DNA from: Algibacter sp. | Lineage (GTDB): Bacteria; Bacteroidota; Bacteroidia; Flavobacteriales; Flavobacteriaceae | Direction of reading: 5' to 3' | Length of the DNA: 64,000 bases | Assembly (NCBI RefSeq): GCF_029245835.1 | Contig: NZ_JAQWOO010000027.1 | Coordinates: forward strand, 1 to 64,000 | Shown: positions 1 to 64,000 of the stretch, piece after piece | How the letters are laid out: each line of letters starts with the position of its first letter | Numbering within the stretch: the first letter of the stretch is position 1 | Notes under the pieces: model-generated | The model's database searches: none | Told to the model about the DNA's origin: nothing | Seen by the model: only the letters and a program-made list of their open reading frames with translations | Position numbers and translations under genes: made by a program

Positions 1-101
1 AAAAAAGTGAGTTTGGCGATATAGAAATCGCTTTGCTCTATTTTAACAACATTATTATTTACTATTAAAACAAAGAGCGTCAAAATAAAACCTAAATGAC
101 C

Positions 102-140
102 AAAAATAAAAAGATCGCCTAAATTGTTTTTAGACGACCT
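102..140 (-). terminator. Rho-independent terminator after the YceI gene
   Basis: Read on the minus strand, a 12-bp stem (two G-U pairs) with a 4-nt loop at 112-140 is followed by a U-rich run at 102-111. It lies 31 bp downstream of the YceI stop codon and fits an intrinsic terminator for that gene. The first 100 bases of the window hold no gene that I can support. Confidence 0.75.
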
Positions 141-170
141 CCTTATTTTAACTATAATTCAATCTGTAAA

Positions 171-749
171 CTAAAACTCTAAATCTGCTACTAAATCAAA
201 TTCATCATAAATAGCTTTATCTTTTAAACCATCAAAAAAGCTTGTAGAACCATAACGTACATCGTACTTGGTTCTATCTATCTTTAAAGATGCTGTAGCT
301 TTACTTCCGTAAATTGAAATAGTAAAAGTTACAGGGTTTGTTTTTCCTTTAATAGTTAAATCTCCTGAAACGGTGTAAGCATTTTTACCTGAAGTAGTTA
401 CATCCTTAAACACTAAAGTTGCAGTTGGATGATTTGCAACGCCAAAGAAGTCGTCAGATTTTAAATGACCATCAAGTTTGCCTTTATATTCTCCTTCTAA
501 ATCCGTTGTATTTATAGTAGTCATATCTATAACAAATTCACCACCAGTTAATTTTTCTTCTTCAAAAGTCAATGAACCCGATTGAATAGCTATGTTACCT
601 TCATGCGAACCAGTAACTTTATAGCCTTTCCAAACCACTTTACTTTTATCGATTTTTATTTCTTTTTTATTTCCATCAATAGTTGTGAAAGAAAATGTAG
701 TAAATGCTACTAAAGCAAATATTGCAAAATTTTTAATTGTGTTTTTCAT
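171..749 (-). CDS. YceI family periplasmic protein
   Basis: The 192-residue product starts with a signal peptide (about residues 1-22, hydrophobic core FAIFALVAF), so it should be exported to the periplasm. The rest is one YceI-like domain: a lipocalin-type beta barrel known in this family to bind polyprenoid lipids. Family signatures are the early KIDKSKVVWKG strand, the F..D..TTINTTDLEG segment, the LKSDDFFGVANHPTA stretch and the central LTIKGKTNPVTF strand. Length is normal for the family. It lies 99 bp downstream of a Crp/Fnr regulator on the same strand, with a palindrome between them, so it may have its own promoter. The exact ligand cannot be read from sequence. Confidence 0.9.
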   Translation of the reverse strand: MKNTIKNFAIFALVAFTTFSFTTIDGNKKEIKIDKSKVVWKGYKVTGSHEGNIAIQSGSLTFEEEKLTGGEFVIDMTTINTTDLEGEYKGKLDGHLKSDDFFGVANHPTATLVFKDVTTSGKNAYTVSGDLTIKGKTNPVTFTISIYGSKATASLKIDRTKYDVRYGSTSFFDGLKDKAIYDEFDLVADLEF

Positions 750-818
750 TTTTTTATTAATTATTATTACACTGCAAATATCTGATGGATTGGTGATTTA
801 AAAAATAAGGTAGATTAT

Positions 819-850
819 AAAATAAAGTTAATCTAGTTTAACTTTATTTT
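819..850. terminator. 13-bp perfect AT-rich inverted repeat
   Basis: The arms 819-831 and 838-850 are perfect reverse complements (AAAATAAAGTTAA and its complement) around a 6-nt loop. The repeat overlaps the stop codon of the Crp/Fnr gene, so it is best read as a weak bidirectional terminator. A regulator-binding palindrome upstream of the YceI gene is an alternative. Confidence 0.45.
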
Positions 851-1430
851 ATTCCAAAAGAAGTTGTCCTTTAATTTTGCTTAAAAATTCTTTAGTAACA
901 CCAAGGTATGAAGCTATCATATACTGCGGAATACGTTGTTCTAATTTTGGGTATTGATTTTTAAAATAAAGGTATCTCTCTTTTGCTGAAAGACTAAAGT
1001 TTCTAATCACTCGTTTTTGTGATGCAACAAAAGCACGCTCTATTATTAATCTAAAGAAACGCTCTAATTTTGGAATTTCCCTATATAAATCTTCAATATC
1101 GTCTTTAGAAAACATAATAAATTCTGTGTTTTCTAAACATTGAACGTTAAAATCGGCTGGGGTTTGAGTAATAAAACTACCCAAATCTGAGGCCCACCAA
1201 TCTTCAATGGCAAACATTACAATATGCTCCTGCCCTTCCTCGTCTACAAAAAATGTTTTAGTACATCCAGAAATCACGAAACATTCATATTTACAAACAT
1301 CACCTTGTTGCACAATGTATTGTCCTTTCAAATATTTTCTATATGACACTTTAGAGGTTAGTAACGCCTCCTCTTCAACTGTTAAATTAACATGTTTATT
1401 TATGTAATCTAATAGCGCCTGGTTTTTCAT
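849..1430 (-). CDS. Crp/Fnr family transcriptional regulator
   Basis: The 193-residue protein has a cyclic-nucleotide-binding beta-roll (about residues 15-115) including YIVQQGDVCKYECFVISG. A dimerisation helix follows, then a short C-terminal helix-turn-helix with recognition segment ASYLGVTKEFLSKIK (about 170-187). The HTH is compact and ends five residues later, as is typical of the many Bacteroidota Crp/Fnr paralogs. No cysteine cluster for an iron-sulfur centre is present, so it is not an Fnr-type oxygen sensor. It is transcribed divergently from a drug-exporter gene, with a 217-bp spacer, which makes that exporter a plausible target. The effector is unknown. Confidence 0.9.
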   Translation of the reverse strand: MKNQALLDYINKHVNLTVEEEALLTSKVSYRKYLKGQYIVQQGDVCKYECFVISGCTKTFFVDEEGQEHIVMFAIEDWWASDLGSFITQTPADFNVQCLENTEFIMFSKDDIEDLYREIPKLERFFRLIIERAFVASQKRVIRNFSLSAKERYLYFKNQYPKLEQRIPQYMIASYLGVTKEFLSKIKGQLLLE

Positions 1431-1647
1431 TTTAAAGAATTTCTAAAACATCAAATTTAACAATAATATCATGGTCTTAACGGATATTTATTGAGTTATT
1501 ATTAAATTTAATTCACCAGCATTAGTTCTTTTTTTTAAAATTATAAAAATTTAATAGCCTGAAAAGTATTGAGTTTAACAATAACAATATTGCTTTATTA
1601 AATGATTAAAAGCTTTTTACTGTATTTAATTGCTCTATGTTTGCAAC

Positions 1648-2853
1648 ATGCAAAACGAGAATACATTTAAGTTTGAATTTGTTACTTTAATGGCATCTTT
1701 AATGTCTATTGTAGCCTTATCTATTGATACTTTGCTACCAGCTTTACCTGAAATTAGTAGTGCTTTGGGTGTTACAAATCCAAAAGATAATCAGCTATTA
1801 ATAACCATGATTTTTTTGGGATTAGGGTTTGGACAACTTTTATTTGGGCCACTATCCGATAGTTTTGGAAGAAAACCCATTGTTTACATTGGTTTTCTAG
1901 TTTTTATTATTGCTAGTATAATCTGTGTTACTACCAAAAATTTTGAGGTCATGATTATCGGAAGAATTCTTCAAGGTATAGGATTATCATCTCCACGAAG
2001 TTTGGCGCTTTCTATGATACGAGATTCTTATGATGGTGATTATATGGCGAAAATAATTTCTATTGTAGTGATGTTTTTCATTTTAGTACCTGTTGTTGCT
2101 CCAACTCTAGGTCAAGTTTTAATAAGTTTTTTTGATTGGAAGTCTATATTTTACTTCAACTTAATTATTGGTGTTTTTATCATGTTTTGGTTTTTAAAAC
2201 GTCAGCCTGAAACTTTGGTAAAAGAAAAACGTATTAAATTTTCATCACATCTTTTTATTGATGGAGCAAAAGAGTTTTTTAAGCATAAACAAGCGGTAGC
2301 ATTTACCTTTGTGTCTGGTTTTATTACAGGCTCGTTTATGGTGTATTTGAGTACCTCACAGCAAATTTTTCAAGAACAATATAATCTAGCCGAAATGTTT
2401 CCTTACATTTTTGCAAGTTTGGCAATATCTGTAGGTTTTGCTACTTTTTTAAATAGTCGATTGGTTGTTAAATATGGTATGATGCGTATTGCCTATTTAG
2501 CTACTTTAGCTTACGCTTTAGTTTCTGTTTTATATGTTGTACTATTTTGGTCTGAAAATAACCCCAGTATTTATATGCTATTAGGTTTTTTCGCTTTACA
2601 ATTTTTCGCTGTTGGTTTTCTCTTCGGAAATTTAAGAGCTATCGCTATGCAACCATTAGGACACATTGCTGGTATTGGCGCCGCAATTAATGGGTTTATT
2701 TCAACCGTTATGGCTGTTCCCATTGCCAATTATATTGGTGGCTTTGTTAATACTTCTGTTTTGCCACTATTTATTGGTTTTTCTGTTTTTGGAGTACTTT
2801 CTCTTTTCGTTTTTATAATAACGAAGAATAAAAACATTATGGTTGCCGCATAA
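1648..2853 (+). CDS. Bcr/CflA-type MFS multidrug exporter
   Basis: This is a 401-residue, 12-helix major facilitator protein of the inner membrane. The first helix contains SIDTLLPALPEI, typical of Bcr/CflA drug exporters. MFS motif A is GPLSDSFGRKP between helices 2 and 3. The frame opens at a TTG at 1630, but the ATG at 1648 (MQNENTFKF) places the usual short cytoplasmic lead before helix 1, so I chose it. The family exports drugs or small metabolites by proton antiport. The gene is divergent from a Crp/Fnr regulator and converges on the DinB-fold gene with only 9 bp between stops. The substrate cannot be predicted. Confidence 0.85.
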   Translation: MQNENTFKFEFVTLMASLMSIVALSIDTLLPALPEISSALGVTNPKDNQLLITMIFLGLGFGQLLFGPLSDSFGRKPIVYIGFLVFIIASIICVTTKNFEVMIIGRILQGIGLSSPRSLALSMIRDSYDGDYMAKIISIVVMFFILVPVVAPTLGQVLISFFDWKSIFYFNLIIGVFIMFWFLKRQPETLVKEKRIKFSSHLFIDGAKEFFKHKQAVAFTFVSGFITGSFMVYLSTSQQIFQEQYNLAEMFPYIFASLAISVGFATFLNSRLVVKYGMMRIAYLATLAYALVSVLYVVLFWSENNPSIYMLLGFFALQFFAVGFLFGNLRAIAMQPLGHIAGIGAAINGFISTVMAVPIANYIGGFVNTSVLPLFIGFSVFGVLSLFVFIITKNKNIMVAA

Positions 2854-2862
2854 GTGTTTTTG

Positions 2863-3381
2863 TTACAAATAACGCTCTTTTATAACTGCCATATGATGAA
2901 TTTCATGCCCCAGAATAATAAAAGCAGCTGCTCTTGAAGACAATGGGCTTCCACTAGCAGTTCCCATACATTTCAAATCTTCATCTTTTAAACTTTTTAA
3001 AAGTACCTTAAAGTTTTGTCTAACGGCTTGATATTCTTCAATTAAATGATCTAAAGATTTATCATTAGCTTTTGATGGCGCTATGTAATCATCTTGCTCA
3101 AAACCAGCTAAAGGATTTTTATCATGTCTTGCAATTCTGAAACAGCGGTACATAAAAATTTGTTCGGTATCAATTACATGCTGAAAAACGTCTTTTATAC
3201 TCCATTTATCAGGCGCATATCTGTATTCTAATTTATCATTAGGAATGGATTTAAAAAAATTTAAAACTCGCTGTTCTCCTTGTTTAAAACCTTCAGCTAA
3301 AGTCATTTCATTTGAGACTTTACTTATATAATTCCCATAATATGTGTCATACTCTGATGTCGTTAAATCTGAAACATTCAT
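2863..3381 (-). CDS. DinB superfamily metal-binding protein
   Basis: The 172-residue protein has the four-helix DinB/YfiT fold. A central WSIKDVFQHVIDTEQ helix and a C-terminal HEIHHMAVIKERYL helix supply the conserved histidines (H in the first, HxxxH-type in the second) that bind a divalent metal. It begins 5 bp after the stop of the ABC exporter on the same strand and is probably co-transcribed with it. Family members include thiol-dependent transferases (bacillithiol and mycothiol S-transferases), and the bacillithiol gene bshB1 is in this window, so a thiol-transferase role is possible but unproven. This is not DNA polymerase IV, which is also called DinB. Confidence 0.85.
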   Translation of the reverse strand: MNVSDLTTSEYDTYYGNYISKVSNEMTLAEGFKQGEQRVLNFFKSIPNDKLEYRYAPDKWSIKDVFQHVIDTEQIFMYRCFRIARHDKNPLAGFEQDDYIAPSKANDKSLDHLIEEYQAVRQNFKVLLKSLKDEDLKCMGTASGSPLSSRAAAFIILGHEIHHMAVIKERYL

Positions 3382-3386
3382 AATTC

Positions 3387-5159
3387 TTAAATTTTTGCTT
3401 GATAGGTATATAAATCGTAATATCTGCCTTCTAAAGAAATTAACTCATCGTGTGTGCCTCGTTCTACAATGCGACCTGCTTCTATAACTAAAATCTGGTC
3501 TGCTTTTCTAATAGTGCTTAATCTATGTGCAATAACAATGGTAGTTCTGTCTTTTACCAATTCGTTTAAACTCTTTTGAATTAAAGCTTCACTTTCTGTA
3601 TCTAAATTTGAAGTGGCTTCATCCAAAATGATAACTTTCGGATTTGCTAAAATAGCACGTGCAATAGCCAAACGTTGACGTTGTCCACCAGAGAGTTTTA
3701 CGCCTCTTTCTCCAATTAAAGTGTCTAACCCCTCATCAAATCTATCGGTAAACTCATTCACGTAAGCTGCTTTAACAGCATTTTGTAATTCTTGGTCTGT
3801 AGCGTTTGGTCTAGGAAACATAATGTTTTCTCTAATGGTGCCTTCAAATAAAAATTCATCTTGCAATACCACACCTAAATATTTACGGTAACTATTTAAT
3901 TTAACTTTGGATAAATCTTGACTATCTATGGTCACCTTTCCCGATTTCGGATTCAAAAACGTAGCAGATAATCCAGCAATAGTAGATTTACCAGAACCCG
4001 AACTACCCACCAATGCCGTTACAGAACCTGCCGGTGCATTAAAACTTATATTATGAAGCACTTCTTTATCTTCTTCATAAGCAAACGATACATCATCAAA
4101 AGCTATATTACCTTTTAAACTATCAAGTTGAATGGTACGGTTTTCATCATCTTCTTCAGCAGCCATATTCATGAGCTCTTCGGTTCTATCTAATCCTGCT
4201 AAAGCTTCTGTTAATTGGCTTCCTATATTACTCATTTGTACAATAGGCGCAATCATAAACCCAAGTATTAATGTGAAGAATAAAAATTCACCCGTAGTCA
4301 TTTCTCCTAAAATCATATAATAACCACCAATACCCATAATACCAGTTGTTGCAACACCTATTAAAAAAGTTGAAGAACTCGTCATTAATGCCGTAGCCGT
4401 TAGACTCTTTTTGACGTTCTGATATAATTTATCAACGCCTTTTTCGAAAACCGTATTTTCTTGAGCTTCAGCATTAAACGCTTTTATAACCCGAACACCA
4501 GCTAAAGTTTCGGTTAATCGCCCTGTTACCTCAGCATTAATCTTTCCGCGTTTTCTAAAAATAGGACGAATATATTTAAAAGCTCTTAGTGCTATATATC
4601 CAAATATGGAAAGTGGTATAAATACGAAAAGCGTCATCCATGGATTTAACTTTATCAAGATAATTAGTGAAATTATGGCAGTGAACGATCCACCTACCAA
4701 TTGTACCAAACCTGTACCAATTAAATTTCTAACGCCCTCAACATCACTCATAATTCTAGATACAAGAGCACCAGACTTTGTATTATCAAAAAAGCTAATA
4801 GGTAAAGACAGCACTTTTTTCTGTACTTGTGCACGTAACTCACTTATTAAATACTGTGCTTGTACACTTAATATTCTGGTTAGAGAAAACGATGTTACTG
4901 CTTGAATTAAGATAGCAACTAATACTATAGCTATTAAATTATAAAGTTTAGATACATCGCCACTTGGAACAACATCATCTAACAATACTTTACTTTGCCA
5001 CGGGAGTATTAAGCCTGCTAAACTTCTAATTACTATTAAAATTAAACCTATAAATACCAATTTTCGCCTTGGCCATATAATAGTTTTAAAAGCTTGTTTT
5101 AGAGTTACTTTTGGTTTGGAATTTTCTTTATTTTTGACGGATTCTTTAAGGTGTTGCAT
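3387..5159 (-). CDS. MsbA-like ABC exporter, fused permease and ATPase
   Basis: The 590-residue half-transporter has a six-helix exporter domain (about 30-320) and a C-terminal nucleotide-binding domain (about 350-590). In the latter are Walker A GSSGSGKST, Q-loop VVLQDEFLFEGT, signature LSGGQRQR, Walker B VIILDEATS and the H-loop IAHRLST. All catalytic residues are intact, so it should act as a homodimer that exports a lipid or hydrophobic compound from the inner membrane. Length matches MsbA/LmrA relatives. The DinB-fold gene follows after 5 bp. A bidirectional terminator lies upstream at 5232-5260, so the operon starts at this gene. The substrate is unknown; other possibilities are lipid-linked or multidrug export. 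Confidence 0.9.
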   Translation of the reverse strand: MQHLKESVKNKENSKPKVTLKQAFKTIIWPRRKLVFIGLILIVIRSLAGLILPWQSKVLLDDVVPSGDVSKLYNLIAIVLVAILIQAVTSFSLTRILSVQAQYLISELRAQVQKKVLSLPISFFDNTKSGALVSRIMSDVEGVRNLIGTGLVQLVGGSFTAIISLIILIKLNPWMTLFVFIPLSIFGYIALRAFKYIRPIFRKRGKINAEVTGRLTETLAGVRVIKAFNAEAQENTVFEKGVDKLYQNVKKSLTATALMTSSSTFLIGVATTGIMGIGGYYMILGEMTTGEFLFFTLILGFMIAPIVQMSNIGSQLTEALAGLDRTEELMNMAAEEDDENRTIQLDSLKGNIAFDDVSFAYEEDKEVLHNISFNAPAGSVTALVGSSGSGKSTIAGLSATFLNPKSGKVTIDSQDLSKVKLNSYRKYLGVVLQDEFLFEGTIRENIMFPRPNATDQELQNAVKAAYVNEFTDRFDEGLDTLIGERGVKLSGGQRQRLAIARAILANPKVIILDEATSNLDTESEALIQKSLNELVKDRTTIVIAHRLSTIRKADQILVIEAGRIVERGTHDELISLEGRYYDLYTYQAKI

Positions 5160-5231
5160 CTGTATTTTTCAAATAATATATATTGTAAAATTACGGATTC
5201 TATTAAGATAAAATGTTTAAACTTCACATAA

Positions 5232-5260
5232 AAAAAACCACTCAAATCGAGTGGTTTTTT
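5232..5260. terminator. Bidirectional intrinsic terminator
   Basis: Perfect 12-bp arms AAAAAACCACTC and GAGTGGTTTTTT flank a 5-nt loop. With A and T runs on both sides it can terminate in both directions. It sits 26 bp downstream of the 39-codon gene at 5286-5405 on the minus strand, which supports that gene being real. Confidence 0.85.
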
Positions 5261-5285
5261 AAACTTTATAAAGCAGGAAAATTTA

Positions 5286-5405
5286 CTATTTGCGTTTTGC
5301 TTTTTTAGCAAGTTTAGCAGCCTTTTTTTCTTTAGGCGTTAAAATGGCTACTTTTTCTAATATTCCGCCCGCTTCTTGAGCGGCATATGCTTTTACTTTT
5401 TCCAT
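5286..5405 (-). CDS. Small basic lysine/alanine-rich protein (39 aa)
   Basis: An ATG at 5405 opens a 39-codon frame ending in TAG. The product begins MEKVKAYAAQEAGGILEKVA and ends in a lysine/alanine-rich helix with KKAAKLAKKAKRK, so it is strongly basic. Codon use matches the neighbouring genes, and a strong terminator lies directly downstream. There is no signal peptide or membrane segment. The basic tail suggests binding to nucleic acid or ribosomes, but I do not recognise a family and assign no function. It is too short for routine ORF calling. Confidence 0.6.
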   Translation of the reverse strand: MEKVKAYAAQEAGGILEKVAILTPKEKKAAKLAKKAKRK

Positions 5406-5512
5406 AGTTGTTTCTTTTTTTAAAGGTAGTAATTTTTATTATACGTTAATCGCATTAGTGATTGTAACGGTTAGCTTTTGGCGAGCGGACGCATCGAGCC
5501 AAAACTAGAAGT

Positions 5513-5546
5513 GGAAAGCACGACCACGCCCAAGCGTGGTAATGCC
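5513..5546 (-). repeat. Dispersed hairpin repeat, family A copy 1
   Basis: On the minus strand this reads GGCATTACC, a hairpin with arms CCACGC/GCGTGG (5524-5539), then GGTCGTGCTTTCC. The same layout (GGCGTTACC - hairpin - GGTCGGGCTTTC) recurs at 59397-59443 and, in shortened form, inside the two long repeats near 44.8 and 45.4 kb. Hairpin arm sequences differ between copies but still pair. The flanking 5406-5634 spacer has no other gene that I can see. Confidence 0.5.
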
Positions 5547-5634
5547 AAAAAAAACAAGATAAAAATCATCATAAAACTTTCTTTATTCATTACTTTTAAC
5601 ACTTAAAAATAACCTTTTAAACTATAACAATCAG

Positions 5635-6249
5635 ATGAAAATAATTGGGATTGGTAAAAATTACGTAAATGACAAAAGTGACATTAGTGCTCTTAAAACT
5701 GGGAATCAACTTATATTTTTAAAAGCTGAAAGCACTTTGGTAACTGACAATAAGGATATTGCTTTTCCAAAAATTACAAATCAATTAATCTATGAAGTAG
5801 AGTTAGTTGCTAAAATCGGAAAAACGGGTAAAGATATTTCTGAAAATGATGCGGCTTCTTATATTAGTGAAATTGGTATTGGAATAGATTACACAGCCAA
5901 AGATGTTTTGGGTGCCAGTAGAGAAAACAAAGGACCATGGGCTTTAGCTAAAGGGTTTGATGGAGCATCACCTGTAAGTGGTTTTAAATCTATTTCTACC
6001 TTACCAGATTTAAATAACATTAACTTTAGTTTGACCATTAATGGTGAAGAAAAACAGTCTGGAAATACAACCGATATGATTTATAATTTTGTTGAAATCA
6101 TTGCTTTCGTTTCAAAATACATGACTTTAGAACCTGGGGATTTAATTTTCACAGGAACGCCTGCGAGTGGTTCTGGTCAAAATTTTAAAGGCGATCACTT
6201 ACAAGCTTTTATTGAAGGAGAGTTGCTACTAGATTTTAAACTCATATAA
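5635..6249 (+). CDS. Fumarylacetoacetate hydrolase family protein
   Basis: The 204-residue protein is a single FAH-fold domain, slightly shorter than YcgM-type relatives. Seen are the metal-ligand segment YEVELVAKIG (two acidic residues), the third-ligand region GIGIDYTAKD, the catalytic AKGFDGASP loop and the C-terminal GDLIFTGTP signature. Members of the family hydrolyse or decarboxylate 2-oxo or 1,3-dicarbonyl acids such as acylpyruvates or oxaloacetate with Mg or Mn. The gene ends 9 bp before the first nucleotidyltransferase gene of the acetate locus and is probably co-transcribed with it. An acylpyruvate or oxaloacetate substrate would fit central carbon metabolism, but this is inference. 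Confidence 0.9.
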   Translation: MKIIGIGKNYVNDKSDISALKTGNQLIFLKAESTLVTDNKDIAFPKITNQLIYEVELVAKIGKTGKDISENDAASYISEIGIGIDYTAKDVLGASRENKGPWALAKGFDGASPVSGFKSISTLPDLNNINFSLTINGEEKQSGNTTDMIYNFVEIIAFVSKYMTLEPGDLIFTGTPASGSGQNFKGDHLQAFIEGELLLDFKLI

Positions 6250-6258
6250 AATTAATAA

Positions 6259-8175
6259 ATGAAGAATTCTATTGCTGAACGTGTTGGTGATTTTTTAAAA
6301 AACTATCCGCCATTTAATATGGTTAGGGCTAAAAACTTAACAGATCTAGCTTCAGAAATCAACATTATATATTTAGAAAAGGGTAATACCGTATTTAAAA
6401 AAGGAGATTCGACTCATGAGCACTTTTACATTGTTAGAGATGGCGCCATAAGTTCAAATTATAATAATGGCAAAACCATAGAAATCATGAATATTCATGA
6501 TACTGGCGATATCTTTGGTTTAAAACCACTAATTAGTAAAGACACTTATAATCTTACTACAATAGCCAATGAAGAATCTATAGTTTACGCTATTCCCATC
6601 GCGCTTTTTCAATCTATTACAGATAATAATGCTAAGATTCAAAAATACTTAATTACCGCTTTTGCATCCAACACTTACACACCCTATACCGCAGAAGAAT
6701 CTGGTAAAATTTTTGTTGATTATTTACCAAACACCTCTCAAGACATTGTAAACTTTCAAACCGTAAATTACACCAAAGCCCCCATTACTTGCAGTTTAAA
6801 ATCTACTTTAAAAAGTGCTGCTAAAAAAATGTGTAAGCATAAAATTGGATGTATCATTGTGGTAGATGAAAACAAAAAACCTGCTGGTATTATTACAAAT
6901 AGTGATATAAAAAACAAAATTGCAACGGGTCTATTCCCTATAGACACTAGAGTAACTAATATTATGAATTCTCCAGTAATCACAGGGAAAAAAGATTTAA
7001 CAGTTGCTGATGGACAATTACAAATGATAAAAAATAACATTGGTCATTTGTGTATTACAAAAGATGGATCTATTAATTCGAAATTGATAGGTGTACTTTC
7101 GCATCATGATGTTTTGGCTACTCTAGGAAACAATCCTTCTGTAATTTTAAAAGAAATAAAACGAGCAAAACGCACAAAAAAACTACGTGCTACCAGACGT
7201 AAAGCTAATGGCCTCTTAAAAAGTTATTTAGAACAAAACATTCCCATATCACATATTATTAATGTGATTTCACAAATTAATGACGCTGTTACCATTCGCG
7301 CTATTGAATTGGCAATAAAAAAAATGCCCACACCTCCTCCAGTTACATTTTCTTGGTTGGCTCTAGGCAGCCAAGGTAGAAAAGAACAGTTGCTTTTTAC
7401 GGATCAAGACAATGCTTTGGTTTTTGAAGATGTCCCAGAAAAAAAACGTGAAGAAACGCAAACTTATTTTTTAGAGCTTTCAAATTTAATAACCCAAACA
7501 CTCAATAAAATCGGATTTGAATACTGTGAAGCCGATATGATGGCGAGTAATCCGGAATGGTGCAAATCTTTATCCGAATGGCAAAACCAATTTAAAAAAT
7601 GGATTTTAAAACCCGATGAAAAAGCTATTTTATTATCATCCATATTCTTTGATTATAACTGTGTTTATGGCAACCAAGAATTAATAAACAAGTTAACGGA
7701 TACTGTTTATAATACTTTACAAGAAACTACTTTGTTTTTTAGATTCTTAGCAAGTGATGCTATAAAAAGCCCTTCTCCTCTTGGTTTTTTTAGACAATTT
7801 TTAATAGAGCAAAATGGTGAACAGAAAGAGCTTTTCAATATAAAAAGTAGAGCTGTTATGCCTCTGGTAGATGCAGCAAGGTTACTTATTTTAAGTAAAC
7901 AAATACGAGGTGTTAATAATACTTATGAACGCTTTGAAAGATTGGCGCAACTAGAACCTGAAAACAAAGAATTATATGAATCTTGCTCCTATGCTTTTAA
8001 AGCACTTTCCAAGTTTAAAACAAAACAAGGTCTGTTGCATAATAACTCTGGAAAACTAATTGATTTAGAGACCTTGACCAAAGAAGAAAAGTTAAAACTA
8101 AGACGTTGTTTTAAGCCTATACAGGAAATTCAAGAGATTTTAAAAATTAGATTTGATTTAAAAAACTTTATTTAA
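6259..8175 (+). CDS. cNMP-binding/CBS/DUF294 putative nucleotidyltransferase, copy 1
   Basis: The 638-residue soluble protein has four parts: a cyclic-nucleotide-binding beta-roll (about 10-140), two CBS motifs (about 175-225 and 235-290), a DUF294 nucleotidyltransferase core (about 320-460) and a helical DUF294 C-terminal domain (about 490-635). The core has the GlnD-like Gly-Ser pair in LGSQGRKEQ (370-371) and the DxD of TDQDNA (382 and 384), so it looks catalytically intact. In other bacteria this family is encoded beside acetyl-CoA synthetase and acetate symporter genes, as here. It is followed 2 bp later by a DnaQ-fold exonuclease. It presumably senses nucleotides and transfers a nucleotidyl group to an unknown target; the target is not predictable from sequence. 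Confidence 0.85.
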   Translation: MKNSIAERVGDFLKNYPPFNMVRAKNLTDLASEINIIYLEKGNTVFKKGDSTHEHFYIVRDGAISSNYNNGKTIEIMNIHDTGDIFGLKPLISKDTYNLTTIANEESIVYAIPIALFQSITDNNAKIQKYLITAFASNTYTPYTAEESGKIFVDYLPNTSQDIVNFQTVNYTKAPITCSLKSTLKSAAKKMCKHKIGCIIVVDENKKPAGIITNSDIKNKIATGLFPIDTRVTNIMNSPVITGKKDLTVADGQLQMIKNNIGHLCITKDGSINSKLIGVLSHHDVLATLGNNPSVILKEIKRAKRTKKLRATRRKANGLLKSYLEQNIPISHIINVISQINDAVTIRAIELAIKKMPTPPPVTFSWLALGSQGRKEQLLFTDQDNALVFEDVPEKKREETQTYFLELSNLITQTLNKIGFEYCEADMMASNPEWCKSLSEWQNQFKKWILKPDEKAILLSSIFFDYNCVYGNQELINKLTDTVYNTLQETTLFFRFLASDAIKSPSPLGFFRQFLIEQNGEQKELFNIKSRAVMPLVDAARLLILSKQIRGVNNTYERFERLAQLEPENKELYESCSYAFKALSKFKTKQGLLHNNSGKLIDLETLTKEEKLKLRRCFKPIQEIQEILKIRFDLKNFI

Positions 8176-8177
8176 AA

Positions 8178-8837
8178 ATGATTAAATGGTTTAGAAAAAA
8201 TAAAAAAAAGTATCCAGATTTCTGGAACGCCTATATTGACCATTTTGATACTATTGAAAAAACGCCTATTAATGAAACTAGATTTGTAGCTTTTGACACG
8301 GAAACTACTGGTTTTGATATTTTAAAAGACAGAGTTTTATCTATTGGAGCTGTCGCATTTAAGGGAAAATCTATCCCTGTAAATGATAGTTTAGAATTAT
8401 ACTTAAAACAAGATATTTTTAATCGTGATTCTGTTGAAATTCATGAAATAATAAAAAGTAGTACCGTTGATAAGGTTACGGAATTAGAAGCTATTAAAAT
8501 ATTCTTATCCTATATAAAAAATGCTGTATTAATTGCGCATCATTCTAATTTTGATAAAAACATGATGAATGAAATGCTCTCTAGACATGGTTTGGGGAAA
8601 CTAAAAAACAAATTTATAGATACAGGCGTATTATTTAATAAATCGAAGCACATTATTTATCATGAAAATCTTAAAGATCACTACTCTTTGGATGATTTAT
8701 GTAAAGCACTTAATGTACCTAAAGTAGATAGACATACCGCCAGTGGAGATGCACTTATAACCGGTATTGTATTTTTAAAGATTTTATCGCGTTTGGATAA
8801 ACGTAAACATTTACAATGGAGTTATTTACTCAAATAA
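8178..8837 (+). CDS. DnaQ-fold 3'-5' exonuclease, copy 1
   Basis: The 219-residue protein is a DEDDh exonuclease. Exo I is VAFDTETTG (D40 and E42), exo II lies in the IAHHSNFDKNMM segment, and exo III is DRHTASGDA, which supplies the catalytic His and Asp. A short N-terminal tail with YPDFWNAYIDHF is shared with the paralog at 11106. The gene starts 2 bp after the DUF294 nucleotidyltransferase stop, indicating tight coupling. It has no polymerase or PHP domain, so it is not a classical replicative epsilon subunit. The repeated pairing suggests that it removes something the nucleotidyltransferase adds, or trims a small RNA; this is inference. Confidence 0.85.
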   Translation: MIKWFRKNKKKYPDFWNAYIDHFDTIEKTPINETRFVAFDTETTGFDILKDRVLSIGAVAFKGKSIPVNDSLELYLKQDIFNRDSVEIHEIIKSSTVDKVTELEAIKIFLSYIKNAVLIAHHSNFDKNMMNEMLSRHGLGKLKNKFIDTGVLFNKSKHIIYHENLKDHYSLDDLCKALNVPKVDRHTASGDALITGIVFLKILSRLDKRKHLQWSYLLK

Positions 8838-8843
8838 GACCTA

Positions 8844-9088
8844 TTATAATTTAATATCTCTTTTATTCCCAATCTGTAGCCATTTATAAATCCTAGGTTG
8901 CTGTGGCTTCACTTTCAGTTAAGCTAATATGTAAAATGATATTACCTGGACAAGCTTTTACTGGATTTCCCTTATAAAATGATAAATCAACATTACCACC
9001 TTTACTTGAACTACTGTACAACTAAATAAGGCTAATTCAGAAAAAATTAACAAAATAAAAATAAAGAATGACGTTTTAATATTAACAT
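8844..9088 (-). pseudogene. Decayed small lipoprotein gene
   Basis: The 374-bp gap between the two nucleotidyltransferase modules holds the remains of a minus-strand gene. Spread over three frames are a lipoprotein signal (KTSFFIFILLIFSE followed by LFSC), a middle part (SSKGGNVDLSFYKGNPVKAC) and a tail (KPQQPRIYKWLQIGNKRDIKL then stop). At least two frameshifts separate them, and the only ATG (9086-9088) is out of frame with the signal. I see no recognisable family. The remaining sequence up to 9211 should contain the promoter of the second module; a weak -7 match TATGTTTG is at 9135-9142. Confidence 0.5.
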
Positions 9089-9211
9089 GGTTTAATCTAA
9101 AAACCAGATGTTTTATAATAACTTAATCCACTTTTATGTTTGAAAGTGTAGCAGTTAAAACTCATTAAGTTGTTAGCTTCATCTTATTCTATTTTTTATT
9201 AAATTGCTTGT

Positions 9212-11101
9212 ATGAATACCATAGCAGAGCGCATCTTTGATTTTTTAAAGGACTTCCCTCCTTTTAGTATGTTATCCCGAGAACAATTACTCGCTATTTG
9301 CAAATCTGTAGAGGTACATTACTTAGAGAAAGACACCAATTTGTTTGTCGCTAAAAACCCAGTAAAGAATCAATTCTACGTTGTAAAAGATGGAGCTATT
9401 GGATTATTTCGAGAAGACTCTAACACATTAGTTGATAAATGTGATGAAGGTGATATATTTGGATTACGGGCACTAATGCGTCAAGATGATTACAAACTAA
9501 CTGCAAAAGCTATAGAAGAAACCATAGTATATAGTATTTCTTCAGAATTATTTAAAGAGTATATCACTACGAATCCTGAAGCCAGTACGTATTTAATGTC
9601 AAGTTTTGCTACTAATACAACTTACATAGAATCTAACCCTTTACAAAACCAGAACTCAACTGATAATATTCCAGATTTTTTTGAAGAACAATCTGCCTCT
9701 TATTCTAAAAACCCAGTGAGTTGCCTTTTGAATACAAGCATAAAGGAAGCTGCTCTTGAAATGACCGATAAACGTGTAGGCTCAATTATAATTACCGAAA
9801 ACAATAAGCCCTTAGGCATAATTACAGATAAAGACTTAAGAACTAAAATAGCCACAGGCCTTATTTCAATACAGGAAACTGTTGAAAAAATCATGTCGTC
9901 TCCTGTTATTACTTATCCGGAAAATATTACCGTAGCCGAAGCTCAAATTGCCATGATTAAGAATAAAATCACGCATTTATGTATTACAAAAGATGGCACT
10001 CCGAACTCGGACTTAAAAGGGGTTTTATCAGAACATGATATTGTGGTTATTCGAGAAAACAATGCTTCGGTTTTAGTAAAAGAAGTAAAGCGCGCCACTA
10101 CGCCAAATCAATTGCAACACATTCGTAAACGTGCGCATGAAGTATTAAAGCGGTATATAAAACAACACATACCAATTACATTTGCCACCAAAATAATATC
10201 TGCTATGAATGAAAGTATCACGCAACGCATCATAGATTTAGCTATTAAAGGCATGGCTACACCACCTCCAACATCTTTTAGTTGGATTGCGATTGGTAGT
10301 CAAGGCCGTGAGGAACAGTTGCTTCTAACAGATCAAGATAACGCCCTAGTTTTTAATGATGTTCCAGAGGAAGCATATGAAAGTACTCAAAATTATTTCC
10401 TGAAGCTATCAGAGAAAATTACAACGAGTCTAAACATTGTCGGGTTTGAATTTTGTCCTGCAGAAATGATGGCAAGCAATCCTAAATGGTGTTTATCCTT
10501 ATCTCAATGGGAAACACAATTTAAAGAATGGATTACCAAACCAGATCAAGATAACCTTATGTTGTGTACCATTTTTTTTGATTTCCAACATATTTACGGA
10601 GATGAAACATTAGTAAATTCTATGGCAAAAGGAATTTTTGAATCCATCGATTCCTATGAAATATTTTTAAATTTTTTAGGTCTGAATGCTTTAAAAAACC
10701 CACCACCTCTAAGCTTTTTTAGACAATTCTTAGTAGAAAGTGATGGCGAACATAAAGATCAATTCGACATTAAAGGGCGTGCTATGATGCCTCTAGTTGA
10801 TGCTGCCAGATTATTAGTTTTATCAAAAAACATAAAAACTAATAATACTATAATTCGATATGAAAATCTCGCTAGCGCTGAACCGCAAAACAAAGACATC
10901 TATTTAGCATGCCGAGATTCTTTTAAAAAACTACTTCGATTTAGAACCGAACAAGGCATACTTCATAACGATTCTGGAAGATTTATTGATTTACAAAAAC
11001 TCAGTAAAGCTAATAAGTTAGAATTGAAAAGTTGTTTTAAAGCGATTAAGGACGTACAAGATTTAATTCAAACGCGTTTCCAACTTGCTCAATTCATGTA
11101 A
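9212..11101 (+). CDS. cNMP-binding/CBS/DUF294 putative nucleotidyltransferase, copy 2
   Basis: This 629-residue paralog of the protein at 6259 has the same order: cNMP-binding roll (about 10-135), CBS pair (about 170-285), DUF294 core and DUF294 C-terminal domain. The catalytic features IGSQGREEQLLLTDQDNALVF are retained, including Gly-Ser and DxD. The two copies are clearly related along their whole length (shared AERxxDFLK, GDIFGL, PPPxSFxW, MASNPxWC and FRQFL segments) but much diverged, so the duplication is old. It is again followed directly by a DnaQ-fold exonuclease. Divergence in the cNMP and CBS regions suggests different ligands for the two copies; the CBS ligand is probably an adenine nucleotide. 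Confidence 0.85.
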   Translation: MNTIAERIFDFLKDFPPFSMLSREQLLAICKSVEVHYLEKDTNLFVAKNPVKNQFYVVKDGAIGLFREDSNTLVDKCDEGDIFGLRALMRQDDYKLTAKAIEETIVYSISSELFKEYITTNPEASTYLMSSFATNTTYIESNPLQNQNSTDNIPDFFEEQSASYSKNPVSCLLNTSIKEAALEMTDKRVGSIIITENNKPLGIITDKDLRTKIATGLISIQETVEKIMSSPVITYPENITVAEAQIAMIKNKITHLCITKDGTPNSDLKGVLSEHDIVVIRENNASVLVKEVKRATTPNQLQHIRKRAHEVLKRYIKQHIPITFATKIISAMNESITQRIIDLAIKGMATPPPTSFSWIAIGSQGREEQLLLTDQDNALVFNDVPEEAYESTQNYFLKLSEKITTSLNIVGFEFCPAEMMASNPKWCLSLSQWETQFKEWITKPDQDNLMLCTIFFDFQHIYGDETLVNSMAKGIFESIDSYEIFLNFLGLNALKNPPPLSFFRQFLVESDGEHKDQFDIKGRAMMPLVDAARLLVLSKNIKTNNTIIRYENLASAEPQNKDIYLACRDSFKKLLRFRTEQGILHNDSGRFIDLQKLSKANKLELKSCFKAIKDVQDLIQTRFQLAQFM

Positions 11102-11105
11102 TATA

Positions 11106-11750
11106 ATGTGGTTTAAAAAGAAAACATATCCTGAGTTTTGGACACGCTACCTCAATCATTTTAAATCAACAACAAATAAAGATTTTGACAATCAACGATT
11201 TTTAGTTTTTGATACCGAAACCACAGGATTGGATATTAAAACAGATCGCATACTTTCTATTGGTGTTATAGCTGTTCAAGGACAAATTATTAAAGTTTCT
11301 GACAGCTTTGAATGCTATGTAAAACAAAATATTTTTAATTCAGAAACCATAAAAATACATGGCTTATTAAAAGGCGGTAACATCACGAAAGCAGAAGAGT
11401 CTGAAGCTATCAAAGCATTTTTGGAATATATAGGAAATGCTGTTTTAGTTGCACATCATGCCGCTTTTGATATTGCTATGATTAACGCTGCATTAAAACG
11501 TATGAACTTACCCAAACTGAAAAACAAAGTTGTTGATACTGGCGAACTTTATAAAAAAACAAAATATGTTAAAGACCACAAGCATTATAGCCTAGATGCC
11601 TTAAGCAACATTTTCAATATTCCACAACACGACCGACATACGGCTTCTGGAGATGCGTATATCACTGCGCTACTTTTTCAAAAATTATCTTCGTTGTTAC
11701 AGAAAAAGAAAAAGGGTTTGAAGTTGCGTTATTTTTTTGATTGGATATAA
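11106..11750 (+). CDS. DnaQ-fold 3'-5' exonuclease, copy 2
   Basis: The 214-residue DEDDh exonuclease has exo I LVFDTETTG (D36 and E38), exo II around VAHHAAFDIAMI and exo III HDRHTASGDA. It is the paralog of the protein at 8178, and both share the YPEFW motif near the N terminus. The frame is open from a TTG at 11085 inside the upstream gene, but the ATG at 11106 (MWFKKKTYPEFW), 4 bp after that stop, matches the paralog start and was chosen. A terminator follows at once, closing the plus-strand operon before the convergent acs gene. Substrate unknown; no polymerase domain. Confidence 0.85.
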   Translation: MWFKKKTYPEFWTRYLNHFKSTTNKDFDNQRFLVFDTETTGLDIKTDRILSIGVIAVQGQIIKVSDSFECYVKQNIFNSETIKIHGLLKGGNITKAEESEAIKAFLEYIGNAVLVAHHAAFDIAMINAALKRMNLPKLKNKVVDTGELYKKTKYVKDHKHYSLDALSNIFNIPQHDRHTASGDAYITALLFQKLSSLLQKKKKGLKLRYFFDWI

Positions 11751-11778
11751 AAAAGCACCCAAGAACTGGATGCTTTTT
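11750..11778. terminator. Shared terminator between exonuclease gene and acs
   Basis: A hairpin with AAAAAGCA and TGCTTTTT outer arms, one internal mismatch and a short loop lies between two convergent genes. A and T runs on both sides allow termination from both directions. Confidence 0.7.
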
Positions 11779-11796
11779 TACATGTATACAGTTTAT

Positions 11797-13704
11797 TTAC
11801 AACACATTATCCATAATATCCTGAACAACTTCTGGATTTAATAGCGTACTAGTATCGCCTAAATTACTGGTATCGTTACTCGCAATTTTTCGTAAAATAC
11901 GACGCATAATTTTACCAGAACGTGTTTTCGGTAAGCCGTCTGTAAACTGAATTTTATCTAGTTTAGCAATCGGTCCTATTTGCTCCGTTATAATTTGGTT
12001 TATCTCCCTACGCAAATTGTTATGATCACGACTTTCACCTGTTTCTTTCAAGGTTACATAACCATACAATGCGTTTCCTTTTATATCATGTGGGAAACCT
12101 ACAATAGCACTTTCTGCAACTGCTGGATGCTCGTTAATAGCATCTTCGATTGGCGCAGTGCCTAAGTTATGTCCGGATACAATTATTACATCATCCACAC
12201 GACCCGTAATTCTATAATAGCCTACTTCATCACGTAAAGCACCATCACCTGTAAAATATTTATTGTCGTAAGCCGAAAAATAAGTGTCTTTGTAGCGTTG
12301 GTGATTACCCCAAATGGTTCTTGCCATACTCGGCCAAGGGTATTTTATACACAATCGTCCATCCACTTGATTTCCTTTTATTTCTTCGCCATGTTCATCC
12401 ATTAAAGCGGGCTGTATTCCAATAAACGGAAGTGTCGCATAGGTTGGTTTCGTTGGAGTTGCAAATGCTATTGGCGTAATCATGATACCTCCTGTTTCGG
12501 TTTGCCACCAAGTATCGACAATGGGCGATTTTTTCTTTCCGACGTTATCATCGTACCAGTGCCAAGCCTCTTCATTGATTGGCTCTCCAACAGTTCCCAG
12601 AACTTTTAGCGAGGATAAATCATGCTTTTCTAAATGCTCTACACCTTCTTTTGCTAATGCACGAATGGCTGTGGGTGCGGTATAAAATTGGTTGACTTTA
12701 TGTTTTGCTACGATTTCCCAAAAACGTCCAAAATCTGGGAAATTTGGTACGCCCTCAAACATAATTGTTGTCGCTCCATTACATAACGGACCGTAAACAA
12801 TGTAGCTATGCCCTGTAATCCAACCTATATCTGCTGTACACCAATACACATCTTCTTCACGGTATTGAAATACATTTTTAAATGTATAAGCAGTATACAC
12901 CATATAACCAGCTGTTGTATGCACCATACCTTTTGGTTTTCCTGTGGAACCCGAGGTGTATAAAATAAATAAAGGATCTTCTGCATCCATAATTTCTGGA
13001 GCACAATCGTGGTGCGCAGCATCTAACAACGGTTGCAACCATTTGTCGCGCCCGTCTTTCATATGAATGTCCGTATTGATACGTTTTGCAACTAAAACAG
13101 TATCTACACCAGGGCAATCTTCTAAAGCCTCATCCACAATACCTTTTAAATCGATGGTTTTTGAACCACGATAAGAACCATCGCTAGTAATTACCATTTT
13201 ACAATCGCTATCGTTAATTCTAGTAGCTAAAGCCGTTGATGAAAACCCAGCAAAAACGACCGAATGTATGGCTCCTATACGTGCACATGCCAAAACAGAA
13301 ATAGCTAATTCTGGAATCATTGGTAAATAAATACAAACTCGATCGCCTTTACCTACGCCATTATCTTTAAGCACATTAGCAAATCTGCAAACTTTCTCAT
13401 GCAGTTCTCGGTAGGTAATATGTTGTGCTTTTTCTTCTGGACTATTGGGTTCAAAAATAATAGCGGTTTTATCGCCTCTGGTATATAAATGTCGGTCGAT
13501 ACAGTTTTCGGTAATATTTAATTTGGCACCTTCAAACCATTTTATTTCTGGTTTTGCAAAGTCCCAACTTAATACCTTATCCCATTTTTTTCGCCACATG
13601 AAATGCTCTTCGGCTATTTCTTCCCAAAAAGTTTCTGGGTTTCTGACAGATTTACGATAAACTTGGTAATATTCTTCTAAGTGTTTTATGTGGTAATTAC
13701 TCAT
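11797..13704 (-). CDS. acs: Acetyl-CoA synthetase (AMP-forming)
   Basis: The 635-residue enzyme activates acetate to acetyl-CoA through acetyl-AMP in the cytoplasm. It has the full set of ANL-family motifs: phosphate-binding loop YTSGSTGKPKGM (A3), WWQTETGG (A5), the YFTGDGA and GRVDDVIIVSGHN hinge region (A7/A8) and the C-terminal PKTRSGKIMRR (A10). The last contains the catalytic lysine, which is the usual target of regulatory acetylation. Length is normal. It is surrounded by acetate uptake and sensing genes, which firmly supports acetate over propionate as substrate. It converges with the exonuclease gene. The 13705-13902 upstream spacer holds one dispersed repeat and presumably the promoter. 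Confidence 0.97.
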   Translation of the reverse strand: MSNYHIKHLEEYYQVYRKSVRNPETFWEEIAEEHFMWRKKWDKVLSWDFAKPEIKWFEGAKLNITENCIDRHLYTRGDKTAIIFEPNSPEEKAQHITYRELHEKVCRFANVLKDNGVGKGDRVCIYLPMIPELAISVLACARIGAIHSVVFAGFSSTALATRINDSDCKMVITSDGSYRGSKTIDLKGIVDEALEDCPGVDTVLVAKRINTDIHMKDGRDKWLQPLLDAAHHDCAPEIMDAEDPLFILYTSGSTGKPKGMVHTTAGYMVYTAYTFKNVFQYREEDVYWCTADIGWITGHSYIVYGPLCNGATTIMFEGVPNFPDFGRFWEIVAKHKVNQFYTAPTAIRALAKEGVEHLEKHDLSSLKVLGTVGEPINEEAWHWYDDNVGKKKSPIVDTWWQTETGGIMITPIAFATPTKPTYATLPFIGIQPALMDEHGEEIKGNQVDGRLCIKYPWPSMARTIWGNHQRYKDTYFSAYDNKYFTGDGALRDEVGYYRITGRVDDVIIVSGHNLGTAPIEDAINEHPAVAESAIVGFPHDIKGNALYGYVTLKETGESRDHNNLRREINQIITEQIGPIAKLDKIQFTDGLPKTRSGKIMRRILRKIASNDTSNLGDTSTLLNPEVVQDIMDNVL

Positions 13705-13729
13705 AATATATTAATTTAGATTTTATTAA

Positions 13730-13757
13730 GACACTTCGACTGCGCTCAGTGTGACAA
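13730..13757. repeat. Dispersed palindromic repeat, family C copy 1
   Basis: The element has arms CACT/AGTG around TTCGACTGCGCTC and is followed by GTGACA. A second copy at 37824-37846 keeps the CGACTGCxCTC centre but has arms ACGTT/AACGT, so pairing is preserved while sequence changes. It lies upstream of acs. Confidence 0.5.
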
Positions 13758-13902
13758 TTGATTTATTTTATTAATAATGCGATAGTTTCGTGTTCGTAAT
13801 TTTACATTATAATTTATGTATCCCAATATGATGGGTTTGATTTACTGATTTCATTTCGTTAATGGTAACTAGATTATCAATGGTTTAAACAATGCTGTAT
13901 TT

Positions 13903-13977
13903 TTAGGAGTCGACAACATTTCGCAGTAATTTACGAAGAATTTTTCCGCTTTGTGATTTTGGTAATTCATGACTACT
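13903..13977 (-). pseudogene. C-terminal remnant of an acyl-CoA ligase
   Basis: In one minus-strand frame the 23 codons before a TAA encode HELPKSQSGKILRKLLRNVV and a short tail. That is a clear A10 motif with the catalytic lysine of AMP-forming acyl-CoA ligases. No other part of such a gene is nearby; the fragment abuts the stop of the 72-aa membrane protein gene. It differs from the Acs tail in this window (PKTRSGKIMRR), so it is not a recent copy of acs. I read it as the stub of a deleted ligase gene. Confidence 0.6.
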
Positions 13978-14191
13978 GTTTTTTTGAATTTAGTAGTCCA
14001 AACCAATTAGGATTAAGTACTTTAAGTTTAATAAGTACCCAAATAATAACCACAAAACAAACTCCCATAACAATAGATAGCATAGGACTTGTGTAGGTTT
14101 CACTTTCAAATTTAAATCTAAAATAAAGTGTAGCGATAGCGTAGATACTAATAATAATATCTGAAGCTAACGGTTTTATGCGAAATTTCAT
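13973..14191 (-). CDS. Small two-helix membrane protein (72 aa)
   Basis: The 72-residue protein has two predicted membrane helices (about residues 10-25 and 36-58, the second VMGVCFVVIIWVLIKL) and basic ends. I do not recognise a family. It lies 71 bp downstream of the receiver-only response regulator on the same strand, at the end of the acetate-sensing gene set, so co-transcription is possible. The remnant of an acyl-CoA ligase starts right at its stop codon, which suggests that a deletion joined the two. A role in the sensing complex is speculation. Confidence 0.6.
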   Translation of the reverse strand: MKFRIKPLASDIIISIYAIATLYFRFKFESETYTSPMLSIVMGVCFVVIIWVLIKLKVLNPNWFGLLNSKKQ

Positions 14192-14262
14192 GTCTTTAAA
14201 CTTTAATTAAACATTGTTTGTTTGCACACAAAACCAATATTTAATAGCGATAAAGACTATCT

Positions 14263-14628
14263 TTAAGCTAATAGTTCCATAATTTCTGAAACTAGTTTTT
14301 TTACTGAAAAAGGTTTGGTTAAATATTTATCTGCTCCAAGTTTTAAACCCTTTTCAATATCTGAAGCTTTATTTTTTGCAGTTAAAAACACCACTTTGGT
14401 ATCCTTTAAACTGTCTGTATTTTTAATTTGCTTTAAGGTTTGATAACCATCTACATTTGGCATCATAATATCTAATAAAACCACGTTAGGAATATGATGT
14501 TTCAATATCTCTAAAGCCTCACTTCCGTCTCTTGCAATAAACACTTCAAAATCTTGTTTTTTGAAGGTATATTCTAATGACATCACTATGTTTGGCTCAT
14601 CATCAACAATTAAAATTTTCTTCTTCAT
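14263..14628 (-). CDS. Receiver-only response regulator
   Basis: The 121-residue protein is a single CheY-like receiver domain. It has the acidic pair D9/D10, phospho-acceptor D53 in LLDIMMPNVDG, T83 and K105 of the LTKPF motif, so all residues needed for phosphorylation are present. There is no output domain. The gene begins 5 bp after the stop of the SSS-type sensor kinase and is almost surely its partner. In Vibrio and Pseudomonas the matching regulator CrbR has a LuxR-type DNA-binding domain and activates acs; here that domain is missing, so the signal must act by protein contact or pass to another factor. Confidence 0.9.
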   Translation of the reverse strand: MKKKILIVDDEPNIVMSLEYTFKKQDFEVFIARDGSEALEILKHHIPNVVLLDIMMPNVDGYQTLKQIKNTDSLKDTKVVFLTAKNKASDIEKGLKLGADKYLTKPFSVKKLVSEIMELLA

Positions 14629-14633
14629 TATTA

Positions 14634-17336
14634 TCAGGTTACAATGTACTTAAAAGGTATGGTAAAAACAAGCGTTGCGCCATTTTTTACACCTTTTTTT
14701 GCCCAAATTTCTCCGTTGTGTTTTTCAATAATTTGCTTGGTTATTGCTAAGCCCAAGCCACTACCCTGTGGTTTAATTGTGTTTTGATGTTTTGATTGGT
14801 AAAACTTATCGAAAATATAATCATGATCTTCCTCTGGAATCCCTTTACCATTATCGGTTACAGAGATTTCTATGCGTTCATTTCCTAATTTATAATCGAC
14901 TGTAATTTTACCTGTTTTCGGAGTGCAAAATTTAATCGCATTTGACAGTAAATTGGTTAGTACTTGAAGGATGCGATCTTCATCATAATTAGTTTTAAAA
15001 GTATGTACATTATTGTTAATGACTTTCACCTCTTTTTTTACTGCAATTTGCGAAATACTACTAATGGCTTTTGTAATGGTTTTTTGAATATCATTATAGC
15101 CAAAATCTAAATTTAAACGTCCGGTTTCTAGTTTTTCAAAATCTAAAATATTATTAATTAAACGCCCCAACCGGTCGGAATCTTGAAGAATATTTTTTAA
15201 GAATTGTGCTTTCATCTCTTTTGGCATATCATCCTCCTCATCCATTAACAACTCTGTCGCGGCACGAATACCAGTAATTGGTGTTTTAAGTTCGTGGGCA
15301 ACGGTGTCTAAAAATTCATCTTTTTGTTTGTCTTTAGAAATTAATTCTTGGTTTACATCTTTTAGTTTTGACGATAGCTGTGTTAACTCATTGGACTTTT
15401 CTAACAAAACTTTATTGCTTACAATGTTTTCTTTAGATTCTTCTAAAATCTTTAGCACTTCAACCAAACTAATCTGCTCTTCTTTAACCACACTAGCTAT
15501 TAATATTTTTGCCGATGCAGAACCAATACTTCCTGTTAGTAATTTTTCAGAAAAATTAATCAATCGTGCATCTGCTAGTTGCGTGTCTTGAGGTAATTTG
15601 TATTTAGTAAAGAAGATATTTAAAGCCCGAGTAGCTCTTTTTTCACCTAAAAAACGAACAAGTACATTTTTTATATCTGCCACATAAGCCTCACCTTTCC
15701 AAACCAAAGCACTATCCTGAAGGGTTGAAAAGTTTCGGCTATCCACAAACATTTCGGCATAATTACGTTCGCGATAATTACCTTTGGATGTCAATGAAAA
15801 AGTTAAGTAACACAGCAAATTAAATGTCATACTCCAGAAAAAGGCATGAGCCGGTGGACTTAAAAAATCAATTCCAAATAGCGCATAGGGTTTTAAGATT
15901 GAAATACCTAGCAATCCATTTTGCGTAAAATCATCAGTTCCTGTATACGCTTGCAATGTAAATGGCAATACCAACGTGTAAAACACAATACAAAAACCAA
16001 CAATCATTCCAGTAATAGCTGCCTTTGACGAACCACGATTCCAGAATAAACCTATAAAAAATGCCGGTGCTAATTGAGCAATTATTACAAAGGAAATCAA
16101 TCCGATAGCATACAGCGATAATTCTCTAGAAAAAGACACATAGAAGAAGTAGGCTACAATAATAATAGTGAAGATAGAAATACGACGAATATTTTTAATG
16201 TACTTCGAGTTTCGTTCGGGTTGATTTTTTATGAATTTATCTAAAAAACCATAAGGAATAATTAAGTTATTACTTACCATAGTGGATAAGGCTAAAGTTG
16301 AAACGATAACCATTGAAATGACTGCAGAAAAGCCGCCAAGAAACACGAGTGTCGCTAAAAAGGAATTTCCATTATTTAACGGGAGTAATAAAGTGTAATA
16401 TTCTGCATTTTGTGTGCTTCCAAAAGTAAGTTTTCCAGCCCAAGCGATAAAAATAACAAAAACATTGAATAGCAATAAATACAACGGAAATAGCCAAATT
16501 GCTTTTTTTAAATGCTTCTCTCTGTTGTTTTCTAAAACCGAAACTTGAAATTGTCTTGGTAATAAAAAGATAGCCATAAAAGATAAAGCAATCATGAAGA
16601 ACCAATTAAAACCTTCTTCCACACCTCCAAGCGTAGTGAGTTGTTTGAAGTTTTCAGCATCCGACATTTTGTTATAAATATCTGAAGTACCATCAAATAG
16701 GTAGAACGTAATATATACACCTATGATTAAAAAGAATACCAACTTTAAAACTGACTCGAATGCTACTGAAGCAATAATTCCTTTATGTTTTTCTGAAGCA
16801 TCTGTTTTTTGTGTACCAAAAAAGGCAGCAAATATGGCTAGAAGTAATGCCACATAAAACGTTGAATCATCTATGACAGCTGTAGAAATATAACTGGTAT
16901 CGTCAGACATGATTTCAAAAGTTTCAGACACGGCTTTTAGCTGTAACGAAATATAAGGCAGCGTACCAAACAAGCAAATAATAGTTACCAGAGCTCCTAA
17001 AAATCTGTTGTTTCCATAGCGTAAAGAAATAAAATCTGCAATGGATGAAATTTTATGTTGTTTAGAAATTCTTATGATTTTTCTAAGTACAATAATCCAT
17101 AACGGTGCTGCAATTACTGGCCCTAAATAAATGGGCAAAAAATTGATGCCTGTATTTGCGGCAATTCCAATACTACCATAATAGGTCCAAGCAGAACAGA
17201 ACACCGCTAAAGACAAAGTGTACACGTATGGATTATTAACCCACTTACTTTGTTTTTTCCTTTCTGCCAGAAAAGCAATGTAAAACAACACTGCTAAATA
17301 GATAATTATTATGACTATTAAAGCGTAATTATTCAT
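14634..17336 (-). CDS. CrbS-like sensor kinase: SSS symporter, STAC and histidine kinase
   Basis: The 900-residue inner-membrane protein begins with a sodium:solute symporter domain of about 13 helices (about 1-500). A STAC linker follows (about 545-630, with KLLTGSIGSASAKILIASVV), then a coiled coil and a histidine kinase. The kinase has H-box TVAHELKTP (His681), N-box LLSNAIKF, G1 DNGKGIPEE and G2 GSGLGLAIT. This architecture matches CrbS, which activates acetate use genes in gammaproteobacteria. It overlaps the upstream 64-aa membrane gene by 8 bp and precedes the receiver gene by 5 bp. It probably senses acetate or a related acid; whether it also transports is unknown. Confidence 0.9.
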   Translation of the reverse strand: MNNYALIVIIIIYLAVLFYIAFLAERKKQSKWVNNPYVYTLSLAVFCSAWTYYGSIGIAANTGINFLPIYLGPVIAAPLWIIVLRKIIRISKQHKISSIADFISLRYGNNRFLGALVTIICLFGTLPYISLQLKAVSETFEIMSDDTSYISTAVIDDSTFYVALLLAIFAAFFGTQKTDASEKHKGIIASVAFESVLKLVFFLIIGVYITFYLFDGTSDIYNKMSDAENFKQLTTLGGVEEGFNWFFMIALSFMAIFLLPRQFQVSVLENNREKHLKKAIWLFPLYLLLFNVFVIFIAWAGKLTFGSTQNAEYYTLLLPLNNGNSFLATLVFLGGFSAVISMVIVSTLALSTMVSNNLIIPYGFLDKFIKNQPERNSKYIKNIRRISIFTIIIVAYFFYVSFSRELSLYAIGLISFVIIAQLAPAFFIGLFWNRGSSKAAITGMIVGFCIVFYTLVLPFTLQAYTGTDDFTQNGLLGISILKPYALFGIDFLSPPAHAFFWSMTFNLLCYLTFSLTSKGNYRERNYAEMFVDSRNFSTLQDSALVWKGEAYVADIKNVLVRFLGEKRATRALNIFFTKYKLPQDTQLADARLINFSEKLLTGSIGSASAKILIASVVKEEQISLVEVLKILEESKENIVSNKVLLEKSNELTQLSSKLKDVNQELISKDKQKDEFLDTVAHELKTPITGIRAATELLMDEEDDMPKEMKAQFLKNILQDSDRLGRLINNILDFEKLETGRLNLDFGYNDIQKTITKAISSISQIAVKKEVKVINNNVHTFKTNYDEDRILQVLTNLLSNAIKFCTPKTGKITVDYKLGNERIEISVTDNGKGIPEEDHDYIFDKFYQSKHQNTIKPQGSGLGLAITKQIIEKHNGEIWAKKGVKNGATLVFTIPFKYIVT

Positions 17337-17523
17337 AATGACGTTTTAATACGATATATGAAATAATGATAGATAATAACCAAATGGAAAACACTGAAAA
17401 ATAAAAAGTAGGAATGCCAAATATGGCACCTTCAAAATTAAAAATAAGAATAAAAGGAATATTAAAAATCAAAAACAAAGCTATTGAAAGTACAATCAGC
17501 TTTTGTTCGTGGCGTTTTTTCAT
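17329..17523 (-). CDS. Two-helix membrane partner of the SSS sensor kinase (64 aa)
   Basis: The 64-residue protein has two hydrophobic helices (about residues 9-30 and 38-58) with a basic N terminus (MKKRHEQK). Its stop overlaps the start of the CrbS-like kinase by 8 bp, so the two are translationally coupled. Sodium:solute symporters are often encoded with a short two-helix partner (DUF4212 before ActP, DUF3311 before others). This protein occupies the same place for the symporter-type kinase and is probably a membrane subunit of it. I cannot assign it firmly to a named family. Confidence 0.75.
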   Translation of the reverse strand: MKKRHEQKLIVLSIALFLIFNIPFILIFNFEGAIFGIPTFYFSVFSIWLLSIIISYIVLKRHYE

Positions 17524-17602
17524 GGGTTGGTTATATTTTTTTTCGCAAATCTACCTGTTCGGCAGATAGGAGCTAAAACAATAAAATCTTCACTAATATA
17601 AG

Positions 17603-17634
17603 AAATCAGCATTACAAAATGGCAATGCTGATTT
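17603..17634 (-). terminator. Terminator downstream of the ActP gene
   Basis: Perfect 11-bp arms AAATCAGCATT and AATGCTGATTT flank a 10-nt loop. On the minus strand they are followed by TTTCTTATATT. The hairpin lies 57 bp beyond the ActP stop and separates the uptake operon from the sensor operon. Confidence 0.6.
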
Positions 17635-17690
17635 TCTAACTAACTAATAATATTAGATTATGTTCGAGTTAATTCAAAAAAAACAATCAT

Positions 17691-19457
17691 CTAATGGTCT
17701 GAAGCCTCCCCTGCTCCTGAAGGTATTCTGATACTTTCTACCATATCTTGAACATCTTGCGGTGGTGCTGGAGTTAATCTTGAAACTACAACAGAAATTA
17801 CAATATTTACACACATGGCAATAGTACCAAAGCCTTCTGGAGATGTTCCAAACCACCACTCATCACTTGTACCGCCACCAAACATATCAAGTTTAAACTT
17901 CATCATATAAAATAGCATGAGTACGATACCTACTACCATTCCTGAAATAGCACCTTGGCTGTTCATGCGCTTATCAAATATCCCTAAAATTATAGCTGGG
18001 AAAAATGAAGCTGCTGCGAGACCAAATGCGAGCGCGACCACTGCGGCGACAAATCCTGGCGGATTAATACCAAAATAACCTGCAATTAAAATCGCTACAA
18101 AAATTGCAATTCTTGCTGCTGTTAATTCTGCTTTATCTGAAATATCTGGCTTAATTTGTTTTTTAATTAAATCGTGAGAAATTGAAGTAGAAATCACCAA
18201 AAGTAATCCTGCGGCTGTAGATAATGCTGCGGCAAGTCCACCAGCAGCCACCAAAGCAATTACCCAATTTGGAAGATTAGCAATTTCTGGATTTGCAAGT
18301 ACCATGATATCTCTATCTACATACAATTCATTCTGAGCAGTATTGGCATTCGAAATCATACGTTCTCCATACGTGCCTCTTGCTTCCGTGTAAACTGGTT
18401 TTTTACCTTCTAAAGCACTTCCTGCTACATATTGAATTTTACCATCTCCATTTTTATCAGCCCAAGCAATTAAACCTGTATTTTCCCAGTTTTTAAACCA
18501 TTCTGGAATATCGGTATACGATTGATTACTTACCGTTTCAATTAAATTAGTTCTTGAAAATACTGCAATTGCTGGTGCCGTTGTATATAAAATTGCAATT
18601 AACAATAAAGCATAACCTGCCGATTTACGGGCATCTTTTACTTTAGGCACGGTAAAGAAACGTACAATTACATGAGGTAATCCTGCAGTCCCGGTCATTA
18701 ATGCTAAGGTAATAGCGAATACATCCCAAGTAGATTTTGTTCCGCTTGTATATTCGTTAAACCCTAATTGAGTATGTAATTTATCAAGCTTATCTAATAA
18801 AAATTCACCACCTTCAACCGAACCTCCCATACCAATTTGAGGAATGATATTTCCTGTCATTTGCATAGAGATAAAAAATGCTGGCACCATAAAAGCAAAA
18901 ATTAACACACAGTATTGTGCTACTTGTGTATAGGTGATACCTTTCATGCCACCTAATAACGCAAAGGTTAAAACCACTGCCATTCCGATGATTACACCTA
19001 AATTAATATCTACTTGTAAAAATTGAGAAAACACAATTCCAACGCCACGCATTTGACCTGCCACGTACGTAAATGATACGATTAATGCACAAATTACTGC
19101 AACTGTTCTTGCTGTGTTTGAGTAATATCTATCTCCTATAAAATCTGGCACAGTAAACTTACCAAACTTACGTAAATACGGTGCTAAGAGTAATGCAAGA
19201 AGCACATAGCCACCGGTCCAACCCATAAGATATACTGAGCCATCATAACCTGCAAAGGAAATGATACCTGCCATACTAATAAAGGATGCGGCACTCATCC
19301 AATCGGCAGCTGTAGCCATACCGTTTGCTAATGGAGAAACGCCTCCACCAGCGACGTAAAATTCTTTTGTTGAGCCCGCTCTGGCCCAAATTGCAATTCC
19401 GAAATATAAGGCAAAAGTAATCCCTACTAATAACCAAGTCCAAGTTTGTACACTCAT
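17691..19457 (-). CDS. actP: Cation/acetate symporter, ActP-like
   Basis: The 588-residue inner-membrane protein is a sodium:solute symporter with about 13 helices. N-terminal family features are WARAGSTKEFYVAGGGVSP and MATAADWMSAASFISMAG. A water-exposed insertion of about 80 residues (around 310-390) contains DKNGDGKIQYV, which resembles an EF-hand calcium loop. The upstream DUF4212 gene is the usual ActP partner, and acs and a CrbS-like kinase are adjacent, so acetate or short monocarboxylate uptake is likely. A spacer of 125 bp separates it from the DUF4212 gene with no gene visible in it. The substrate is assigned by context. Confidence 0.88.
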   Translation of the reverse strand: MSVQTWTWLLVGITFALYFGIAIWARAGSTKEFYVAGGGVSPLANGMATAADWMSAASFISMAGIISFAGYDGSVYLMGWTGGYVLLALLLAPYLRKFGKFTVPDFIGDRYYSNTARTVAVICALIVSFTYVAGQMRGVGIVFSQFLQVDINLGVIIGMAVVLTFALLGGMKGITYTQVAQYCVLIFAFMVPAFFISMQMTGNIIPQIGMGGSVEGGEFLLDKLDKLHTQLGFNEYTSGTKSTWDVFAITLALMTGTAGLPHVIVRFFTVPKVKDARKSAGYALLLIAILYTTAPAIAVFSRTNLIETVSNQSYTDIPEWFKNWENTGLIAWADKNGDGKIQYVAGSALEGKKPVYTEARGTYGERMISNANTAQNELYVDRDIMVLANPEIANLPNWVIALVAAGGLAAALSTAAGLLLVISTSISHDLIKKQIKPDISDKAELTAARIAIFVAILIAGYFGINPPGFVAAVVALAFGLAAASFFPAIILGIFDKRMNSQGAISGMVVGIVLMLFYMMKFKLDMFGGGTSDEWWFGTSPEGFGTIAMCVNIVISVVVSRLTPAPPQDVQDMVESIRIPSGAGEASDH

Positions 19458-19582
19458 AATTTTTTTTGTTTTTAGGTTTCCTTTAAATTTTTAAATGTTC
19501 TCGATACAATTCCGAAGAAAAATCGAAATCACTCGAACTGACAATTAAAAGTTTAAAGCAAACATTTAGTTATTAGTTAAGA

Positions 19583-19843
19583 CTATTCGTCGAAACCGTA
19601 TTTTTTATCTAATTTGTTCATTAATCTTACGTATACGAAAATTAGAATTACGAATACATAAATTGAACCTTGCTGTGCAAACCAGAATCCTAGTTTAAAG
19701 CCACCAAGTCTAATTTCATTTAAAGCTTCTCTAAATAAAATTCCACAGCCATAGGAAACTATAAACCAAATACTTAGTAATACTACTAAATACTTAAGGT
19801 TTACCTTCCAATATGCTGTTGCGTGTTTTTGTTTTTCTGACAT
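19583..19843 (-). CDS. DUF4212 membrane subunit of the acetate symporter
   Basis: The 86-residue protein has two membrane helices (about 17-38 and 53-74) with a cytoplasmic N terminus. The family signature is YWKVNLKYLVVLLSIWF followed by GFWFAQQGSIYVFVILIFVYVRLMN at full length. DUF4212 proteins are encoded directly upstream of ActP-type symporters in many bacteria and are thought to be a small subunit. Here the symporter follows on the same strand. The gene starts 25 bp after the porin stop, so porin, DUF4212 and ActP look like one transcript. Confidence 0.9.
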   Translation of the reverse strand: MSEKQKHATAYWKVNLKYLVVLLSIWFIVSYGCGILFREALNEIRLGGFKLGFWFAQQGSIYVFVILIFVYVRLMNKLDKKYGFDE

Positions 19844-19868
19844 ATTATTTTTAGGTTAGATTAGTTAA

Positions 19869-21110
19869 TTATAGAAATATATGTGTTTGAAGTGTGAAAA
19901 TATTTGTTGATTCAGCACCAATAGCTCCTTTAGAACCCGAAGTATACTCTGCGGTAATTTTAGCAAAGTGCCCATTTATGAAATAATTAAGACCAATACC
20001 AAGTTCATTACTGCTATCAGGAGTAAAATCTAGATTTTGAGAACTATAAGATAGATAAGGCATGAGTTTCGCTTTAGTGAATAAAACCCCTACCTGACCA
20101 TAAAGGATACTTCCAGACGATGGTACTAATCCTCCCGAATTAAATCCATCCGTATCACCATATTTATAATTATAATAAGCGCCTAAAGCGTTTATTGCTA
20201 AATCATCATTTAAAGGTGCGTCATAAAAAGCATCCATAGCAAAATGTGTTACAGATTCTCTAGTTTCTAAGTCGTTAACAGCTAATGCATCAGGATGGTG
20301 AAAAAAGCCAGCACCTAAACTGAATACTTTCTTTTTTCCTAAATACGTTCCCACCAAATAAGGAAGTCTATCTGATTCTTTATCAAGAAGATCGTATTTG
20401 AAATATCCGGCAAAATTCCATAGCCCTGCTCCATCAACGTTGTCAACTTGGAAAGAAGGTGTTGCTCCTAACGAACCTATATTTGTTCTTGCATTGTTTG
20501 CGGCAATTCTATAGCTAAAGTTCCCTAATGACCCTTTAGCATAAACACCTAAATGACGCGCAAATTGGTCGCTTGTGGTAATATTATTCCAAGGGAATAG
20601 TCTTCCGTCTGCATTTCCAGATCCTGCATTATCTAGAGTCATCATATTTAAAGTACTTTGGTTAGAAAGTCTAGAAATACCATTCCAATAATGCAAACCT
20701 GTACCTACATGTAATTTTCCTGGTTCGATAGCAAATTCTGCCCAAGCATCATGTAAAAAAAGCAAACTTCTATTGTTTGCTGTCTGCGAATTTGGGTTTG
20801 CTGTTAAATTACCCGCACCAAGACTATTTAGTCCAAAGTGCGTTAGTATTAAAAATTTTGGTGAAATTTGGGCAAAAGCTAAAACACGGGATCTTCTGAT
20901 TGAATGTCTCAATCCTTTCTGTTCACTTCCAGCTTGCAACCACATTTGATGCTAGGTAATAATTCGTAAATATTTACTACCATCTTCATTTAGTTTAAGT
21001 TGCATTGGTTTATAGGAATGATCCTCAGCCTTTTCTTCTTCCTGACTGCTTCCCATAAAAGGTACAACGAGCATTAATACTGCTAAAAGTAAAAATGATT
21101 TTTTTTTCAT
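19869..21110 (-). pseudogene. Outer-membrane porin with one in-frame stop codon
   Basis: From the ATG at 21110 the frame encodes a signal peptide (MKKKSFLLLAVLMLVVPF), an acidic linker and the first barrel strand KYLRIIT. It is then interrupted by TAG at 20952-20954 and continues in the same frame as HQMWLQAGSEQKG to the normal end, 413 codons in all. A single change from TGG (Trp, expected in this strand) would explain the stop. The rest is a beta-barrel with aromatic strand ends and a terminal phenylalanine-leucine. Starting at the internal Met at 20945 would lose the signal peptide. It lies 25 bp before the DUF4212 gene and would be the outer-membrane channel of the acetate operon. A sequencing error cannot be excluded. 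Confidence 0.75.
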
Positions 21111-21216
21111 TGTTTAATGGTTTAGTTAGTAATTAATTGGTTTTATGTGCACCACTAAACTCTAAAAAACAATTCGTTAACTAAAAAATAGTATATCTAA
21201 TCGTTAATTTAATATA

Positions 21217-21636
21217 CTAATCTTTAAAACGCTCCCATTTTATAAGCATAAACTTATCTCCCAACTCGGTAACAACGACGCCTGCTCCTTTTATATTTTC
21301 AACCTTGGCAAAGTAATTTGCCAGCTCCATAGCATTTAATATTTTATAGGTTGGATGGTAATTAGAATTATAAGGGCGTTTAATGTTATATTTCTTAACC
21401 CAATTCATAATACTAACATGCGAAATACCTAATATCCATTCTATCTCACGATAGGTTAAGCCTTCTAAATACAACTGAAGTGATTTGTTTACATAATAAT
21501 CGTCAATCTTCTTTCCAATTTTATTAACTGAAAAAAAATAGTTGCATTTTTTACACTTGTAACGCTGTCTATTTTTAATAACACCACTTTTTATGTAATG
21601 GTCTGAACCACAGTTAGGACACAAATCAATTTTCAT
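21217..21636 (-). CDS. Zinc-ribbon/HTH protein related to IS1 InsA, probably a regulator
   Basis: The 139-residue protein has a transposase-type zinc ribbon (CPNCGSDH at residues 6-13 and CKKCNYFF around 28-35), then a helix-turn-helix LTYREIEWILGISHVSIMNWVKKY (about 60-82). A 40-residue C-terminal part (MELANYFAKVENIKGAGVV) has no DDE catalytic domain. There is no InsB frame, terminal inverted repeat or target duplication nearby. I read it as a DNA-binding protein that has left the IS1 family rather than an active element. It lies upstream of the porin-ActP operon on the same strand, so it may regulate acetate genes, which would supply the output missing from the receiver-only regulator. Confidence 0.65.
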   Translation of the reverse strand: MKIDLCPNCGSDHYIKSGVIKNRQRYKCKKCNYFFSVNKIGKKIDDYYVNKSLQLYLEGLTYREIEWILGISHVSIMNWVKKYNIKRPYNSNYHPTYKILNAMELANYFAKVENIKGAGVVVTELGDKFMLIKWERFKD

Positions 21637-21726
21637 ATATACTATTTTAGCATAAATATATCAATTTAGCAATATAATACAAATATTAATGATAATTTAA
21701 TTGAATTCGAGCTTCCCGTAAATGAA

Positions 21727-23085
21727 TTATTTTAGTCTTTTAAAGTAACTTCTGGTTTCCTTAATAGCTTTTGGAGCCAAAATTAGTGTAGCAAACATAG
21801 TAGGTATCGCCATTAACGCAAAAACCCCATCAATTAAATTTAACATCACACTAAATGGCGTTGTAGCAGCTAATATAATACTGAGGATATACATGTAGTT
21901 ATAATAATGTTTTTTATCAGCACCTATTAAAAACGATAAGCATTTTGTGCCATAATACGAATATGAAAACAGTGATGACATACTAAAAATAAACACGCAA
22001 ACCATTAGCAGGTATTTACCATATACGGGCATGGTATGACTGAATGCTGAAGCCGTTAAACTCACCCCATTATCTGAGGTGGTTTCCCAAACACCTGTAA
22101 CCAAAATAGCCAACGCTGTTAGTGTACAAACAATAAGCGTATCTATTGCTGGTCCAAGCATAGCCACTAAACCTTCGCGAACAGGTTCATCTGTTTTTGC
22201 TGCACCATGAGCCATAGGAGCTGTACCTATTCCGGCTTCGTTTGAAAAAGCACCACGCCGAATCCCTAATAAAATTAATGCGCCTAAAACACCTCCCATA
22301 AAAGCATCACCTTCATAATAATCTGCTGAAAATGCACCTGTAAAAATCATGATGATATATTTCGGAACCACTTCATAATTAGAAATCAAAATGAATAGCA
22401 CCAAAACAAAGTATAACAACACCATAGCAGGCACCATTTTAGAAGCCGCATTACTAATGCGTTTTAATCCGCCAAGAATAATGACTGATGTTAAAGCGAC
22501 TAATACAAAGGCTAGAATGAGATTTGATTTTAAACCCACTTCTACACCATTCGGGATTAATATAATATCATTAATAGCTTGTGTTAACTGATTCACATTG
22601 ACAACAGGTAACGCGCCTATCATGCCGAAAAGACTAAACATAACCGCTAACGGTTTCCATGATTTCCCTAAACCCTCCATGATAAAATACATAGGGCCAC
22701 CTTGTAACTCGCCTGAAGTATCTTTTCCGCGATACATAATGGCCAATGTAGATGTAAAAAATTTGGTTGACATTCCTACTATAGCACTTACCCACATCCA
22801 AAACATAGCGCCTGGACCTCCAACTGAAATAGCAACTGCAACTCCTGCAATATTGCCCATACCAATGGTAGACGATAAGGCTATTGTTAGTGCTTTAAAA
22901 TGTGAAATTTGACCAGGATCATTGGGGTTATCATATTTACCTCTAAGTACTTGAATAGCATGACCTAAATACCAAAATGGCAAAAATTATGACAATACTA
23001 AAAGATACAAACCACCTCCAATCAATAAAATAACTAAGGGCAAACCCCAAGCATAATTAGAAAAGGCTTTTATAATTTCCTCCAT
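21727..23085 (-). pseudogene. Alanine/glycine:cation symporter (AGCS) with one in-frame stop
   Basis: The ATG at 23085 opens MEEIIKAFSNYAWGLPLV and the first helix. TAA at 22987-22989 (codon 33) interrupts the frame, and translation then resumes as FLPFWYLGHAIQVLRGKYD to the end, 452 codons in total. The remainder is a complete AGCS transporter: ALSSTIGMGNIAGVAVA, GGPGAMFWMW, and FSNEAGIGTAPMAHGA, which is diagnostic. Family members import alanine or glycine with sodium. An internal TTG at 22983 could start translation but would drop helix 1. It is the second single-stop gene within 2 kb, so it is a recent pseudogene or a base error. Confidence 0.75.
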
Positions 23086-23174
23086 ACAAGGTTTTAATAT
23101 TTTATAAATATATCATTTTACAAACATTCTCTTTTGATTAATTAAAAGTATATTTATGCTTGTTAAACCAACTT

Positions 23175-24266
23175 ATGGCGCAAACCAATCGCTTATACTT
23201 TATAGATGCCGTTAGAGCATTTGCTATATTAATGATGCTTCAAGGTCATTTTATAGATACTTTGCTATCTCCTATTTATAGAGACAATTCAAACACAACT
23301 TATATTATTTGGTCTTATTTTAGAGGTATTACAGCACCCGTTTTTTTTACCATTTCAGGTTTAGTTTTTGCCTATTTATTGCTACGCGCTTATGCCAAAG
23401 GCAACGATAAACCTAGAATAAAAAAGGGATTATTTCGGGGTTTGTTATTACTTGCCATAGGCTATAGTTTGCGTATTAATGTTTTTAGTTGGTTGTCCGG
23501 ATATTTCAGTTCCTATTTTTTTGTCATTGATGTGTTACAATGCATTGGATTATCTTTAATTTTTCTGGTGGCTTTACACAGTATTTTCAAAAAACATAGT
23601 TATATTTTTTCCATAGTTCTTTTTACCATAGGTTGCCTTTGTTTTGTTACTGATCCACTTTACAGAAATCTGACTTTAGATACAGTTCCCAAAATTATCG
23701 CTAATTACATGACAAAAACAAACGGCTCAGTATTCACCATTTTGCCATGGTTTGGTTATTCTGCTTTTGGCGCGTTTATTTCTACCATTTTTTTTAGACA
23801 TGTCCACCGTGATCGTTTTAAGTTGTATACAATTATTACTTTTTTTGTTGTAGGTGGTTTTCTAATTTATTTTTCATCTTTGTTTCTTACAAAACTAAGT
23901 TACTTAACTGATATTGAGCTATTTAAAATGAGTGCCGATTATAATTATCTATTCACCAGACTGGGTAACGTCTTAATTTTATTTGGTGTTTTTTATGCGT
24001 TTGAACAGTTTTTAAAACAATCTATAGTAGCCAGAATCGGAGAAAAAACCTTATCCATTTATGTCATTCATTTTATTTTACTTTACGGAAGTTTCACAGG
24101 TTACGGATTAAAATACTTTTTGAATAAATCTTTAAATCCGACTGAAGCTATTTTAGGTGCTATTTTATTTTTGGTAGTGGTTTGCTTTATATCCTTCCAT
24201 TACGCAAAAACAAATGCTTTTATTTATAATTTAGTTCGGAAAATAACAGACCGCGTAAAAAAATGA
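23175..24266 (+). CDS. DUF1624/acyltransferase-like polytopic membrane protein
   Basis: The 363-residue protein has about ten membrane helices. It starts with the pattern RLYFIDAVRAFAILMMLQGHFIDTLL, resembling the N terminus of DUF1624 (heparan-glucosaminide acetyltransferase-like) proteins, whose His after helix 1 is conserved (QGH). Further family-type segments are PVFFTISGLVFAYLLL and LSIYVIHFILLYGS near the end. The frame opens at a TTG at 23160, but the ATG at 23175 is preferred. Such proteins transfer acyl groups across the membrane to sugars or envelope polymers. It is divergent from the AGCS gene and lies 12 bp before the AraC-type regulator, so the two form an operon. Confidence 0.8.
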   Translation: MAQTNRLYFIDAVRAFAILMMLQGHFIDTLLSPIYRDNSNTTYIIWSYFRGITAPVFFTISGLVFAYLLLRAYAKGNDKPRIKKGLFRGLLLLAIGYSLRINVFSWLSGYFSSYFFVIDVLQCIGLSLIFLVALHSIFKKHSYIFSIVLFTIGCLCFVTDPLYRNLTLDTVPKIIANYMTKTNGSVFTILPWFGYSAFGAFISTIFFRHVHRDRFKLYTIITFFVVGGFLIYFSSLFLTKLSYLTDIELFKMSADYNYLFTRLGNVLILFGVFYAFEQFLKQSIVARIGEKTLSIYVIHFILLYGSFTGYGLKYFLNKSLNPTEAILGAILFLVVVCFISFHYAKTNAFIYNLVRKITDRVKK

Positions 24267-24278
24267 ATTTAGAAATTA

Positions 24279-25307
24279 ATGATTAAAATACTTCAGATTG
24301 TTGCATTAATACAAGGTTTTTTTGTAATCATTGTATTACTAAAGAATCATAAAACCTACAAAAAAACTACATTTTGGCTATTGTTTTTTTGCTTGCTATC
24401 CATCATTTTTTATACTGCTGCCGATGATGAAAATAATTTGTTTGTCAAAGGTGCGGATTGGTTTCTTTTTGATAGCTCACTTTTTGTTACTTTCCTTTTT
24501 TTGTTTTTCAAATACTACAACAATAAGAAAGAGACCTTTCATAAATTAGATTACCTTTTTTTTCTTCCCAACATCATTTACTTTATAATTGAAGCTATTG
24601 AAATACATATGGCTAAAGATCATATTATTGTAGAAGCTATTGAAATTAGTACCGAATTTGTTTTTTTTATTTATCTCGTAATCATTGTTTATCAATTAAT
24701 ACATTCAAAAAAGAAATACTGGGCACTATACTTTGCCTTTCCAATAGCTCTATTATTTAGTTTTTTAATTCTCAACAATATTTTAAAAGCACTTGGTTTT
24801 AATGAGTTTTTGATTTTTAATAATCAAAACCTTAACTTTTATCTGCTCCTCATTGTGGCATTTTTATTCTATTTTTTAGCCTTTTATCTCATACATAAAA
24901 GTAAAGCTATTTTACCTTTAGCAGAATCAAATAAATACAAAAACTCAAATCTCAATCAACAACTTATTGAGCAATACAAAGCAGATTTATTGACGTGTAT
25001 GCAAGTTAACAAACTGTATTTAGATGGTAAATTATCTATTCAGGATGTTTCTGACCATCTGAACGTGCCTCGTCAATATATTTCTGAAGTTTTAAATGTG
25101 CACATGCATACTAATTTTCAAGATTTTGTAAACCAATATCGTGTTGAAGAATTTATAAACCGTTTAAAAAATGATGAAAATAATCATTTTACACTTTTAA
25201 GTATTGCCAAAGATGTTGGTTTTAATTCAAAGTCCTCATTTTATGCTATTTTTAAAAAATTTAAAGGATTGACGCCAACACAGTATAAAAAGGAACTTCT
25301 AAATTAG
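24279..25307 (+). CDS. Membrane-anchored AraC family regulator (7TM-type sensor)
   Basis: The 342-residue protein has about seven N-terminal membrane helices (1-215) and a C-terminal AraC/XylS double helix-turn-helix (about 240-340). The DNA-binding half shows YLDGKLSIQDVSDHLNVPRQYISEVL and the second HTH with IAKDVGFNSKSSFYAIFKKFKGLTPTQY, the typical AraC signature. It follows the DUF1624 gene by 12 bp and precedes two TonB-dependent outer-membrane protein genes on the same strand. It may sense an extracytoplasmic ligand and control those receptors. Such one-component membrane AraC proteins are common in Flavobacteriaceae. Confidence 0.9.
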   Translation: MIKILQIVALIQGFFVIIVLLKNHKTYKKTTFWLLFFCLLSIIFYTAADDENNLFVKGADWFLFDSSLFVTFLFLFFKYYNNKKETFHKLDYLFFLPNIIYFIIEAIEIHMAKDHIIVEAIEISTEFVFFIYLVIIVYQLIHSKKKYWALYFAFPIALLFSFLILNNILKALGFNEFLIFNNQNLNFYLLLIVAFLFYFLAFYLIHKSKAILPLAESNKYKNSNLNQQLIEQYKADLLTCMQVNKLYLDGKLSIQDVSDHLNVPRQYISEVLNVHMHTNFQDFVNQYRVEEFINRLKNDENNHFTLLSIAKDVGFNSKSSFYAIFKKFKGLTPTQYKKELLN

Positions 25308-25398
25308 TTTAAATAAGTCCAAATAAATTATTCTGTACGAAATAGCCAAAAAATACCATAGAAAAATTACGTTCTTTGCGAAAAATTAATGCAACTCT

Positions 25399-27810
25399 AT
25401 GAAACCCATTTTTCTTATCACTTTTACAACAGTCTTCTTTTTAAACTTTTTAGCATTCGCGCAAGCAGATATCACAATTTCTGGAACTGTAAAAGAAAAA
25501 ATTTCGCAAAACGCCATACCTTTTGCTAATATAGTTCTGAAAACAAAACAAGATAATGCTTTTGTAACAGGAACTGCGAGTGATGACAATGGTCTTTTTA
25601 TTTTAGAAAACACAAATCCAGGCAACTATATTTTAGAAATTTCTAGTATGGGTTTTATTACCTATAAACAAAGCCTTTTTGTGGGTAATCTATCAGATTA
25701 TCTAGATGTTAAAACTATTGAACTTGATGAAGATGTTACAGCTTTAAAGGAAGTCGTCATTGACACTAAAAAAGAGCAAATAAGTGCCAAAATGGATAGA
25801 AAAACATATTCATTAAAGGATAATATCAATCAAAGTGGCGGATCTATTTTACAGGCGATGCAAAACTTACCAAGTGTTACGGTGCAGGACGGTAAAGTAA
25901 ATTTACGTGGAAACGATAAGGTTATTGTGCTTATGGATGGCAAACAAACGGCGCTTACTGGTTTTGGAAATCAATCTGGGTTAGATAATATTCCATCTTC
26001 TGCTATTGATAGAATTGAAGTAATTAATAACCCCTCTTCAAAATATGATGCCAACGGAAATGGTGGTATCATCAACATTATTTATAAGAAAAACAAAGCC
26101 CAAGGTTTCAATGGAAAGATAGGTTTTACAGGAGGCTTAGGTGCGCTTTGGGAGCGACAAGAAAACCTACCAACTATAAGACCACAATATACTGCTACAC
26201 CAAAACTAAACCCTTCGCTCTCTCTAAATTACAGAAAAGATAAAGTCAATATCTTTTTCCAAGGTGATTATTTATATACCGAAACCTTAAATAAAAATGA
26301 ATTTGTAACCCGAACTTATGATGATGGCAGGGTTATAAAACAACAATCGAAACGCAATAGAGATACCCAATTTACAACCTTAAAATCTGGAGTAGATTGG
26401 AATTTAGATGATAAAAATACGATTACTATTTCAGGATTATATGGCACCGAAGTGATTATTGATAATGGTGACCAACCTTTTTTTAATGACGATTTAAGTG
26501 AGCGTTCACGTCTTTGGCAATTTCTTGAAGACGAAGTAAAAATTACTGCCATGGCAACCGCTAGCTATTTGCATAAATTTAAAGAAGCTGGGCATCATTT
26601 TACTCTTGGTTTAAATTACACATTTCATAGAGAGGATGAAAAATATTTTTTCGATAATATTTTACCAAATGAGCCTGTGAGCGAAAACTCATTTAAACTC
26701 CTTTCAGACGAGCAGGTTTACGATTTTAATGTCGATTACGTTCGACCTTTAAAAAATGGTAAAATGGAAACAGGCTTAAAACTTAGAAAAAGAAATATCC
26801 CCATCAACATGCAGTTTTTTCCAGGAACAAACACACCGCTTGATATAGAAGCTGGCGGAGAAGCGGAATACAAAGAACTTATTCCTGCGGTTTATGGAAA
26901 CTATGTTTTTGAAAATGAAAATTATGAGGCAGAAATTGGATTACGTGTAGAATATGTAGATTTAAACTACGATGTAAACCCAGACCATAATACTTACGAA
27001 AGTGGTGGTTATGATTATTTTGAACCTTTTCCAAATATAAGACTCGCTAAAAAAATTGATGAAAATAATAAAATTTCTATTTTTTATAGCAGACGTGTTG
27101 ATAGACCTAACGAAGTTGATATTCGAATTTTCCCAAAATATGATGATGCCGAAATTATTAAAGTAGGAAACCCTAATTTACGTCCGCAATTCACCAATAT
27201 ATTAGAGTTAGGTTACAAAACCAGTTGGGACTCAGGGAGTTTATATTCAGCTGTATATCATTGTTTTGCTGATGGTACGATTACGAGAATATCTAGTACA
27301 GTTGGTAACGACCCACTAATATATGCCATTTTCCAAAATGCAGGAAAAAGCTATAATAGTGGTATTGAGCTGATTTATGAGCAGAAAATTTCAGATAGGT
27401 ATTCCTTTAATTTTAATGCAAATGCATATCGCAATCAAATCGACGCGTTTTCAGTAGTTAACCTATACCCTAGTGAAAATATATTTTCTGCAGAAAAGCA
27501 AAAAATAACTTCTGGAACTGTAAAATTGAATAACACGTTTCATTTTGCTAAAAATTTAGATGCACAATTAACAGGAAGTTATTTAGCACCAGATATTATT
27601 CCTCAAGGTAAAAGAGCCTCCATGTTCTCAATAGATTTAGGGATTAAAAAATCGATTCAAAATGGTAAAGGCGAACTCTTTTTTAATGCCACCGATTTGT
27701 TAAATACTATGGTAATAAAAAAAGAAATTGAAGGAGAAACATTTAGTTACACCAGTAATAATTATTACGAAACACAAGTGATCCGTTTAGGCTATACTTA
27801 TAAATTTTAA
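25399..27810 (+). CDS. TonB-dependent outer-membrane receptor family protein 1
   Basis: The 803-residue protein has a signal peptide ending near AFAQA (residue 23), a carboxypeptidase-regulatory-like domain (about 25-110, ITISGTVKEKISQ), a plug (about 130-225, with GSILQAMQNLPSVTVQDGKVNLRG and IDRIEVINNPSSKYDANGNGGIINI) and a 3-domain-type outer-membrane barrel to the C-terminal aromatic residue (YTYKF). It is the first of two related genes after the AraC regulator. The substrate is unknown; relatives are induced by metal limitation or peptides. I see no SusD partner, so it is not a glycan utilisation pair. Confidence 0.88.
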   Translation: MKPIFLITFTTVFFLNFLAFAQADITISGTVKEKISQNAIPFANIVLKTKQDNAFVTGTASDDNGLFILENTNPGNYILEISSMGFITYKQSLFVGNLSDYLDVKTIELDEDVTALKEVVIDTKKEQISAKMDRKTYSLKDNINQSGGSILQAMQNLPSVTVQDGKVNLRGNDKVIVLMDGKQTALTGFGNQSGLDNIPSSAIDRIEVINNPSSKYDANGNGGIINIIYKKNKAQGFNGKIGFTGGLGALWERQENLPTIRPQYTATPKLNPSLSLNYRKDKVNIFFQGDYLYTETLNKNEFVTRTYDDGRVIKQQSKRNRDTQFTTLKSGVDWNLDDKNTITISGLYGTEVIIDNGDQPFFNDDLSERSRLWQFLEDEVKITAMATASYLHKFKEAGHHFTLGLNYTFHREDEKYFFDNILPNEPVSENSFKLLSDEQVYDFNVDYVRPLKNGKMETGLKLRKRNIPINMQFFPGTNTPLDIEAGGEAEYKELIPAVYGNYVFENENYEAEIGLRVEYVDLNYDVNPDHNTYESGGYDYFEPFPNIRLAKKIDENNKISIFYSRRVDRPNEVDIRIFPKYDDAEIIKVGNPNLRPQFTNILELGYKTSWDSGSLYSAVYHCFADGTITRISSTVGNDPLIYAIFQNAGKSYNSGIELIYEQKISDRYSFNFNANAYRNQIDAFSVVNLYPSENIFSAEKQKITSGTVKLNNTFHFAKNLDAQLTGSYLAPDIIPQGKRASMFSIDLGIKKSIQNGKGELFFNATDLLNTMVIKKEIEGETFSYTSNNYYETQVIRLGYTYKF

Positions 27811-27960
27811 TCAATTCTTTTAAAAATGATATTATTTACAAAGGTTTATGACTTTAAAAATTAGTAGCGTCTATTAAACAATAAACGATTAATATTACGA
27901 ATGCAACCAAAAAAGAGCTCCAATAGGTTATTTTTACAATCTTAATATGTTAAGTATCTC

Positions 27961-30330
27961 ATGCGCAACCTGCTTTTAGTAATTATATTTTTTTTCTTGT
28001 ATGCACAAAACATGTATGCACAAAACTCTGAAATTCTAATCAGTGGTAAAGTTGTTGAAAATGACAACAAACTACCCATAGAATATGCTACTATAGCCTT
28101 AATTGACACCCTTTCTAAAAAACCATTAACAGGAACCATAACCACTCAAGATGGTACATTCACTTTAAAAACAAGTAACGCTAATTTCTACATAGAGATT
28201 AGTTTTATTGGTTATGAGACTCAAACTTTTAAGGATTTTAAAATTGAACAAAACAAAATTGATTTAAAAACAATAATATTAACGGAAGACAATCAAGCTT
28301 TGGATGAAGTTGTTATTAGGGCTGAAAAATCTCAAACCGAATTTAAACTTGATAAACGGGTATTTAATGTAGGTTTAGATTTGAGCTCTACAGGCGCTAG
28401 CTCCTTAGAGGTTTTAAATAGTATACCCTCAGTAAATGTAAACATTGAAGGCGAAGTAAGTTTACGAGGCAGCCAAGGTGTTCAAATACTTATCAATGGA
28501 AAACCTTCAGTACTCGCTAGTGCAGATGGCAGTGCTTTAGGAAGTATTACCGCAGATATGATTGAAAAAATAGAAGTTATTACAAATCCTTCAGCAAAAT
28601 ATGATGCAGAAGGTACTTCGGGCATTATTAATATCATTATTAAAAAATCTGAAAAACGCGGTATTAATGGGTCAGCCACTTTAAATGTTGGTGTTCCTAA
28701 TAGCAATAGCTTTGGTTTAAGCGTTAATAGACGTACCGAAAAGTTTAACCTATTTAGTCAATTGGGTTTTGGAATTCGCACCTATCCAGATGAGCGTAAA
28801 TCTATAAATCAAGATTTAATAAATAACACCACCATAACGAGTGCTGGAGACAGTGAGTTTGATGAAAAATTTAGTAACTTTCTTCTTGGTGCCGATTACT
28901 TTATAAACGACAATAACATTGTAACCCTTTCTGGATCTTATGCCTATGAGGTAGAAGACCAGTTTTCAAAAACAAATTTTAGACAAACCGATGCCTCCAA
29001 TTCAAATACAGATAGTTGGTTACGTGATGAAAAAACAGAAGCTAAAAACCCCAAATTACGCTACGAGCTCCAATACAAAAAGAATTTTAACCGGCATGAA
29101 GACCAAAGTTTATTATTTAGTGCTCTAGGAAGTTCTTTTAGAAAAGATCAATTTTCAGATTTTGAAAACACAACAATCTCTGGAGACTCAAATGATTTTC
29201 AGCAAGAAACACGTACCGATTACACCTTAGAAGACTACACATTTAAACTAGACTATACGCATCCCTTTTTAGAAAAATACACCATAGAGATAGGCTCTCA
29301 GTACGCTATAAATAGTGTGTCTAACGATTTTGCTGTTAGCGATTTTATTAATGGTGATTGGGTTAACAACCCAGATTTAACCAATATTTTTGATTTTGAC
29401 CAGAAAGTGTTAGGACTTTACACCACTGCTGCTTACGAAGGTGATATTTGGGGAATTAAATTAGGTGTAAGATTAGAGCATACAAATCTTATTACCTTAT
29501 TAGAAACCACGAATGAGGGAAATGAAAATGATTATACCAACTTATTCCCTAGTATTCACACCTCCTATAAAATTAATGATGGTTTTTCGTTGCAAGCAGG
29601 ATATTCAAAAAGAATACGACGACCAGGGTTAAGAGAATTAAATCCCTTTTCAAACATCCGAAATAATTTTAGTATCTCTACTGGTAACCCAGATTTACAA
29701 CCAGAATATACAGATTCTTACGAAATTACGAGCATCCATAAAATTGGCAAAGCGTCTTTAAATTTCAGTTTATATAACCGCTATACCGTAGATGTTGTTG
29801 AGCGTATTGCCACTTTTGAAGATAACGTAAGTCTATCAAGGCCAGAAAATGTAGGTTCTAATACAACAACAGGTTTTGAAGCTAACGGAAAATACGCGCC
29901 AAATAAATGGTTCTCAATACATGGTGATTTCAATATTAATTATTTTTCTAGAAAAGGTTTTTTTGAAACCACCTCTTTTGATTTTAAAGGAAATCGATGG
30001 ACCACTAGCCTAACCTCTAAGTTTAAACTGCCTGCTGAATTTGATTTAGAAATCACAGGCGATTACAGGTCTAAATTTAAAACAGTACAAAGTGAAATTG
30101 CAGATAATCTTTTTGCTGATCTTGGTTTAAGAAAAAAAATTCTTAAAGGAAAAGTGATTTTAAACTTAAGTATTCGTGATGTTTTTGCTTCTAGAATAAA
30201 CCAAACAACGACGACACAACCCAACTTCTTTTTATTTAATAGCAGGCAACGTGGGCGCTTTGTTACCTTCGGAATTAGTTATGGTTTTGGTAAAGGTGAG
30301 GCTATGCAGTTTTCTGGACAAAGACGCTAA
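27961..30330 (+). CDS. TonB-dependent outer-membrane receptor family protein 2
   Basis: The 789-residue paralog of the preceding protein has a signal peptide (to about residue 20, YAQN), a carboxypeptidase-like domain (about 25-110, ILISGKVVENDNKLPIEYATI), a plug with SSLEVLNSIPSVNVNIEGEVSLRG and EVITNPSAKYDAEGTSGIIN, and an outer-membrane barrel. The barrel ends FGISYGFG and has a short polar extension (KGEAMQFSGQRR), so the last residue is not the usual aromatic. A spacer of 150 bp separates it from receptor 1, with no gene visible. No SusD-like gene follows. Substrate unknown. Confidence 0.88.
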   Translation: MRNLLLVIIFFFLYAQNMYAQNSEILISGKVVENDNKLPIEYATIALIDTLSKKPLTGTITTQDGTFTLKTSNANFYIEISFIGYETQTFKDFKIEQNKIDLKTIILTEDNQALDEVVIRAEKSQTEFKLDKRVFNVGLDLSSTGASSLEVLNSIPSVNVNIEGEVSLRGSQGVQILINGKPSVLASADGSALGSITADMIEKIEVITNPSAKYDAEGTSGIINIIIKKSEKRGINGSATLNVGVPNSNSFGLSVNRRTEKFNLFSQLGFGIRTYPDERKSINQDLINNTTITSAGDSEFDEKFSNFLLGADYFINDNNIVTLSGSYAYEVEDQFSKTNFRQTDASNSNTDSWLRDEKTEAKNPKLRYELQYKKNFNRHEDQSLLFSALGSSFRKDQFSDFENTTISGDSNDFQQETRTDYTLEDYTFKLDYTHPFLEKYTIEIGSQYAINSVSNDFAVSDFINGDWVNNPDLTNIFDFDQKVLGLYTTAAYEGDIWGIKLGVRLEHTNLITLLETTNEGNENDYTNLFPSIHTSYKINDGFSLQAGYSKRIRRPGLRELNPFSNIRNNFSISTGNPDLQPEYTDSYEITSIHKIGKASLNFSLYNRYTVDVVERIATFEDNVSLSRPENVGSNTTTGFEANGKYAPNKWFSIHGDFNINYFSRKGFFETTSFDFKGNRWTTSLTSKFKLPAEFDLEITGDYRSKFKTVQSEIADNLFADLGLRKKILKGKVILNLSIRDVFASRINQTTTTQPNFFLFNSRQRGRFVTFGISYGFGKGEAMQFSGQRR

Positions 30331-30432
30331 CTATTCTTTAAGTTTAAAAAATACGAAAAGGTGATAGTTAATAAATTATAAGATTTTTTTTAAAAACATG
30401 ACAAAAGTAAGCTTTTGAGTATATGGTATTAG

Positions 30433-30440
30433 TAATTTTG
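30433..30440 (+). promoter_or_regulatory. -7 promoter element before carbonic anhydrase gene
   Basis: TAATTTTG fits the Bacteroidota -7 consensus TAnnTTTG and lies 30 bp before the ATG. A TTTTG at 30413-30417 could be the -33 box, but its spacing is shorter than usual. Confidence 0.35.
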
Positions 30441-30469
30441 TAGTATCAAAATTTACCAAATTATATATT

Positions 30470-31255
30470 ATGAATACGAACCTTAATTTACTTTTTTGCG
30501 CTATTTTCATATCTATTATATCCTGTAAACAAGCACCAAAAACAACTCATACTACCAAATCTGAAAACGAACACCATTGGAGTTATGCTGGTGAAACCGC
30601 ACCAGAACATTGGATAGAAGTTGAAAAGAATTCCGATTGCGATGGCAAACACCAATCCCCCATAAACATTATTAATAAAGATGCCGATTCTGTAAAAATT
30701 AAAGGCGATTTAAAAATCAAATATACACCATCAACACTTCTAAGCGAAGTCGAAAACAACGGGCATTCCATTCAGTTTGATTTTGAAGCTGGCGATTCTA
30801 TAAACTACAAAAACGAAACCTACTATTTAAAACAAATCCATTTTCACGAACCTGCAGAACATAAAATAAACGGCGTTATTTACCCCATTGAAATGCACTT
30901 AGTTCACGTAAGTAAATCAGGAAAAATAACTGTTTTAGGTTTGATGGGAGAAGAAGGCGAAGAAAGCCAACTCTTTGAATTTTTTGAGAGTTTTTTACCT
31001 CTTGAAAATGGCTCAACCAAAGATATTCATCAAAAAATTGATTTATCAAGCTTGTTTTTAGAGGACAAGCATTATTACTCCTATGGCGGTTCATTAACTA
31101 CACCACCATGTACCGAGGGCGTAAATTGGATTGTGTTTAAAGAGCCTATTATTTTATCTGTTGAGGAGGTTTTAAAACTTAGAAACAATATGCCTATTAA
31201 CAATTATAGAAATGAACAACCTTTGAATGATAGAGTGGTTACTTTAAATTATTAA
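30470..31255 (+). CDS. Alpha-carbonic anhydrase lipoprotein
   Basis: The 261-residue protein begins with a lipoprotein signal (FISIISC, Cys at about residue 20) and should be anchored outside the cytoplasm. The alpha-carbonic anhydrase domain is complete: HWSYAGETAPEHW, SPINI, the zinc ligands in QIHFHEPAEH and EMHLVHV, and the YGGSLTTPPCTEGVNWIVF signature. It hydrates carbon dioxide to bicarbonate. The start follows a -7 promoter element, and the HAD phosphatase gene begins only 2 bp after its stop, so they are co-transcribed. Confidence 0.95.
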   Translation: MNTNLNLLFCAIFISIISCKQAPKTTHTTKSENEHHWSYAGETAPEHWIEVEKNSDCDGKHQSPINIINKDADSVKIKGDLKIKYTPSTLLSEVENNGHSIQFDFEAGDSINYKNETYYLKQIHFHEPAEHKINGVIYPIEMHLVHVSKSGKITVLGLMGEEGEESQLFEFFESFLPLENGSTKDIHQKIDLSSLFLEDKHYYSYGGSLTTPPCTEGVNWIVFKEPIILSVEEVLKLRNNMPINNYRNEQPLNDRVVTLNY

Positions 31256-31257
31256 TC

Positions 31258-31920
31258 TTGATAAAAAAATTGAAAACCTACAAAGCAGTTATTTTTGATT
31301 TAGACGGCACACTCGTTAACTCTATTGAAGATTTAGCAGATGCTATGAATGTTGTGCTTGAAAAACGCAATTACCCTGCTTACAATTACGAAACTTACAA
31401 GACTTTTGTTGGCAGTGGTGTTAAAAGTTTAGTCATTAAATCATTACCTGAAAGCAATCCTAGTGAAAGAGAGGTGAATGCCTGTCTTGAAAATATGATG
31501 GAGATTTACAGTACATGTTGCACAAATAAAACAAACCCTTATGAAGATGTTTTAGAACTGCTAGAACAACTAAAATCTAAAAATATTAAGTTAAGTGTAT
31601 TATCTAATAAAGAAGATGCCCTTACTAAAAAAGTAGTTGCAGCTTTGTTACCAAATTACTTAAATCCTGTTTTAGGACTGAAAGAAGAAACGTTAAAAAA
31701 ACCAAATCCCAAGGTGGCTTTACAAATATGTAAAACCTTGAATGTAAAACCAGAAGACGTTATTTTTGTTGGCGATTCTAGCGCAGATATTTTAGTGGCT
31801 AAAAAGGCTAATATGCTTGCTGTTGGTGTATCGTGGGGATTTAGAGATCAACAAGAATTAATTGAAAACGGAGCAGATCACATCTTAAACAAACCGCTAG
31901 ATTTAATACATATTCTTTAA
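31258..31920 (+). CDS. HAD family phosphatase, phosphoglycolate-phosphatase-like
   Basis: The 220-residue HAD subfamily IA hydrolase has motif I VIFDLDGTLVNS (nucleophile Asp and acid Asp), a helical cap, motif II LSVLSNKEDALT, motif III lysine in ETLKKPNPK and motif IV VIFVGDSSADI. Gph-type enzymes remove phosphate from 2-phosphoglycolate. The only usable start is TTG at 31258, two bases after the carbonic anhydrase stop, which suggests translational coupling; no in-frame ATG precedes motif I. Pairing with a carbonic anhydrase is reminiscent of phosphoglycolate salvage, but the substrate is not certain. Confidence 0.85.
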   Translation: MIKKLKTYKAVIFDLDGTLVNSIEDLADAMNVVLEKRNYPAYNYETYKTFVGSGVKSLVIKSLPESNPSEREVNACLENMMEIYSTCCTNKTNPYEDVLELLEQLKSKNIKLSVLSNKEDALTKKVVAALLPNYLNPVLGLKEETLKKPNPKVALQICKTLNVKPEDVIFVGDSSADILVAKKANMLAVGVSWGFRDQQELIENGADHILNKPLDLIHIL

Positions 31921-32069
31921 ATGCAAACTATAATTATTTTTTAGCTTTGTCGTAAAGACTAAATCCCATAAAATACTACCCGCTTCGCAAAATCTTACGA
32001 ATTTACAAAACATAAAATAGCAGCAAAATCATTTTGTTTAACAAAAATATAAAATAATTAAACATTTTG

Positions 32070-32077
32070 TATCTTTG
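32070..32077 (+). promoter_or_regulatory. -7 promoter element for the Lacal_2735-type/DUF2452 operon
   Basis: TATCTTTG matches the Bacteroidota -7 consensus TAnnTTTG exactly and is followed by TAC. It lies 51 bp before the ATG at 32128. No clear -33 box is seen at the usual distance. The rest of the 31921-32127 spacer shows no gene. Confidence 0.5.
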
Positions 32078-32127
32078 TACTATTATTAATTATAGTTTAC
32101 TATAAGAACTATACATAAAAGAGAAAT

Positions 32128-32292
32128 ATGTTCGGATTATTCAAAAAGAAATCAGAGAAAGAAAAATTACAAGCCCAGTATGAGAAGCTCTTGAAAGAAG
32201 CCCACGCACTATCTACTTCAAACAGAAAAATGAGCGATCAAAAAATCTTTGAAGCAGAAGAAGTTATGAAACAACTTGAAAAGTTGAGCTAG
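32128..32292 (+). CDS. Lacal_2735 family small protein (54 aa)
   Basis: The 54-residue frame begins MFGLFKKKSEKEKLQAQYEK and ends EVMKQLEKLS. It is highly charged and almost wholly helical, probably a short coiled coil, with no membrane segment. The N terminus and length match the small flavobacterial Lacal_2735 family, whose function is unknown. It starts 51 bp after a good -7 element and is followed 16 bp later by the DUF2452 gene, so they are probably co-transcribed. Confidence 0.8.
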   Translation: MFGLFKKKSEKEKLQAQYEKLLKEAHALSTSNRKMSDQKIFEAEEVMKQLEKLS

Positions 32293-32308
32293 TACACTTA
32301 TATTAAAA

Positions 32309-32710
32309 ATGAAAGAAGACAAAAAACCTGATAACGTCGTTTTTAATTCAGAAACCAAAACATATGATGCGGCCATCAAGCCCTATTCAACTTCTGTTGG
32401 TGCTCCAGTAATTACTGCAACAGATAATATCTCTTGGAAAAATAGGAGTATTAATAAGATAAACCATAAGGTTGAAGCAAAATATTTAAAATTACAAGCT
32501 GAATACAATAAAATGATGGAAGAGTTTGAATACAACAAACTCATTTTTGATGCTAAGTTTACTTTTGAACCTATTGTTGGCGAGGTGTATCATTTATACA
32601 AAAGAGACAATGGAGAATCTTTTCTTTCTATAATTGCTCCAGAACAATGTGATTTTAATGCATTAGGTAGTTTTTATTTGAATGTAGACCAAACTTGGGA
32701 AAAAGTATAA
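32309..32710 (+). CDS. DUF2452 family protein
   Basis: The 133-residue soluble protein opens KPDNVVFNSETKTYDAAIKPYSTSVGAP, which is characteristic of DUF2452. A predicted coiled helix (VEAKYLKLQAEYNKMMEEF) follows, then a beta-rich C-terminal part (GEVYHLYKRDNGESFLSII). Function is unknown. It lies between the Lacal_2735-type gene and a flavin oxidoreductase gene (24 bp downstream), all on the same strand. Confidence 0.85.
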   Translation: MKEDKKPDNVVFNSETKTYDAAIKPYSTSVGAPVITATDNISWKNRSINKINHKVEAKYLKLQAEYNKMMEEFEYNKLIFDAKFTFEPIVGEVYHLYKRDNGESFLSIIAPEQCDFNALGSFYLNVDQTWEKV

Positions 32711-32734
32711 TTCACAATCACTTAGAAACTCAAA

Positions 32735-34006
32735 ATGCATAAGAAAGATTATAAAATACATATTATTGGAGCAGGTATTAGCGGTTTAATAGCTGCAAGA
32801 GTTTTGGAAGAAAATGGTTTCTCTCCTACTATTATTGAGGCGACTAAAAGTGTTGGTGGAAGAGTGAAAACAGACATCGTAGACGGTTATCAATTAGACC
32901 ATGGTTTTCAAGTATTATTAACGTCTTATCCTGCAGCACAAAAATATCTTGACTTTGAAACTTTAGATTTACAAAAATTCTTACCGGGAGCTTCCATTTT
33001 TAAAAATGGAAAGCAAAAAATAATTGGCGACCCTTTAAGAGAGACTTCTTTTTTGTTTTCTACATTATTTTCTGGAATAGGTAACTTTTCAGATAAAATT
33101 AAAATACTCCAACTAAATAATAAGCTAAAGAAAAAAACAATTGTGGATATATTTGCTGAAGAAGAAGTATCTACATTATCATATTTATCACATTTAGGTT
33201 TCTCGGATAAAATGATAAACGAGTTTTTTAAGCCATTCTTTAGTGGCATTTTTCTTGAAGATAAATTAGAGACCTCCAGTAGAATGTTTGAGTTTATTTA
33301 TAAAATGTTTGGAGAAGGTTATGCAGCCCTACCAAAAGATGGTATTAAAGCAATCCCGGAACAATTATATCAAAAATTAAAACAAACTACTTTTAAATTT
33401 GATACCAAAGTAACAGCGGTAAAAGATGGTGAAATAACACTTGAAACTACTACAAAACTAGATAGTGATTTTACAATAATAGCAACAGATGCACATCATT
33501 TAGTTTCTAATTTAAAAAACCAAACAACACTATGGAAATCTTGTAACACTTTATATTTTGAAAGTGAACAAAGAATTATTAAAAAATCTCTAATTGGTTT
33601 AATACCACATCAGGGAACACTCATAAATAATATTTTTTACCATACAAGTCTAACTACCAACGCAACTCGAAACAAAGAATTACTTTCGGTAACTGTAATT
33701 GACAATAAAAATGTATCGAATGAAGCACTCATTGAAATGGTAAAAGAAGAATTAAAAACCCATTGTGGTATTGATAATTTAAAGTTTATAAAACATTATT
33801 ATATACCAATGGCTTTACCAAAATTACACAGCCTAAAATATGATATGTTACCCTCTGAAACACGTTTAAACTCTAAGATTTTCTTAGCAGGCGATACACA
33901 GCTTAATGGCTCACTAAATGCGGCTATGATGTCTGGTGAACGAGCAGCGCTAGGCATTATAGAAGCGTTATCTGGATATACTTCTTCACAAAATATTGTG
34001 CATTAA
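32735..34006 (+). CDS. FAD-dependent amine oxidase/phytoene-desaturase-like oxidoreductase
   Basis: The 423-residue flavoprotein has an N-terminal dinucleotide-binding motif (HIIGAGISGLIAARVLEENGF, residues about 10-30), the GGR motif in SVGGRVKTD and an HGFQV segment. The C-terminal FAD signature is FLAGDTQLNGSLNAAMMSGERAA. This architecture is shared by NAD(P)-binding amine oxidases and carotenoid desaturases. Carotenoid or other isoprenoid genes are not adjacent, so the substrate is open. It lies 24 bp after the DUF2452 gene. Confidence 0.85.
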   Translation: MHKKDYKIHIIGAGISGLIAARVLEENGFSPTIIEATKSVGGRVKTDIVDGYQLDHGFQVLLTSYPAAQKYLDFETLDLQKFLPGASIFKNGKQKIIGDPLRETSFLFSTLFSGIGNFSDKIKILQLNNKLKKKTIVDIFAEEEVSTLSYLSHLGFSDKMINEFFKPFFSGIFLEDKLETSSRMFEFIYKMFGEGYAALPKDGIKAIPEQLYQKLKQTTFKFDTKVTAVKDGEITLETTTKLDSDFTIIATDAHHLVSNLKNQTTLWKSCNTLYFESEQRIIKKSLIGLIPHQGTLINNIFYHTSLTTNATRNKELLSVTVIDNKNVSNEALIEMVKEELKTHCGIDNLKFIKHYYIPMALPKLHSLKYDMLPSETRLNSKIFLAGDTQLNGSLNAAMMSGERAALGIIEALSGYTSSQNIVH

Positions 34007-34018
34007 ATTATAAAATGA

Positions 34019-34099
34019 CTTCTTAAAATACGCTATAATATTAGCTTCAATCCGCTTTTGAAAAGTACTAACATCTGCTTTTACAAATGTTTCGCCAAT
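34019..34099 (-). pseudogene. purC 3'-end remnant
   Basis: A 27-codon minus-strand stretch encodes [19 protein letters not shown] and then NIIAYFKK. It aligns to the last residues of the intact PurC in this window ([20 protein letters not shown]), including an identical run of ten. A stop precedes it in frame, and the codons differ widely from purC, so it is a diverged copy and not a recent duplication. The remaining 34007-34219 spacer shows nothing else. Confidence 0.6.
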
Positions 34100-34219
34100 T
34101 CATCCTTTAAAAATGACAATTCAGAAAATTACAATTTTAAAAATATAATTATTAGCTGTAATTTGTATCATTATACACAATTAAAGATAGTTACATCAAG
34201 CTATAAAATTAATTAAAGG

Positions 34220-35245
34220 ATGAAAAAACAGATATTCAGAATCGTATTGCTTACTGGAACCGCAATCTCCCTATTTTACGTACCATGGATTTTGGTGTGG
34301 GCTTGGATATTGCCACTGCCCAATACGGTACAAGAACAAGTAGACGAAGCCATTGGTCATGGATTTGATGGTATGATTGTTTATGTAGATGAAGCGGGCG
34401 AAGCTCCAGCATTTTATGCTGGTGGCTGGAAAGACACGAAAAACAAAATCCCTGCCGACCCAAAATCACTATTCAAAATTGCCAGTATTAGCAAATTATA
34501 TGTAGCTGTAGCGATTACCAAATTGGTTAACGACCAGCGTTTGGATTTGGATAAAACCCTTGCGGATTACTTTCCAGAACTTGCGGGACGCATTGAACAC
34601 GCTGACAAAATAACCTTGCAATTGATGGCGCAACACAGAAGTGGGATTCCTAATATTACCGACCATCCTGGTTTTTGGGAAAACTCACCTAAATCAGCCG
34701 AAGCATGCCTTGAACTCATTTTAGATTTACCAGCTAACTTTGAACCCGATGAAGATTACGAATATTCAAACACCAATTATTTGCTGCTTTCCGAACTTAT
34801 CGATAAAACAGTTGGCTATAGCCACCACCAATATATTAAGGAGGAAATTTTGGTGCCGCTTGGGCTAAAAAACACCTTCTTTTCGCTTGACGAAGTTAAT
34901 ATAGACGATGTAATGAGTGGTTATTATGTTGGCCATGAACCCGATTTAAAAACTGAAGAACAAGGGATGTTAGCAACAGCCGAGGATGTGGGCATATTCC
35001 TGAGAGCCTTAAACGACGGCTCTGTATTTGAGGGCGACGAAAAAGACATTTATGCTTCCATTTATGTGTACAACCATGGTGGTTTGGTTCCTGGGTATCA
35101 AAGTCTTGCAGAATACCATAAAAATATTGACACGGTTGTTGTGCAATTTATGAACACTACTGATTTTAACGGATACCAATGGAATTTATCTGAGATTGTA
35201 ATACATCGTATTGTAAAAATTGTAAGGACTAACAAAAACTCATAA
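34220..35245 (+). CDS. Serine beta-lactamase-like hydrolase
   Basis: The 341-residue protein has one N-terminal membrane segment or uncleaved signal (about 8-32) and a penicillin-binding-type serine hydrolase domain. The nucleophile motif SxxK is SISK in FKIASISKLYVAV, the YxN motif is YSN within YEYSNTNY, and the third motif is HGG in YNHGGLVPGYQ. All three are present, so it should be active as an esterase, peptidase or beta-lactamase-like enzyme on the outer face of the inner membrane. A NAD-binding gene and a membrane protein gene follow on the same strand. Confidence 0.85.
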   Translation: MKKQIFRIVLLTGTAISLFYVPWILVWAWILPLPNTVQEQVDEAIGHGFDGMIVYVDEAGEAPAFYAGGWKDTKNKIPADPKSLFKIASISKLYVAVAITKLVNDQRLDLDKTLADYFPELAGRIEHADKITLQLMAQHRSGIPNITDHPGFWENSPKSAEACLELILDLPANFEPDEDYEYSNTNYLLLSELIDKTVGYSHHQYIKEEILVPLGLKNTFFSLDEVNIDDVMSGYYVGHEPDLKTEEQGMLATAEDVGIFLRALNDGSVFEGDEKDIYASIYVYNHGGLVPGYQSLAEYHKNIDTVVVQFMNTTDFNGYQWNLSEIVIHRIVKIVRTNKNS

Positions 35246-35332
35246 AAAAGTTTAAAAACCGTGAAACATTTTGGTTTGAAGAACGTCTTACCAAAAAAAG
35301 CACGAAACGCTTTTTACAAAACAAAACATTAT

Positions 35333-36064
35333 ATGACAATTTTAGTAGTAGGTGCAAGTGGCGCCACAGGAAAACAATTAGTAGAACAACTGCTTATTAA
35401 AAAGCATAACATTAAAGTGATTGTAAGATCTCCAGAAAAGCTACCAGAATCTTGGAAAAGCAATGACAACCTACAAATAATCGCTGCTAGTATATTAGAT
35501 TTAAACGACGAAGCCATGCGTAAACATGTTGCTGATTGTGATGCCATTGCCTCGTGCCTTGGACATAATTTAACTTGGAAAGGCGTTTATGGACAACCCA
35601 GAAAACTGGTGACTGATGCTGCTCGACGACTATGTGATGCTGTAAAAACCAATGCTCCAAAAAAGCCCGTTAAGTATGTTTTAATGAACACAACTGGAAA
35701 TCGTAATCGTGACTTAAAAGAACCAATTTCCTTTGCTCAAAAATGTGTGATTGGGCTGCTACGTTTATTATTACCTCCACATGTGGATAATGAAAAAGCG
35801 GCAGATTATTTACGCACCCAAATTGGGCAAAACAATGCATTTATTGAATGGGCGGCTGTTAGACCAGATAATTTAATTGACGAAGACCAAGTAACCGATT
35901 ATGAAACACACGCGTCGCCAACAAGAAGCGCCATTTTTAATGCCGGAAAAACCAGTCGTATAAATGTGGGGCATTTTATGGCTAATTTAATTAGCGATGC
36001 TACTTTATGGACCACATGGAAAGGGCAAATGCCTGTGATTTATAATAAATCGGCTGCAGAATAA
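35333..36064 (+). CDS. NAD(P)H-binding atypical short-chain dehydrogenase-like protein
   Basis: The 243-residue protein has the Rossmann motif MTILVVGASGATGKQL at the N terminus and a GHNLTW segment, like the NmrA/YwnB group of NAD(P)-binding epimerase-like proteins. The frame is open from GTG at 35261, but the 24 extra residues are basic and not family-like. The ATG at 35333 places the glycine motif where it normally lies, so I chose it. The classical YxxxK pair is not evident. It is probably co-transcribed with the upstream serine hydrolase and the downstream membrane protein. The substrate is unknown. Confidence 0.8.
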   Translation: MTILVVGASGATGKQLVEQLLIKKHNIKVIVRSPEKLPESWKSNDNLQIIAASILDLNDEAMRKHVADCDAIASCLGHNLTWKGVYGQPRKLVTDAARRLCDAVKTNAPKKPVKYVLMNTTGNRNRDLKEPISFAQKCVIGLLRLLLPPHVDNEKAADYLRTQIGQNNAFIEWAAVRPDNLIDEDQVTDYETHASPTRSAIFNAGKTSRINVGHFMANLISDATLWTTWKGQMPVIYNKSAAE

Positions 36065-36115
36065 TACCTATACCAAATAAAGGTAATACCTTTAAAATTA
36101 AAACTTATTTATAAC

Positions 36116-36679
36116 ATGAATAGATTGAATCAATTTATTGAACGGCATATATCAGGAAAGAAAGTATTATCACTTTTTATCATCACCAATGTCATTTATG
36201 TTTTTATGCTAACTATTACCATTCCAAGAACCATGGCCTTCTCAGATGGAATGAAATTGTTGGACATGATGCCTATGGGCTATGATTTAAATTACGTTAG
36301 CGAACTATTTAATGCCCTTGGGGAAATTGGGCGTGATACCTATCTAACAAAACAAATTCCTGTTGATATGTTCTATCCATTGCTTTTCGGGCTTTCGTAC
36401 TGTTTGCTTCTTGGATATTTTTTAAAAAAACTAAACAAGCTCAAAACACCTTACTCCTTTTTATGCCTACTTCCAATAATTGCAGGAATTGCTGATTATT
36501 TTGAAAATTTCGGAATAGTTGCAATGCTTAGTACTTTTCCGGACGTGACAAATATATTAGTAAGTGCAACAAATGTATTTACAATCATAAAAAGTGTTTC
36601 GACAACCCTGTTTTTCATAACGCTGATAATTGTACTAGTAACGCTTGGATTTTCAACTATAAAAAGGAAAAACAAGTAA
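36116..36679 (+). CDS. Four-helix integral membrane protein, function unknown
   Basis: The 187-residue protein has four to five predicted membrane helices (about 20-38, 90-105, 115-135, 145-180). A polar region of about 45 residues between the first two contains GEIGRDTYLTKQIPVDMFYP. I do not recognise a family. It is the last gene of the serine hydrolase group. Its stop codon and the purC stop codon on the other strand are directly adjacent with no spacer, so no terminator separates these convergent genes. Confidence 0.7.
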   Translation: MNRLNQFIERHISGKKVLSLFIITNVIYVFMLTITIPRTMAFSDGMKLLDMMPMGYDLNYVSELFNALGEIGRDTYLTKQIPVDMFYPLLFGLSYCLLLGYFLKKLNKLKTPYSFLCLLPIIAGIADYFENFGIVAMLSTFPDVTNILVSATNVFTIIKSVSTTLFFITLIIVLVTLGFSTIKRKNK

Positions 36680-37627
36680 TTACTTCAAATACTCCAAAAC
36701 GTTTTGCTCTATACGCTCTTGAATATTAGACACATCCGCTTTTACAAAGGTTTCGCCTGTGATGTTTTCATAAAGCTCTATGTAACGTTCTGAAACAGAC
36801 TGAATATACTCGTCACTCATAAAAGGCACCGTTTGTCCTTCTAAGCCTTGAAAATCGTTTGAGATTAACCATTGACGCACGAATTCTTTAGAGAGTTGCT
36901 TTTGGGCTTCACCTTTATCTTGACGTTCTTGATAACCATCGGCGTAAAAATAGCGCGAGGAATCTGGTGTGTGTATTTCGTCAATCAACACGATTTTTCC
37001 TTCTTTAGTTTTCCCGAATTCATATTTGGTATCGACTAAAATCAAACCTCTTGAAGCGGCAATTTCAGAACCGCGTTGGAATAATTTGCGTGTATAATCT
37101 TCTAAAACTACATAATCTTCTTCTGAAACAATACCACGTTTTAGAATGTCTTCACGCGAAATATCTTCATCATGGTCGCCCATTTCGGCTTTGGTTGCTG
37201 GTGTAATAATAGGTTCTGGAAACTTATCATTCTCTTTCATACCTTCGGGCATTGGTACGCCACAAAGCATACGTTTGCCTAATTTATACTCGCGTGCTGC
37301 ATGACCAGACATATAGCCACGAATGACCATTTCTACTTTAAAAGGGTCGCATAAATGCCCCACGGCAACATTGGGGTCTGGAGTTGCGGTTAACCAATTA
37401 GGAACTAAATCTTCGGTTGCTGCCATCATTTTAGTAGCGATTTGGTTTAGTATCTGCCCTTTGTATGGAATACCTTTTGGCATTACGACATCGAATGCGG
37501 ACAGCCTATCGGTTGCTACCATGACTAATTCTTCGTCATTGATGTTATATACGGCTCTTACTTTTCCTTTATAAAGACTTTTTTGTCCTGGAAAATTGAA
37601 ATTGGTGTCTGTTATGGTGTTACTCAT
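36680..37627 (-). CDS. purC: Phosphoribosylaminoimidazole-succinocarboxamide synthase
   Basis: The 315-residue enzyme joins aspartate to CAIR in purine synthesis. SAICAR synthetase signatures are [26 protein letters not shown] near the N terminus, the [11 protein letters not shown] segment, LVDTKYEFG and [14 protein letters not shown]. It belongs to the longer form seen in Bacteroidota and eukaryotes rather than the short E. coli type. It is monocistronic, and the end of the gene touches the convergent membrane-protein gene. A decayed copy of its 3' end lies at 34019-34099. Confidence 0.97.
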
Positions 37628-37695
37628 TGTGTTTTGCTGTTGGCCTTTAGCTTTTGGCTATTAGCCTTTTTAATTGTGTGTTTTGTTTTTAACTA

Positions 37696-37796
37696 AAAAG
37701 CCCTAGCCCAGATTGAGGCTTTGTTGAAGCTCTTTTTGTGTTGTTGCACATATGCAACACAAAAAAGCGACTGCCGAAAGCTGGAAATAGCTTCTA
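37696..37796 (+). repeat. Dispersed hairpin element, family D copy 1 (possible structured RNA)
   Basis: The element begins AAAAAGCCCTAGCCC and ends GCTGGAAATAGCTTC. In its middle a hairpin pairs TTTTTGTGTTG with CAACACAAAAA across a short AT-rich loop containing TTGCACATATG. The GATTGAGGC to ACTGCCGAAAG part recurs at 44718-44892 and 45303-45482. The AAAAAGCCCT...GGAAATAGCT frame resembles a conserved structured element I associate with flavobacteria, possibly the Flavo-1 RNA motif, but I cannot verify this by eye. Confidence 0.45.
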
Positions 37797-37823
37797 ATTA
37801 TTATTTTTCTAATGACACTTGAG

Positions 37824-37846
37824 ACGTTTCGACTGCACTCAACGTG
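37824..37846. repeat. Dispersed palindromic repeat, family C copy 2
   Basis: The arms ACGTT and AACGT flank TCGACTGCACTC, and GTGACA follows. The centre matches the copy at 13730-13757 while the arms differ and still pair. It lies in the 37628-37910 spacer between phoH and purC; the remainder of that spacer shows no gene. Confidence 0.5.
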
Positions 37847-37910
37847 ACATTACGTTTTCTTATTGCGACTTAACTGAAAACTGCGACTGCGACTGTTTAC
37901 TTTTTATTGT

Positions 37911-38864
37911 CTAGTCTACGTTTTCTATACTTTTATATGCTGCAATAACTTTTTTAACGAGTTTATGACGGATAACGTCTTTATCGTCTAAAAAGATCAT
38001 GCCGACGCCTTCTACATTTTTTAAAATTAACAAAGCTTCTTTTAAACCCGAAATGGTTCGACGTGGTAAATCTATTTGACCAGGATCGCCTGTTAAAAGA
38101 AATTTAGCGTTTTTGCCCATACGCGTTAAAAACATTTTCATTTGGGCGTGCGTGGTGTTTTGTCCTTCATCAAGAATTACAAAAGCATTATCTAAAGTGC
38201 GCCCGCGCATAAAGGCTAATGGTGCAATTTGTATGGTGCCTTTTTCTATATAACTTGCTAATTTTTCGGGAGCAATCATATCGCGCAACGCATCGTATAA
38301 CGGTTGCATGTATGGGTCTAGTTTTTCTTTTAAATCGCCAGGTAAAAAACCAAGGTTCTCCCCTGCTTCTACTGCGGGACGTGTTAATATAATTCGCTTT
38401 ACCTCCTTGTTTTTTAAAGCTTGAACTGCCAAAGCAACACCTGTATAAGTCTTACCTGTACCCGCTGGACCAATGGCAAAAACCATATCGTTTTTACGCA
38501 TAAGCTCTACCATTTTGCGTTGGTTTGCAGTTTGCGCTTTAATCAGTTTTCCACCAACACCATGCACAATAGTTTCTCCACTTTGCTTTGATGTTGAGTA
38601 ATCATCACTACTTTGGCTGGTTAACACGCGTTCAATTACGTTTTCATCCAATTTGTTATACTTTGCAAAATGCTTTAGTAGCATGGTAATACGTCTATCA
38701 AATTCCTCAAGTAATTCCTCATCACCAAAGGCTTTAATTTTATTACCGCGGGCAACAATTTTTAATTTTGGAAAGTATTTTTTAAGAAGTTCAATATTTG
38801 CATTTTGAGCTCCAAAAAATTCTTTTGGAGTTATTTCTTCGAGTTCGATAATAATTTCGTTCAA
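37911..38864 (-). CDS. phoH: PhoH-like ATPase
   Basis: The 317-residue cytoplasmic protein has a KH-like N-terminal region (1-100) and a PhoH P-loop domain with Walker A GPAGTGKTYTG and Walker B AFVILDEGQN. A KFLLTGDPGQIDLP segment typical of the family follows. In other bacteria these proteins are RNA-linked ATPases often encoded with ybeY. No ybeY is in view here. It is divergent from the SAM hydroxide adenosyltransferase gene, and its 3' spacer is rich in repeats. Confidence 0.95.
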   Translation of the reverse strand: MNEIIIELEEITPKEFFGAQNANIELLKKYFPKLKIVARGNKIKAFGDEELLEEFDRRITMLLKHFAKYNKLDENVIERVLTSQSSDDYSTSKQSGETIVHGVGGKLIKAQTANQRKMVELMRKNDMVFAIGPAGTGKTYTGVALAVQALKNKEVKRIILTRPAVEAGENLGFLPGDLKEKLDPYMQPLYDALRDMIAPEKLASYIEKGTIQIAPLAFMRGRTLDNAFVILDEGQNTTHAQMKMFLTRMGKNAKFLLTGDPGQIDLPRRTISGLKEALLILKNVEGVGMIFLDDKDVIRHKLVKKVIAAYKSIENVD

Positions 38865-39020
38865 AAGCGTGTTATTAGTTAAATAATTTTCAAATATATT
38901 AATTGAAATAATGTTTACTTAGATGAAATGATTTATTAGTTTTGTATGACATACATGTGAAACTCAAAAATACATAAATTTGAGTGACAAAACGCTAAAA
39001 ACATATCAACAATTTTGCCC

Positions 39021-39911
39021 ATGGCAATCATAACATTAACAACTGATTTTGGTGAAAAAGATTACTTTGGTGGCGCAACAAAAGGCGCCATCTATAGTGA
39101 GCTACCTGATGTTAGAATTGTTGATATCTCTCATTCTGTTTCGGCTTTTAATATTCCGGAGGCTGCTTATATTATTCAAAATGCATATACTAGTTTTCCG
39201 AAGGGTACCATACATATTATAGGAATTGATTCTGAGATAAACCCTGAAAATAAACACATTGCTATAAAACTAGATGACCATTATTTTATTTGTGCAAATA
39301 ATGGTATTATGAGTATGATTTGCTCTGAAATTGCGCCAGAAAAAATTGTTGAAATAAATATTCATGATAAAATACAAAGTAGTTTTCCGGTATTGGATGT
39401 ATTTGTAAAAGTAGCTTGTCATATTGCTCGTGGTGGCACTTTAGAAGTTATTGGCAAACCTATTTCTGAAATATGCCCCATTAAAAATATTGTACCTTAC
39501 GTTAATGACGATAAAACTCAAATAATAGGAAGTATTATTTATATTGATAATTATGGAAACGTAGTTACCAATATTAAACGAAACTTTTTTGAAACCGTAC
39601 AAAAGGGACGGGATTTTGAAATTTCGGCACGGAACTACACCTTTAAAAAAATACATAATAAATATAGTGATATTGTAAACTTTGAAATTCCAGAAAACAA
39701 GCGTCATGATGAAGGGAGAAAGCTTGTTGTTTTTAACTCTGGTGATTTTTTAGAAATAGCTGTTTATAAGAGTAATAGTGCTACAGTTGGTAGCGCATCA
39801 ACGCTTTTAGGACTCAGATTAATGGATACTGTAAGCATTAATTTTATTCCAAATCCAGTCATTCCAAAAGGGTCTGAAATTCCGCAAAATATTAAAGCTT
39901 CAGATTTTTAA
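39021..39911 (+). CDS. SAM hydroxide adenosyltransferase (DUF62)
   Basis: The 296-residue protein starts AIITLTTDFGEKDYFGGATKG and contains DISHSVSAFNIPEAAYI, a FPKGTIHIIGID strand and an IYIDNYGNVVTNI segment near the domain junction. These are marks of the DUF62 family, which hydrolyses S-adenosylmethionine to adenosine and methionine and is related to fluorinases. The frame opens at TTG 39015, but the ATG at 39021 is preferred. An inverted repeat CTCAAA-N10-TTTGAG lies upstream at 38963-38984 and overlaps a -7 match (TAAATTTG, 38975-38982). The monooxygenase-fold gene follows after 14 bp. Confidence 0.9.
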   Translation: MAIITLTTDFGEKDYFGGATKGAIYSELPDVRIVDISHSVSAFNIPEAAYIIQNAYTSFPKGTIHIIGIDSEINPENKHIAIKLDDHYFICANNGIMSMICSEIAPEKIVEINIHDKIQSSFPVLDVFVKVACHIARGGTLEVIGKPISEICPIKNIVPYVNDDKTQIIGSIIYIDNYGNVVTNIKRNFFETVQKGRDFEISARNYTFKKIHNKYSDIVNFEIPENKRHDEGRKLVVFNSGDFLEIAVYKSNSATVGSASTLLGLRLMDTVSINFIPNPVIPKGSEIPQNIKASDF

Positions 39912-39925
39912 TTTAAAGAATATTT

Positions 39926-40222
39926 ATGCTAGTAAGAATAGTTAAAATGGGATTCTATAAACAGAATATTGAAGTATTTCTTCAAAATTTTGATGACACC
40001 AAAACAAGAATAAGAGCTTTTGAAGGTTGTAATTTTTTAGAATTATATAGAGATAAAAACGACCCTAGTATTTTCTTTACTTATAGCTATTGGGAATCTG
40101 AAGCCGCTTTAGAAAATTATAGAAAATCTGAGTTATTTAACACCGTTTGGAGCAAGGTGAAACCACTTTTTAGCATCAGACCAGAAGCTTGGAGTGTTGA
40201 TAAGTTGCAAAGTTTAGAGTAA
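39926..40222 (+). CDS. Antibiotic biosynthesis monooxygenase (ABM) domain protein
   Basis: The 98-residue protein has one ABM fold: MLVRIVKMGFYKQN, then FEGCNFLELYRDKNDPSIFFTYSYWESEAALENYRKSELF, and a final KVKPLFS strand. This dimeric ferredoxin-like fold includes quinol oxygenases, heme-degrading proteins and stress-related members; no heme ligand motif is evident. The gene starts 14 bp after the SAM hydroxide adenosyltransferase stop, so the two are likely one transcript. Confidence 0.85.
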   Translation: MLVRIVKMGFYKQNIEVFLQNFDDTKTRIRAFEGCNFLELYRDKNDPSIFFTYSYWESEAALENYRKSELFNTVWSKVKPLFSIRPEAWSVDKLQSLE

Positions 40223-40231
40223 CAAATGAAC

Positions 40232-40328
40232 CGGCATTACGAAACAAATTGATAAATTTGTTGTGGCAATCTTTTAAGAAATTAACACGAATAAAAAGAT
40301 TACCACGTCGTTACCTCCTCGTAATAAC
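40232..40328. repeat. Long imperfect inverted repeat, family B copy 1
   Basis: The outer arms CATTACGA and TCGTAATA and the inner arms GTGGCAATCTTTT and AAAAGATTACCAC form a nested hairpin of about 95 nt. The right half (CCACGTCGTTACCTCCTCG) resembles the widespread bacterial REP-like sequence CGTCATTGCGAGGAACGAAG read in reverse. A second copy lies at 59444-59480. It sits between the ABM gene and gldF. Confidence 0.5.
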
Positions 40329-40346
40329 ATACAAATCAAAAAACAA

Positions 40347-41063
40347 ATGCTTGCCATTTTAAAAAAAGAAATAAATTCATTTTTCGCCTCACCAATAGGC
40401 TATTTGGTTATTGCTATATTCTTAGTTTTAAACGGTTTATTTCTATGGCTCTTTAAAGGCGAGTTTAATATTTTAGATTACGGGTTTTCAGACTTATCAC
40501 CCTTCTTTTTACTAGCACCTTGGATTTTAATTTTCTTGATTCCTGCTGTGACTATGCGTAGTTTTTCAGATGAACAAAAACAAGGTACTTTAGAGCTACT
40601 ATTAACCAAACCTATTTCACATTTCCACATTGTTTTAGGGAAATATTTCGGGGCACTTCTTTTAATATTAATTGCGCTTTTACCAACATTACTACACGTT
40701 TATACGGTTTATCAATTAGGAAACCCGGTTGGTAATTTAGACCTAGGAAGCACTTTAGGTTCTTATTTGGGCTTACTGTTTTTAGTGGCTGCTTACACCG
40801 CTATTGGTGTTTTTGCGTCAACGTTATCAGACAATCAGATTGTGGCATTTATCACTGCTGTTTTTATCTGTTTTATATTTTATATTGGTTTTGAAGGGGT
40901 TGCAGAGTTTATGTCTAGTGATTTTGTAGAACAATTAGGCATGAGCACGCATTATAAAAGTATGAGTCGTGGCGTTTTAGACACTCGAGACATCATCTAT
41001 TTTTTAAGCATAACCATATTCTTTTTATTGCTAACCAAACTAAATATAAACAAAGCAAAGTAA
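40347..41063 (+). CDS. gldF: Gliding motility ABC transporter permease GldF
   Basis: The 238-residue permease has six membrane helices. The ABC-2-type pattern LAILKKEINSFFASPIGYLVI at the N terminus and AVTMRSFSDEQKQGTLELLLTKPIS between helices 2 and 3 is diagnostic for GldF. GldF, GldG and the ATPase GldA are required for gliding in Flavobacterium; gldA is not in this window. The next gene begins immediately at the stop, so it is co-transcribed with a BamE-like gene and gldG. Confidence 0.95.
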   Translation: MLAILKKEINSFFASPIGYLVIAIFLVLNGLFLWLFKGEFNILDYGFSDLSPFFLLAPWILIFLIPAVTMRSFSDEQKQGTLELLLTKPISHFHIVLGKYFGALLLILIALLPTLLHVYTVYQLGNPVGNLDLGSTLGSYLGLLFLVAAYTAIGVFASTLSDNQIVAFITAVFICFIFYIGFEGVAEFMSSDFVEQLGMSTHYKSMSRGVLDTRDIIYFLSITIFFLLLTKLNINKAK

Positions 41064-41546
41064 ATGATTATTACGCCTTTATTTGTGTTTTTTCTTGTTC
41101 TAGTATTTATAGCAGTTTGGCTATTTATTAATACTATTGATAAACGCAAATGGCTCACATTTATAGTAAGTTTAGTACTAACGCCTATTGTTTATTTTTA
41201 CTTGTTTTACCCGATGCTGAATATATTTAGTGCGTATCATCATGAAAAATATTTTAATGCGGAAGCTTGGGAAGAGCAACCCGAATTACGCTATGAAATG
41301 GCTAATCAAATTCTAAATGATAGTGTATTTATAGGAAAGAAAAAAAGTGATATTAAAGCCCTTTTAGGAAAGCCAGAATGGTTTAGTTGGGATGATACGC
41401 TAAAAATAAATTCGCAAGACAAATGGAATTACAATATGGGTTTTAAACCAGGCGCTTTTAATGATAAGCAAGAATGTTTAGAATTTCAATTTACAAATAA
41501 TCGTGTTGAATCGATAAGACCTTATCAATTAGAAAAGACCTTTTGA
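41064..41546 (+). CDS. Membrane-anchored BamE/SmpA-like protein in the gld operon
   Basis: The 160-residue protein has two N-terminal membrane helices (about 5-25 and 31-56) and a periplasmic domain of about 90 residues. The part FIGKKKSDIKALLGKPEWFSWDD resembles the BamE/SmpA pattern in which a helix ends in LLGKP. A strand-rich part (DKWNYNMGF, CLEFQFTNNRVESI) follows. It begins one base after the gldF stop and its stop overlaps the TTG start of gldG by 4 bp, so it is embedded in the gld operon. Whether it works with GldFG is inference. Confidence 0.75.
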   Translation: MIITPLFVFFLVLVFIAVWLFINTIDKRKWLTFIVSLVLTPIVYFYLFYPMLNIFSAYHHEKYFNAEAWEEQPELRYEMANQILNDSVFIGKKKSDIKALLGKPEWFSWDDTLKINSQDKWNYNMGFKPGAFNDKQECLEFQFTNNRVESIRPYQLEKTF

Positions 41547-43210
41547 ATAAAACTATAAAATACATATTGATTTTAATAATTGCTTTAATGGCAATTAACT
41601 TTATAAGCAGTAAAGTGTTTAAACGTTTTGATTTAACTACGGATCAACGTTATACCTTAAGTGAATCTGCTACAGAAATAATTGAAGATTTAGAATCTCC
41701 AATGGTTCTGGATGTGTTTTTAGAAGGCGAAGATTTCCCTTCGGAATTTAGACGACTTAAAAACGAAACAAAACAGTTATTAGAAGAGTTTTCAGCTGTA
41801 AATAATAATATTATTTTCAACTTTATTAATCCGTTGGAGGATGAATCTACACGAGAGCGTAATATTCAGCAACTCACTCAACGCGGATTAACACCAATGC
41901 AGCTAAGCGTTCAAGAGAACGGAAAATCATCACAAGCTGTTATTTTCCCTTGGGCTTTGGCAAGTTATAATGAGCGTACCGTTATTATTCCTTTGGTAAA
42001 AAATAAAATTGGAACCTCACAACAAGAGTTGGTTAGTAATTCCGTTCAGCATTTAGAGTATGCTTTTGCAGATGGGTTTAGTAAACTTACCAAACCAAAA
42101 CGCCGGAAAATCGCTATTTTAAAAGGCAATAAACAATTGGAAGACAAGTACATTGCTAATTTTGTAAAAAAACTTGGTGCGTATTATTATATCGCTCCTT
42201 TCACCCTTGATAGTGTGGCTTCAAACCCACAAAAAACACTTAAAGCTATTAATCGTTTTGATTTAATTATTTCTGCAAAACCTACAGAAGCTTTTTCTGA
42301 GGAAGAAAAACTAGTTCTAGATCAATATACCATGCATGGCGGAAAAAGCCTTTGGTTAATTGATGCCGTAGCTATGGAAAAAGATAGTTTATACAACGCT
42401 ACAGGAACAAGTTACGCAGTGAATAGAGATTTAAATTTAACCGATTTCTTTTTTAAATATGGTATTCGTATTAACCCCTATTTGGTAAGCACACTTTACT
42501 CTGCGCCTATTACTTTGGCTATGGGCGAAGGCAGTCAGTCGCAATTTCAGCATTTAAAATGGCCGTATTCACCTTTAGCAGGCTCCAGTAGTAAACATCC
42601 TATTACTAATAATTTAAACTTAGTAAAATTCGATTTTGCGAATCAAATTGACCTCTTAAAAAATGAGATCCATAAAACCATACTTCTTGAAACTGCGCCT
42701 TTAACAAAATTAGAAGGCACACCCAGAGAAGTGAGTTTAGAGTTGGTTACTAAAGAACAAAATCCGCAAAGCTTCAATACAGATAATCAAACACTTGCCG
42801 TATTGTTGGAAGGGCAATTTAATTCGGTTTACACCAATCGCATCAAGCCTTTTAATATTCAAGACTCAAAAAATAAAAGTGTTACAACAAAAATGATTGT
42901 AATTGCTGATGGCGACGTTATAAAAAACGATGTTATTAGAAACGTACCACAAGAATTAGGTTTTGATAGATGGACGGGAAAGACCTACGGCAATAAAGAA
43001 TTTTTACTGAATGCGGTTAATTATTTATTGGACGATAACGGACTTATAAACATTCGATCTAAAGAAATTGATGTAGCCTTCTTAAATCAGCAAAAAATAG
43101 CTTCAGAAAAAACCAAGTGGCAACTTATAAACATCTTACTACCATTAGTTTTACTTGGTGTATTGGGTTTTGCTTTCAACTACCTGAGAAAGAAAAAATA
43201 CGCTTCTTAA
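41543..43210 (+). CDS. gldG: Gliding motility ABC transporter component GldG
   Basis: The 555-residue protein has one N-terminal helix (about 5-25), a large periplasmic part (about 30-525) and a C-terminal helix (about 528-548) before a basic end. The start of the periplasmic part, RFDLTTDQRYTLSESATEI, and the following VFLEGEDFPSEFRRL are typical GldG. I accept the TTG start because it overlaps the previous stop by 4 bp (TTGA) and the first ATG lies inside helix 1. It forms a transporter with GldF that is linked to gliding and the type IX secretion machinery in relatives. Confidence 0.93.
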   Translation: MNKTIKYILILIIALMAINFISSKVFKRFDLTTDQRYTLSESATEIIEDLESPMVLDVFLEGEDFPSEFRRLKNETKQLLEEFSAVNNNIIFNFINPLEDESTRERNIQQLTQRGLTPMQLSVQENGKSSQAVIFPWALASYNERTVIIPLVKNKIGTSQQELVSNSVQHLEYAFADGFSKLTKPKRRKIAILKGNKQLEDKYIANFVKKLGAYYYIAPFTLDSVASNPQKTLKAINRFDLIISAKPTEAFSEEEKLVLDQYTMHGGKSLWLIDAVAMEKDSLYNATGTSYAVNRDLNLTDFFFKYGIRINPYLVSTLYSAPITLAMGEGSQSQFQHLKWPYSPLAGSSSKHPITNNLNLVKFDFANQIDLLKNEIHKTILLETAPLTKLEGTPREVSLELVTKEQNPQSFNTDNQTLAVLLEGQFNSVYTNRIKPFNIQDSKNKSVTTKMIVIADGDVIKNDVIRNVPQELGFDRWTGKTYGNKEFLLNAVNYLLDDNGLINIRSKEIDVAFLNQQKIASEKTKWQLINILLPLVLLGVLGFAFNYLRKKKYAS

Positions 43211-43386
43211 ATGTTAATAAGTTTGTTTCCAAATATAGACTGTTTGGAATATATTTGTAAGTAGTGATTTTGGAAAACTAAACACAGTTATTTACATGAA
43301 ACAGTTATAACTAAAAGCATGTTCTTGTTTTTATACTCATAACATAAATGTTGCATGTAACCTTATAAAAAAATATAATCTAACAC

Positions 43387-44505
43387 ATGAAATTTATAGT
43401 ATCAAGTACTTATTTATTAAAGCAATTACAGGTTTTAGGTGGCGTTATTAATAGCTCGAACACCCTACCTATTTTAGATAATTTTTTATTTGAATTAGAC
43501 CACACGCAACTTACCGTTTCTGCAAGTGATTTAGAAACCACTATGGCTTCTACATTAGATGTTGAGAGTGATAGTAAAGGCAGTGTTGCCATTCCTGCTC
43601 GATTGTTATTAGATACTTTAAAAACCTTCCCTGAGCAACCTTTAACTTTTGTTGTTGAAGAGAACAATACGGTTGAAATTAGCTCTAACCACGGTAAATA
43701 TGCTTTGGCTTATTCTAATGGAAACGAATTCCCTAAGGCTGTTGCGCTAGAAGACCCAAGTAAAACGGTTATAACTGGAGATGTTTTAGCAACCGCTATT
43801 AGCAAAACTATTTTTGCTACTGGAAACGATGATTTACGCCCTGTAATGAGCGGTGTATTTTTTCAATTTTCTACGGAAGGCTTAACCTTTGTGGCTACTG
43901 ATGCTCATAAATTAGTGAAGTATACGCGTGAAGATGTAAAAGCAAATCAGGTTGCTGAGTTTATTATGCCTAAAAAACCATTAAATCTTTTAAAAGGTAT
44001 TTTGGCAGCTAGTGAAGATGATGTAACAATTGAATATAACGACAGTAACGCTAAATTCACGTTTGAAAATTCTGAGTTGATTTGTAGATTAATTGATGGA
44101 AAATATCCAAACTACGAAGCGGTAATCCCGAAAGAGAATCCGAATAAACTAGTTATTGATAGAAATCAGTTTTTAAATTCTGTGCGTCGTGTTAGTATTT
44201 TCTCTAACAAAACAACCCATCAAATACGTTTAAAAATTGCTGGAGCAGAATTAAATATTTCGGCTGAAGATATTGATTACAGCAACAAAGCCGAAGAGCG
44301 TTTAACTTGTGATTATCAAGGCGATGACATGCAAATTGGGTTTAACTCGCGTTTTTTAACAGAGATGTTGAATAACTTAAGTGCAGATAACGTACAGCTA
44401 GAAATGAGCATGCCAAATAGAGCAGGTATTTTAACGCCTGTTGATGGTTTGGATGAAGGGGAACATATTACGATGTTGGTAATGCCTGTGATGTTAAATA
44501 ACTAA
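43387..44505 (+). CDS. dnaN: DNA polymerase III sliding clamp (beta subunit)
   Basis: The 372-residue protein has the three-domain beta clamp fold. Recognisable parts are MKFIVSSTYLLKQLQVLGGVI at the start, the domain-2 segment LRPVMSGVFFQFSTEGLTFVATDAHKL, IMPKKPLNLL, and the C-terminal MLVMPVML, which helps form the protein-binding pocket. It encircles DNA and holds polymerases. dnaA and recF are not adjacent, which is normal for Bacteroidota. A 176-bp spacer without visible genes lies upstream of its ATG, and a terminator follows. Confidence 0.97.
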   Translation: MKFIVSSTYLLKQLQVLGGVINSSNTLPILDNFLFELDHTQLTVSASDLETTMASTLDVESDSKGSVAIPARLLLDTLKTFPEQPLTFVVEENNTVEISSNHGKYALAYSNGNEFPKAVALEDPSKTVITGDVLATAISKTIFATGNDDLRPVMSGVFFQFSTEGLTFVATDAHKLVKYTREDVKANQVAEFIMPKKPLNLLKGILAASEDDVTIEYNDSNAKFTFENSELICRLIDGKYPNYEAVIPKENPNKLVIDRNQFLNSVRRVSIFSNKTTHQIRLKIAGAELNISAEDIDYSNKAEERLTCDYQGDDMQIGFNSRFLTEMLNNLSADNVQLEMSMPNRAGILTPVDGLDEGEHITMLVMPVMLNN

Positions 44506-44535
44506 ATTCCTCCGTTTGCAGGAATCTCAAAATAT

Positions 44536-44574
44536 AAAAGCAGTAATCTTTAATTTAGGTTGCTGCTTTTTTTT
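44536..44574 (+). terminator. Terminator of dnaN
   Basis: Arms AAAAGCAG and CTGCTTTT flank an AT-rich loop and are followed by eight T on the plus strand. It lies 31 bp after the dnaN stop. Confidence 0.75.
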
Positions 44575-44646
44575 GTCTTATTTTCTTTTTAAGAAAAATC
44601 AACTAACTTCGCTTAACAATCAATAAAGTGCATTGAAACACAACTT

Positions 44647-44654
44647 TATCTTTG
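44647..44654 (+). promoter_or_regulatory. Orphan -7 promoter element
   Basis: TATCTTTG followed by CATTAA is a full match to TAnnTTTG, yet no plus-strand gene follows before the repeat at 44718. The -33 box is not clear. It may be left over from a lost gene or drive a non-coding transcript. Confidence 0.35.
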
Positions 44655-44717
44655 CATTAAACGAAGCTCTTCAAAACAAACCAACTTTCGCGTTAGAAAA
44701 TCAAGCCAGCAATCAAG

Positions 44718-44892
44718 TGCGTTAAGGATTGAGGCATTGTTGAAGCTCTTTTTGTGATGTTGTATGCAACACAAAAAAGTGACTGCCGAAAGACTGACCC
44801 TTGTGGTAACGCCCAAAACATTAAAACAAAAAAAACGCCCACTAAAAAGTGAGCGTTTCATGTATCTCATTCAAATTCACTTTCTAATAAAA
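44718..44892. repeat. Long direct repeat, left copy (families D and A composite)
   Basis: About 175 bp that matches 45303-45482 almost base for base, with a few substitutions and a 5-bp length difference. In order it contains the family D hairpin (TTTTTGTG ... CACAAAAAAG), the family A end (CTGACCCTTGTGGTAACGCC), and a terminator with arms AACGCTCACT/AGTGGGCGTT (minus strand) plus a T run. Its right end fuses to the restriction-modification remnant. Confidence 0.8.
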
Positions 44893-44966
44893 TCAACCAA
44901 ATGGTTTATGAGTTGTATGGGTTGAGTGTTGAAGAAATCGCAATAGTTGAAAACGCTCAAGATTAA
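44881..44966 (+). pseudogene. C-terminal remnant of a type IIG/N6-adenine methyltransferase
   Basis: A plus-strand frame ending in TAA at 44964-44966 encodes NQMVYELYGLSVEEIAIVE plus NAQD. This is the stereotyped C-terminal end of Eco57I-like restriction-methylation proteins and PglX-type methyltransferases (xxMVYELYGLTxEEIxIVE). The frame closes upstream within the repeat, so only this tail remains. The rest of the inter-repeat segment, to 45302, holds no gene that I can identify. Confidence 0.6.
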
Positions 44967-45302
44967 CACGAACCTCCAAAAAAATAAAAATAGGCGAGCT
45001 AAATGGCGACTTTAGAGCATCGTTAAAATAAAAAGAAGCCTTATTAAAAATTGTAGCACCCAATTTTTATATACTACATATTTTTAGTTATTTTGTTTTG
45101 TTATTGCAGCATCGGAGAGATAATCTTTTGTGATGAATAACATACCAAAGTGTAGTTCCTGTTGGACTGTATCCCTCAAGGCAATGGCTTTGGTTTTTTT
45201 ATTTCATTTTTACTAAAAATAGTATCTTCAATTTACAATTAGTAAGCCCTCGCTAGCGCACGTATTAATTATGACTAAATTTTAAAATGGAAATGTGATT
45301 TC

Positions 45303-45482
45303 TGCGTTAAGGATTGAGGCATTGTTGAAGCTCTTTTTGTGTTGTTGCACCTATGCAACACAAAAAAGCGACTGCCGAAAGCCTGACCCTTGTGGTAACG
45401 CCTAAAACATTAGAACAAAAAAAAACGCCCACTAAAAAGTGAGCGTTTCATGTATCTCATTCAAATTCACTAACTAATAAAA
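45303..45482. repeat. Long direct repeat, right copy
   Basis: About 180 bp, the partner of 44718-44892. Its right end overlaps the last codons of the DUF4870 gene, so the repeat contains the 3' end and terminator of that gene. The left copy therefore looks like a partial duplication of the DUF4870 3' region with 410 bp of foreign sequence between them. Confidence 0.8.
45422..45456 (-). terminator. Terminator of the DUF4870 gene
   Basis: On the minus strand AACGCTCACT pairs with AGTGGGCGTT (one G-U pair) across a 4-nt loop and is followed by a run of T. It lies 14 bp past the DUF4870 stop. An identical hairpin is in the left repeat copy at about 44832-44862. Confidence 0.75.
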
Positions 45483-45808
45483 TTAAGAGATAAAGGGTAT
45501 GTTGGGGTTTCGCCTCGGCTTGCTCTTATGGCATTTACAATAGGAAATATTATGGATACGACCCCTAAAACTGCAAAACCTAAAAGGCCTAAGCCAAATA
45601 ATAAAATTAGCGGTATGCAGATGATACAATACAGTATTAAACTTAACTGAAAGTTTATAATATTTTTACCGTGTGTATCCATTTGAGACACTTTTTCTTT
45701 TTGTGTGAGCCAGAGTACTAATGGTAATATTAAACTACCAAAACCAGTTACTAATGTGATTAACTGACTTAAATGTGTGATGACTAATAGTTGATTATCT
45801 TGTCGCAT
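45470..45808 (-). CDS. DUF4870 family membrane protein
   Basis: The 112-residue protein has three hydrophobic segments (about 10-33, 50-67 and 70-92). The family signature HLSQLITLVTGFGSLILPLVLWL is followed by a short loop (DTHGKNIINFQLSLI) and an IFPIVNAIRASRGE ending. DUF4870 proteins (Tic20-like fold) are widespread and of unknown function. It is a single gene with its own terminator, whose 3' end has been duplicated at about 44.8 kb. Confidence 0.9.
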   Translation of the reverse strand: MRQDNQLLVITHLSQLITLVTGFGSLILPLVLWLTQKEKVSQMDTHGKNIINFQLSLILYCIICIPLILLFGLGLLGFAVLGVVSIIFPIVNAIRASRGETPTYPLSLNFIS

Positions 45809-45904
45809 GATGATTAATTATTGATTGATACTTATATGACGCATATGTTTTGAAATTGTTACATACCAATATGCTAAATCTATAATTAACCCAGAAATAT
45901 TGTG

Positions 45905-46744
45905 CTATTGATACTGCATAACCAAAAGTGGAATATCAATTTTAAAGGCAAACCTTTCAACGGAATGCGTTGTAAATAAACGCTCTAAAAAAGAATGTTT
46001 TTTATTCATAATGGCTAACATATCTATATTGTTTTCTTGAATATAATTATGAACAATGGTAAACATCTCGTTACTTGGTGTATCTATAAACTCATGATTT
46101 ACATTATTAAAATTAGCATCTAAGAAATCCAAATTATCGAAAGCCTCATAGGCTAAATGATTTTGGTCTGCTAAATGAAGAATTTTTAATGACGCTTCAT
46201 TAAAAGTTATTATTTTATGTAATATTTTGACTTCTTCTGGCTTAAAAATTTTAGAGTTTGTTGTAGCAAAAGCAATCGTATCTATGCTTTTAAATTTGCA
46301 TCGGTCTGGAATGGCTAAAACGGGAGCTTTACAACGTTGCATAACACGAACGGTATTACTGCCAAAAAGCATTTTTTCTAAACCTGATGCACCTTTGGTT
46401 CCCATAATTATCAAATCAATACTATTGTTTTTAGAGACTTGATTTATAGCGTCTATAAAATTATCATAATCTACTATAGAATGAAATGTATGTTTTTTAT
46501 TTTCAAACTCTTCTTCAATTGTTGTGATGATGTTATTGATAGATTTTTTTGCTGCATTTATTAATGTTTTATAAATCGTTGTGGATGAATTAACCACCAT
46601 CATATCATCGGTGATAAATGAAGACGCTTTCTGTACATTTAAGATGTAAAACTGACATTCTTGATCTTTTAAGAATTCTAAAGCATAGTAAATAGCATTT
46701 ATTGAATTTTTAGAAAAGTCTGTTGGTAATAGAATATTTTTCAT
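45905..46744 (-). CDS. Tandem universal stress protein
   Basis: The 279-residue protein starts MKNILLPTDFSKNSINAIYYAL and contains two universal stress domains (about 1-145 and 150-279). The first has the ATP-binding-type signature IIMGTKGASGLEKMLFGSNTVRVM; the second is diverged (NIDMLAIMNKKHSFLERLF). The frame opens at a TTG at 46765, but the ATG at 46744 (MKNILLP) is the usual USP start. Such proteins bind ATP and help survival in stress. It is divergent from the DUF3108 gene. Confidence 0.9.
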   Translation of the reverse strand: MKNILLPTDFSKNSINAIYYALEFLKDQECQFYILNVQKASSFITDDMMVVNSSTTIYKTLINAAKKSINNIITTIEEEFENKKHTFHSIVDYDNFIDAINQVSKNNSIDLIIMGTKGASGLEKMLFGSNTVRVMQRCKAPVLAIPDRCKFKSIDTIAFATTNSKIFKPEEVKILHKIITFNEASLKILHLADQNHLAYEAFDNLDFLDANFNNVNHEFIDTPSNEMFTIVHNYIQENNIDMLAIMNKKHSFLERLFTTHSVERFAFKIDIPLLVMQYQ

Positions 46745-46918
46745 GACCTTATAATTAATAACCAAGTAAACTTATAGCAATCAAGTATTAAATACTATGA
46801 TATAAATCATTTAAATCACAACTATACAATATCACTAATAAATTAGTATAATAATTTTAAGCATTGTATTTTCGGCACAATAAATGATTAATAGTACGTT
46901 ATAACCTAAATTACTTTT

Positions 46919-47674
46919 ATGATACGTATTTCTTTTTTGTTATTATTTTTAATTTCTATATCTCTAAACGCACAAAATAATGCTGTTGGTGCTGGAGAAA
47001 AATTGACTTACACAGCTTCTTATAATATGTCGGGTATTTTAACTGATTTAGCTGAAGTTACTATGGAAACCAGTGCTGTTAAAACATCAAAAGCAACACT
47101 TTTAAGATTAAAATGTAAAGCTACCACGTATAGTAAATGGGATAGTTTTTTTAAAATTAGAGATTTGTATGAAAGTTATGTAAACCCAAATACGCTAAAG
47201 CCTTATTTATACAATAGAGATATTAATGAAGGCGGCTATTACAAGAACGTGAAATACACCTTTAGCCATAAAACTAAAACGGTAAAAACAGTACAAAAGA
47301 AAAAAAGTGGTTGGGAGCAAAAGAAAACGGTATCCATAGGTTCTGATACTAAAGATATTATTTCTACTTTATACACTATAAGAACTTTTGATTTTAATAA
47401 TTTAAGCTCTGGAACAAACAAAATATTTACAATTTTATTTGATAGAGAAGAAGTTAAAGCCAGAGTAACGTATTTAGGAAAAGAGACTATTTCTACAGCT
47501 TTAGGACGCAAAGCATGTTATAAAATTGCATTAGGATCTGCTAGTTCTAATACTGTAAGTGGTACTTTATGGCTTACAGCAGATGAAAATAAAATTCCGG
47601 TATATGGCAAATTTAAAATCCCAGTAGGTACAGGAGAGTTAAAGATAAAATCTGCTTCAGGTTTAAAAAACTAA
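46919..47674 (+). CDS. DUF3108 family exported protein
   Basis: The 251-residue protein has a signal peptide (MIRISFLLLFLISISLNAQ) and a beta-rich DUF3108 domain starting GAGEKLTYTASYNMSGILTDLAEVTM. Further typical parts are LRLKCKATTYSKWDSFFKIRDLYES and a long set of strands to the C terminus (KIPVYGKFKIPVGTGEL). Family members are periplasmic and of unknown function. The next gene starts 13 bp downstream and is probably co-transcribed. Confidence 0.88.
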   Translation: MIRISFLLLFLISISLNAQNNAVGAGEKLTYTASYNMSGILTDLAEVTMETSAVKTSKATLLRLKCKATTYSKWDSFFKIRDLYESYVNPNTLKPYLYNRDINEGGYYKNVKYTFSHKTKTVKTVQKKKSGWEQKKTVSIGSDTKDIISTLYTIRTFDFNNLSSGTNKIFTILFDREEVKARVTYLGKETISTALGRKACYKIALGSASSNTVSGTLWLTADENKIPVYGKFKIPVGTGELKIKSASGLKN

Positions 47675-47687
47675 AACATATTTTAAA

Positions 47688-48050
47688 ATGAAAAAACTCT
47701 TTACCATTCTAGCTTTAATAGCCTCTATTTTAGCTATTATTTTTTCGGTTTTACCGCTTTCAAACTTAGCAATTATTCCGGCTATAGCAGCATTAGTTTT
47801 TGGTGGTATGGCATTCTATCTATCTAAAAAAACTGGAAAAGTTAAAAAAATAATACAATTTATATTTCTATTAACCATAATGGCATTAGCAATTACAACC
47901 TATAAATCAATTTTCACAAAAACTGAAGTAACCAATACGGAAACTATTGAAGCCACAGAAAGTAAATTAGAAGAGCAATCTATTGAAGAACTAGAAAATC
48001 TTGATATTGAAATAGACGATTCTGAATTAGAAGATATTTCGTTTGAATAG
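47688..48050 (+). CDS. Small membrane protein with acidic tail (120 aa)
   Basis: The 120-residue protein has three hydrophobic helices (about 4-22, 27-46 and 55-73) and then a cytoplasmic or periplasmic tail of about 45 residues rich in glutamate and aspartate (ESKLEEQSIEELENLDIEIDD). I do not recognise a family. It starts 13 bp after the DUF3108 stop on the same strand. Confidence 0.7.
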   Translation: MKKLFTILALIASILAIIFSVLPLSNLAIIPAIAALVFGGMAFYLSKKTGKVKKIIQFIFLLTIMALAITTYKSIFTKTEVTNTETIEATESKLEEQSIEELENLDIEIDDSELEDISFE

Positions 48051-48074
48051 TAAGTAATTTCTGCTGTAAATTTG
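48042..48074 (+). promoter_or_regulatory. Promoter candidate for the peptidase gene
   Basis: TTTG at 48042-48045 and TAAATTTG at 48067-48074 are separated by 21 bp, in line with the Bacteroidota consensus TTTG-N19-TAnnTTTG. A second -7 match (TATATTTG) lies at 48075-48082. Confidence 0.4.
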
Positions 48075-48174
48075 TATATTTGTGATTGATTAAAATGAAC
48101 CTAACAGGTTAAAAATTTCAATATCTATCTGGATAATTTGTTAGTTGCATCTAATCAATAATTATTTAATATAC

Positions 48175-49227
48175 ATGAAAACTTTTTGTATTCTCTCTTT
48201 AATTATTTTAGTTGGTACTTGTGCAAAACCAAAATATACAACCAAAATACAGAACTTAAAAGACAGTATAACTTTAGTAGATAGCACTTTACTAAAAAAA
48301 TATGCTCAAACTATAACGGCTAAAGAGCTTAAAACTCATTTATACAAATTCTCTTCTAATGAATTTATGGGAAGACGTGTTGGTGAACCTGGACAAAAAC
48401 TAGCATCAACTTTTTTAGAATCTTATTATATAGATGAAAATATTGAATCGCCCTTTGGAGGTGACAATTACTATCAAACAATACCAAGTAGTTTTTTTGG
48501 TGGAAAATATAAAAATTCTGAAAATGTAATGGCTTACATTGAAGGCTCAGAAAACCCTGAAGATGTTATCATTATTTCTGCGCATTTAGATCATTTAGGC
48601 ATTTCAAAAGAGGGTTTAGTAAATAATGGTGCAGATGATGACGGATCTGGAACGGTAGCGCTTATGGAGATGGCTCAAGCATTTAATCAGGCAAAAATAG
48701 ATGGTTTTGGTCCTAAACGTAGTATTTTATTCCTGCATTTAACTGCTGAAGAAATTGGAAAACAAGGTTCTGCATTTTACACAAAATATCCGGTATTTCC
48801 GTTGGAAAACACCATTACTAATTTAAATATTGACATGATAGGACGTGTTGATGCTATTCATAAATACAATAAAAACTACCTGTATCTAATAGGCTCAGAC
48901 AGATTGAGTAAAGAGCTTCACTATATTTCTGAAAAAATAAACGATACGTATTTCAATATTGATCTAGACTACAGGTTTAATGCAGAAGGAGATAATCACG
49001 ACTATTATTCGAGGTCAGATCATTACAATTTTGCATTGCATAATATTCCAGTTATTTTCTATTTTAACGGCGAGCATAAGGATTATCATAGGGTAACCGA
49101 TACGCCAGATAAAATAGATTACGATTTACTAGAAAAACGAACGCAACTTATTTTTGCTACAACATGGCAAATTGCTAATCAAGAAAACCGATTGGTTATT
49201 GATATAAATAATGAATTGTTAAATTAG
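48175..49227 (+). CDS. M28 family zinc peptidase lipoprotein 1
   Basis: The 350-residue protein begins with a lipoprotein signal (SLIILVGTC, Cys at about 17). The M28 peptidase domain has the zinc ligands in SAHLDHLG, NNGADDDGSGT, TAEEIGKQG, NIDMIGRVD and HYNFALHNIPVIFYFNGEHKDYH. All five ligand positions appear filled. The frame opens at TTG 48145, but the ATG at 48175 puts the signal peptide at the N terminus. Members are aminopeptidases or carboxypeptidases that cleave small peptides, here likely at the cell surface or periplasm. A close paralog follows. Confidence 0.9.
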   Translation: MKTFCILSLIILVGTCAKPKYTTKIQNLKDSITLVDSTLLKKYAQTITAKELKTHLYKFSSNEFMGRRVGEPGQKLASTFLESYYIDENIESPFGGDNYYQTIPSSFFGGKYKNSENVMAYIEGSENPEDVIIISAHLDHLGISKEGLVNNGADDDGSGTVALMEMAQAFNQAKIDGFGPKRSILFLHLTAEEIGKQGSAFYTKYPVFPLENTITNLNIDMIGRVDAIHKYNKNYLYLIGSDRLSKELHYISEKINDTYFNIDLDYRFNAEGDNHDYYSRSDHYNFALHNIPVIFYFNGEHKDYHRVTDTPDKIDYDLLEKRTQLIFATTWQIANQENRLVIDINNELLN

Positions 49228-49292
49228 CCTCAAAACTATCAAACGTATTCATTCATTTTGTAATATAGCATATTAACAAAAAAAACAGATTC

Positions 49293-50312
49293 ATGAAAAA
49301 GATAGCAATACTTATTTTTTTTACATTTTTATTCACATCCTGCAGCTCTTCGCAAACTAAAAATAAAACTGAAAAAGAAATTAATCCTGAAGCTTATGCA
49401 GCATCCATAACATCTGATGAACTTAAAGACATGCTTTACACTTATGCTTCCAACGAATTTGAAGGCAGAAGAACTGGTGAACCTGGTCAAAAAAAAGCTA
49501 TTGAATTTATAAAAACTCATTATCAAACTAACAACATTTCATCACCTATTGCTGAGGGTGATTATTTTCAAGAGATTCCTGCAAGCTACTTTAATAGCAA
49601 CATAAAAGACTCTGAAAATGTTATTGCATATATAAAAGGAAGTGAAAAACCGGATGAAGTAATTATAATATCTGCTCATTTAGACCATATTGGCATAAGC
49701 GATAACGGTGCTATTAATAATGGTGCAGACGATGATGGCTCTGGAACGGTTGCCATATTAGAAATTGCTGAAGCTTTTAAAACTGCTGAAAAAGATGGAA
49801 ACGGCCCCAAACGAACAGTTGTATTTTTACATGTTACAGGAGAAGAAATCGGACTTTTCGGTTCCCGGTATTATGCAGATGAAGACCCTATTTTTCCTCT
49901 AAAAAATACCGTAGCAAATTTAAATATAGATATGATTGGTCGTATTGATCCTAAGCATGAAGCATCTGGTGAAAACTATCTATATCTTATTGGTTCAGAT
50001 AAATTGAGTAAAGAATTGCATGACATTTCAGAAGACATCAATAAAAAATACTTCAATTTAGAATTTGATTATACTTATAATGATGACAATGACCCGAATC
50101 GTTTTTATTACCGTTCAGACCATTATAATTTTGCTAAGAACAACATTCCTGTAATATTCTATTTTAACGGTACACATGCTGATTACCATAAGCCATCAGA
50201 CACGCCAGATAAAATTAATTATGGTTTTTTAGAAACGCGTGCAAAACTTATTTTTCATACCGCTTGGGAGTTGGCTAATAGGGATGAGCGTATATTGGTA
50301 GATAAAAAATAA
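49293..50312 (+). CDS. M28 family zinc peptidase lipoprotein 2
   Basis: The 339-residue paralog of the preceding protein has a lipoprotein signal (FFTFLFTSC, Cys at about 17) and the same ligand motifs: SAHLDHIG, NNGADDDGSGT, TGEEIGLFGSRYY, NIDMIGRID and HYNFAKNNIPVIFYFNGTHADYH. Both are preceded by a shared segment with YASNEFEGRRTGEPGQK. The copies are adjacent and in the same direction, which suggests tandem duplication. It converges with a lipoprotein gene. Confidence 0.9.
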   Translation: MKKIAILIFFTFLFTSCSSSQTKNKTEKEINPEAYAASITSDELKDMLYTYASNEFEGRRTGEPGQKKAIEFIKTHYQTNNISSPIAEGDYFQEIPASYFNSNIKDSENVIAYIKGSEKPDEVIIISAHLDHIGISDNGAINNGADDDGSGTVAILEIAEAFKTAEKDGNGPKRTVVFLHVTGEEIGLFGSRYYADEDPIFPLKNTVANLNIDMIGRIDPKHEASGENYLYLIGSDKLSKELHDISEDINKKYFNLEFDYTYNDDNDPNRFYYRSDHYNFAKNNIPVIFYFNGTHADYHKPSDTPDKINYGFLETRAKLIFHTAWELANRDERILVDKK

Positions 50313-50321
50313 ACAAAAAAA

Positions 50322-50723
50322 CTAATTCGAAATAGTATAGCTTACGGACTCCAATTCAATAGAATTGATAATACCCAAATCGTGAGATTCCTCAGCATCA
50401 AAACTATATGTACAGTCAGCATTAGCATCAATAGAATAACATTGACTTTTATTTGAAGATATGGTTGATGTCATAAAACCATCAGCATTTGTTGTGATTT
50501 TAGAGAACCCCTGTATTGCGCTATCATTAGGGTTACTAAAGGTTATCTCATATGATAATCTTGAAGTGTTATTTCCTGTATCTTTTATATAAGTAAAAAA
50601 TATCACCTCATAAGTAACGTTTTTGATTTGTTGTTCGATTTCTTCCTCTATAGAATCATCTTTAGGACAACTAAACACCAATAAGCAACATGATAATGGT
50701 ATTAAAAATTTAAGATTTTTCAT
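50322..50723 (-). CDS. Small lipoprotein of unknown family (133 aa)
   Basis: The 133-residue protein has a lipoprotein signal with the lipobox-like LVFSC (Cys at about 19) followed by an acidic linker (PKDDSIEEEIEQQ). A beta-rich domain (about 40-133) has two cysteines (QCYSIDANADCTYSF) that could form a disulfide. I see no family signature. It converges with the second peptidase gene and lies downstream of tRNA-His on the minus strand. Confidence 0.7.
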   Translation of the reverse strand: MKNLKFLIPLSCCLLVFSCPKDDSIEEEIEQQIKNVTYEVIFFTYIKDTGNNTSRLSYEITFSNPNDSAIQGFSKITTNADGFMTSTISSNKSQCYSIDANADCTYSFDAEESHDLGIINSIELESVSYTISN

Positions 50724-50762
50724 GATATTGATTTAAAAAAATTAAGAATCACCAAAATAACA

Positions 50763-50796
50763 AAAAAAGCCTTCCAATTTCTTGAAAGGCTTTTGC
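50763..50796 (-). terminator. Terminator after tRNA-His
   Basis: On the minus strand arms AAAAGCCTT and AAGGCTTTT with a short loop are followed by TTTTTTT. It lies just past the tRNA 3' end. Confidence 0.75.
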
Positions 50797-50802
50797 TTTT
50801 TG

Positions 50803-50877
50803 GGTGGAAGACCGGATTCGAACCGGCGACCCTTGGTACCACAAACCAATGCTCTAACCAACTGAGCTACAACCACC
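50803..50877 (-). tRNA. tRNA-His (GTG anticodon)
   Basis: The minus-strand sequence folds into a cloverleaf. The D arm is TAGCTCAGTTGGTTAGAGC, the anticodon stem TTGGT/ACCAA encloses TTGTGGT with anticodon GTG, and the T arm has TTCGAAT. The extra 5' G opposite C73 marks tRNA-His. The CCA end is not encoded (CC then A run). The acceptor stem has two adjacent U-U oppositions at pairs 5-68 and 6-67, which I cannot explain unless they are tolerated in this lineage. Confidence 0.9.
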
Positions 50878-51008
50878 ATGTTTTTTTATTATATAAAACT
50901 TTAAAAAAGTTTTTACAAAAGGCGTGCTCTAACCAAAAGCTTGAACACCACCTATTTTTATCTTAAAACTTAAAAAAGTTTTGCAAAAGGATAAGTCTAA
51001 TTCAACTC
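50878..51008 (-). repeat. Tandem degenerate copies of tRNA-His 5' half and leader
   Basis: Upstream of the tRNA an AT-rich spacer is followed by a decayed copy of the tRNA 5' half (50921-50952, GGTGGTG...TTGGTTAGAGCACG). Then come a second similar spacer and a third, weaker fragment (about 50989-51007, AGTTGAATTAGACTTATCC). The spacers share TTTTG-AAAACTTTTTTAA-GTTTTA. The unit is roughly 70 bp. The rest of the 50724-51136 region contains the tRNA, its terminator and the bshB1 3' spacer; no other gene is seen. Confidence 0.5.
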
Positions 51009-51136
51009 GTAAATTACTACCCTGTAACTTGCATTTTACAATGCGAGTGCAAATGTAATTGATTTCATCCTTTATAACAAAGACTTTTTTAATATTTTCA
51101 ATTGAAATTTGAAATAAATAAACAAAAAAAACATAA

Positions 51137-51853
51137 CTACTTTAAATCAAACAAACTATCAACAGTAACATAACGTTCTACAGTAAAACCTTCCGCATGC
51201 TCCACACCTACTAAGCGTCCTAAATCTTTAGCTCTATAAATAATACTGTCTGTAAAATTTTTGCTAGATATTGGTGTTTCTGGTTCTTTGCTATGGGCAT
51301 CAAAAAACTGTGTTTTATACGCTAAAACAGAGGCCATTTTTTTATCAATAAAACCTGAAATATCGACTGCTAATTCGGGTTCAATATTTTTCCATTGCAT
51401 ATAATGGTAAACTTGCTTTGGTCTCCAAGGTTTCTGTTTACCTCCATCATCTTCAGTTTCAATTTTTAGTAATCCACTTAAAAAACAAGCATCTCTTACT
51501 AATTGACTTCCTTTCCCATGATCAATATGCCTATCTTCAATAGCATTACAAAGTATTATTTCTGGTTGATATTTCCGTATCATTTTAATAACAGCCAATT
51601 GATGTGCTTTATCATTTATAAAAAATCCATCAGAGAACCCCAAGTTAGTCCGCATACTTACGCCTAAAATTTTCGCAGCATTGAAAGCCTCTTCTTCTCT
51701 AGTTTCTGCTGTCCCTCTGGTTCCTAACTCGCCTCGAGTTAAATCTACAATACCTACTTTTTTTCCATTTGCTACTTCTTTTGCAATGGTTCCGCTACAA
51801 CCTAATTCTACATCATCAGGATGCGCTCCAAAGGCTAAAATATCTAATTTCAT
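51137..51853 (-). CDS. bshB1: Bacillithiol biosynthesis deacetylase BshB1
   Basis: The 238-residue LmbE-like enzyme has the zinc motif AHPDDVELGCSGT at residues 10-22 and the third ligand region DRHIDHGKGSQL. Further family segments are DLTRGELGTRGTAETREEEA and NLGFSDGFF. It removes the acetyl group from N-acetylglucosaminyl-malate in bacillithiol synthesis. This fits Flavobacteriaceae, which make bacillithiol. It is divergent from the SLC13 permease and the other bsh genes are not in this window. Confidence 0.95.
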   Translation of the reverse strand: MKLDILAFGAHPDDVELGCSGTIAKEVANGKKVGIVDLTRGELGTRGTAETREEEAFNAAKILGVSMRTNLGFSDGFFINDKAHQLAVIKMIRKYQPEIILCNAIEDRHIDHGKGSQLVRDACFLSGLLKIETEDDGGKQKPWRPKQVYHYMQWKNIEPELAVDISGFIDKKMASVLAYKTQFFDAHSKEPETPISSKNFTDSIIYRAKDLGRLVGVEHAEGFTVERYVTVDSLFDLK

Positions 51854-52124
51854 ATATAATTTTTAATTTTTTTATCCCGATTCACCTCTTTACTAAATCA
51901 AAAAACACATCTAAAATATAGAATATCGTAAAACTCTATATAACGCAAACGTATTCGTTACTATTTTCTTCATTTTTTGAGCTGTAAATTTAGTAATTAT
52001 TTAAAAATAATACTTGAACTCAAAGTATGACATTGGTCATAATTATACAAGAACATCAACTGTAATTTTACTCCATAATAATTATGTACTTTTAAGTGCT
52101 AAAGCTAATAAAGAATTACAAGAT

Positions 52125-53966
52125 ATGATCTATTTAATGATTGCCATTTTAGTTATTACCATTGGTCTCTTTGTTTGGGGAAAGTTTACACCAGATATTG
52201 TAGCACTAATTTCTATGTTGAGTTTATTTTTAACAGGTATTCTAGATGCTACTGAAACTTTGAGTGGTTTTAGTAATCCAACAGTTATAATGATTGCAGC
52301 ATTATTTATTATTGGAGAAGGGATAGCCCAAACAGGATGGACAGCTCTAGCTGGTAAAAAGTTTGTTGAATGGGCTGGAAAAAGTGTTCCAAAGCTTTTA
52401 GTAATTATTACACTTGGTGCGGGCGTTTTATCTGGATTTGTTAGTAATACAGGTACCGTAGCGACATTAATGCCGCTTACAATTTCCTCAGCTTGGAGTA
52501 TTGGTACATTACCTTCTAAAATGTTAATGCCAGTTGCTTTTGGTTCTAATACAGGTGGGCTATTAACTTTAACAGGTACACCTCCAAATATTATTGCTAG
52601 TAATGCGCTTATTGAAGCTGGTTTTGAAGGTTTTTCATTCTTTGAATTTGCCTTAATTGGTTTGCCTTTACTTATAGTGGCAATATTATACTTTAGATAT
52701 ATAGGCCATAAACTTTTACCAAAAAATAAAACGAACAATAAGCCTGTAAATATTGAATCGACATTACACAACTGGATTGAGGCATACAAGGTTGATAGTG
52801 GCTACTACAGATTACGTGTTAGATCTATATCACCTTTGTTAAATACAAAAATTGAAGATTGGCAATTTGAAAAAACCTATGGTATTTCTATTATTCGAAT
52901 AAAAAGAAGACATCCAAATGTACTAAAAAAGATACCTGCTTTTATAGAATTTCCAGATCCAGGTACAGAATTTCTTTACCACGATATTATAACCGTAAAA
53001 GGAGAAACAGAAGCGATAAACAAATTGATGATTAATTTCAGGTTAGGTCTTCTACCGCTAGAACCTATTACTGATGAACTAAAACACAACCTTATTAACC
53101 AAGAGGTTGGTATGACAGAAGTTATCGTAAACCCTAACTCTATGTTAGTTGGAAGACGTTATAAATTAGGTGATTATTTTAAAAGATTCGGTATTCAATT
53201 ATTGGCCGCATCAAGAAATAGAAAACCTTTATTAGAAAAAGAAATTACAGTAAAAGCAGGAGATGCCTTTTTAATTAGAGGTACTTGGGAGCATATTGAA
53301 GACCTAAAACAACAACATGAAAATCTTGTAATAATTGGTAGTCCAGAAGGAATGGCTAAAAATGTTGAAAACCTAAGTCCTAAATCATTTATTGCTTTAG
53401 GTGCTTTAGTACTCATGATAATATTCATGGTTTTCAAAATCGTTCCAGGATCTATGGCAGCACTTATATCTGCTGGTGTAGTATTACTTACTGGTTGTGT
53501 ACCTATTTCAAAAGCCTATAAAGGTATCAGCTGGACTAGCGTTGTTATGATTGCTGCAATGATACCGATGGGTATAGCTTTACAAAAAACGGGAACTGCT
53601 CAATTAATTGCTAATGCACTTGTTGATTATTTAGGTGCTATTCATCCCATTGTATTACTAGGAGGCGTGTTTTTACTTACCACAACATTCAGTCAGGTAA
53701 TAAATAACTCAGCAACAGCTGTATTAATGGCACCAATAGCCATTTTAGCAGCAAGTTCTTTAAACCTGTCACCAGAACCATTTATGATTGTAGTTGCCAT
53801 TAGCGCATCAACAGCCTTTTTAACACCAATAGGCACAACAACAAATGCTATGGTAATGACTGCCGGAGGGTATAAGTTTATGAACTACTTAAAAGTAGGT
53901 GCTCCTCTTCTACTTTTATTTTTTATTATATCATTAATACTTGTACCAATAATCTGGCCTTTTTAA
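52125..53966 (+). CDS. SLC13 family permease with two TrkA-C domains
   Basis: The 613-residue inner-membrane protein has about 12 helices in two halves around a cytoplasmic region (about 230-410) with two TrkA-C (RCK-C) domains. Each transport half has an SNT-type motif: FVSNTGTVATLMPL in the first and INNSATAVLMAPIA in the second, as in SLC13 and related ion transporters. The frame opens at a TTG at 52014, but the extra 37 residues are not hydrophobic or conserved-looking, and the ATG at 52125 is followed at once by helix 1. It likely imports a dicarboxylate, sulfate or another anion with sodium. It is divergent from bshB1. Confidence 0.85.
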   Translation: MIYLMIAILVITIGLFVWGKFTPDIVALISMLSLFLTGILDATETLSGFSNPTVIMIAALFIIGEGIAQTGWTALAGKKFVEWAGKSVPKLLVIITLGAGVLSGFVSNTGTVATLMPLTISSAWSIGTLPSKMLMPVAFGSNTGGLLTLTGTPPNIIASNALIEAGFEGFSFFEFALIGLPLLIVAILYFRYIGHKLLPKNKTNNKPVNIESTLHNWIEAYKVDSGYYRLRVRSISPLLNTKIEDWQFEKTYGISIIRIKRRHPNVLKKIPAFIEFPDPGTEFLYHDIITVKGETEAINKLMINFRLGLLPLEPITDELKHNLINQEVGMTEVIVNPNSMLVGRRYKLGDYFKRFGIQLLAASRNRKPLLEKEITVKAGDAFLIRGTWEHIEDLKQQHENLVIIGSPEGMAKNVENLSPKSFIALGALVLMIIFMVFKIVPGSMAALISAGVVLLTGCVPISKAYKGISWTSVVMIAAMIPMGIALQKTGTAQLIANALVDYLGAIHPIVLLGGVFLLTTTFSQVINNSATAVLMAPIAILAASSLNLSPEPFMIVVAISASTAFLTPIGTTTNAMVMTAGGYKFMNYLKVGAPLLLLFFIISLILVPIIWPF

Positions 53967-54062
53967 ACAAGAACAATCAGTAACAATTAGGGTTGTTTTA
54001 CAAAATGGACTTAAGAAAAAAGAAAGAAATTTAAAATAAATAAGTTGACTAACTGAAAAGGT

Positions 54063-54102
54063 ATCGAAGGCTATATTACAAAAAAGTCTTCGATATTTTT
54101 TT
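54063..54102. terminator. Terminator between SLC13 permease and rlmF
   Basis: Arms ATCGAAG and CTTCGAT with an AT-rich loop are followed by a T run (54095-54104) on the plus strand. It separates two convergent genes. Confidence 0.65.
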
Positions 54103-54977
54103 TATTTAAACGTCCAAGCTACTATTCTTGAAACTTTATTCCCTTGCCCCATAGTAATCGTTTTAATATCTGTCGCTCCTAGTTTCTTTAAAGAGGCATA
54201 CATCCCTTTTACCAAATCTTTCTTAGAAACTAAAGTTGTAAACCAAACACATTGAGTTTTAAACAAAGCGCTTTCATAAAGATAATTATGAATAAACGCT
54301 TTTTCTCCACCTTTATACCATAACTCATTTTGAGTTCCTGAAAAATTTCTAACAACCTTAGCGTCTTCCCTATTTAAGCCTTTTAATTTTTGCATAGTTG
54401 CCTCTAAAGCATCTGTTTCAGATTTATAAAATGGCGGATTACATATAGACACCGAAAACCTATCATGTTCATTTAAAACACCTTTAAATATTTGCAAACT
54501 ATCCTTTTGAAGCCTTAATTCAATAACCTTATCTAATTCATTTTTATCGATAATCTTTTCAGCATGTTTTAAAGAAGTTTCATCTATATCAGTTGCTACA
54601 AAATTCCATTGATACTCGGCATGTCCTAAAAGCGGATAAATACAACTCGCTCCTGTTCCAATATCTAAAACATTAATCTTTCCTGAAATTTTAGATAATT
54701 TTAATACCTCAGCTATATGATGAATATAATCTACTCGCCCAGGAATTGGTGGACATAAATGAGTATCAGGAAACTCCCAAAAACTAATGTTATAATGTTT
54801 GAATAACAACGCTGTATTTAGAGCTTTAACAGCTTTGGGATTAGCAAAATCAATAGTTTTAGTTTCGTATTTATTTTCAAAAACAAAAGACAATAAACCT
54901 GGATATATTTCGCATAAAGCATCTAAATTATATCCGGATTTGTGTTTGTTTTTTGGATGAAGTTTTGAGTTCGACAT
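54102..54977 (-). CDS. rlmF: 23S rRNA (adenine-1618-N6)-methyltransferase
   Basis: The 291-residue enzyme methylates A1618 of 23S rRNA using SAM. The family start SNSKLHPKNKHKSGYNLDALCEIYP is followed by the FANPKAVKALNTALL segment, the SAM-binding motif VLDIGTGASCIYP and the catalytic NPPF (SICNPPFYKS). A C-terminal EKAFIHNYLYESALF region follows. It is followed upstream (on the minus strand) by a MATE gene with a 4-bp gap, so it is the second gene of that transcript. Confidence 0.93.
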   Translation of the reverse strand: MSNSKLHPKNKHKSGYNLDALCEIYPGLLSFVFENKYETKTIDFANPKAVKALNTALLFKHYNISFWEFPDTHLCPPIPGRVDYIHHIAEVLKLSKISGKINVLDIGTGASCIYPLLGHAEYQWNFVATDIDETSLKHAEKIIDKNELDKVIELRLQKDSLQIFKGVLNEHDRFSVSICNPPFYKSETDALEATMQKLKGLNREDAKVVRNFSGTQNELWYKGGEKAFIHNYLYESALFKTQCVWFTTLVSKKDLVKGMYASLKKLGATDIKTITMGQGNKVSRIVAWTFK

Positions 54978-54981
54978 GCAT

Positions 54982-56388
54982 TTAAACTTTTATAGTTTTC
55001 CAATGGCCCTTTTTAAACCAAATAATAGAAATAATGGTCATGGCTATTTCCCCAACAGCAATTGCCCAAAATACCCCAACAGGACCATAATCCAAAGTGA
55101 TGGCTACAATATAAGCAAACGGTAATTGTAATAACCAAAAGCAAACAAAATTGATATAAGTAGGTGTTTTGGTATCACCAGCACCGTTAAATGCATTGAG
55201 AACAATCATGCCAAAACCATAGAATATGAAGGGAGCAGTCATAATTCGTAAACACAACGTACCGTATTTTACAACATCGGGGGTTTGATTAAACATCTCA
55301 ATAATTTGTGGGGCAAAAACAAGATATATTATTGAAACTGCACCCATAAAAATTGCGCAATACTTTGAAGTTATCCAAACCGATTGCTCTGCGCGTTCTG
55401 GTTTTTTAGCTCCTAAATTCTGCCCCACTAAGGCAGCGGCAGCACTACTCATTCCCCATGCAGGCATTAATGTAAATAACATAACACGAATGGCAATGGT
55501 ATAACCAGCAAGTACTTCGCTTCCAAACTCACTTATTATTCGCATTAAAAAAACCCAACTTGTGGTGCCAATTAAAAACTGACCAATACCACCTAGTGAT
55601 ACTTTAATTAAATTAAGCATGACACCAACACGAATTATTATATCTCTAATACCAATTTTAATTTTACTGTAACCATAAAATAAAATCGCTAATTGAAATA
55701 ATACTGCGGTACCGCGTCCAATGGTCGTTGCAATAGCAGCCCCTTCAACCCCAAAAGCGGGAATGGGCCCGAAACCAAAAATAAACATCGGGTCCAGAAT
55801 TATATTTAATCCGTTTGATAAAACCAAAGTCCACATAGAGATAGAAGCTTCTCCCGTTCCTCTAAAAATAGCATTAATTAAAAACAGTAGCATAATAGTC
55901 ATATTACCACCCAAAAGTATTTTAGTATAGCCGTAACCCTCTTCTATTAAATCAGGCTCTGCACCCATTAAACCTAAAAGTTCTTTAGGATATATAACAC
56001 CAATTACACTTATTATTGACGCCACCAATACACCTAAGAATATAACCTGAACAGCTGCATTTGCAGCACCTTTTAAATCTTTTTCTCCCACACGTCTAGC
56101 AACAATGGCTGTTGCCGCAATACTCAAACCAATGGCTACCGCATAAATTAAAGTAATAACAGACTCTGTTAAACCTATGGTTGCAACAGCGTTTACACTT
56201 ACCCGTGACACATACATGATATCAACAAGAGCAAAAATAGATTCCATGAGCATTTCAAGCACCATAGGAACTGCCAACATAAATATGGCTTTACGAATAC
56301 TTCCTGAGGTAAATTCTTGTTGTTTTCCAGTTACAGCTATTTTAAAATACTGAATGAACTTTTTTAAGGAAATTTTATTTGATTGCAT
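54982..56388 (-). CDS. MATE family efflux transporter
   Basis: The 468-residue protein has 12 helices in two homologous halves. Typical segments are IFMLAVPMVLEMLMESIFALVDIMYVSRV at the N terminus and AGYTIAIRVMLFTLMPAWGMSSAAAALVGQNLGA at the start of the second half. MATE proteins export drugs and metabolites using sodium or protons; the coupling ion cannot be read from sequence. It is followed by rlmF after 4 bp. The family resemblance is to the NorM/DinF-like bacterial group. Confidence 0.92.
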   Translation of the reverse strand: MQSNKISLKKFIQYFKIAVTGKQQEFTSGSIRKAIFMLAVPMVLEMLMESIFALVDIMYVSRVSVNAVATIGLTESVITLIYAVAIGLSIAATAIVARRVGEKDLKGAANAAVQVIFLGVLVASIISVIGVIYPKELLGLMGAEPDLIEEGYGYTKILLGGNMTIMLLFLINAIFRGTGEASISMWTLVLSNGLNIILDPMFIFGFGPIPAFGVEGAAIATTIGRGTAVLFQLAILFYGYSKIKIGIRDIIIRVGVMLNLIKVSLGGIGQFLIGTTSWVFLMRIISEFGSEVLAGYTIAIRVMLFTLMPAWGMSSAAAALVGQNLGAKKPERAEQSVWITSKYCAIFMGAVSIIYLVFAPQIIEMFNQTPDVVKYGTLCLRIMTAPFIFYGFGMIVLNAFNGAGDTKTPTYINFVCFWLLQLPFAYIVAITLDYGPVGVFWAIAVGEIAMTIISIIWFKKGHWKTIKV

Positions 56389-56585
56389 TTAAAAATGGTT
56401 AGTTGTTGGATATTGCTAAATATCTAAAAATACCTAGCTTTTGTTTTGCTCGAGAGAATATCGATACTGTATGGAAGTGGAATTATACAATCATAAAAAC
56501 AAATATTGGAAAATTATTTAAAACAACAAAATAGATTTCTAGTCTGTTCCTTTCATTTCTTATATATTCGCAATTAAAAAACAAG

Positions 56586-57242
56586 ATGTTAAAAGCTGTT
56601 ATTTTTGATATGGATGGTGTTATTATTGATAGCGAACCAATGCATAATAAAGCCTATCATGATATGTTTAATGAAGTTGGTATTGAAGTTTCACCCCAAC
56701 TTTACGAATCATTTACAGGGCAATCCACCATCAACATTTGTAAGCGCTTATGCGACCATTTTAATTTGGAACAAGCTCCTGAAACTTTGGTGGCTTTAAA
56801 ACGTAAATATTATAAACACTTTTTTTATAACAATTCTGATTTAGGACTTATTGATGGTGTTTTAGATTTGATAAAAGACTACCATAATAACGGGCTCACT
56901 TTGGTTCTGGCGTCTTCGGCTGCTATGACCAGTATCAATCAAATTTTTGACCGTTTTGATTTAAACCAATATTTTGTTGCTAAGCTTAGTGGTGGTGATT
57001 TAAAACAATCCAAACCGCATCCTGAAATTTTTATTAAAGCAGCAGAAGCTACTGGTTTTAGCAAAAATGAATGCTTTGTAATTGAAGATTCAACCAACGG
57101 TGTTGAAGCTGCAAAATCTGCTGGTATATTCTGTGTTGGTTTTGATAGTTTTCACTCAAAAAATCAAGATTATTCCAAAGCAGATTTGGTTATTAAGGAT
57201 TTTAACGAGATTGAGTTTCCTAAAATAACTAACCTCATTTAA
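56586..57242 (+). CDS. HAD superfamily hydrolase (beta-phosphoglucomutase/phosphatase-like)
   Basis: The 218-residue subfamily IA HAD enzyme has motif I VIFDMDGVIIDSEP with nucleophile and acid aspartates, a cap helix region, motif II VLASSAAMTSI, the motif III lysine in LKQSKPHPE and motif IV CFVIEDSTNGVEAA. The motif I form DMDGVIIDSEP resembles the YniC/PgmB-like group acting on hexose phosphates. The precise substrate is not predictable. Its stop overlaps the stop of the convergent small basic gene by 4 bp. Confidence 0.9.
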   Translation: MLKAVIFDMDGVIIDSEPMHNKAYHDMFNEVGIEVSPQLYESFTGQSTINICKRLCDHFNLEQAPETLVALKRKYYKHFFYNNSDLGLIDGVLDLIKDYHNNGLTLVLASSAAMTSINQIFDRFDLNQYFVAKLSGGDLKQSKPHPEIFIKAAEATGFSKNECFVIEDSTNGVEAAKSAGIFCVGFDSFHSKNQDYSKADLVIKDFNEIEFPKITNLI

Positions 57243-57397
57243 TCATTTTCTTTTCCTTCTTTAGCTTTAGATATAATAGCTCTTAATCGTTCCTTTCTTA
57301 ATACGGATTCAGCTTTCTTTTTACTTTTCTTCTGAGCCATTAACTTAGAATGCTTCGCTTTATTCTTCGTATTCTTTTCCCTTCCCGTCTTTGCCAT
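57239..57397 (-). CDS. Small highly basic protein (52 aa) downstream of mscL
   Basis: The ATG at 57397 opens a 52-codon frame beginning MAKTGREKNTKNKAKHSKLM and ending RAIISKAKEGKEND. It is strongly basic and helical with no membrane segment. It begins 4 bp after the mscL stop on the same strand and its stop overlaps the convergent HAD stop by 4 bp. Position, start codon and close packing argue for a real gene. I do not recognise the family; an RNA- or ribosome-associated role would fit the charge but is inference. Confidence 0.65.
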   Translation of the reverse strand: MAKTGREKNTKNKAKHSKLMAQKKSKKKAESVLRKERLRAIISKAKEGKEND

Positions 57398-57401
57398 AAG
57401 A

Positions 57402-57845
57402 CTATTGTTTAGCTTTTAACAAAGCATTTTGCTCTTCCATTAATTCTGTTAGGTGAGATAACAACTCAATATCTTTTGGTGTAACCACCGTTTTATCCTT
57501 AGTATCCTGAGCTTTATTCCTAAGCTTATTCATAAACTTAACCACAATAAACACCGTAAACCCAATAATAACAAAATCTAATAGCGCTTCCCCTAATGCA
57601 CCATATCCTATTGCAACCTCATCTGTTAAAACAACTCCTGAAGCATCACTAAATGCATCTTTTAAAATGATTTTTCTATTCTGAAAATTAACCCCATCAG
57701 TTAATAAAGATAATGGAGGTAGAAATATTTTTTTAACCAATACATCAATCACCTTATTGAAAGACGCACCAATGATGATACCAATAGCCATATCCATCAT
57801 ATTTCCTTTTACAGCAAACTCCTTAAATTCTTGGAATAGTTTCAT
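57402..57845 (-). CDS. mscL: Large-conductance mechanosensitive channel
   Basis: The 147-residue protein (or 153 from an ATG at 57863) has the MscL N terminus MKLFQEFKEFAVKGNMMDMAIGIIIGASFNKVIDVLV, with helix 1 glycines, a longer periplasmic loop than in E. coli (LLTDGVNFQNRKIILKDAFSD), helix 2 (LLDFVIIGFTVFIVVKFMNKL) and a cytoplasmic helical tail. I chose the ATG at 57845 because it gives the usual short N-terminal helix. The channel opens under membrane tension to release solutes in osmotic downshock. A 52-aa basic gene follows after 4 bp. Confidence 0.93.
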   Translation of the reverse strand: MKLFQEFKEFAVKGNMMDMAIGIIIGASFNKVIDVLVKKIFLPPLSLLTDGVNFQNRKIILKDAFSDASGVVLTDEVAIGYGALGEALLDFVIIGFTVFIVVKFMNKLRNKAQDTKDKTVVTPKDIELLSHLTELMEEQNALLKAKQ

Positions 57846-57975
57846 ATTATTATTTTTAATCATATTTAACTTAACAAATATATTAGAATGTTAATTCAAT
57901 TATTAACCTAATCAACATAAAATATACACAATGCATTAAATCAACTATTACTTAATTTGATTATAAATCATATTA

Positions 57976-58055
57976 TTAGTTAAATAGCTAATATTTTATA
58001 TTATTAGTTTTAAAGCTAATAATTTTGTTATTTTGAATAAATATTTATACATTTG
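57976..58055 (+). promoter_or_regulatory. Twin-operator and promoter of the satD operon
   Basis: Two copies of TTAGTT-N4-AGCTAA, an imperfect dyad, lie at 57976-57991 and 58004-58019, 28 bp apart. They are followed by a -33-like TTTTG (58023-58027), a 20-bp spacer and the -7 match TACATTTG (58048-58055). The SatD start codon is 21 bp further on. The arrangement suggests two binding sites for an activator or autoregulator next to the promoter. Confidence 0.5.
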
Positions 58056-58075
58056 ATAATATCCTTCACCACATT

Positions 58076-58678
58076 ATGACAAGTATAATAACCGGCGATA
58101 TTATAAATTCTAAAAAAAGCTCTCCAAAAAACTGGTTAGGCGCACTTAAATCTGTTTTAAATAGTTTTGGTACCACACCAAAAACTTGGGAAATCTATAG
58201 AGGCGATAGTTTCCAATTAGAAGTCCAACCAGAACAAGCCTTACAAGCCTGTATACTTATAAAAGCAACCATAAAACAATTTGAAAATATTGATGTAAGA
58301 CTCGCCATTGGTATAGGCGAAAAAACATATCAATCTGAAAACATAACAGAATCAAACGGAAGTGCTTTTGTAAATTCGGGCGTATGTTTTGAAAACCTAA
58401 AAAAAACAACACTAGCCATAAAATCGCCTTTCGAGTTATTTGACACCACCATAAACATCATGCTAGAACTTGCGCAACTAACTACAAATAATTGGTCTAG
58501 CACCTCAGCAATTCTTGTTAAAACAACTTTAGAAAACCCAGATTCAAATCAAAACCAATTAGCCAAAATTCTAGAAAAAACCCAAGGCAATATTAGTCAA
58601 GGTCTTAAAAGAGCAGGCTTCGATGAGATTTTCAAACTACTACACTATTACAAAACCCAGATACAAACCCTATGTTAA
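58076..58678 (+). CDS. SatD family protein
   Basis: The 200-residue protein begins TSIITGDIINSKKSSPKNW and contains the family segment EIYRGDSFQLEVQPEQALQACILIKATIK and a RLAIGIGE strand. The C-terminal part (NQNQLAKILEKTQGNISQGLKRAGFDEI) resembles a helix-turn-helix, so it could bind the twin dyad sites upstream of its own gene. SatD proteins are usually encoded with a DUF3307 membrane protein; here it overlaps the next start by 7 bp. The cellular role of the pair is unknown. Confidence 0.85.
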   Translation: MTSIITGDIINSKKSSPKNWLGALKSVLNSFGTTPKTWEIYRGDSFQLEVQPEQALQACILIKATIKQFENIDVRLAIGIGEKTYQSENITESNGSAFVNSGVCFENLKKTTLAIKSPFELFDTTINIMLELAQLTTNNWSSTSAILVKTTLENPDSNQNQLAKILEKTQGNISQGLKRAGFDEIFKLLHYYKTQIQTLC

Positions 58679-59394
58679 CATTAGCCATCACACTTATACT
58701 TGCGCATGTTATTGGCGATTTCTTGTTTCAACCCAACACATGGGTACTTCATAAAGACACCCACAAACACAAATCTAAGTTTTTGTATTGGCATATTTTA
58801 GTGCATTTATGTACGCTAATAGTCCTATTACAATTCAACTTTAAGTACTGGTTAGCACTCCTTATAATCCCTATTTCGCATTATATAATCGATGTTATAA
58901 AACTTCACCTCAGGGCAAAACTCAACAACCGTTTGCTATTTAGTTTAGATCAATTAGCCCACCTAATCGTTATCGCTTTGGTAGTCAAAATATACGAGCC
59001 CTTCAACATTAATATAGACTTACTTTTTACACCAAAAACACTACTATTTGTAACCAGTATATTGTGCATCACTAAAGTATCTTCAATCATCATGAAAACC
59101 ATCATATCCAAGTGGGATTTATCAGAATATAACAAAGAAGCTTCGTTGGCAGATGCAGGCGCATATATTGGCATCCTAGAACGCCTTTTCGTGTTCATGT
59201 TTATCATAACAAACCATTGGGAAGGCGTCGGTTTTTTAATAGCAGCAAAATCCGTATTTCGTTTCGGAGATTTATCAAAAGCCAAAGACCGAAAACTCAC
59301 AGAATACATTCTAATCGGCACACTACTCAGCTTCGGTTTAGCCATAACCATCGGAATAGGTTACGAATATGTTTTAAGTTTAATTGAAAAATAA
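58672..59394 (+). CDS. DUF3307 family membrane protein
   Basis: The 240-residue protein has about seven hydrophobic segments. The N terminus LTLAITLILAHVIGDFLFQPNTWVLHKDTHKHKSKFLYWHILVH is characteristic of DUF3307, with conserved His and Asp residues (AHVIGD, WHILVH) that may bind metal. The final part GFLIAAKSVFRFGDLSKAKDRKLTEY is also conserved-looking. It overlaps the satD stop by 7 bp, indicating coupled translation. The function is unknown. Confidence 0.85.
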   Translation: MLTLAITLILAHVIGDFLFQPNTWVLHKDTHKHKSKFLYWHILVHLCTLIVLLQFNFKYWLALLIIPISHYIIDVIKLHLRAKLNNRLLFSLDQLAHLIVIALVVKIYEPFNINIDLLFTPKTLLFVTSILCITKVSSIIMKTIISKWDLSEYNKEASLADAGAYIGILERLFVFMFIITNHWEGVGFLIAAKSVFRFGDLSKAKDRKLTEYILIGTLLSFGLAITIGIGYEYVLSLIEK

Positions 59395-59396
59395 TT

Positions 59397-59834
59397 TGGG
59401 CGTTACCCCGAAAAGGGGTCGGGCTTTCCGTTGCAATCTTTTTAAACGTCATAGCGAGAACGAAGGACGTGGCTATCTGCTAATTTTAATCTCAAAACTA
59501 AGTTATAGTTCTTTTCATTTAAAAAGGATTTCCTCTGCAATCCCTAACGCAAAAACCCACCCCTAACCCCTCCCAAGAGTGGAAACCACTCTTGCTTTAA
59601 AAGTTTAGGGTTTATAAAATTTGGGGAAAGAATAAAAACAACAAAACATCAACACCCAAATCAATTCGCAGAATTGAACGTCAAGGCGCAGAATAGGTTT
59701 GAAAAGTTCCGAGAACAGGAAAACGTAGTTCGACGCGGAATTTTCAAATCGGTTTTTAGTTTTCTCAAAAACTAAAAAATTCCTCGGCTTGACCGTGATT
59801 TTTTGGTTCGTTTTGCATCAAGGCAAAATGAACA
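59397..59834. repeat. Non-coding cluster of hairpin repeats
   Basis: The 465-bp gap between the DUF3307 gene and the nuclease-like gene contains family A (59397-59443, hairpin ACCCC/GGGGT at 59405-59419) and family B (59444-59480, CGTCATAGCGAGAACGAAGG). It also has a perfect hairpin CAAGAGTGG/CCACTCTTG (59574-59594), a palindrome CAATTC-GCA-GAATTG near 59662, a stem TTTTTAGTTTT/AAAACTAAAAA near 59754-59778 and GTTCGTTTTGC/GCAAAATGAAC near 59806-59832. I see no gene in it. Confidence 0.6.
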
Positions 59835-59859
59835 AAGAAAATTTAATTAAATAGAAAGT

Positions 59860-60273
59860 CTAATTATTAAGAACTGTTATAATAGAATCATAAAAAACAG
59901 GAGTTTTGCCCCAAGAATAAAGTCCTGTGTTTTTCCATGAATTCGATTTTTTAATATTTTCAGGTAAAATATCTATAGCATCATCATGCATATATATTTT
60001 TATTTTTTCATTTTCAATGAAAGCAATATACAAGTCTTTTTGAATGTATTTCTTATCTATAGTAAAGCGACCTTTTAGTTGAACCTTAATTATTTCTCCA
60101 TTAGAAATATGAACAGAAATAAAATCGGCACCTTGCCAATCATCGTTCAACCGCATTGAATTGAAACCATAATTTGCTAAAACCGATGCCACTTTATGAA
60201 AATTAAAATTTTCCTTCTGTCTTGATTTTAAATCAGAATATTTAATCTTTGGAAATTGGTCTTTAAATGTCAT
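59860..60273 (-). CDS. PD-(D/E)XK nuclease-like protein (137 aa)
   Basis: The 137-residue protein has an N-terminal helix (HKVASVLANYGFNSMRL) and then DDWQGADFISVHISNGEIIKVQLKGR. The pattern xxGADF followed by QLK on the next strand resembles the PD-(D/E)XK core, with Q in place of the usual D/E, as in some intron-associated or Holliday-junction type nucleases. The C-terminal part has strands (LYIAFIENEKIKIYMHDD). It begins 3 bp after the cytochrome c maturation gene on the same strand. Activity and target are unknown, and the family call is by motif only. Confidence 0.55.
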   Translation of the reverse strand: MTFKDQFPKIKYSDLKSRQKENFNFHKVASVLANYGFNSMRLNDDWQGADFISVHISNGEIIKVQLKGRFTIDKKYIQKDLYIAFIENEKIKIYMHDDAIDILPENIKKSNSWKNTGLYSWGKTPVFYDSIITVLNN

Positions 60274-60276
60274 TTT

Positions 60277-63200
60277 TTACTTCCTATAGAACTTAGCATA
60301 CCCACGATACGCAAAAAACCCTAAAACAGCTACTATACCACAAGCAATTGCAATAAACTTTACACTCACAATCTGGTCGCCACTAGCATAACTATGCAAG
60401 CCCGCTAAATAGAAATTCACACCAAAATAAGTCATTAAAATACTAGCAAAAGCTACAATAGACATGAGGTTAAAAAACCAACGCCCACGCAGCCCTGGTA
60501 CCAATCGCATATGAATCACAAACGCATAAATCATAATACTAATAAGTGCCCAAGTTTCTTTAGGATCCCAACCCCAATAGCGCCCCCAACTTTCGTTAGC
60601 CCACATGCCTCCTAAAAAGTTTCCAATAGTTAACATAACCAAACCAACCGTTAAAGCCATTTCGTTAATTACGGTTAGCTCTTTTATATTCAAATCCATT
60701 TTAGCTTTATTAGCTTTGGTAGTAAATATCATAAGTAATAACGATACGACACCTAGTATCATTCCTAAAGCAAACGGCCCATAACTGGCCACAATTACCG
60801 CCACATGAATCATGAGCCAATAACTATTTAAAACAGGTTGTAAATTGGCTATTGCAGGATCCATCCAATTCCAATGCGCAATCATTAAAATCATAGACGT
60901 TACAAACGCCGTAGATGCGATTGTTAAATCACTCTTTCTTCCAAAGGCTAAACCAAAAAACATAGTTGCCCAAGCCACATAAATCATAGACTCGTAAGCA
61001 TCACTCCATGGTGCATGCCCAGAAATATACCAACGTGCAATTAAACCCGCAGTATGCAATATAAACAAGCCTAAAATAATAAACTTAAAAACAGTTACAG
61101 AAACATTAACAAACGTCCTTTTGCCATTAAATATCTGAACAATCAATAATACAAACAACAAACTGCCGGCATACAAATACCAACTAAATAATTTTTTAAA
61201 AATATCATACTTGTTGTAAAGCACTTCTGTTTTTACTTTATCGTCACTCAGCATAACAGCTCCACCATAACGATGTTGTGTTTTCTTGAATGCCGTTAAT
61301 AGCTTTTCAGCTTCTTCAAAATCACCTGTTTTTTTAGCTTGATTTAAAGTAAACAAATAGGCTCTAAATCCATTTTTTACAAAATTTGAATAAAGAGAAT
61401 CTTTTATTGTAGAGGTATCTTTTCTATAATCAAAATTAGAAATCCACTTGTTATTCTCATCATTAGGAATTGGGAATATCTTTAAAGACATCCCTTCAAT
61501 AGTATTGTATAATAAATTTACCCGCTGATCGGTTTCTTTAAACTCCTTTTGAAAGCCGTTTGGTATTTGCGCTTTATAGGCTTCATCCAAATATGGCGCT
61601 AATTTATAGTCGCCTCTATCTGAAAAGAAATCGGCAAGTGGCACATATTTAGCATCCATAGCAACACCAATAAGTTTTCTAATAGAATCGCCTTTCTTAG
61701 CTTTTAAATAAATGATAGGTACATTATACCAGAGCATCGGACTTTCCTGAATGGAAAGAAATACCTGGTTGGCATCAAAACCTTCATAAGTATCACTTTT
61801 ACTTAGCTTCCTTAGCATTTCTGAAGCATACGTATTTACAGGCATCATTCGTCCACTTAAATCTTGAATCACTAAACGTCCAAATTTATCAGCATGTGAT
61901 TTTGGAGCCATATTAGCTTCTAAAATAGAATCTATTTGTGTTTTTGTAGGTTGTGAATGGTCATGTCCATCGCCTTCGTGGTGTTCTTGAGAAAATGCAT
62001 GCAACCCAAAACACAATACTAAAATAGTTAGCAACTTTGATTTTTTGGCTTTCACCTTCTCTAGGTAACGTTTTAAATCTCCAAAACGAGAATGTTTAGA
62101 AAACAGAATAGCCATCATCCCAAAGTATAACATAAAATAGCCAATGTAAGTTAACAATGTTCCCCAGAAATCATGATTTACAGAAAGGATTGTTCCTTTT
62201 TCATCAGGATCAAAACTCGACTGAAAAAACCGGTAACCACCATGGTCTAATATATTATTCATGAATATTTTATAATCATAATCTTCTGCGCTATCATCTA
62301 AAACAGTTACTTCACTTGAATATGCCGAATAACCACGCTCTGTTCCTGGATAACGCTCTGCTTCAAAATCGTTTAGTTTTAATGAGAAGGGTAACTCCAA
62401 CACTTTAGAGCCATACTTTAGTGCAAAGTCTAAACCGCCAACTTGTATTTGTTTAAAATTACTGTTGGTTCCTTTTCCTCCTAATAAACCCACACGTTTG
62501 GTTTCACCATTGGTTATGATATTTAATACCACCCCATCTTTATCATTTTTTAATAACTGCGATTTTTGAACGACATCAAAAACACCTTTTACAACGGGCT
62601 TAGGAAACACCATTTGCATATTACCAATAACATATCTTGAACGCAAATAAAGAGGCTGCAAACTATCTTTAACCAACTTACCTTGCGCTCTGGTAGCCAT
62701 AGTCATATATTCGCCTTCAAAAGGAGAATTAATACTTAACGAGTCGCCTTGATAGGTTATATTTATAGCTCCGTCTGTTGGTTTATTTAAGGCAAAAAGG
62801 ACGTTGTGAATACTTGAAACCTGCCCTACTTTTAAAAAGTGATTATGAGGTCCATTATCACCAGCTTCAACTACTTTCAAATAGGATTCACCAATAGCAT
62901 CAGGAATAATATCTTCTTCAGCCCCTACTATAAATTTTTCTAGTTCGATGGTAACGGGTTGCTGACCGTATTCTGTTTCAATTTTAAAATCATTATCCAA
63001 TCGTCCTGAAAAATCTACATGAGATTCAAGAAAACGCTGTTGTACTTGTCCGTTAATCTCATAATCGCCATCAATATAAGCGGTAATGTATGTTTTTTGT
63101 GAAAGGAATGTATTTTCGGTAGCGCCTTCGCGAATAGCCATCATGCCTTCAAAACTAGCATAACGTGTAATAAAGGCACCTAATAAAATAAAAATGAATG

Positions 63201-63462
63201 CTAAATGCAGAATAAATGTGGCCCACTTTTCCTTTTTGTACAATCTGAATCTGACAATATTTCCCGTGAAATTAATTATGAAAAATACCATAATGGCTTC
63301 AAACCACCACGCATTATAAATAAGATTTCTAGTGTATGGCGTTGGCGATGTTTCTTGTCCTGAGTCTAAAATAGTACCAGTTGCCATAGCAACAGCAAAA
63401 AGGATAAATAAAACAGCAGTAAGTCTGGTTGAAAAGAAAATATTGGCGAGCTTTTTTTGCAT
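60277..63462 (-). CDS. Cytochrome c maturation protein, ResB-CcsA fusion
   Basis: The 1061-residue inner-membrane protein joins a ResB-like N-terminal half (about 1-480, with four helices and a large periplasmic part) to a CcsA-like C-terminal half (about 780-1061). The latter has the heme-handling motif WGRYWGWDPKETWALIS (WWD-type) and conserved histidines around HTAGLIARWY and MIHVAVIVASYGP. A His-rich periplasmic linker (HEGDGHDHSQ, about 490) lies between them. System II maturation moves heme out and attaches it to apocytochromes. The fusion is usual in Bacteroidota. A nuclease-like gene follows after 3 bp. Confidence 0.93.
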   Translation of the reverse strand: MQKKLANIFFSTRLTAVLFILFAVAMATGTILDSGQETSPTPYTRNLIYNAWWFEAIMVFFIINFTGNIVRFRLYKKEKWATFILHLAFIFILLGAFITRYASFEGMMAIREGATENTFLSQKTYITAYIDGDYEINGQVQQRFLESHVDFSGRLDNDFKIETEYGQQPVTIELEKFIVGAEEDIIPDAIGESYLKVVEAGDNGPHNHFLKVGQVSSIHNVLFALNKPTDGAINITYQGDSLSINSPFEGEYMTMATRAQGKLVKDSLQPLYLRSRYVIGNMQMVFPKPVVKGVFDVVQKSQLLKNDKDGVVLNIITNGETKRVGLLGGKGTNSNFKQIQVGGLDFALKYGSKVLELPFSLKLNDFEAERYPGTERGYSAYSSEVTVLDDSAEDYDYKIFMNNILDHGGYRFFQSSFDPDEKGTILSVNHDFWGTLLTYIGYFMLYFGMMAILFSKHSRFGDLKRYLEKVKAKKSKLLTILVLCFGLHAFSQEHHEGDGHDHSQPTKTQIDSILEANMAPKSHADKFGRLVIQDLSGRMMPVNTYASEMLRKLSKSDTYEGFDANQVFLSIQESPMLWYNVPIIYLKAKKGDSIRKLIGVAMDAKYVPLADFFSDRGDYKLAPYLDEAYKAQIPNGFQKEFKETDQRVNLLYNTIEGMSLKIFPIPNDENNKWISNFDYRKDTSTIKDSLYSNFVKNGFRAYLFTLNQAKKTGDFEEAEKLLTAFKKTQHRYGGAVMLSDDKVKTEVLYNKYDIFKKLFSWYLYAGSLLFVLLIVQIFNGKRTFVNVSVTVFKFIILGLFILHTAGLIARWYISGHAPWSDAYESMIYVAWATMFFGLAFGRKSDLTIASTAFVTSMILMIAHWNWMDPAIANLQPVLNSYWLMIHVAVIVASYGPFALGMILGVVSLLLMIFTTKANKAKMDLNIKELTVINEMALTVGLVMLTIGNFLGGMWANESWGRYWGWDPKETWALISIMIYAFVIHMRLVPGLRGRWFFNLMSIVAFASILMTYFGVNFYLAGLHSYASGDQIVSVKFIAIACGIVAVLGFFAYRGYAKFYRK

Positions 63463-63707
63463 AATCTGAAGCCTTTTTAAAGGTTCTGCAAATTTAATGA
63501 TTAATGTTTATTATGAAGTGTTAAAGTGTTGTAAAAAATTGATAGAAGCTAGAAGACAAGGGACTGATGACAGAAGACCGAAATTATTACGCTGAGATTC
63601 GCTGAGTTTCACAAAGATACACGGAGTTAAAATTGATTGCTTATGTATTCTGATTTTGTCGGGAAAAGCCACGAAAACCTAAAGACCGAACTTACTGAAT
63701 ACTGAGA
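63463..63707. other. Intergenic spacer without gene
   Basis: The 245 bp between the ccs gene and the hemoglobin gene contains a repetitive-looking stretch (CGCTGAGATTCGCTGAGTTT, about 63590-63610) but no convincing reading frame, tRNA or terminator. It should contain the promoter of the ccs gene. Confidence 0.5.
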
Positions 63708-64000
63708 CTATTTACTTCTTGCTTCAAAAATTTTTAAATATAAAAACGTTCCCATTTTTCTGGCGCGACGTTTCGCGTTTTCTGCATTATCGCCTTCAAA
63801 AAGTTCTTGTATCGTTTCAAACCAAAGGTTTAGCCACAATCCAAAGTGTAACTCTGTAATGCTATTGTTATGGTCTTTATCCACTTTTATATGAGCTTCA
63901 AGAGGGTCGCCATGATATTTATGTTCTAATTTGCGCGTCATAAACAAACTGGTTTCCCAAAAGGTAGTTAGCCTATCTAGATGGGCATCCCAATCTTTAA
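63708..64000 (-). CDS. Group III truncated hemoglobin, 5' end outside window
   Basis: The visible 97 codons form the C-terminal three-quarters of a group III truncated hemoglobin. The frame continues past the window edge, beginning within DWDAHLDRLTTFWETSLF. Family marks are FWETSLFMTRKLEHKYHGDP and ELHFGLWLNLWFETIQELF, whose His (HFGLW, distal to LxxxW) is in the region of the proximal ligand. Length to the stop agrees with the family. These proteins bind oxygen or nitric oxide. The true start is not visible. Confidence 0.85.
   Translation of the reverse strand, partial: KDWDAHLDRLTTFWETSLFMTRKLEHKYHGDPLEAHIKVDKDHNNSITELHFGLWLNLWFETIQELFEGDNAENAKRRARKMGTFLYLKIFEARSK

Follow-up and report, generated by a model that had tools for sequence, protein, structure and literature searches.

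The locus described here raises the question of what a nucleotidyltransferase-like protein and an exonuclease do together, and why their genes stand side by side twice next to the acetate–CoA ligase gene acs. The window, i.e., the whole stretch of DNA analysed, covers 64,000 nucleotides of Algibacter sp. (contig NZ_JAQWOO010000027.1, positions 1 to 64,000). A first-pass annotation of the window had noted that the order of a cNMP/CBS/DUF294 protein followed by an exonuclease occurs twice at 6259–11750, and had proposed that one enzyme adds a nucleotide or a short tail to a protein or RNA and the other removes it. The order is borne out by open reading frames (ORFs) and Pfam, with all four ORFs on the plus strand and intra-pair gaps of 2 bp (pair 1) and 4 bp (pair 2). 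The features are as follows.

5635–6249, plus strand: FAA-hydrolase-family gene, ending 9 bp before pair 1 (ORF and profile match)
6259–8175, plus strand: DUF294 protein 1, 638 aa, with a cNMP-like domain, a CBS pair, a GlnE-type nucleotidyltransferase and DUF294_C
8178–8837, plus strand: DEDDh exonuclease 1, 219 aa, five of five catalytic residues retained
8838–9211, no strand: inter-pair spacer of 374 bp, A+T-rich by composition (26.5% GC)
9212–11101, plus strand: DUF294 protein 2, 629 aa, of a different clade, with L091, L115, L113 and L128
11106–11750, plus strand: DEDDh exonuclease 2, 214 aa, catalytic residues retained (start taken as the ATG at 11106; a TTG upstream at 11085 is an alternative ORF start)
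11797–13704, minus strand: acs, acetate–CoA ligase, above the TIGR02188 cut-off, convergent with pair 2
14263–14628, minus strand: response regulator, receiver domain alone (ORF and Pfam)
14634–17336, minus strand: CrbS-like histidine kinase with an SSF (SLC5) domain (ORF and Pfam)
17691–19457, minus strand: sodium/solute symporter of the VC_2705 family (TIGR03648), the sole above-cut-off match listed for the genome
19583–19843, minus strand: small hydrophobic protein resembling symporter-adjacent genes annotated DUF4212 in Ruegeria and Skermanella

By Pfam, both large proteins match cNMP_binding, two CBS domains, DUF294 (E 1e-46 and 5e-44) and DUF294_C (7e-26 and 1.5e-27), with PF03445, PF10335, the CBS pair and cNMP_binding all above the curated cut-offs, and both small proteins are RNase_T exonucleases (2e-22 and 8e-27). 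The alignment letters agree with the annotation that the catalytic residues are retained in all four proteins. Both DUF294 proteins possess the GS motif, the DxD and the third Asp of active pol-beta-type nucleotidyltransferases (G370 S371, D382-x-D384 and D465 in pair-1 numbering), and both exonucleases possess the exo I D-E, exo II D and exo III H-D of DEDDh enzymes (D40 E42, D126, H186 D191). The kinase carries the CrbS-type fusion of SLC5 (SSF), HisKA and HATPase, and the adjoining regulator shows no DNA-binding domain among its Pfam matches. An FAA-hydrolase-family gene also precedes the pair in the relatives of pair 1 (L129, L132–L139).

The two genes keep together far beyond this genome. 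The exonuclease gene lies directly downstream of the DUF294 gene in 61 of 80 Bacteroidota regions and upstream of it in three more (L072, L073, L077). A related-loci search contributed its best 80 of 591. Among 264 distinct DUF294 proteins, an exonuclease is nearby in 233, none is nearby in 27 and four lie at a contig edge, six-frame search included; the distance is at most 30 bp in 170 of the 224 cases measured. Of the genomes sampled, 64 of 198 in Bacteroidota and 108 of 249 in Pseudomonadota have a PF10335 match; from the Pseudomonadota matches listed, 60 regions plus the short loci were used. The pairing spans these two phyla and one Chloroflexota locus. Loose linkage elsewhere, which the annotation had named as grounds for giving up its reading, is thus not what the survey found, and it is nearly certain that the module is a tight, widely conserved two-gene unit, of which the window holds two diverged copies.

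The fold of the DUF294 core bears on what the first enzyme may do. The core of DUF294 protein 1 was modelled alone with AlphaFold2 (pLDDT 93.5), because the listed matches of the full-length model were mostly to cNMP and CBS domains; the model shows a GlnE-type nucleotidyltransferase followed by a helical domain. For the families listed by the structure search, the best matches were the removing half of GlnE (1v4a, Z 27.2), the adding half of GlnE (3k7d, Z 26.2) and DrrA (6yx5, Z 25.5), each spanning 304–309 residues, followed by DrrA fragments (12.8 and 11.4) and then by HEPN toxins, Csm6 and aminoglycoside enzymes near 9. A sequence search gave no solved structure for the core (best E 0.043). 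The core is thus predicted to be of the GlnE/DrrA type, far above other nucleotidyltransferases in Z (25–27). The window proteins are not classed as GlnE or GlnD, because no second nucleotidyltransferase half and no HD or ACT domain was found in either chain by Pfam at E 0.001.

It is plausible, at slightly below even chances, that the DUF294 protein and the exonuclease act as writer and eraser of a nucleotide modification. The CBS pair would sense the nucleotide state of the cell, and the DUF294 protein would move AMP or UMP onto a protein hydroxyl within a linked transport system, lowering uptake. The partner exonuclease would then cleave the protein-O-NMP phosphodiester, a bond of the same type as that at an RNA or DNA 3′ end, thereby freeing NMP and letting uptake recover. 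Such a cycle would resemble that of GlnE/GlnD, with a separate DEDDh exonuclease replacing the second nucleotidyltransferase domain of GlnE in the removal step.

Published mutants fit this scheme. In P. putida, deletion of either the exonuclease gene pp_0353 or actP-I is reported to hamper growth on pyruvate, and deletion of the DUF294-type gene pp_0354 to leave it unimpaired (PMC9927547); loss of the eraser would then resemble loss of ActP, and loss of the writer would have no effect, so that the phenotypes are compatible with writer/eraser roles. In P. fluorescens on acetate, deletion of the DUF294-type gene pflu5625, and likewise of actP, is described as having a negligible effect (PMC5715377). 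However, the P. putida authors speculate that the exonuclease degrades mRNA (PMC9927547), and an exonuclease that degrades RNA, e.g., mRNA of transport or TCA-cycle genes, independently of a co-regulated DUF294 protein with another job, would also account for a phenotype of the exonuclease deletion alone and for the 27 of 264 DUF294 genes without a nearby exonuclease. The very tight pairing across two phyla and one Chloroflexota locus argues against such independence, as does the pattern of catalytic losses, in which the DxD is lost in 0 of 217 DUF294 proteins next to an intact exonuclease versus 6 of 35 without one, although a phylogeny-aware test cannot reach significance because the DxD losses comprise just four independent events. 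These 252 scored proteins are those kept from the 264 after dropping four at contig edges, four with a cut or unclear exonuclease and four in short loci, where a distant exonuclease could be missed. In one case, L325, which is 82% identical to L208 with both enzymes intact, both the DxD and the exonuclease are lost. The loss pattern, with its few events, therefore supports a writer/eraser pair in the direction that such a pair would be expected to show. On the other hand, 29 DUF294 proteins with an intact DxD have no intact exonuclease, showing that an eraser would often be dispensable. Weighing these points, we regard RNA decay independent of DUF294 as unlikely.

Catalytically damaged exonucleases persist beside DUF294 in L103–L110, and probably also in L365 and L391, an observation that likewise disfavours an independent RNase, speaks against the eraser reading as well and suggests another role, in which the exonuclease would act chiefly as a protein partner of DUF294 or as its antagonist, and DUF294 itself would both add and remove the nucleotide, as the same-fold halves of GlnE do. 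The structural ranking, in which the removing half of GlnE comes first and is tied with the adding half, is consistent with this. However, 217 of the 233 nearby exonucleases retain all five catalytic positions (exo II D to E scored as retained), which makes a chiefly non-catalytic partner improbable.

In alpha- and betaproteobacteria, the exonuclease also occurs as the C-terminal domain of longer proteins, of which 11 of 13 have at least two predicted membrane helices, and a PAS match was found in two of four that were scanned. An exonuclease domain ending such a predicted membrane protein argues against action on generic DNA alone and fits the writer/eraser scheme at a transport system. A layout of membrane helices or PAS with a C-terminal hydrolase is familiar among messenger-degrading enzymes, and CBS domains bind adenine nucleotides; both points favour a scheme in which the product of DUF294 is a transport-controlling free nucleotide messenger or short oligonucleotide, which the exonuclease degrades in the manner of cyclic-dinucleotide phosphodiesterases. 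The core is, however, far closer to the protein-modifying GlnE and DrrA than to the listed nucleotide- or RNA-extending enzymes, and we consider a messenger quite improbable. Enzymes that tail RNA are known among the pol-beta type, and enzymes that trim it among the DEDDh type, but the structural ranking favours GlnE/DrrA and no RNA gene is prominent among the identified neighbour clusters, which are part of all clusters, leaving it very improbable that DUF294 extends a tRNA or other RNA by a nucleotide or short tail and that the exonuclease trims it.

For the writer/eraser reading, the chemistry of the eraser has mixed precedents. RNase T of E. coli is a DEDDh enzyme. Its reported failure to deAMPylate SelO substrates (PMC12663964) counts, by analogy, against a DEDDh eraser. 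The same source reports deAMPylation by RNase Z, a nuclease whose fold is different (PMC12663964), and a DEDDh oligoribonuclease is reported to hydrolyse the phenol ester pNP-TMP (PMC6390093). A nucleotidyltransferase prediction by Aravind and Koonin (1999) is cited in PMC5715377. The literature search found the DUF294–exonuclease pair itself published, and no demodification or eraser role for its exonuclease, no DnaQ-type exonuclease erasing a protein modification, no link between the pair and BCCT transporters and no tested function for PF10335 proteins.

As for what the pair would sense, the annotation had proposed control by both cyclic nucleotides and CBS ligands, of which the latter part stands better. 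cNMP domains that bind cAMP or cGMP carry Glu and Arg in the phosphate-binding cassette. Both window proteins have Leu instead of Glu at position 88, and by eye the Arg is not seen at its expected place; Glu is also outside the five commonest letters at position 88 in 82 Bacteroidota rows, and is present in 17 Pseudomonadota rows. Cyclic-nucleotide control is thus doubtful. Adenosine-nucleotide sites of CBS domains carry the motif G-x-x-S/T-x-x-D in each CBS motif, and DUF294 protein 1 retains both (GIITNSD and GVLSHHD); the Asp of the two motifs is conserved in 159 and in 156 of the 171 rows.

The annotation had also taken acetate as the shared process, a view that the BCCT, SNF and other contexts of relatives do not support. 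In both Bacteroidota and Pseudomonadota, many pairs adjoin Na+-coupled symporters of several families (SSS and BCCT, as raw counts), some DUF294 genes without an exonuclease adjoin SNF symporters, and in 54 of 81 Bacteroidota loci neither acs nor a symporter labelled SSS or BCCT lies nearby. When mapped on the DUF294 tree, the transporter family (39 BCCT versus 51 SSS rows) changes once, with the 81 of 171 rows bearing neither label left aside. Acs was rejected as the common target, acs lying inside the fetched region at just 26 of 61 Bacteroidota pair loci. A VC_2705 symporter above the cut-off occurs in 29 of 34 genomes of the family with PF10335 versus 34 of 66 without (hand count), but it was rejected as an obligatory target, since five of the 34 lack one above the TIGR03648 cut-off and no discriminating residue emerged: among 42 rows, part of the symporters listed, no column cleanly separates pair-bearing (26 rows) from pair-less genomes (16 rows). 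The symporter module as the target of DUF294 is a possibility on the unlikely side.

The presence of two pairs had been attributed to duplication with divergence of the sensor domains, giving two inputs on one process. The DUF294 proteins of the two pairs are 49% identical and the exonucleases 51%. By domain, the identity of the DUF294 proteins is 40% for cNMP, 52% for CBS, 55% for the nucleotidyltransferase and 54% for DUF294_C, so that clear extra divergence is confined to the cNMP part and does not extend to the CBS pair. Duplication in place does not survive: the pairs fall in different clades, and an AU test on 30 rows, picked from 82 DUF294 and 63 exonuclease rows, rejects sister copies for both proteins (p 5e-41 and 4e-4, respectively). 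Judged from these trees, pair 1 is the usual copy of the lineage, and pair 2, of another clade, sits between exonuclease 1 and acs. GC content gave no clear signal of foreign origin. Co-transfer of pair 2 with the ActP/kinase/porin set looked appealing, since L111 combines a pair with porin, DUF4212, ActP, kinase and regulator, and the ActP of L111 groups as sister with that of the window (99*, 20 rows). It is not claimed, because the nearest ActP rows in the wider set include genomes with a DUF294 of other clades. Adjacent copies are rare: among 100 genomes drawn from the family, PF10335 is present in 34, of which the window genome alone has two copies, and a draw across the phylum yielded five further genomes of the family with two copies at separate places. 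A symporter/acs locus that carries two pairs could act on two targets or respond to two signals.

Taken together, the writer/eraser reading is upheld by the pairing, the protein-nucleotidyltransferase-like core, the loss pattern and the fitting mutants, whereas its duplication, acetate and cyclic-nucleotide parts fall away or weaken. More broadly, we tentatively suggest, as one possibility, that Na+-coupled nutrient uptake is widely subject to a reversible switch by protein nucleotidylation, with a GlnE-fold writer and a DEDDh eraser that in some lineages is part of a protein with predicted membrane helices. If true, this would add DnaQ-type exonucleases as an enzyme class in protein demodification, account for pyruvate growth that is harmed by loss of the exonuclease and unharmed by loss of its upstream partner, and place a post-translational layer above the CrbS/R acetate switch.

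Among the closest known systems is pp_0354/pp_0353 of P. putida KT2440 with its P. aeruginosa homologues, located by actP and yjcH in the MxtR/ErdR (= CrbS/CrbR) regulon, whose gene order is identical to that of the window pairs. A P. aeruginosa pair (L151, plasmid pHOU1-1), placed behind DUF485-actP, aligns over its full length with window pair 2 at 23% and 28% identity. The Pseudomonas system differs in having one pair and another small symporter subunit, and in the literature found mRNA decay is suggested for it and an eraser role is not proposed. DrrA/SidM, an AMPylase predicted to share the core fold of DUF294 (Z 25.5), is a secreted effector acting on Rab proteins, whereas DUF294 is an operon-encoded bacterial regulator. 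SelO and RNase Z offer a reported case of protein AMPylation being reversed by a nuclease, although the folds of both writer and eraser differ and RNase T failed there (PMC12663964). GlnE and GlnD resemble the module in the modelled nucleotidyltransferase fold with its helical C-terminal domain and in the proposed job of reversible nucleotidylation; DUF294 differs in having no second nucleotidyltransferase, HD or ACT domain, in carrying cNMP-like and CBS sensors instead, and in the proposed removal of the nucleotide by a separate exonuclease.

The window contains two gene pairs in which a DUF294 protein is followed by an exonuclease. This order, claimed in the first-pass annotation, is borne out by open reading frames and Pfam matches, which place all four genes on the forward strand.

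Pairs 1 and 2 and the surrounding genes
6259-8175, +, DUF294 protein 1: cNMP_binding, two CBS, DUF294, DUF294_C (Pfam)
8178-8837, +, exonuclease 1: RNase_T (Pfam)
9212-11101, +, DUF294 protein 2: cNMP_binding, two CBS, DUF294, DUF294_C (Pfam)
11106-11750, +, exonuclease 2: RNase_T (Pfam)
upstream of the two pairs, FAA-hydrolase gene
downstream of the pairs, opposite strand (-), acs
14263-14628, -, regulator with a receiver domain only, adjoining the SSF-type kinase gene
downstream of the pairs, -, histidine kinase with SSF domain
downstream of the pairs, -, VC_2705-family symporter
downstream of the pairs, -, small hydrophobic protein of DUF4212 type

The catalytic residues are likewise intact: GS, D-x-D and the third Asp in both DUF294 proteins, and exo I D-E, exo II D and exo III H-D in both exonucleases. 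The symporter is the only VC_2705-type one over the cut-off in the genome. A small protein at 21217-21636, possibly a transposase-type fragment, looks by eye as if its N-terminus were zinc-ribbon-like and as if it had a helix-turn-helix.

A cyclic-nucleotide cassette motif is expected to carry a Glu and an Arg. The cNMP-like domain in the window lacks the cassette Glu and has no Arg at the expected place (judged by eye), so that the proposed control by cyclic nucleotides is not sustained; both CBS motifs retain S/T and Asp. The missing cassette residues together with the retained CBS motifs suggest that the input is more likely to be adenine nucleotides than cAMP or cGMP.

The DUF294_C family PF10335 is matched in 64 of the 198 Bacteroidota genomes sampled and in 108 of the 249 from Pseudomonadota, with 61 and 100 of these, respectively, over the cut-off; within Flavobacteriaceae, 34 of 100 genomes have a match. 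The exonuclease lies directly downstream of DUF294 in 61 of 80 Bacteroidota regions, and upstream at L072, L073, L077 (L-numbers denote related loci from other genomes) and Hymenobacter L154. When all sources are pooled (264 distinct DUF294 proteins), an exonuclease is found near 233 and not near 27, the other 4 lying at contig edges; the distance is at most 30 bp in 170 of the 224 measured. Exo II carries Glu in place of Asp in 64/67 single-domain Pseudomonadota exonucleases, and Asp is retained in the 13 fused exonucleases and both window exonucleases.

The pairing is therefore tight, but the acetate-linked setting first proposed is not general. Within seven genes, a VC_2705/ActP-type symporter occurs in 46 of 169 loci, a DUF4212-type protein in 45, a BCCT transporter in 39 and acs in 38, these being raw counts of neighbour clusters. 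No labelled SSS/BCCT symporter or acs is found in 54 of 81 Bacteroidota loci. An SNF-family symporter directly adjoins exonuclease-less DUF294 genes at L065, L066, L069 and L070 (the last having lost the DxD) and lies 3.3 kb from the pair at L181. DUF485-actP is beside the pair in P. aeruginosa and Microvirga, the Vibrio penaeicida locus has an SSF symporter with a polysaccharide-lyase-7 gene and a TRAP transporter, and a Hymenobacter pair is in a glycoside-hydrolase locus. On the DUF294 tree, the BCCT (39 rows) versus SSS (51 rows) label changes once, with 81 of 171 rows unlabelled and excluded, and transporter type thus tracks the DUF294 lineage, as would be the case for a lineage-specific partner but equally under plain inheritance. 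A VC_2705 symporter over the cut-off is missing from some pair-bearing genomes, and no residue of it cleanly sets pair-bearing genomes (26 rows) apart from those lacking the pair (16 rows).

The two pairs had been attributed to duplication in place, which is contradicted by their phylogeny. Copies 1 and 2 are 49% (DUF294) and 51% (exonuclease) identical. A DUF294 tree with 82 proteins groups copy 1 with L134, L138 and L135, which share its FAA-hydrolase neighbour, and copy 2 with L091, L115, L113 and L128. The exonuclease tree agrees for copy 1 and puts copy 2, less firmly, near L091, L113, L111 and L128. Topologies that force the two copies together were rejected for the DUF294 protein (p 5e-41) and the exonuclease (p 4e-4), with 30 rows in each test. 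The close relatives of copy 1 carry a single PF10335 match apiece, and in six of them (L132, L133, L136-L139) the pair ends within 0.3 kb of a convergent acs, which points to pair 2 as a second, older pair between exonuclease 1 and acs, present by transfer or as a surviving old paralogue. Outside the window, more than one DUF294 gene per fetched stretch was found only at L205, L365, L375 and L385 (169 and 98 loci examined). The last three show another double-pair layout, with two divergent DUF294-exonuclease pairs adjoining a symporter gene; one exonuclease of L365 appears degenerate.

The proposed cycle has the DUF294 nucleotidyltransferase as writer and the DEDDh exonuclease as eraser of a nucleotide on a protein. 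Among 252 scored DUF294 proteins, D-x-D is retained in all 217 with an intact exonuclease and lost in 6 of the 35 whose exonuclease is absent or damaged (Fisher p 5e-6, a naive count ignoring kinship; four losses suffice on the tree, too few for a test on independent pairs to reach 0.05). Conversely, D-x-D is kept by 29 proteins that lack an intact exonuclease. Within this set, no intact eraser is seen without a writer, whereas writers without erasers occur. The clearest decay is at L325, whose DUF294 is 82% identical to that of L208, where both genes are intact; L325 lacks both D-x-D Asp and the exo III Asp. In the flavobacterial clade L103-L110, the exonuclease is damaged yet retained (e.g., L104:10149-10745), mostly with Ser at the exo I Asp and Asn at the exo III His, and DQDS replaces DQDN in DUF294, L108 also lacking the second Asp. 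Five of these eight have a second pair elsewhere in the genome. The retention of damaged exonucleases suggests that the exonuclease may also matter as a protein partner.

Several alpha- and betaproteobacteria have the exonuclease as the last domain of a longer protein (450-961 aa).

DEDDh exonucleases fused to parts with predicted membrane helices (PAS in some)
L223:13235-15373
L148:10320-11759
L225:2015-4900
L234:12731-14797

A hydropathy scan predicted at least two membrane helices in 11 of 13 fused proteins, and PAS matched in two of four scanned; judging from domain order, the exonuclease looks like a sensor's output domain. In L223 and L225, the stretch from PAS to exonuclease resembles by eye a decayed kinase core. 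A conserved membrane protein of ~172 aa, with no Pfam match in the two scanned, occurs at seven loci (including L148:9799-10317 and L223:12023-12535) and in five of them (L148, L223, L228, L231, L233) separates DUF294 from the fused exonuclease.

Genetic data come from pseudomonads. According to PMC9927547, P. putida KT2440 has an operon, with a promoter bound by ErdR, that consists of pp_0354 (CBS domain protein) and pp_0353 (RNase_T), and the PAO1 and KT2440 genes are termed homologues; the tie to the window runs via the P. aeruginosa pair beside DUF485-actP, which aligns with pair 2 over its length. Deletion of pp_0353 or pp_0354 left growth on 20 mM acetate unaffected, and growth on pyruvate was slowed by deletion of pp_0353 or actP-I, not pp_0354. 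Transposon fitness data cited there link growth on acetate at 5 mM to pp_0353 and actP-I; the authors' own strains did not grow at that concentration, so that they could not check the link. In P. fluorescens on acetate, deletion of actP or of pflu5625 (cAMP-binding, CBS and nucleotidyltransferase domains) reportedly had negligible effect (PMC5715377). The authors of PMC9927547 suggested mRNA decay, leaving other mechanisms possible. If the writer inhibited its target and the eraser reactivated it, the target would be stuck modified without the eraser and constantly active without the writer, which would account for the asymmetry between pp_0353 and pp_0354.

A DEDDh oligoribonuclease is described as cleaving TMP esterified with a phenol (PMC6390093), where the bond resembles the one in a tyrosyl-nucleotide, and RNase Z as taking AMP off SelO-modified proteins, which RNase T does not (PMC12663964). 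By analogy with these precedents, and given the failure of RNase T, nucleotide removal by an exonuclease would be chemically possible, not general.

For the writer, structure prediction gave a nucleotidyltransferase core of GlnE/DrrA type. DUF294 protein 1 was modelled with pLDDT 89 at full length and 93.5 for the core alone (residues 290-638). The core matched 1v4a (E. coli GlnE N-terminal half; Z 27.2, rmsd 2.9, 309 aligned), 3k7d (GlnE C-terminal half; Z 26.2, rmsd 3.1, 307 aligned) and 6yx5 (DrrA; Z 25.5, rmsd 3.8, 304 aligned), followed by DrrA fragments (Z 12.8, 11.4), with HEPN toxins, Csm6 and aminoglycoside enzymes after them (~9); Foldseek alone returned only the same three entries at E <0.001. 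The grouping of DUF294_C with the GlnD/GlnE C-terminal domain was already published (PMC3710099). A shared fold is no proof of activity, and the nearest solved relatives of the modelled core are enzymes that modify proteins with nucleotides: both nucleotidyltransferase halves of E. coli GlnE share its predicted fold, as does DrrA. On the eraser side, the nuclease reported to remove protein AMP is RNase Z (PMC12663964), whereas the putative eraser here is a DEDDh exonuclease.
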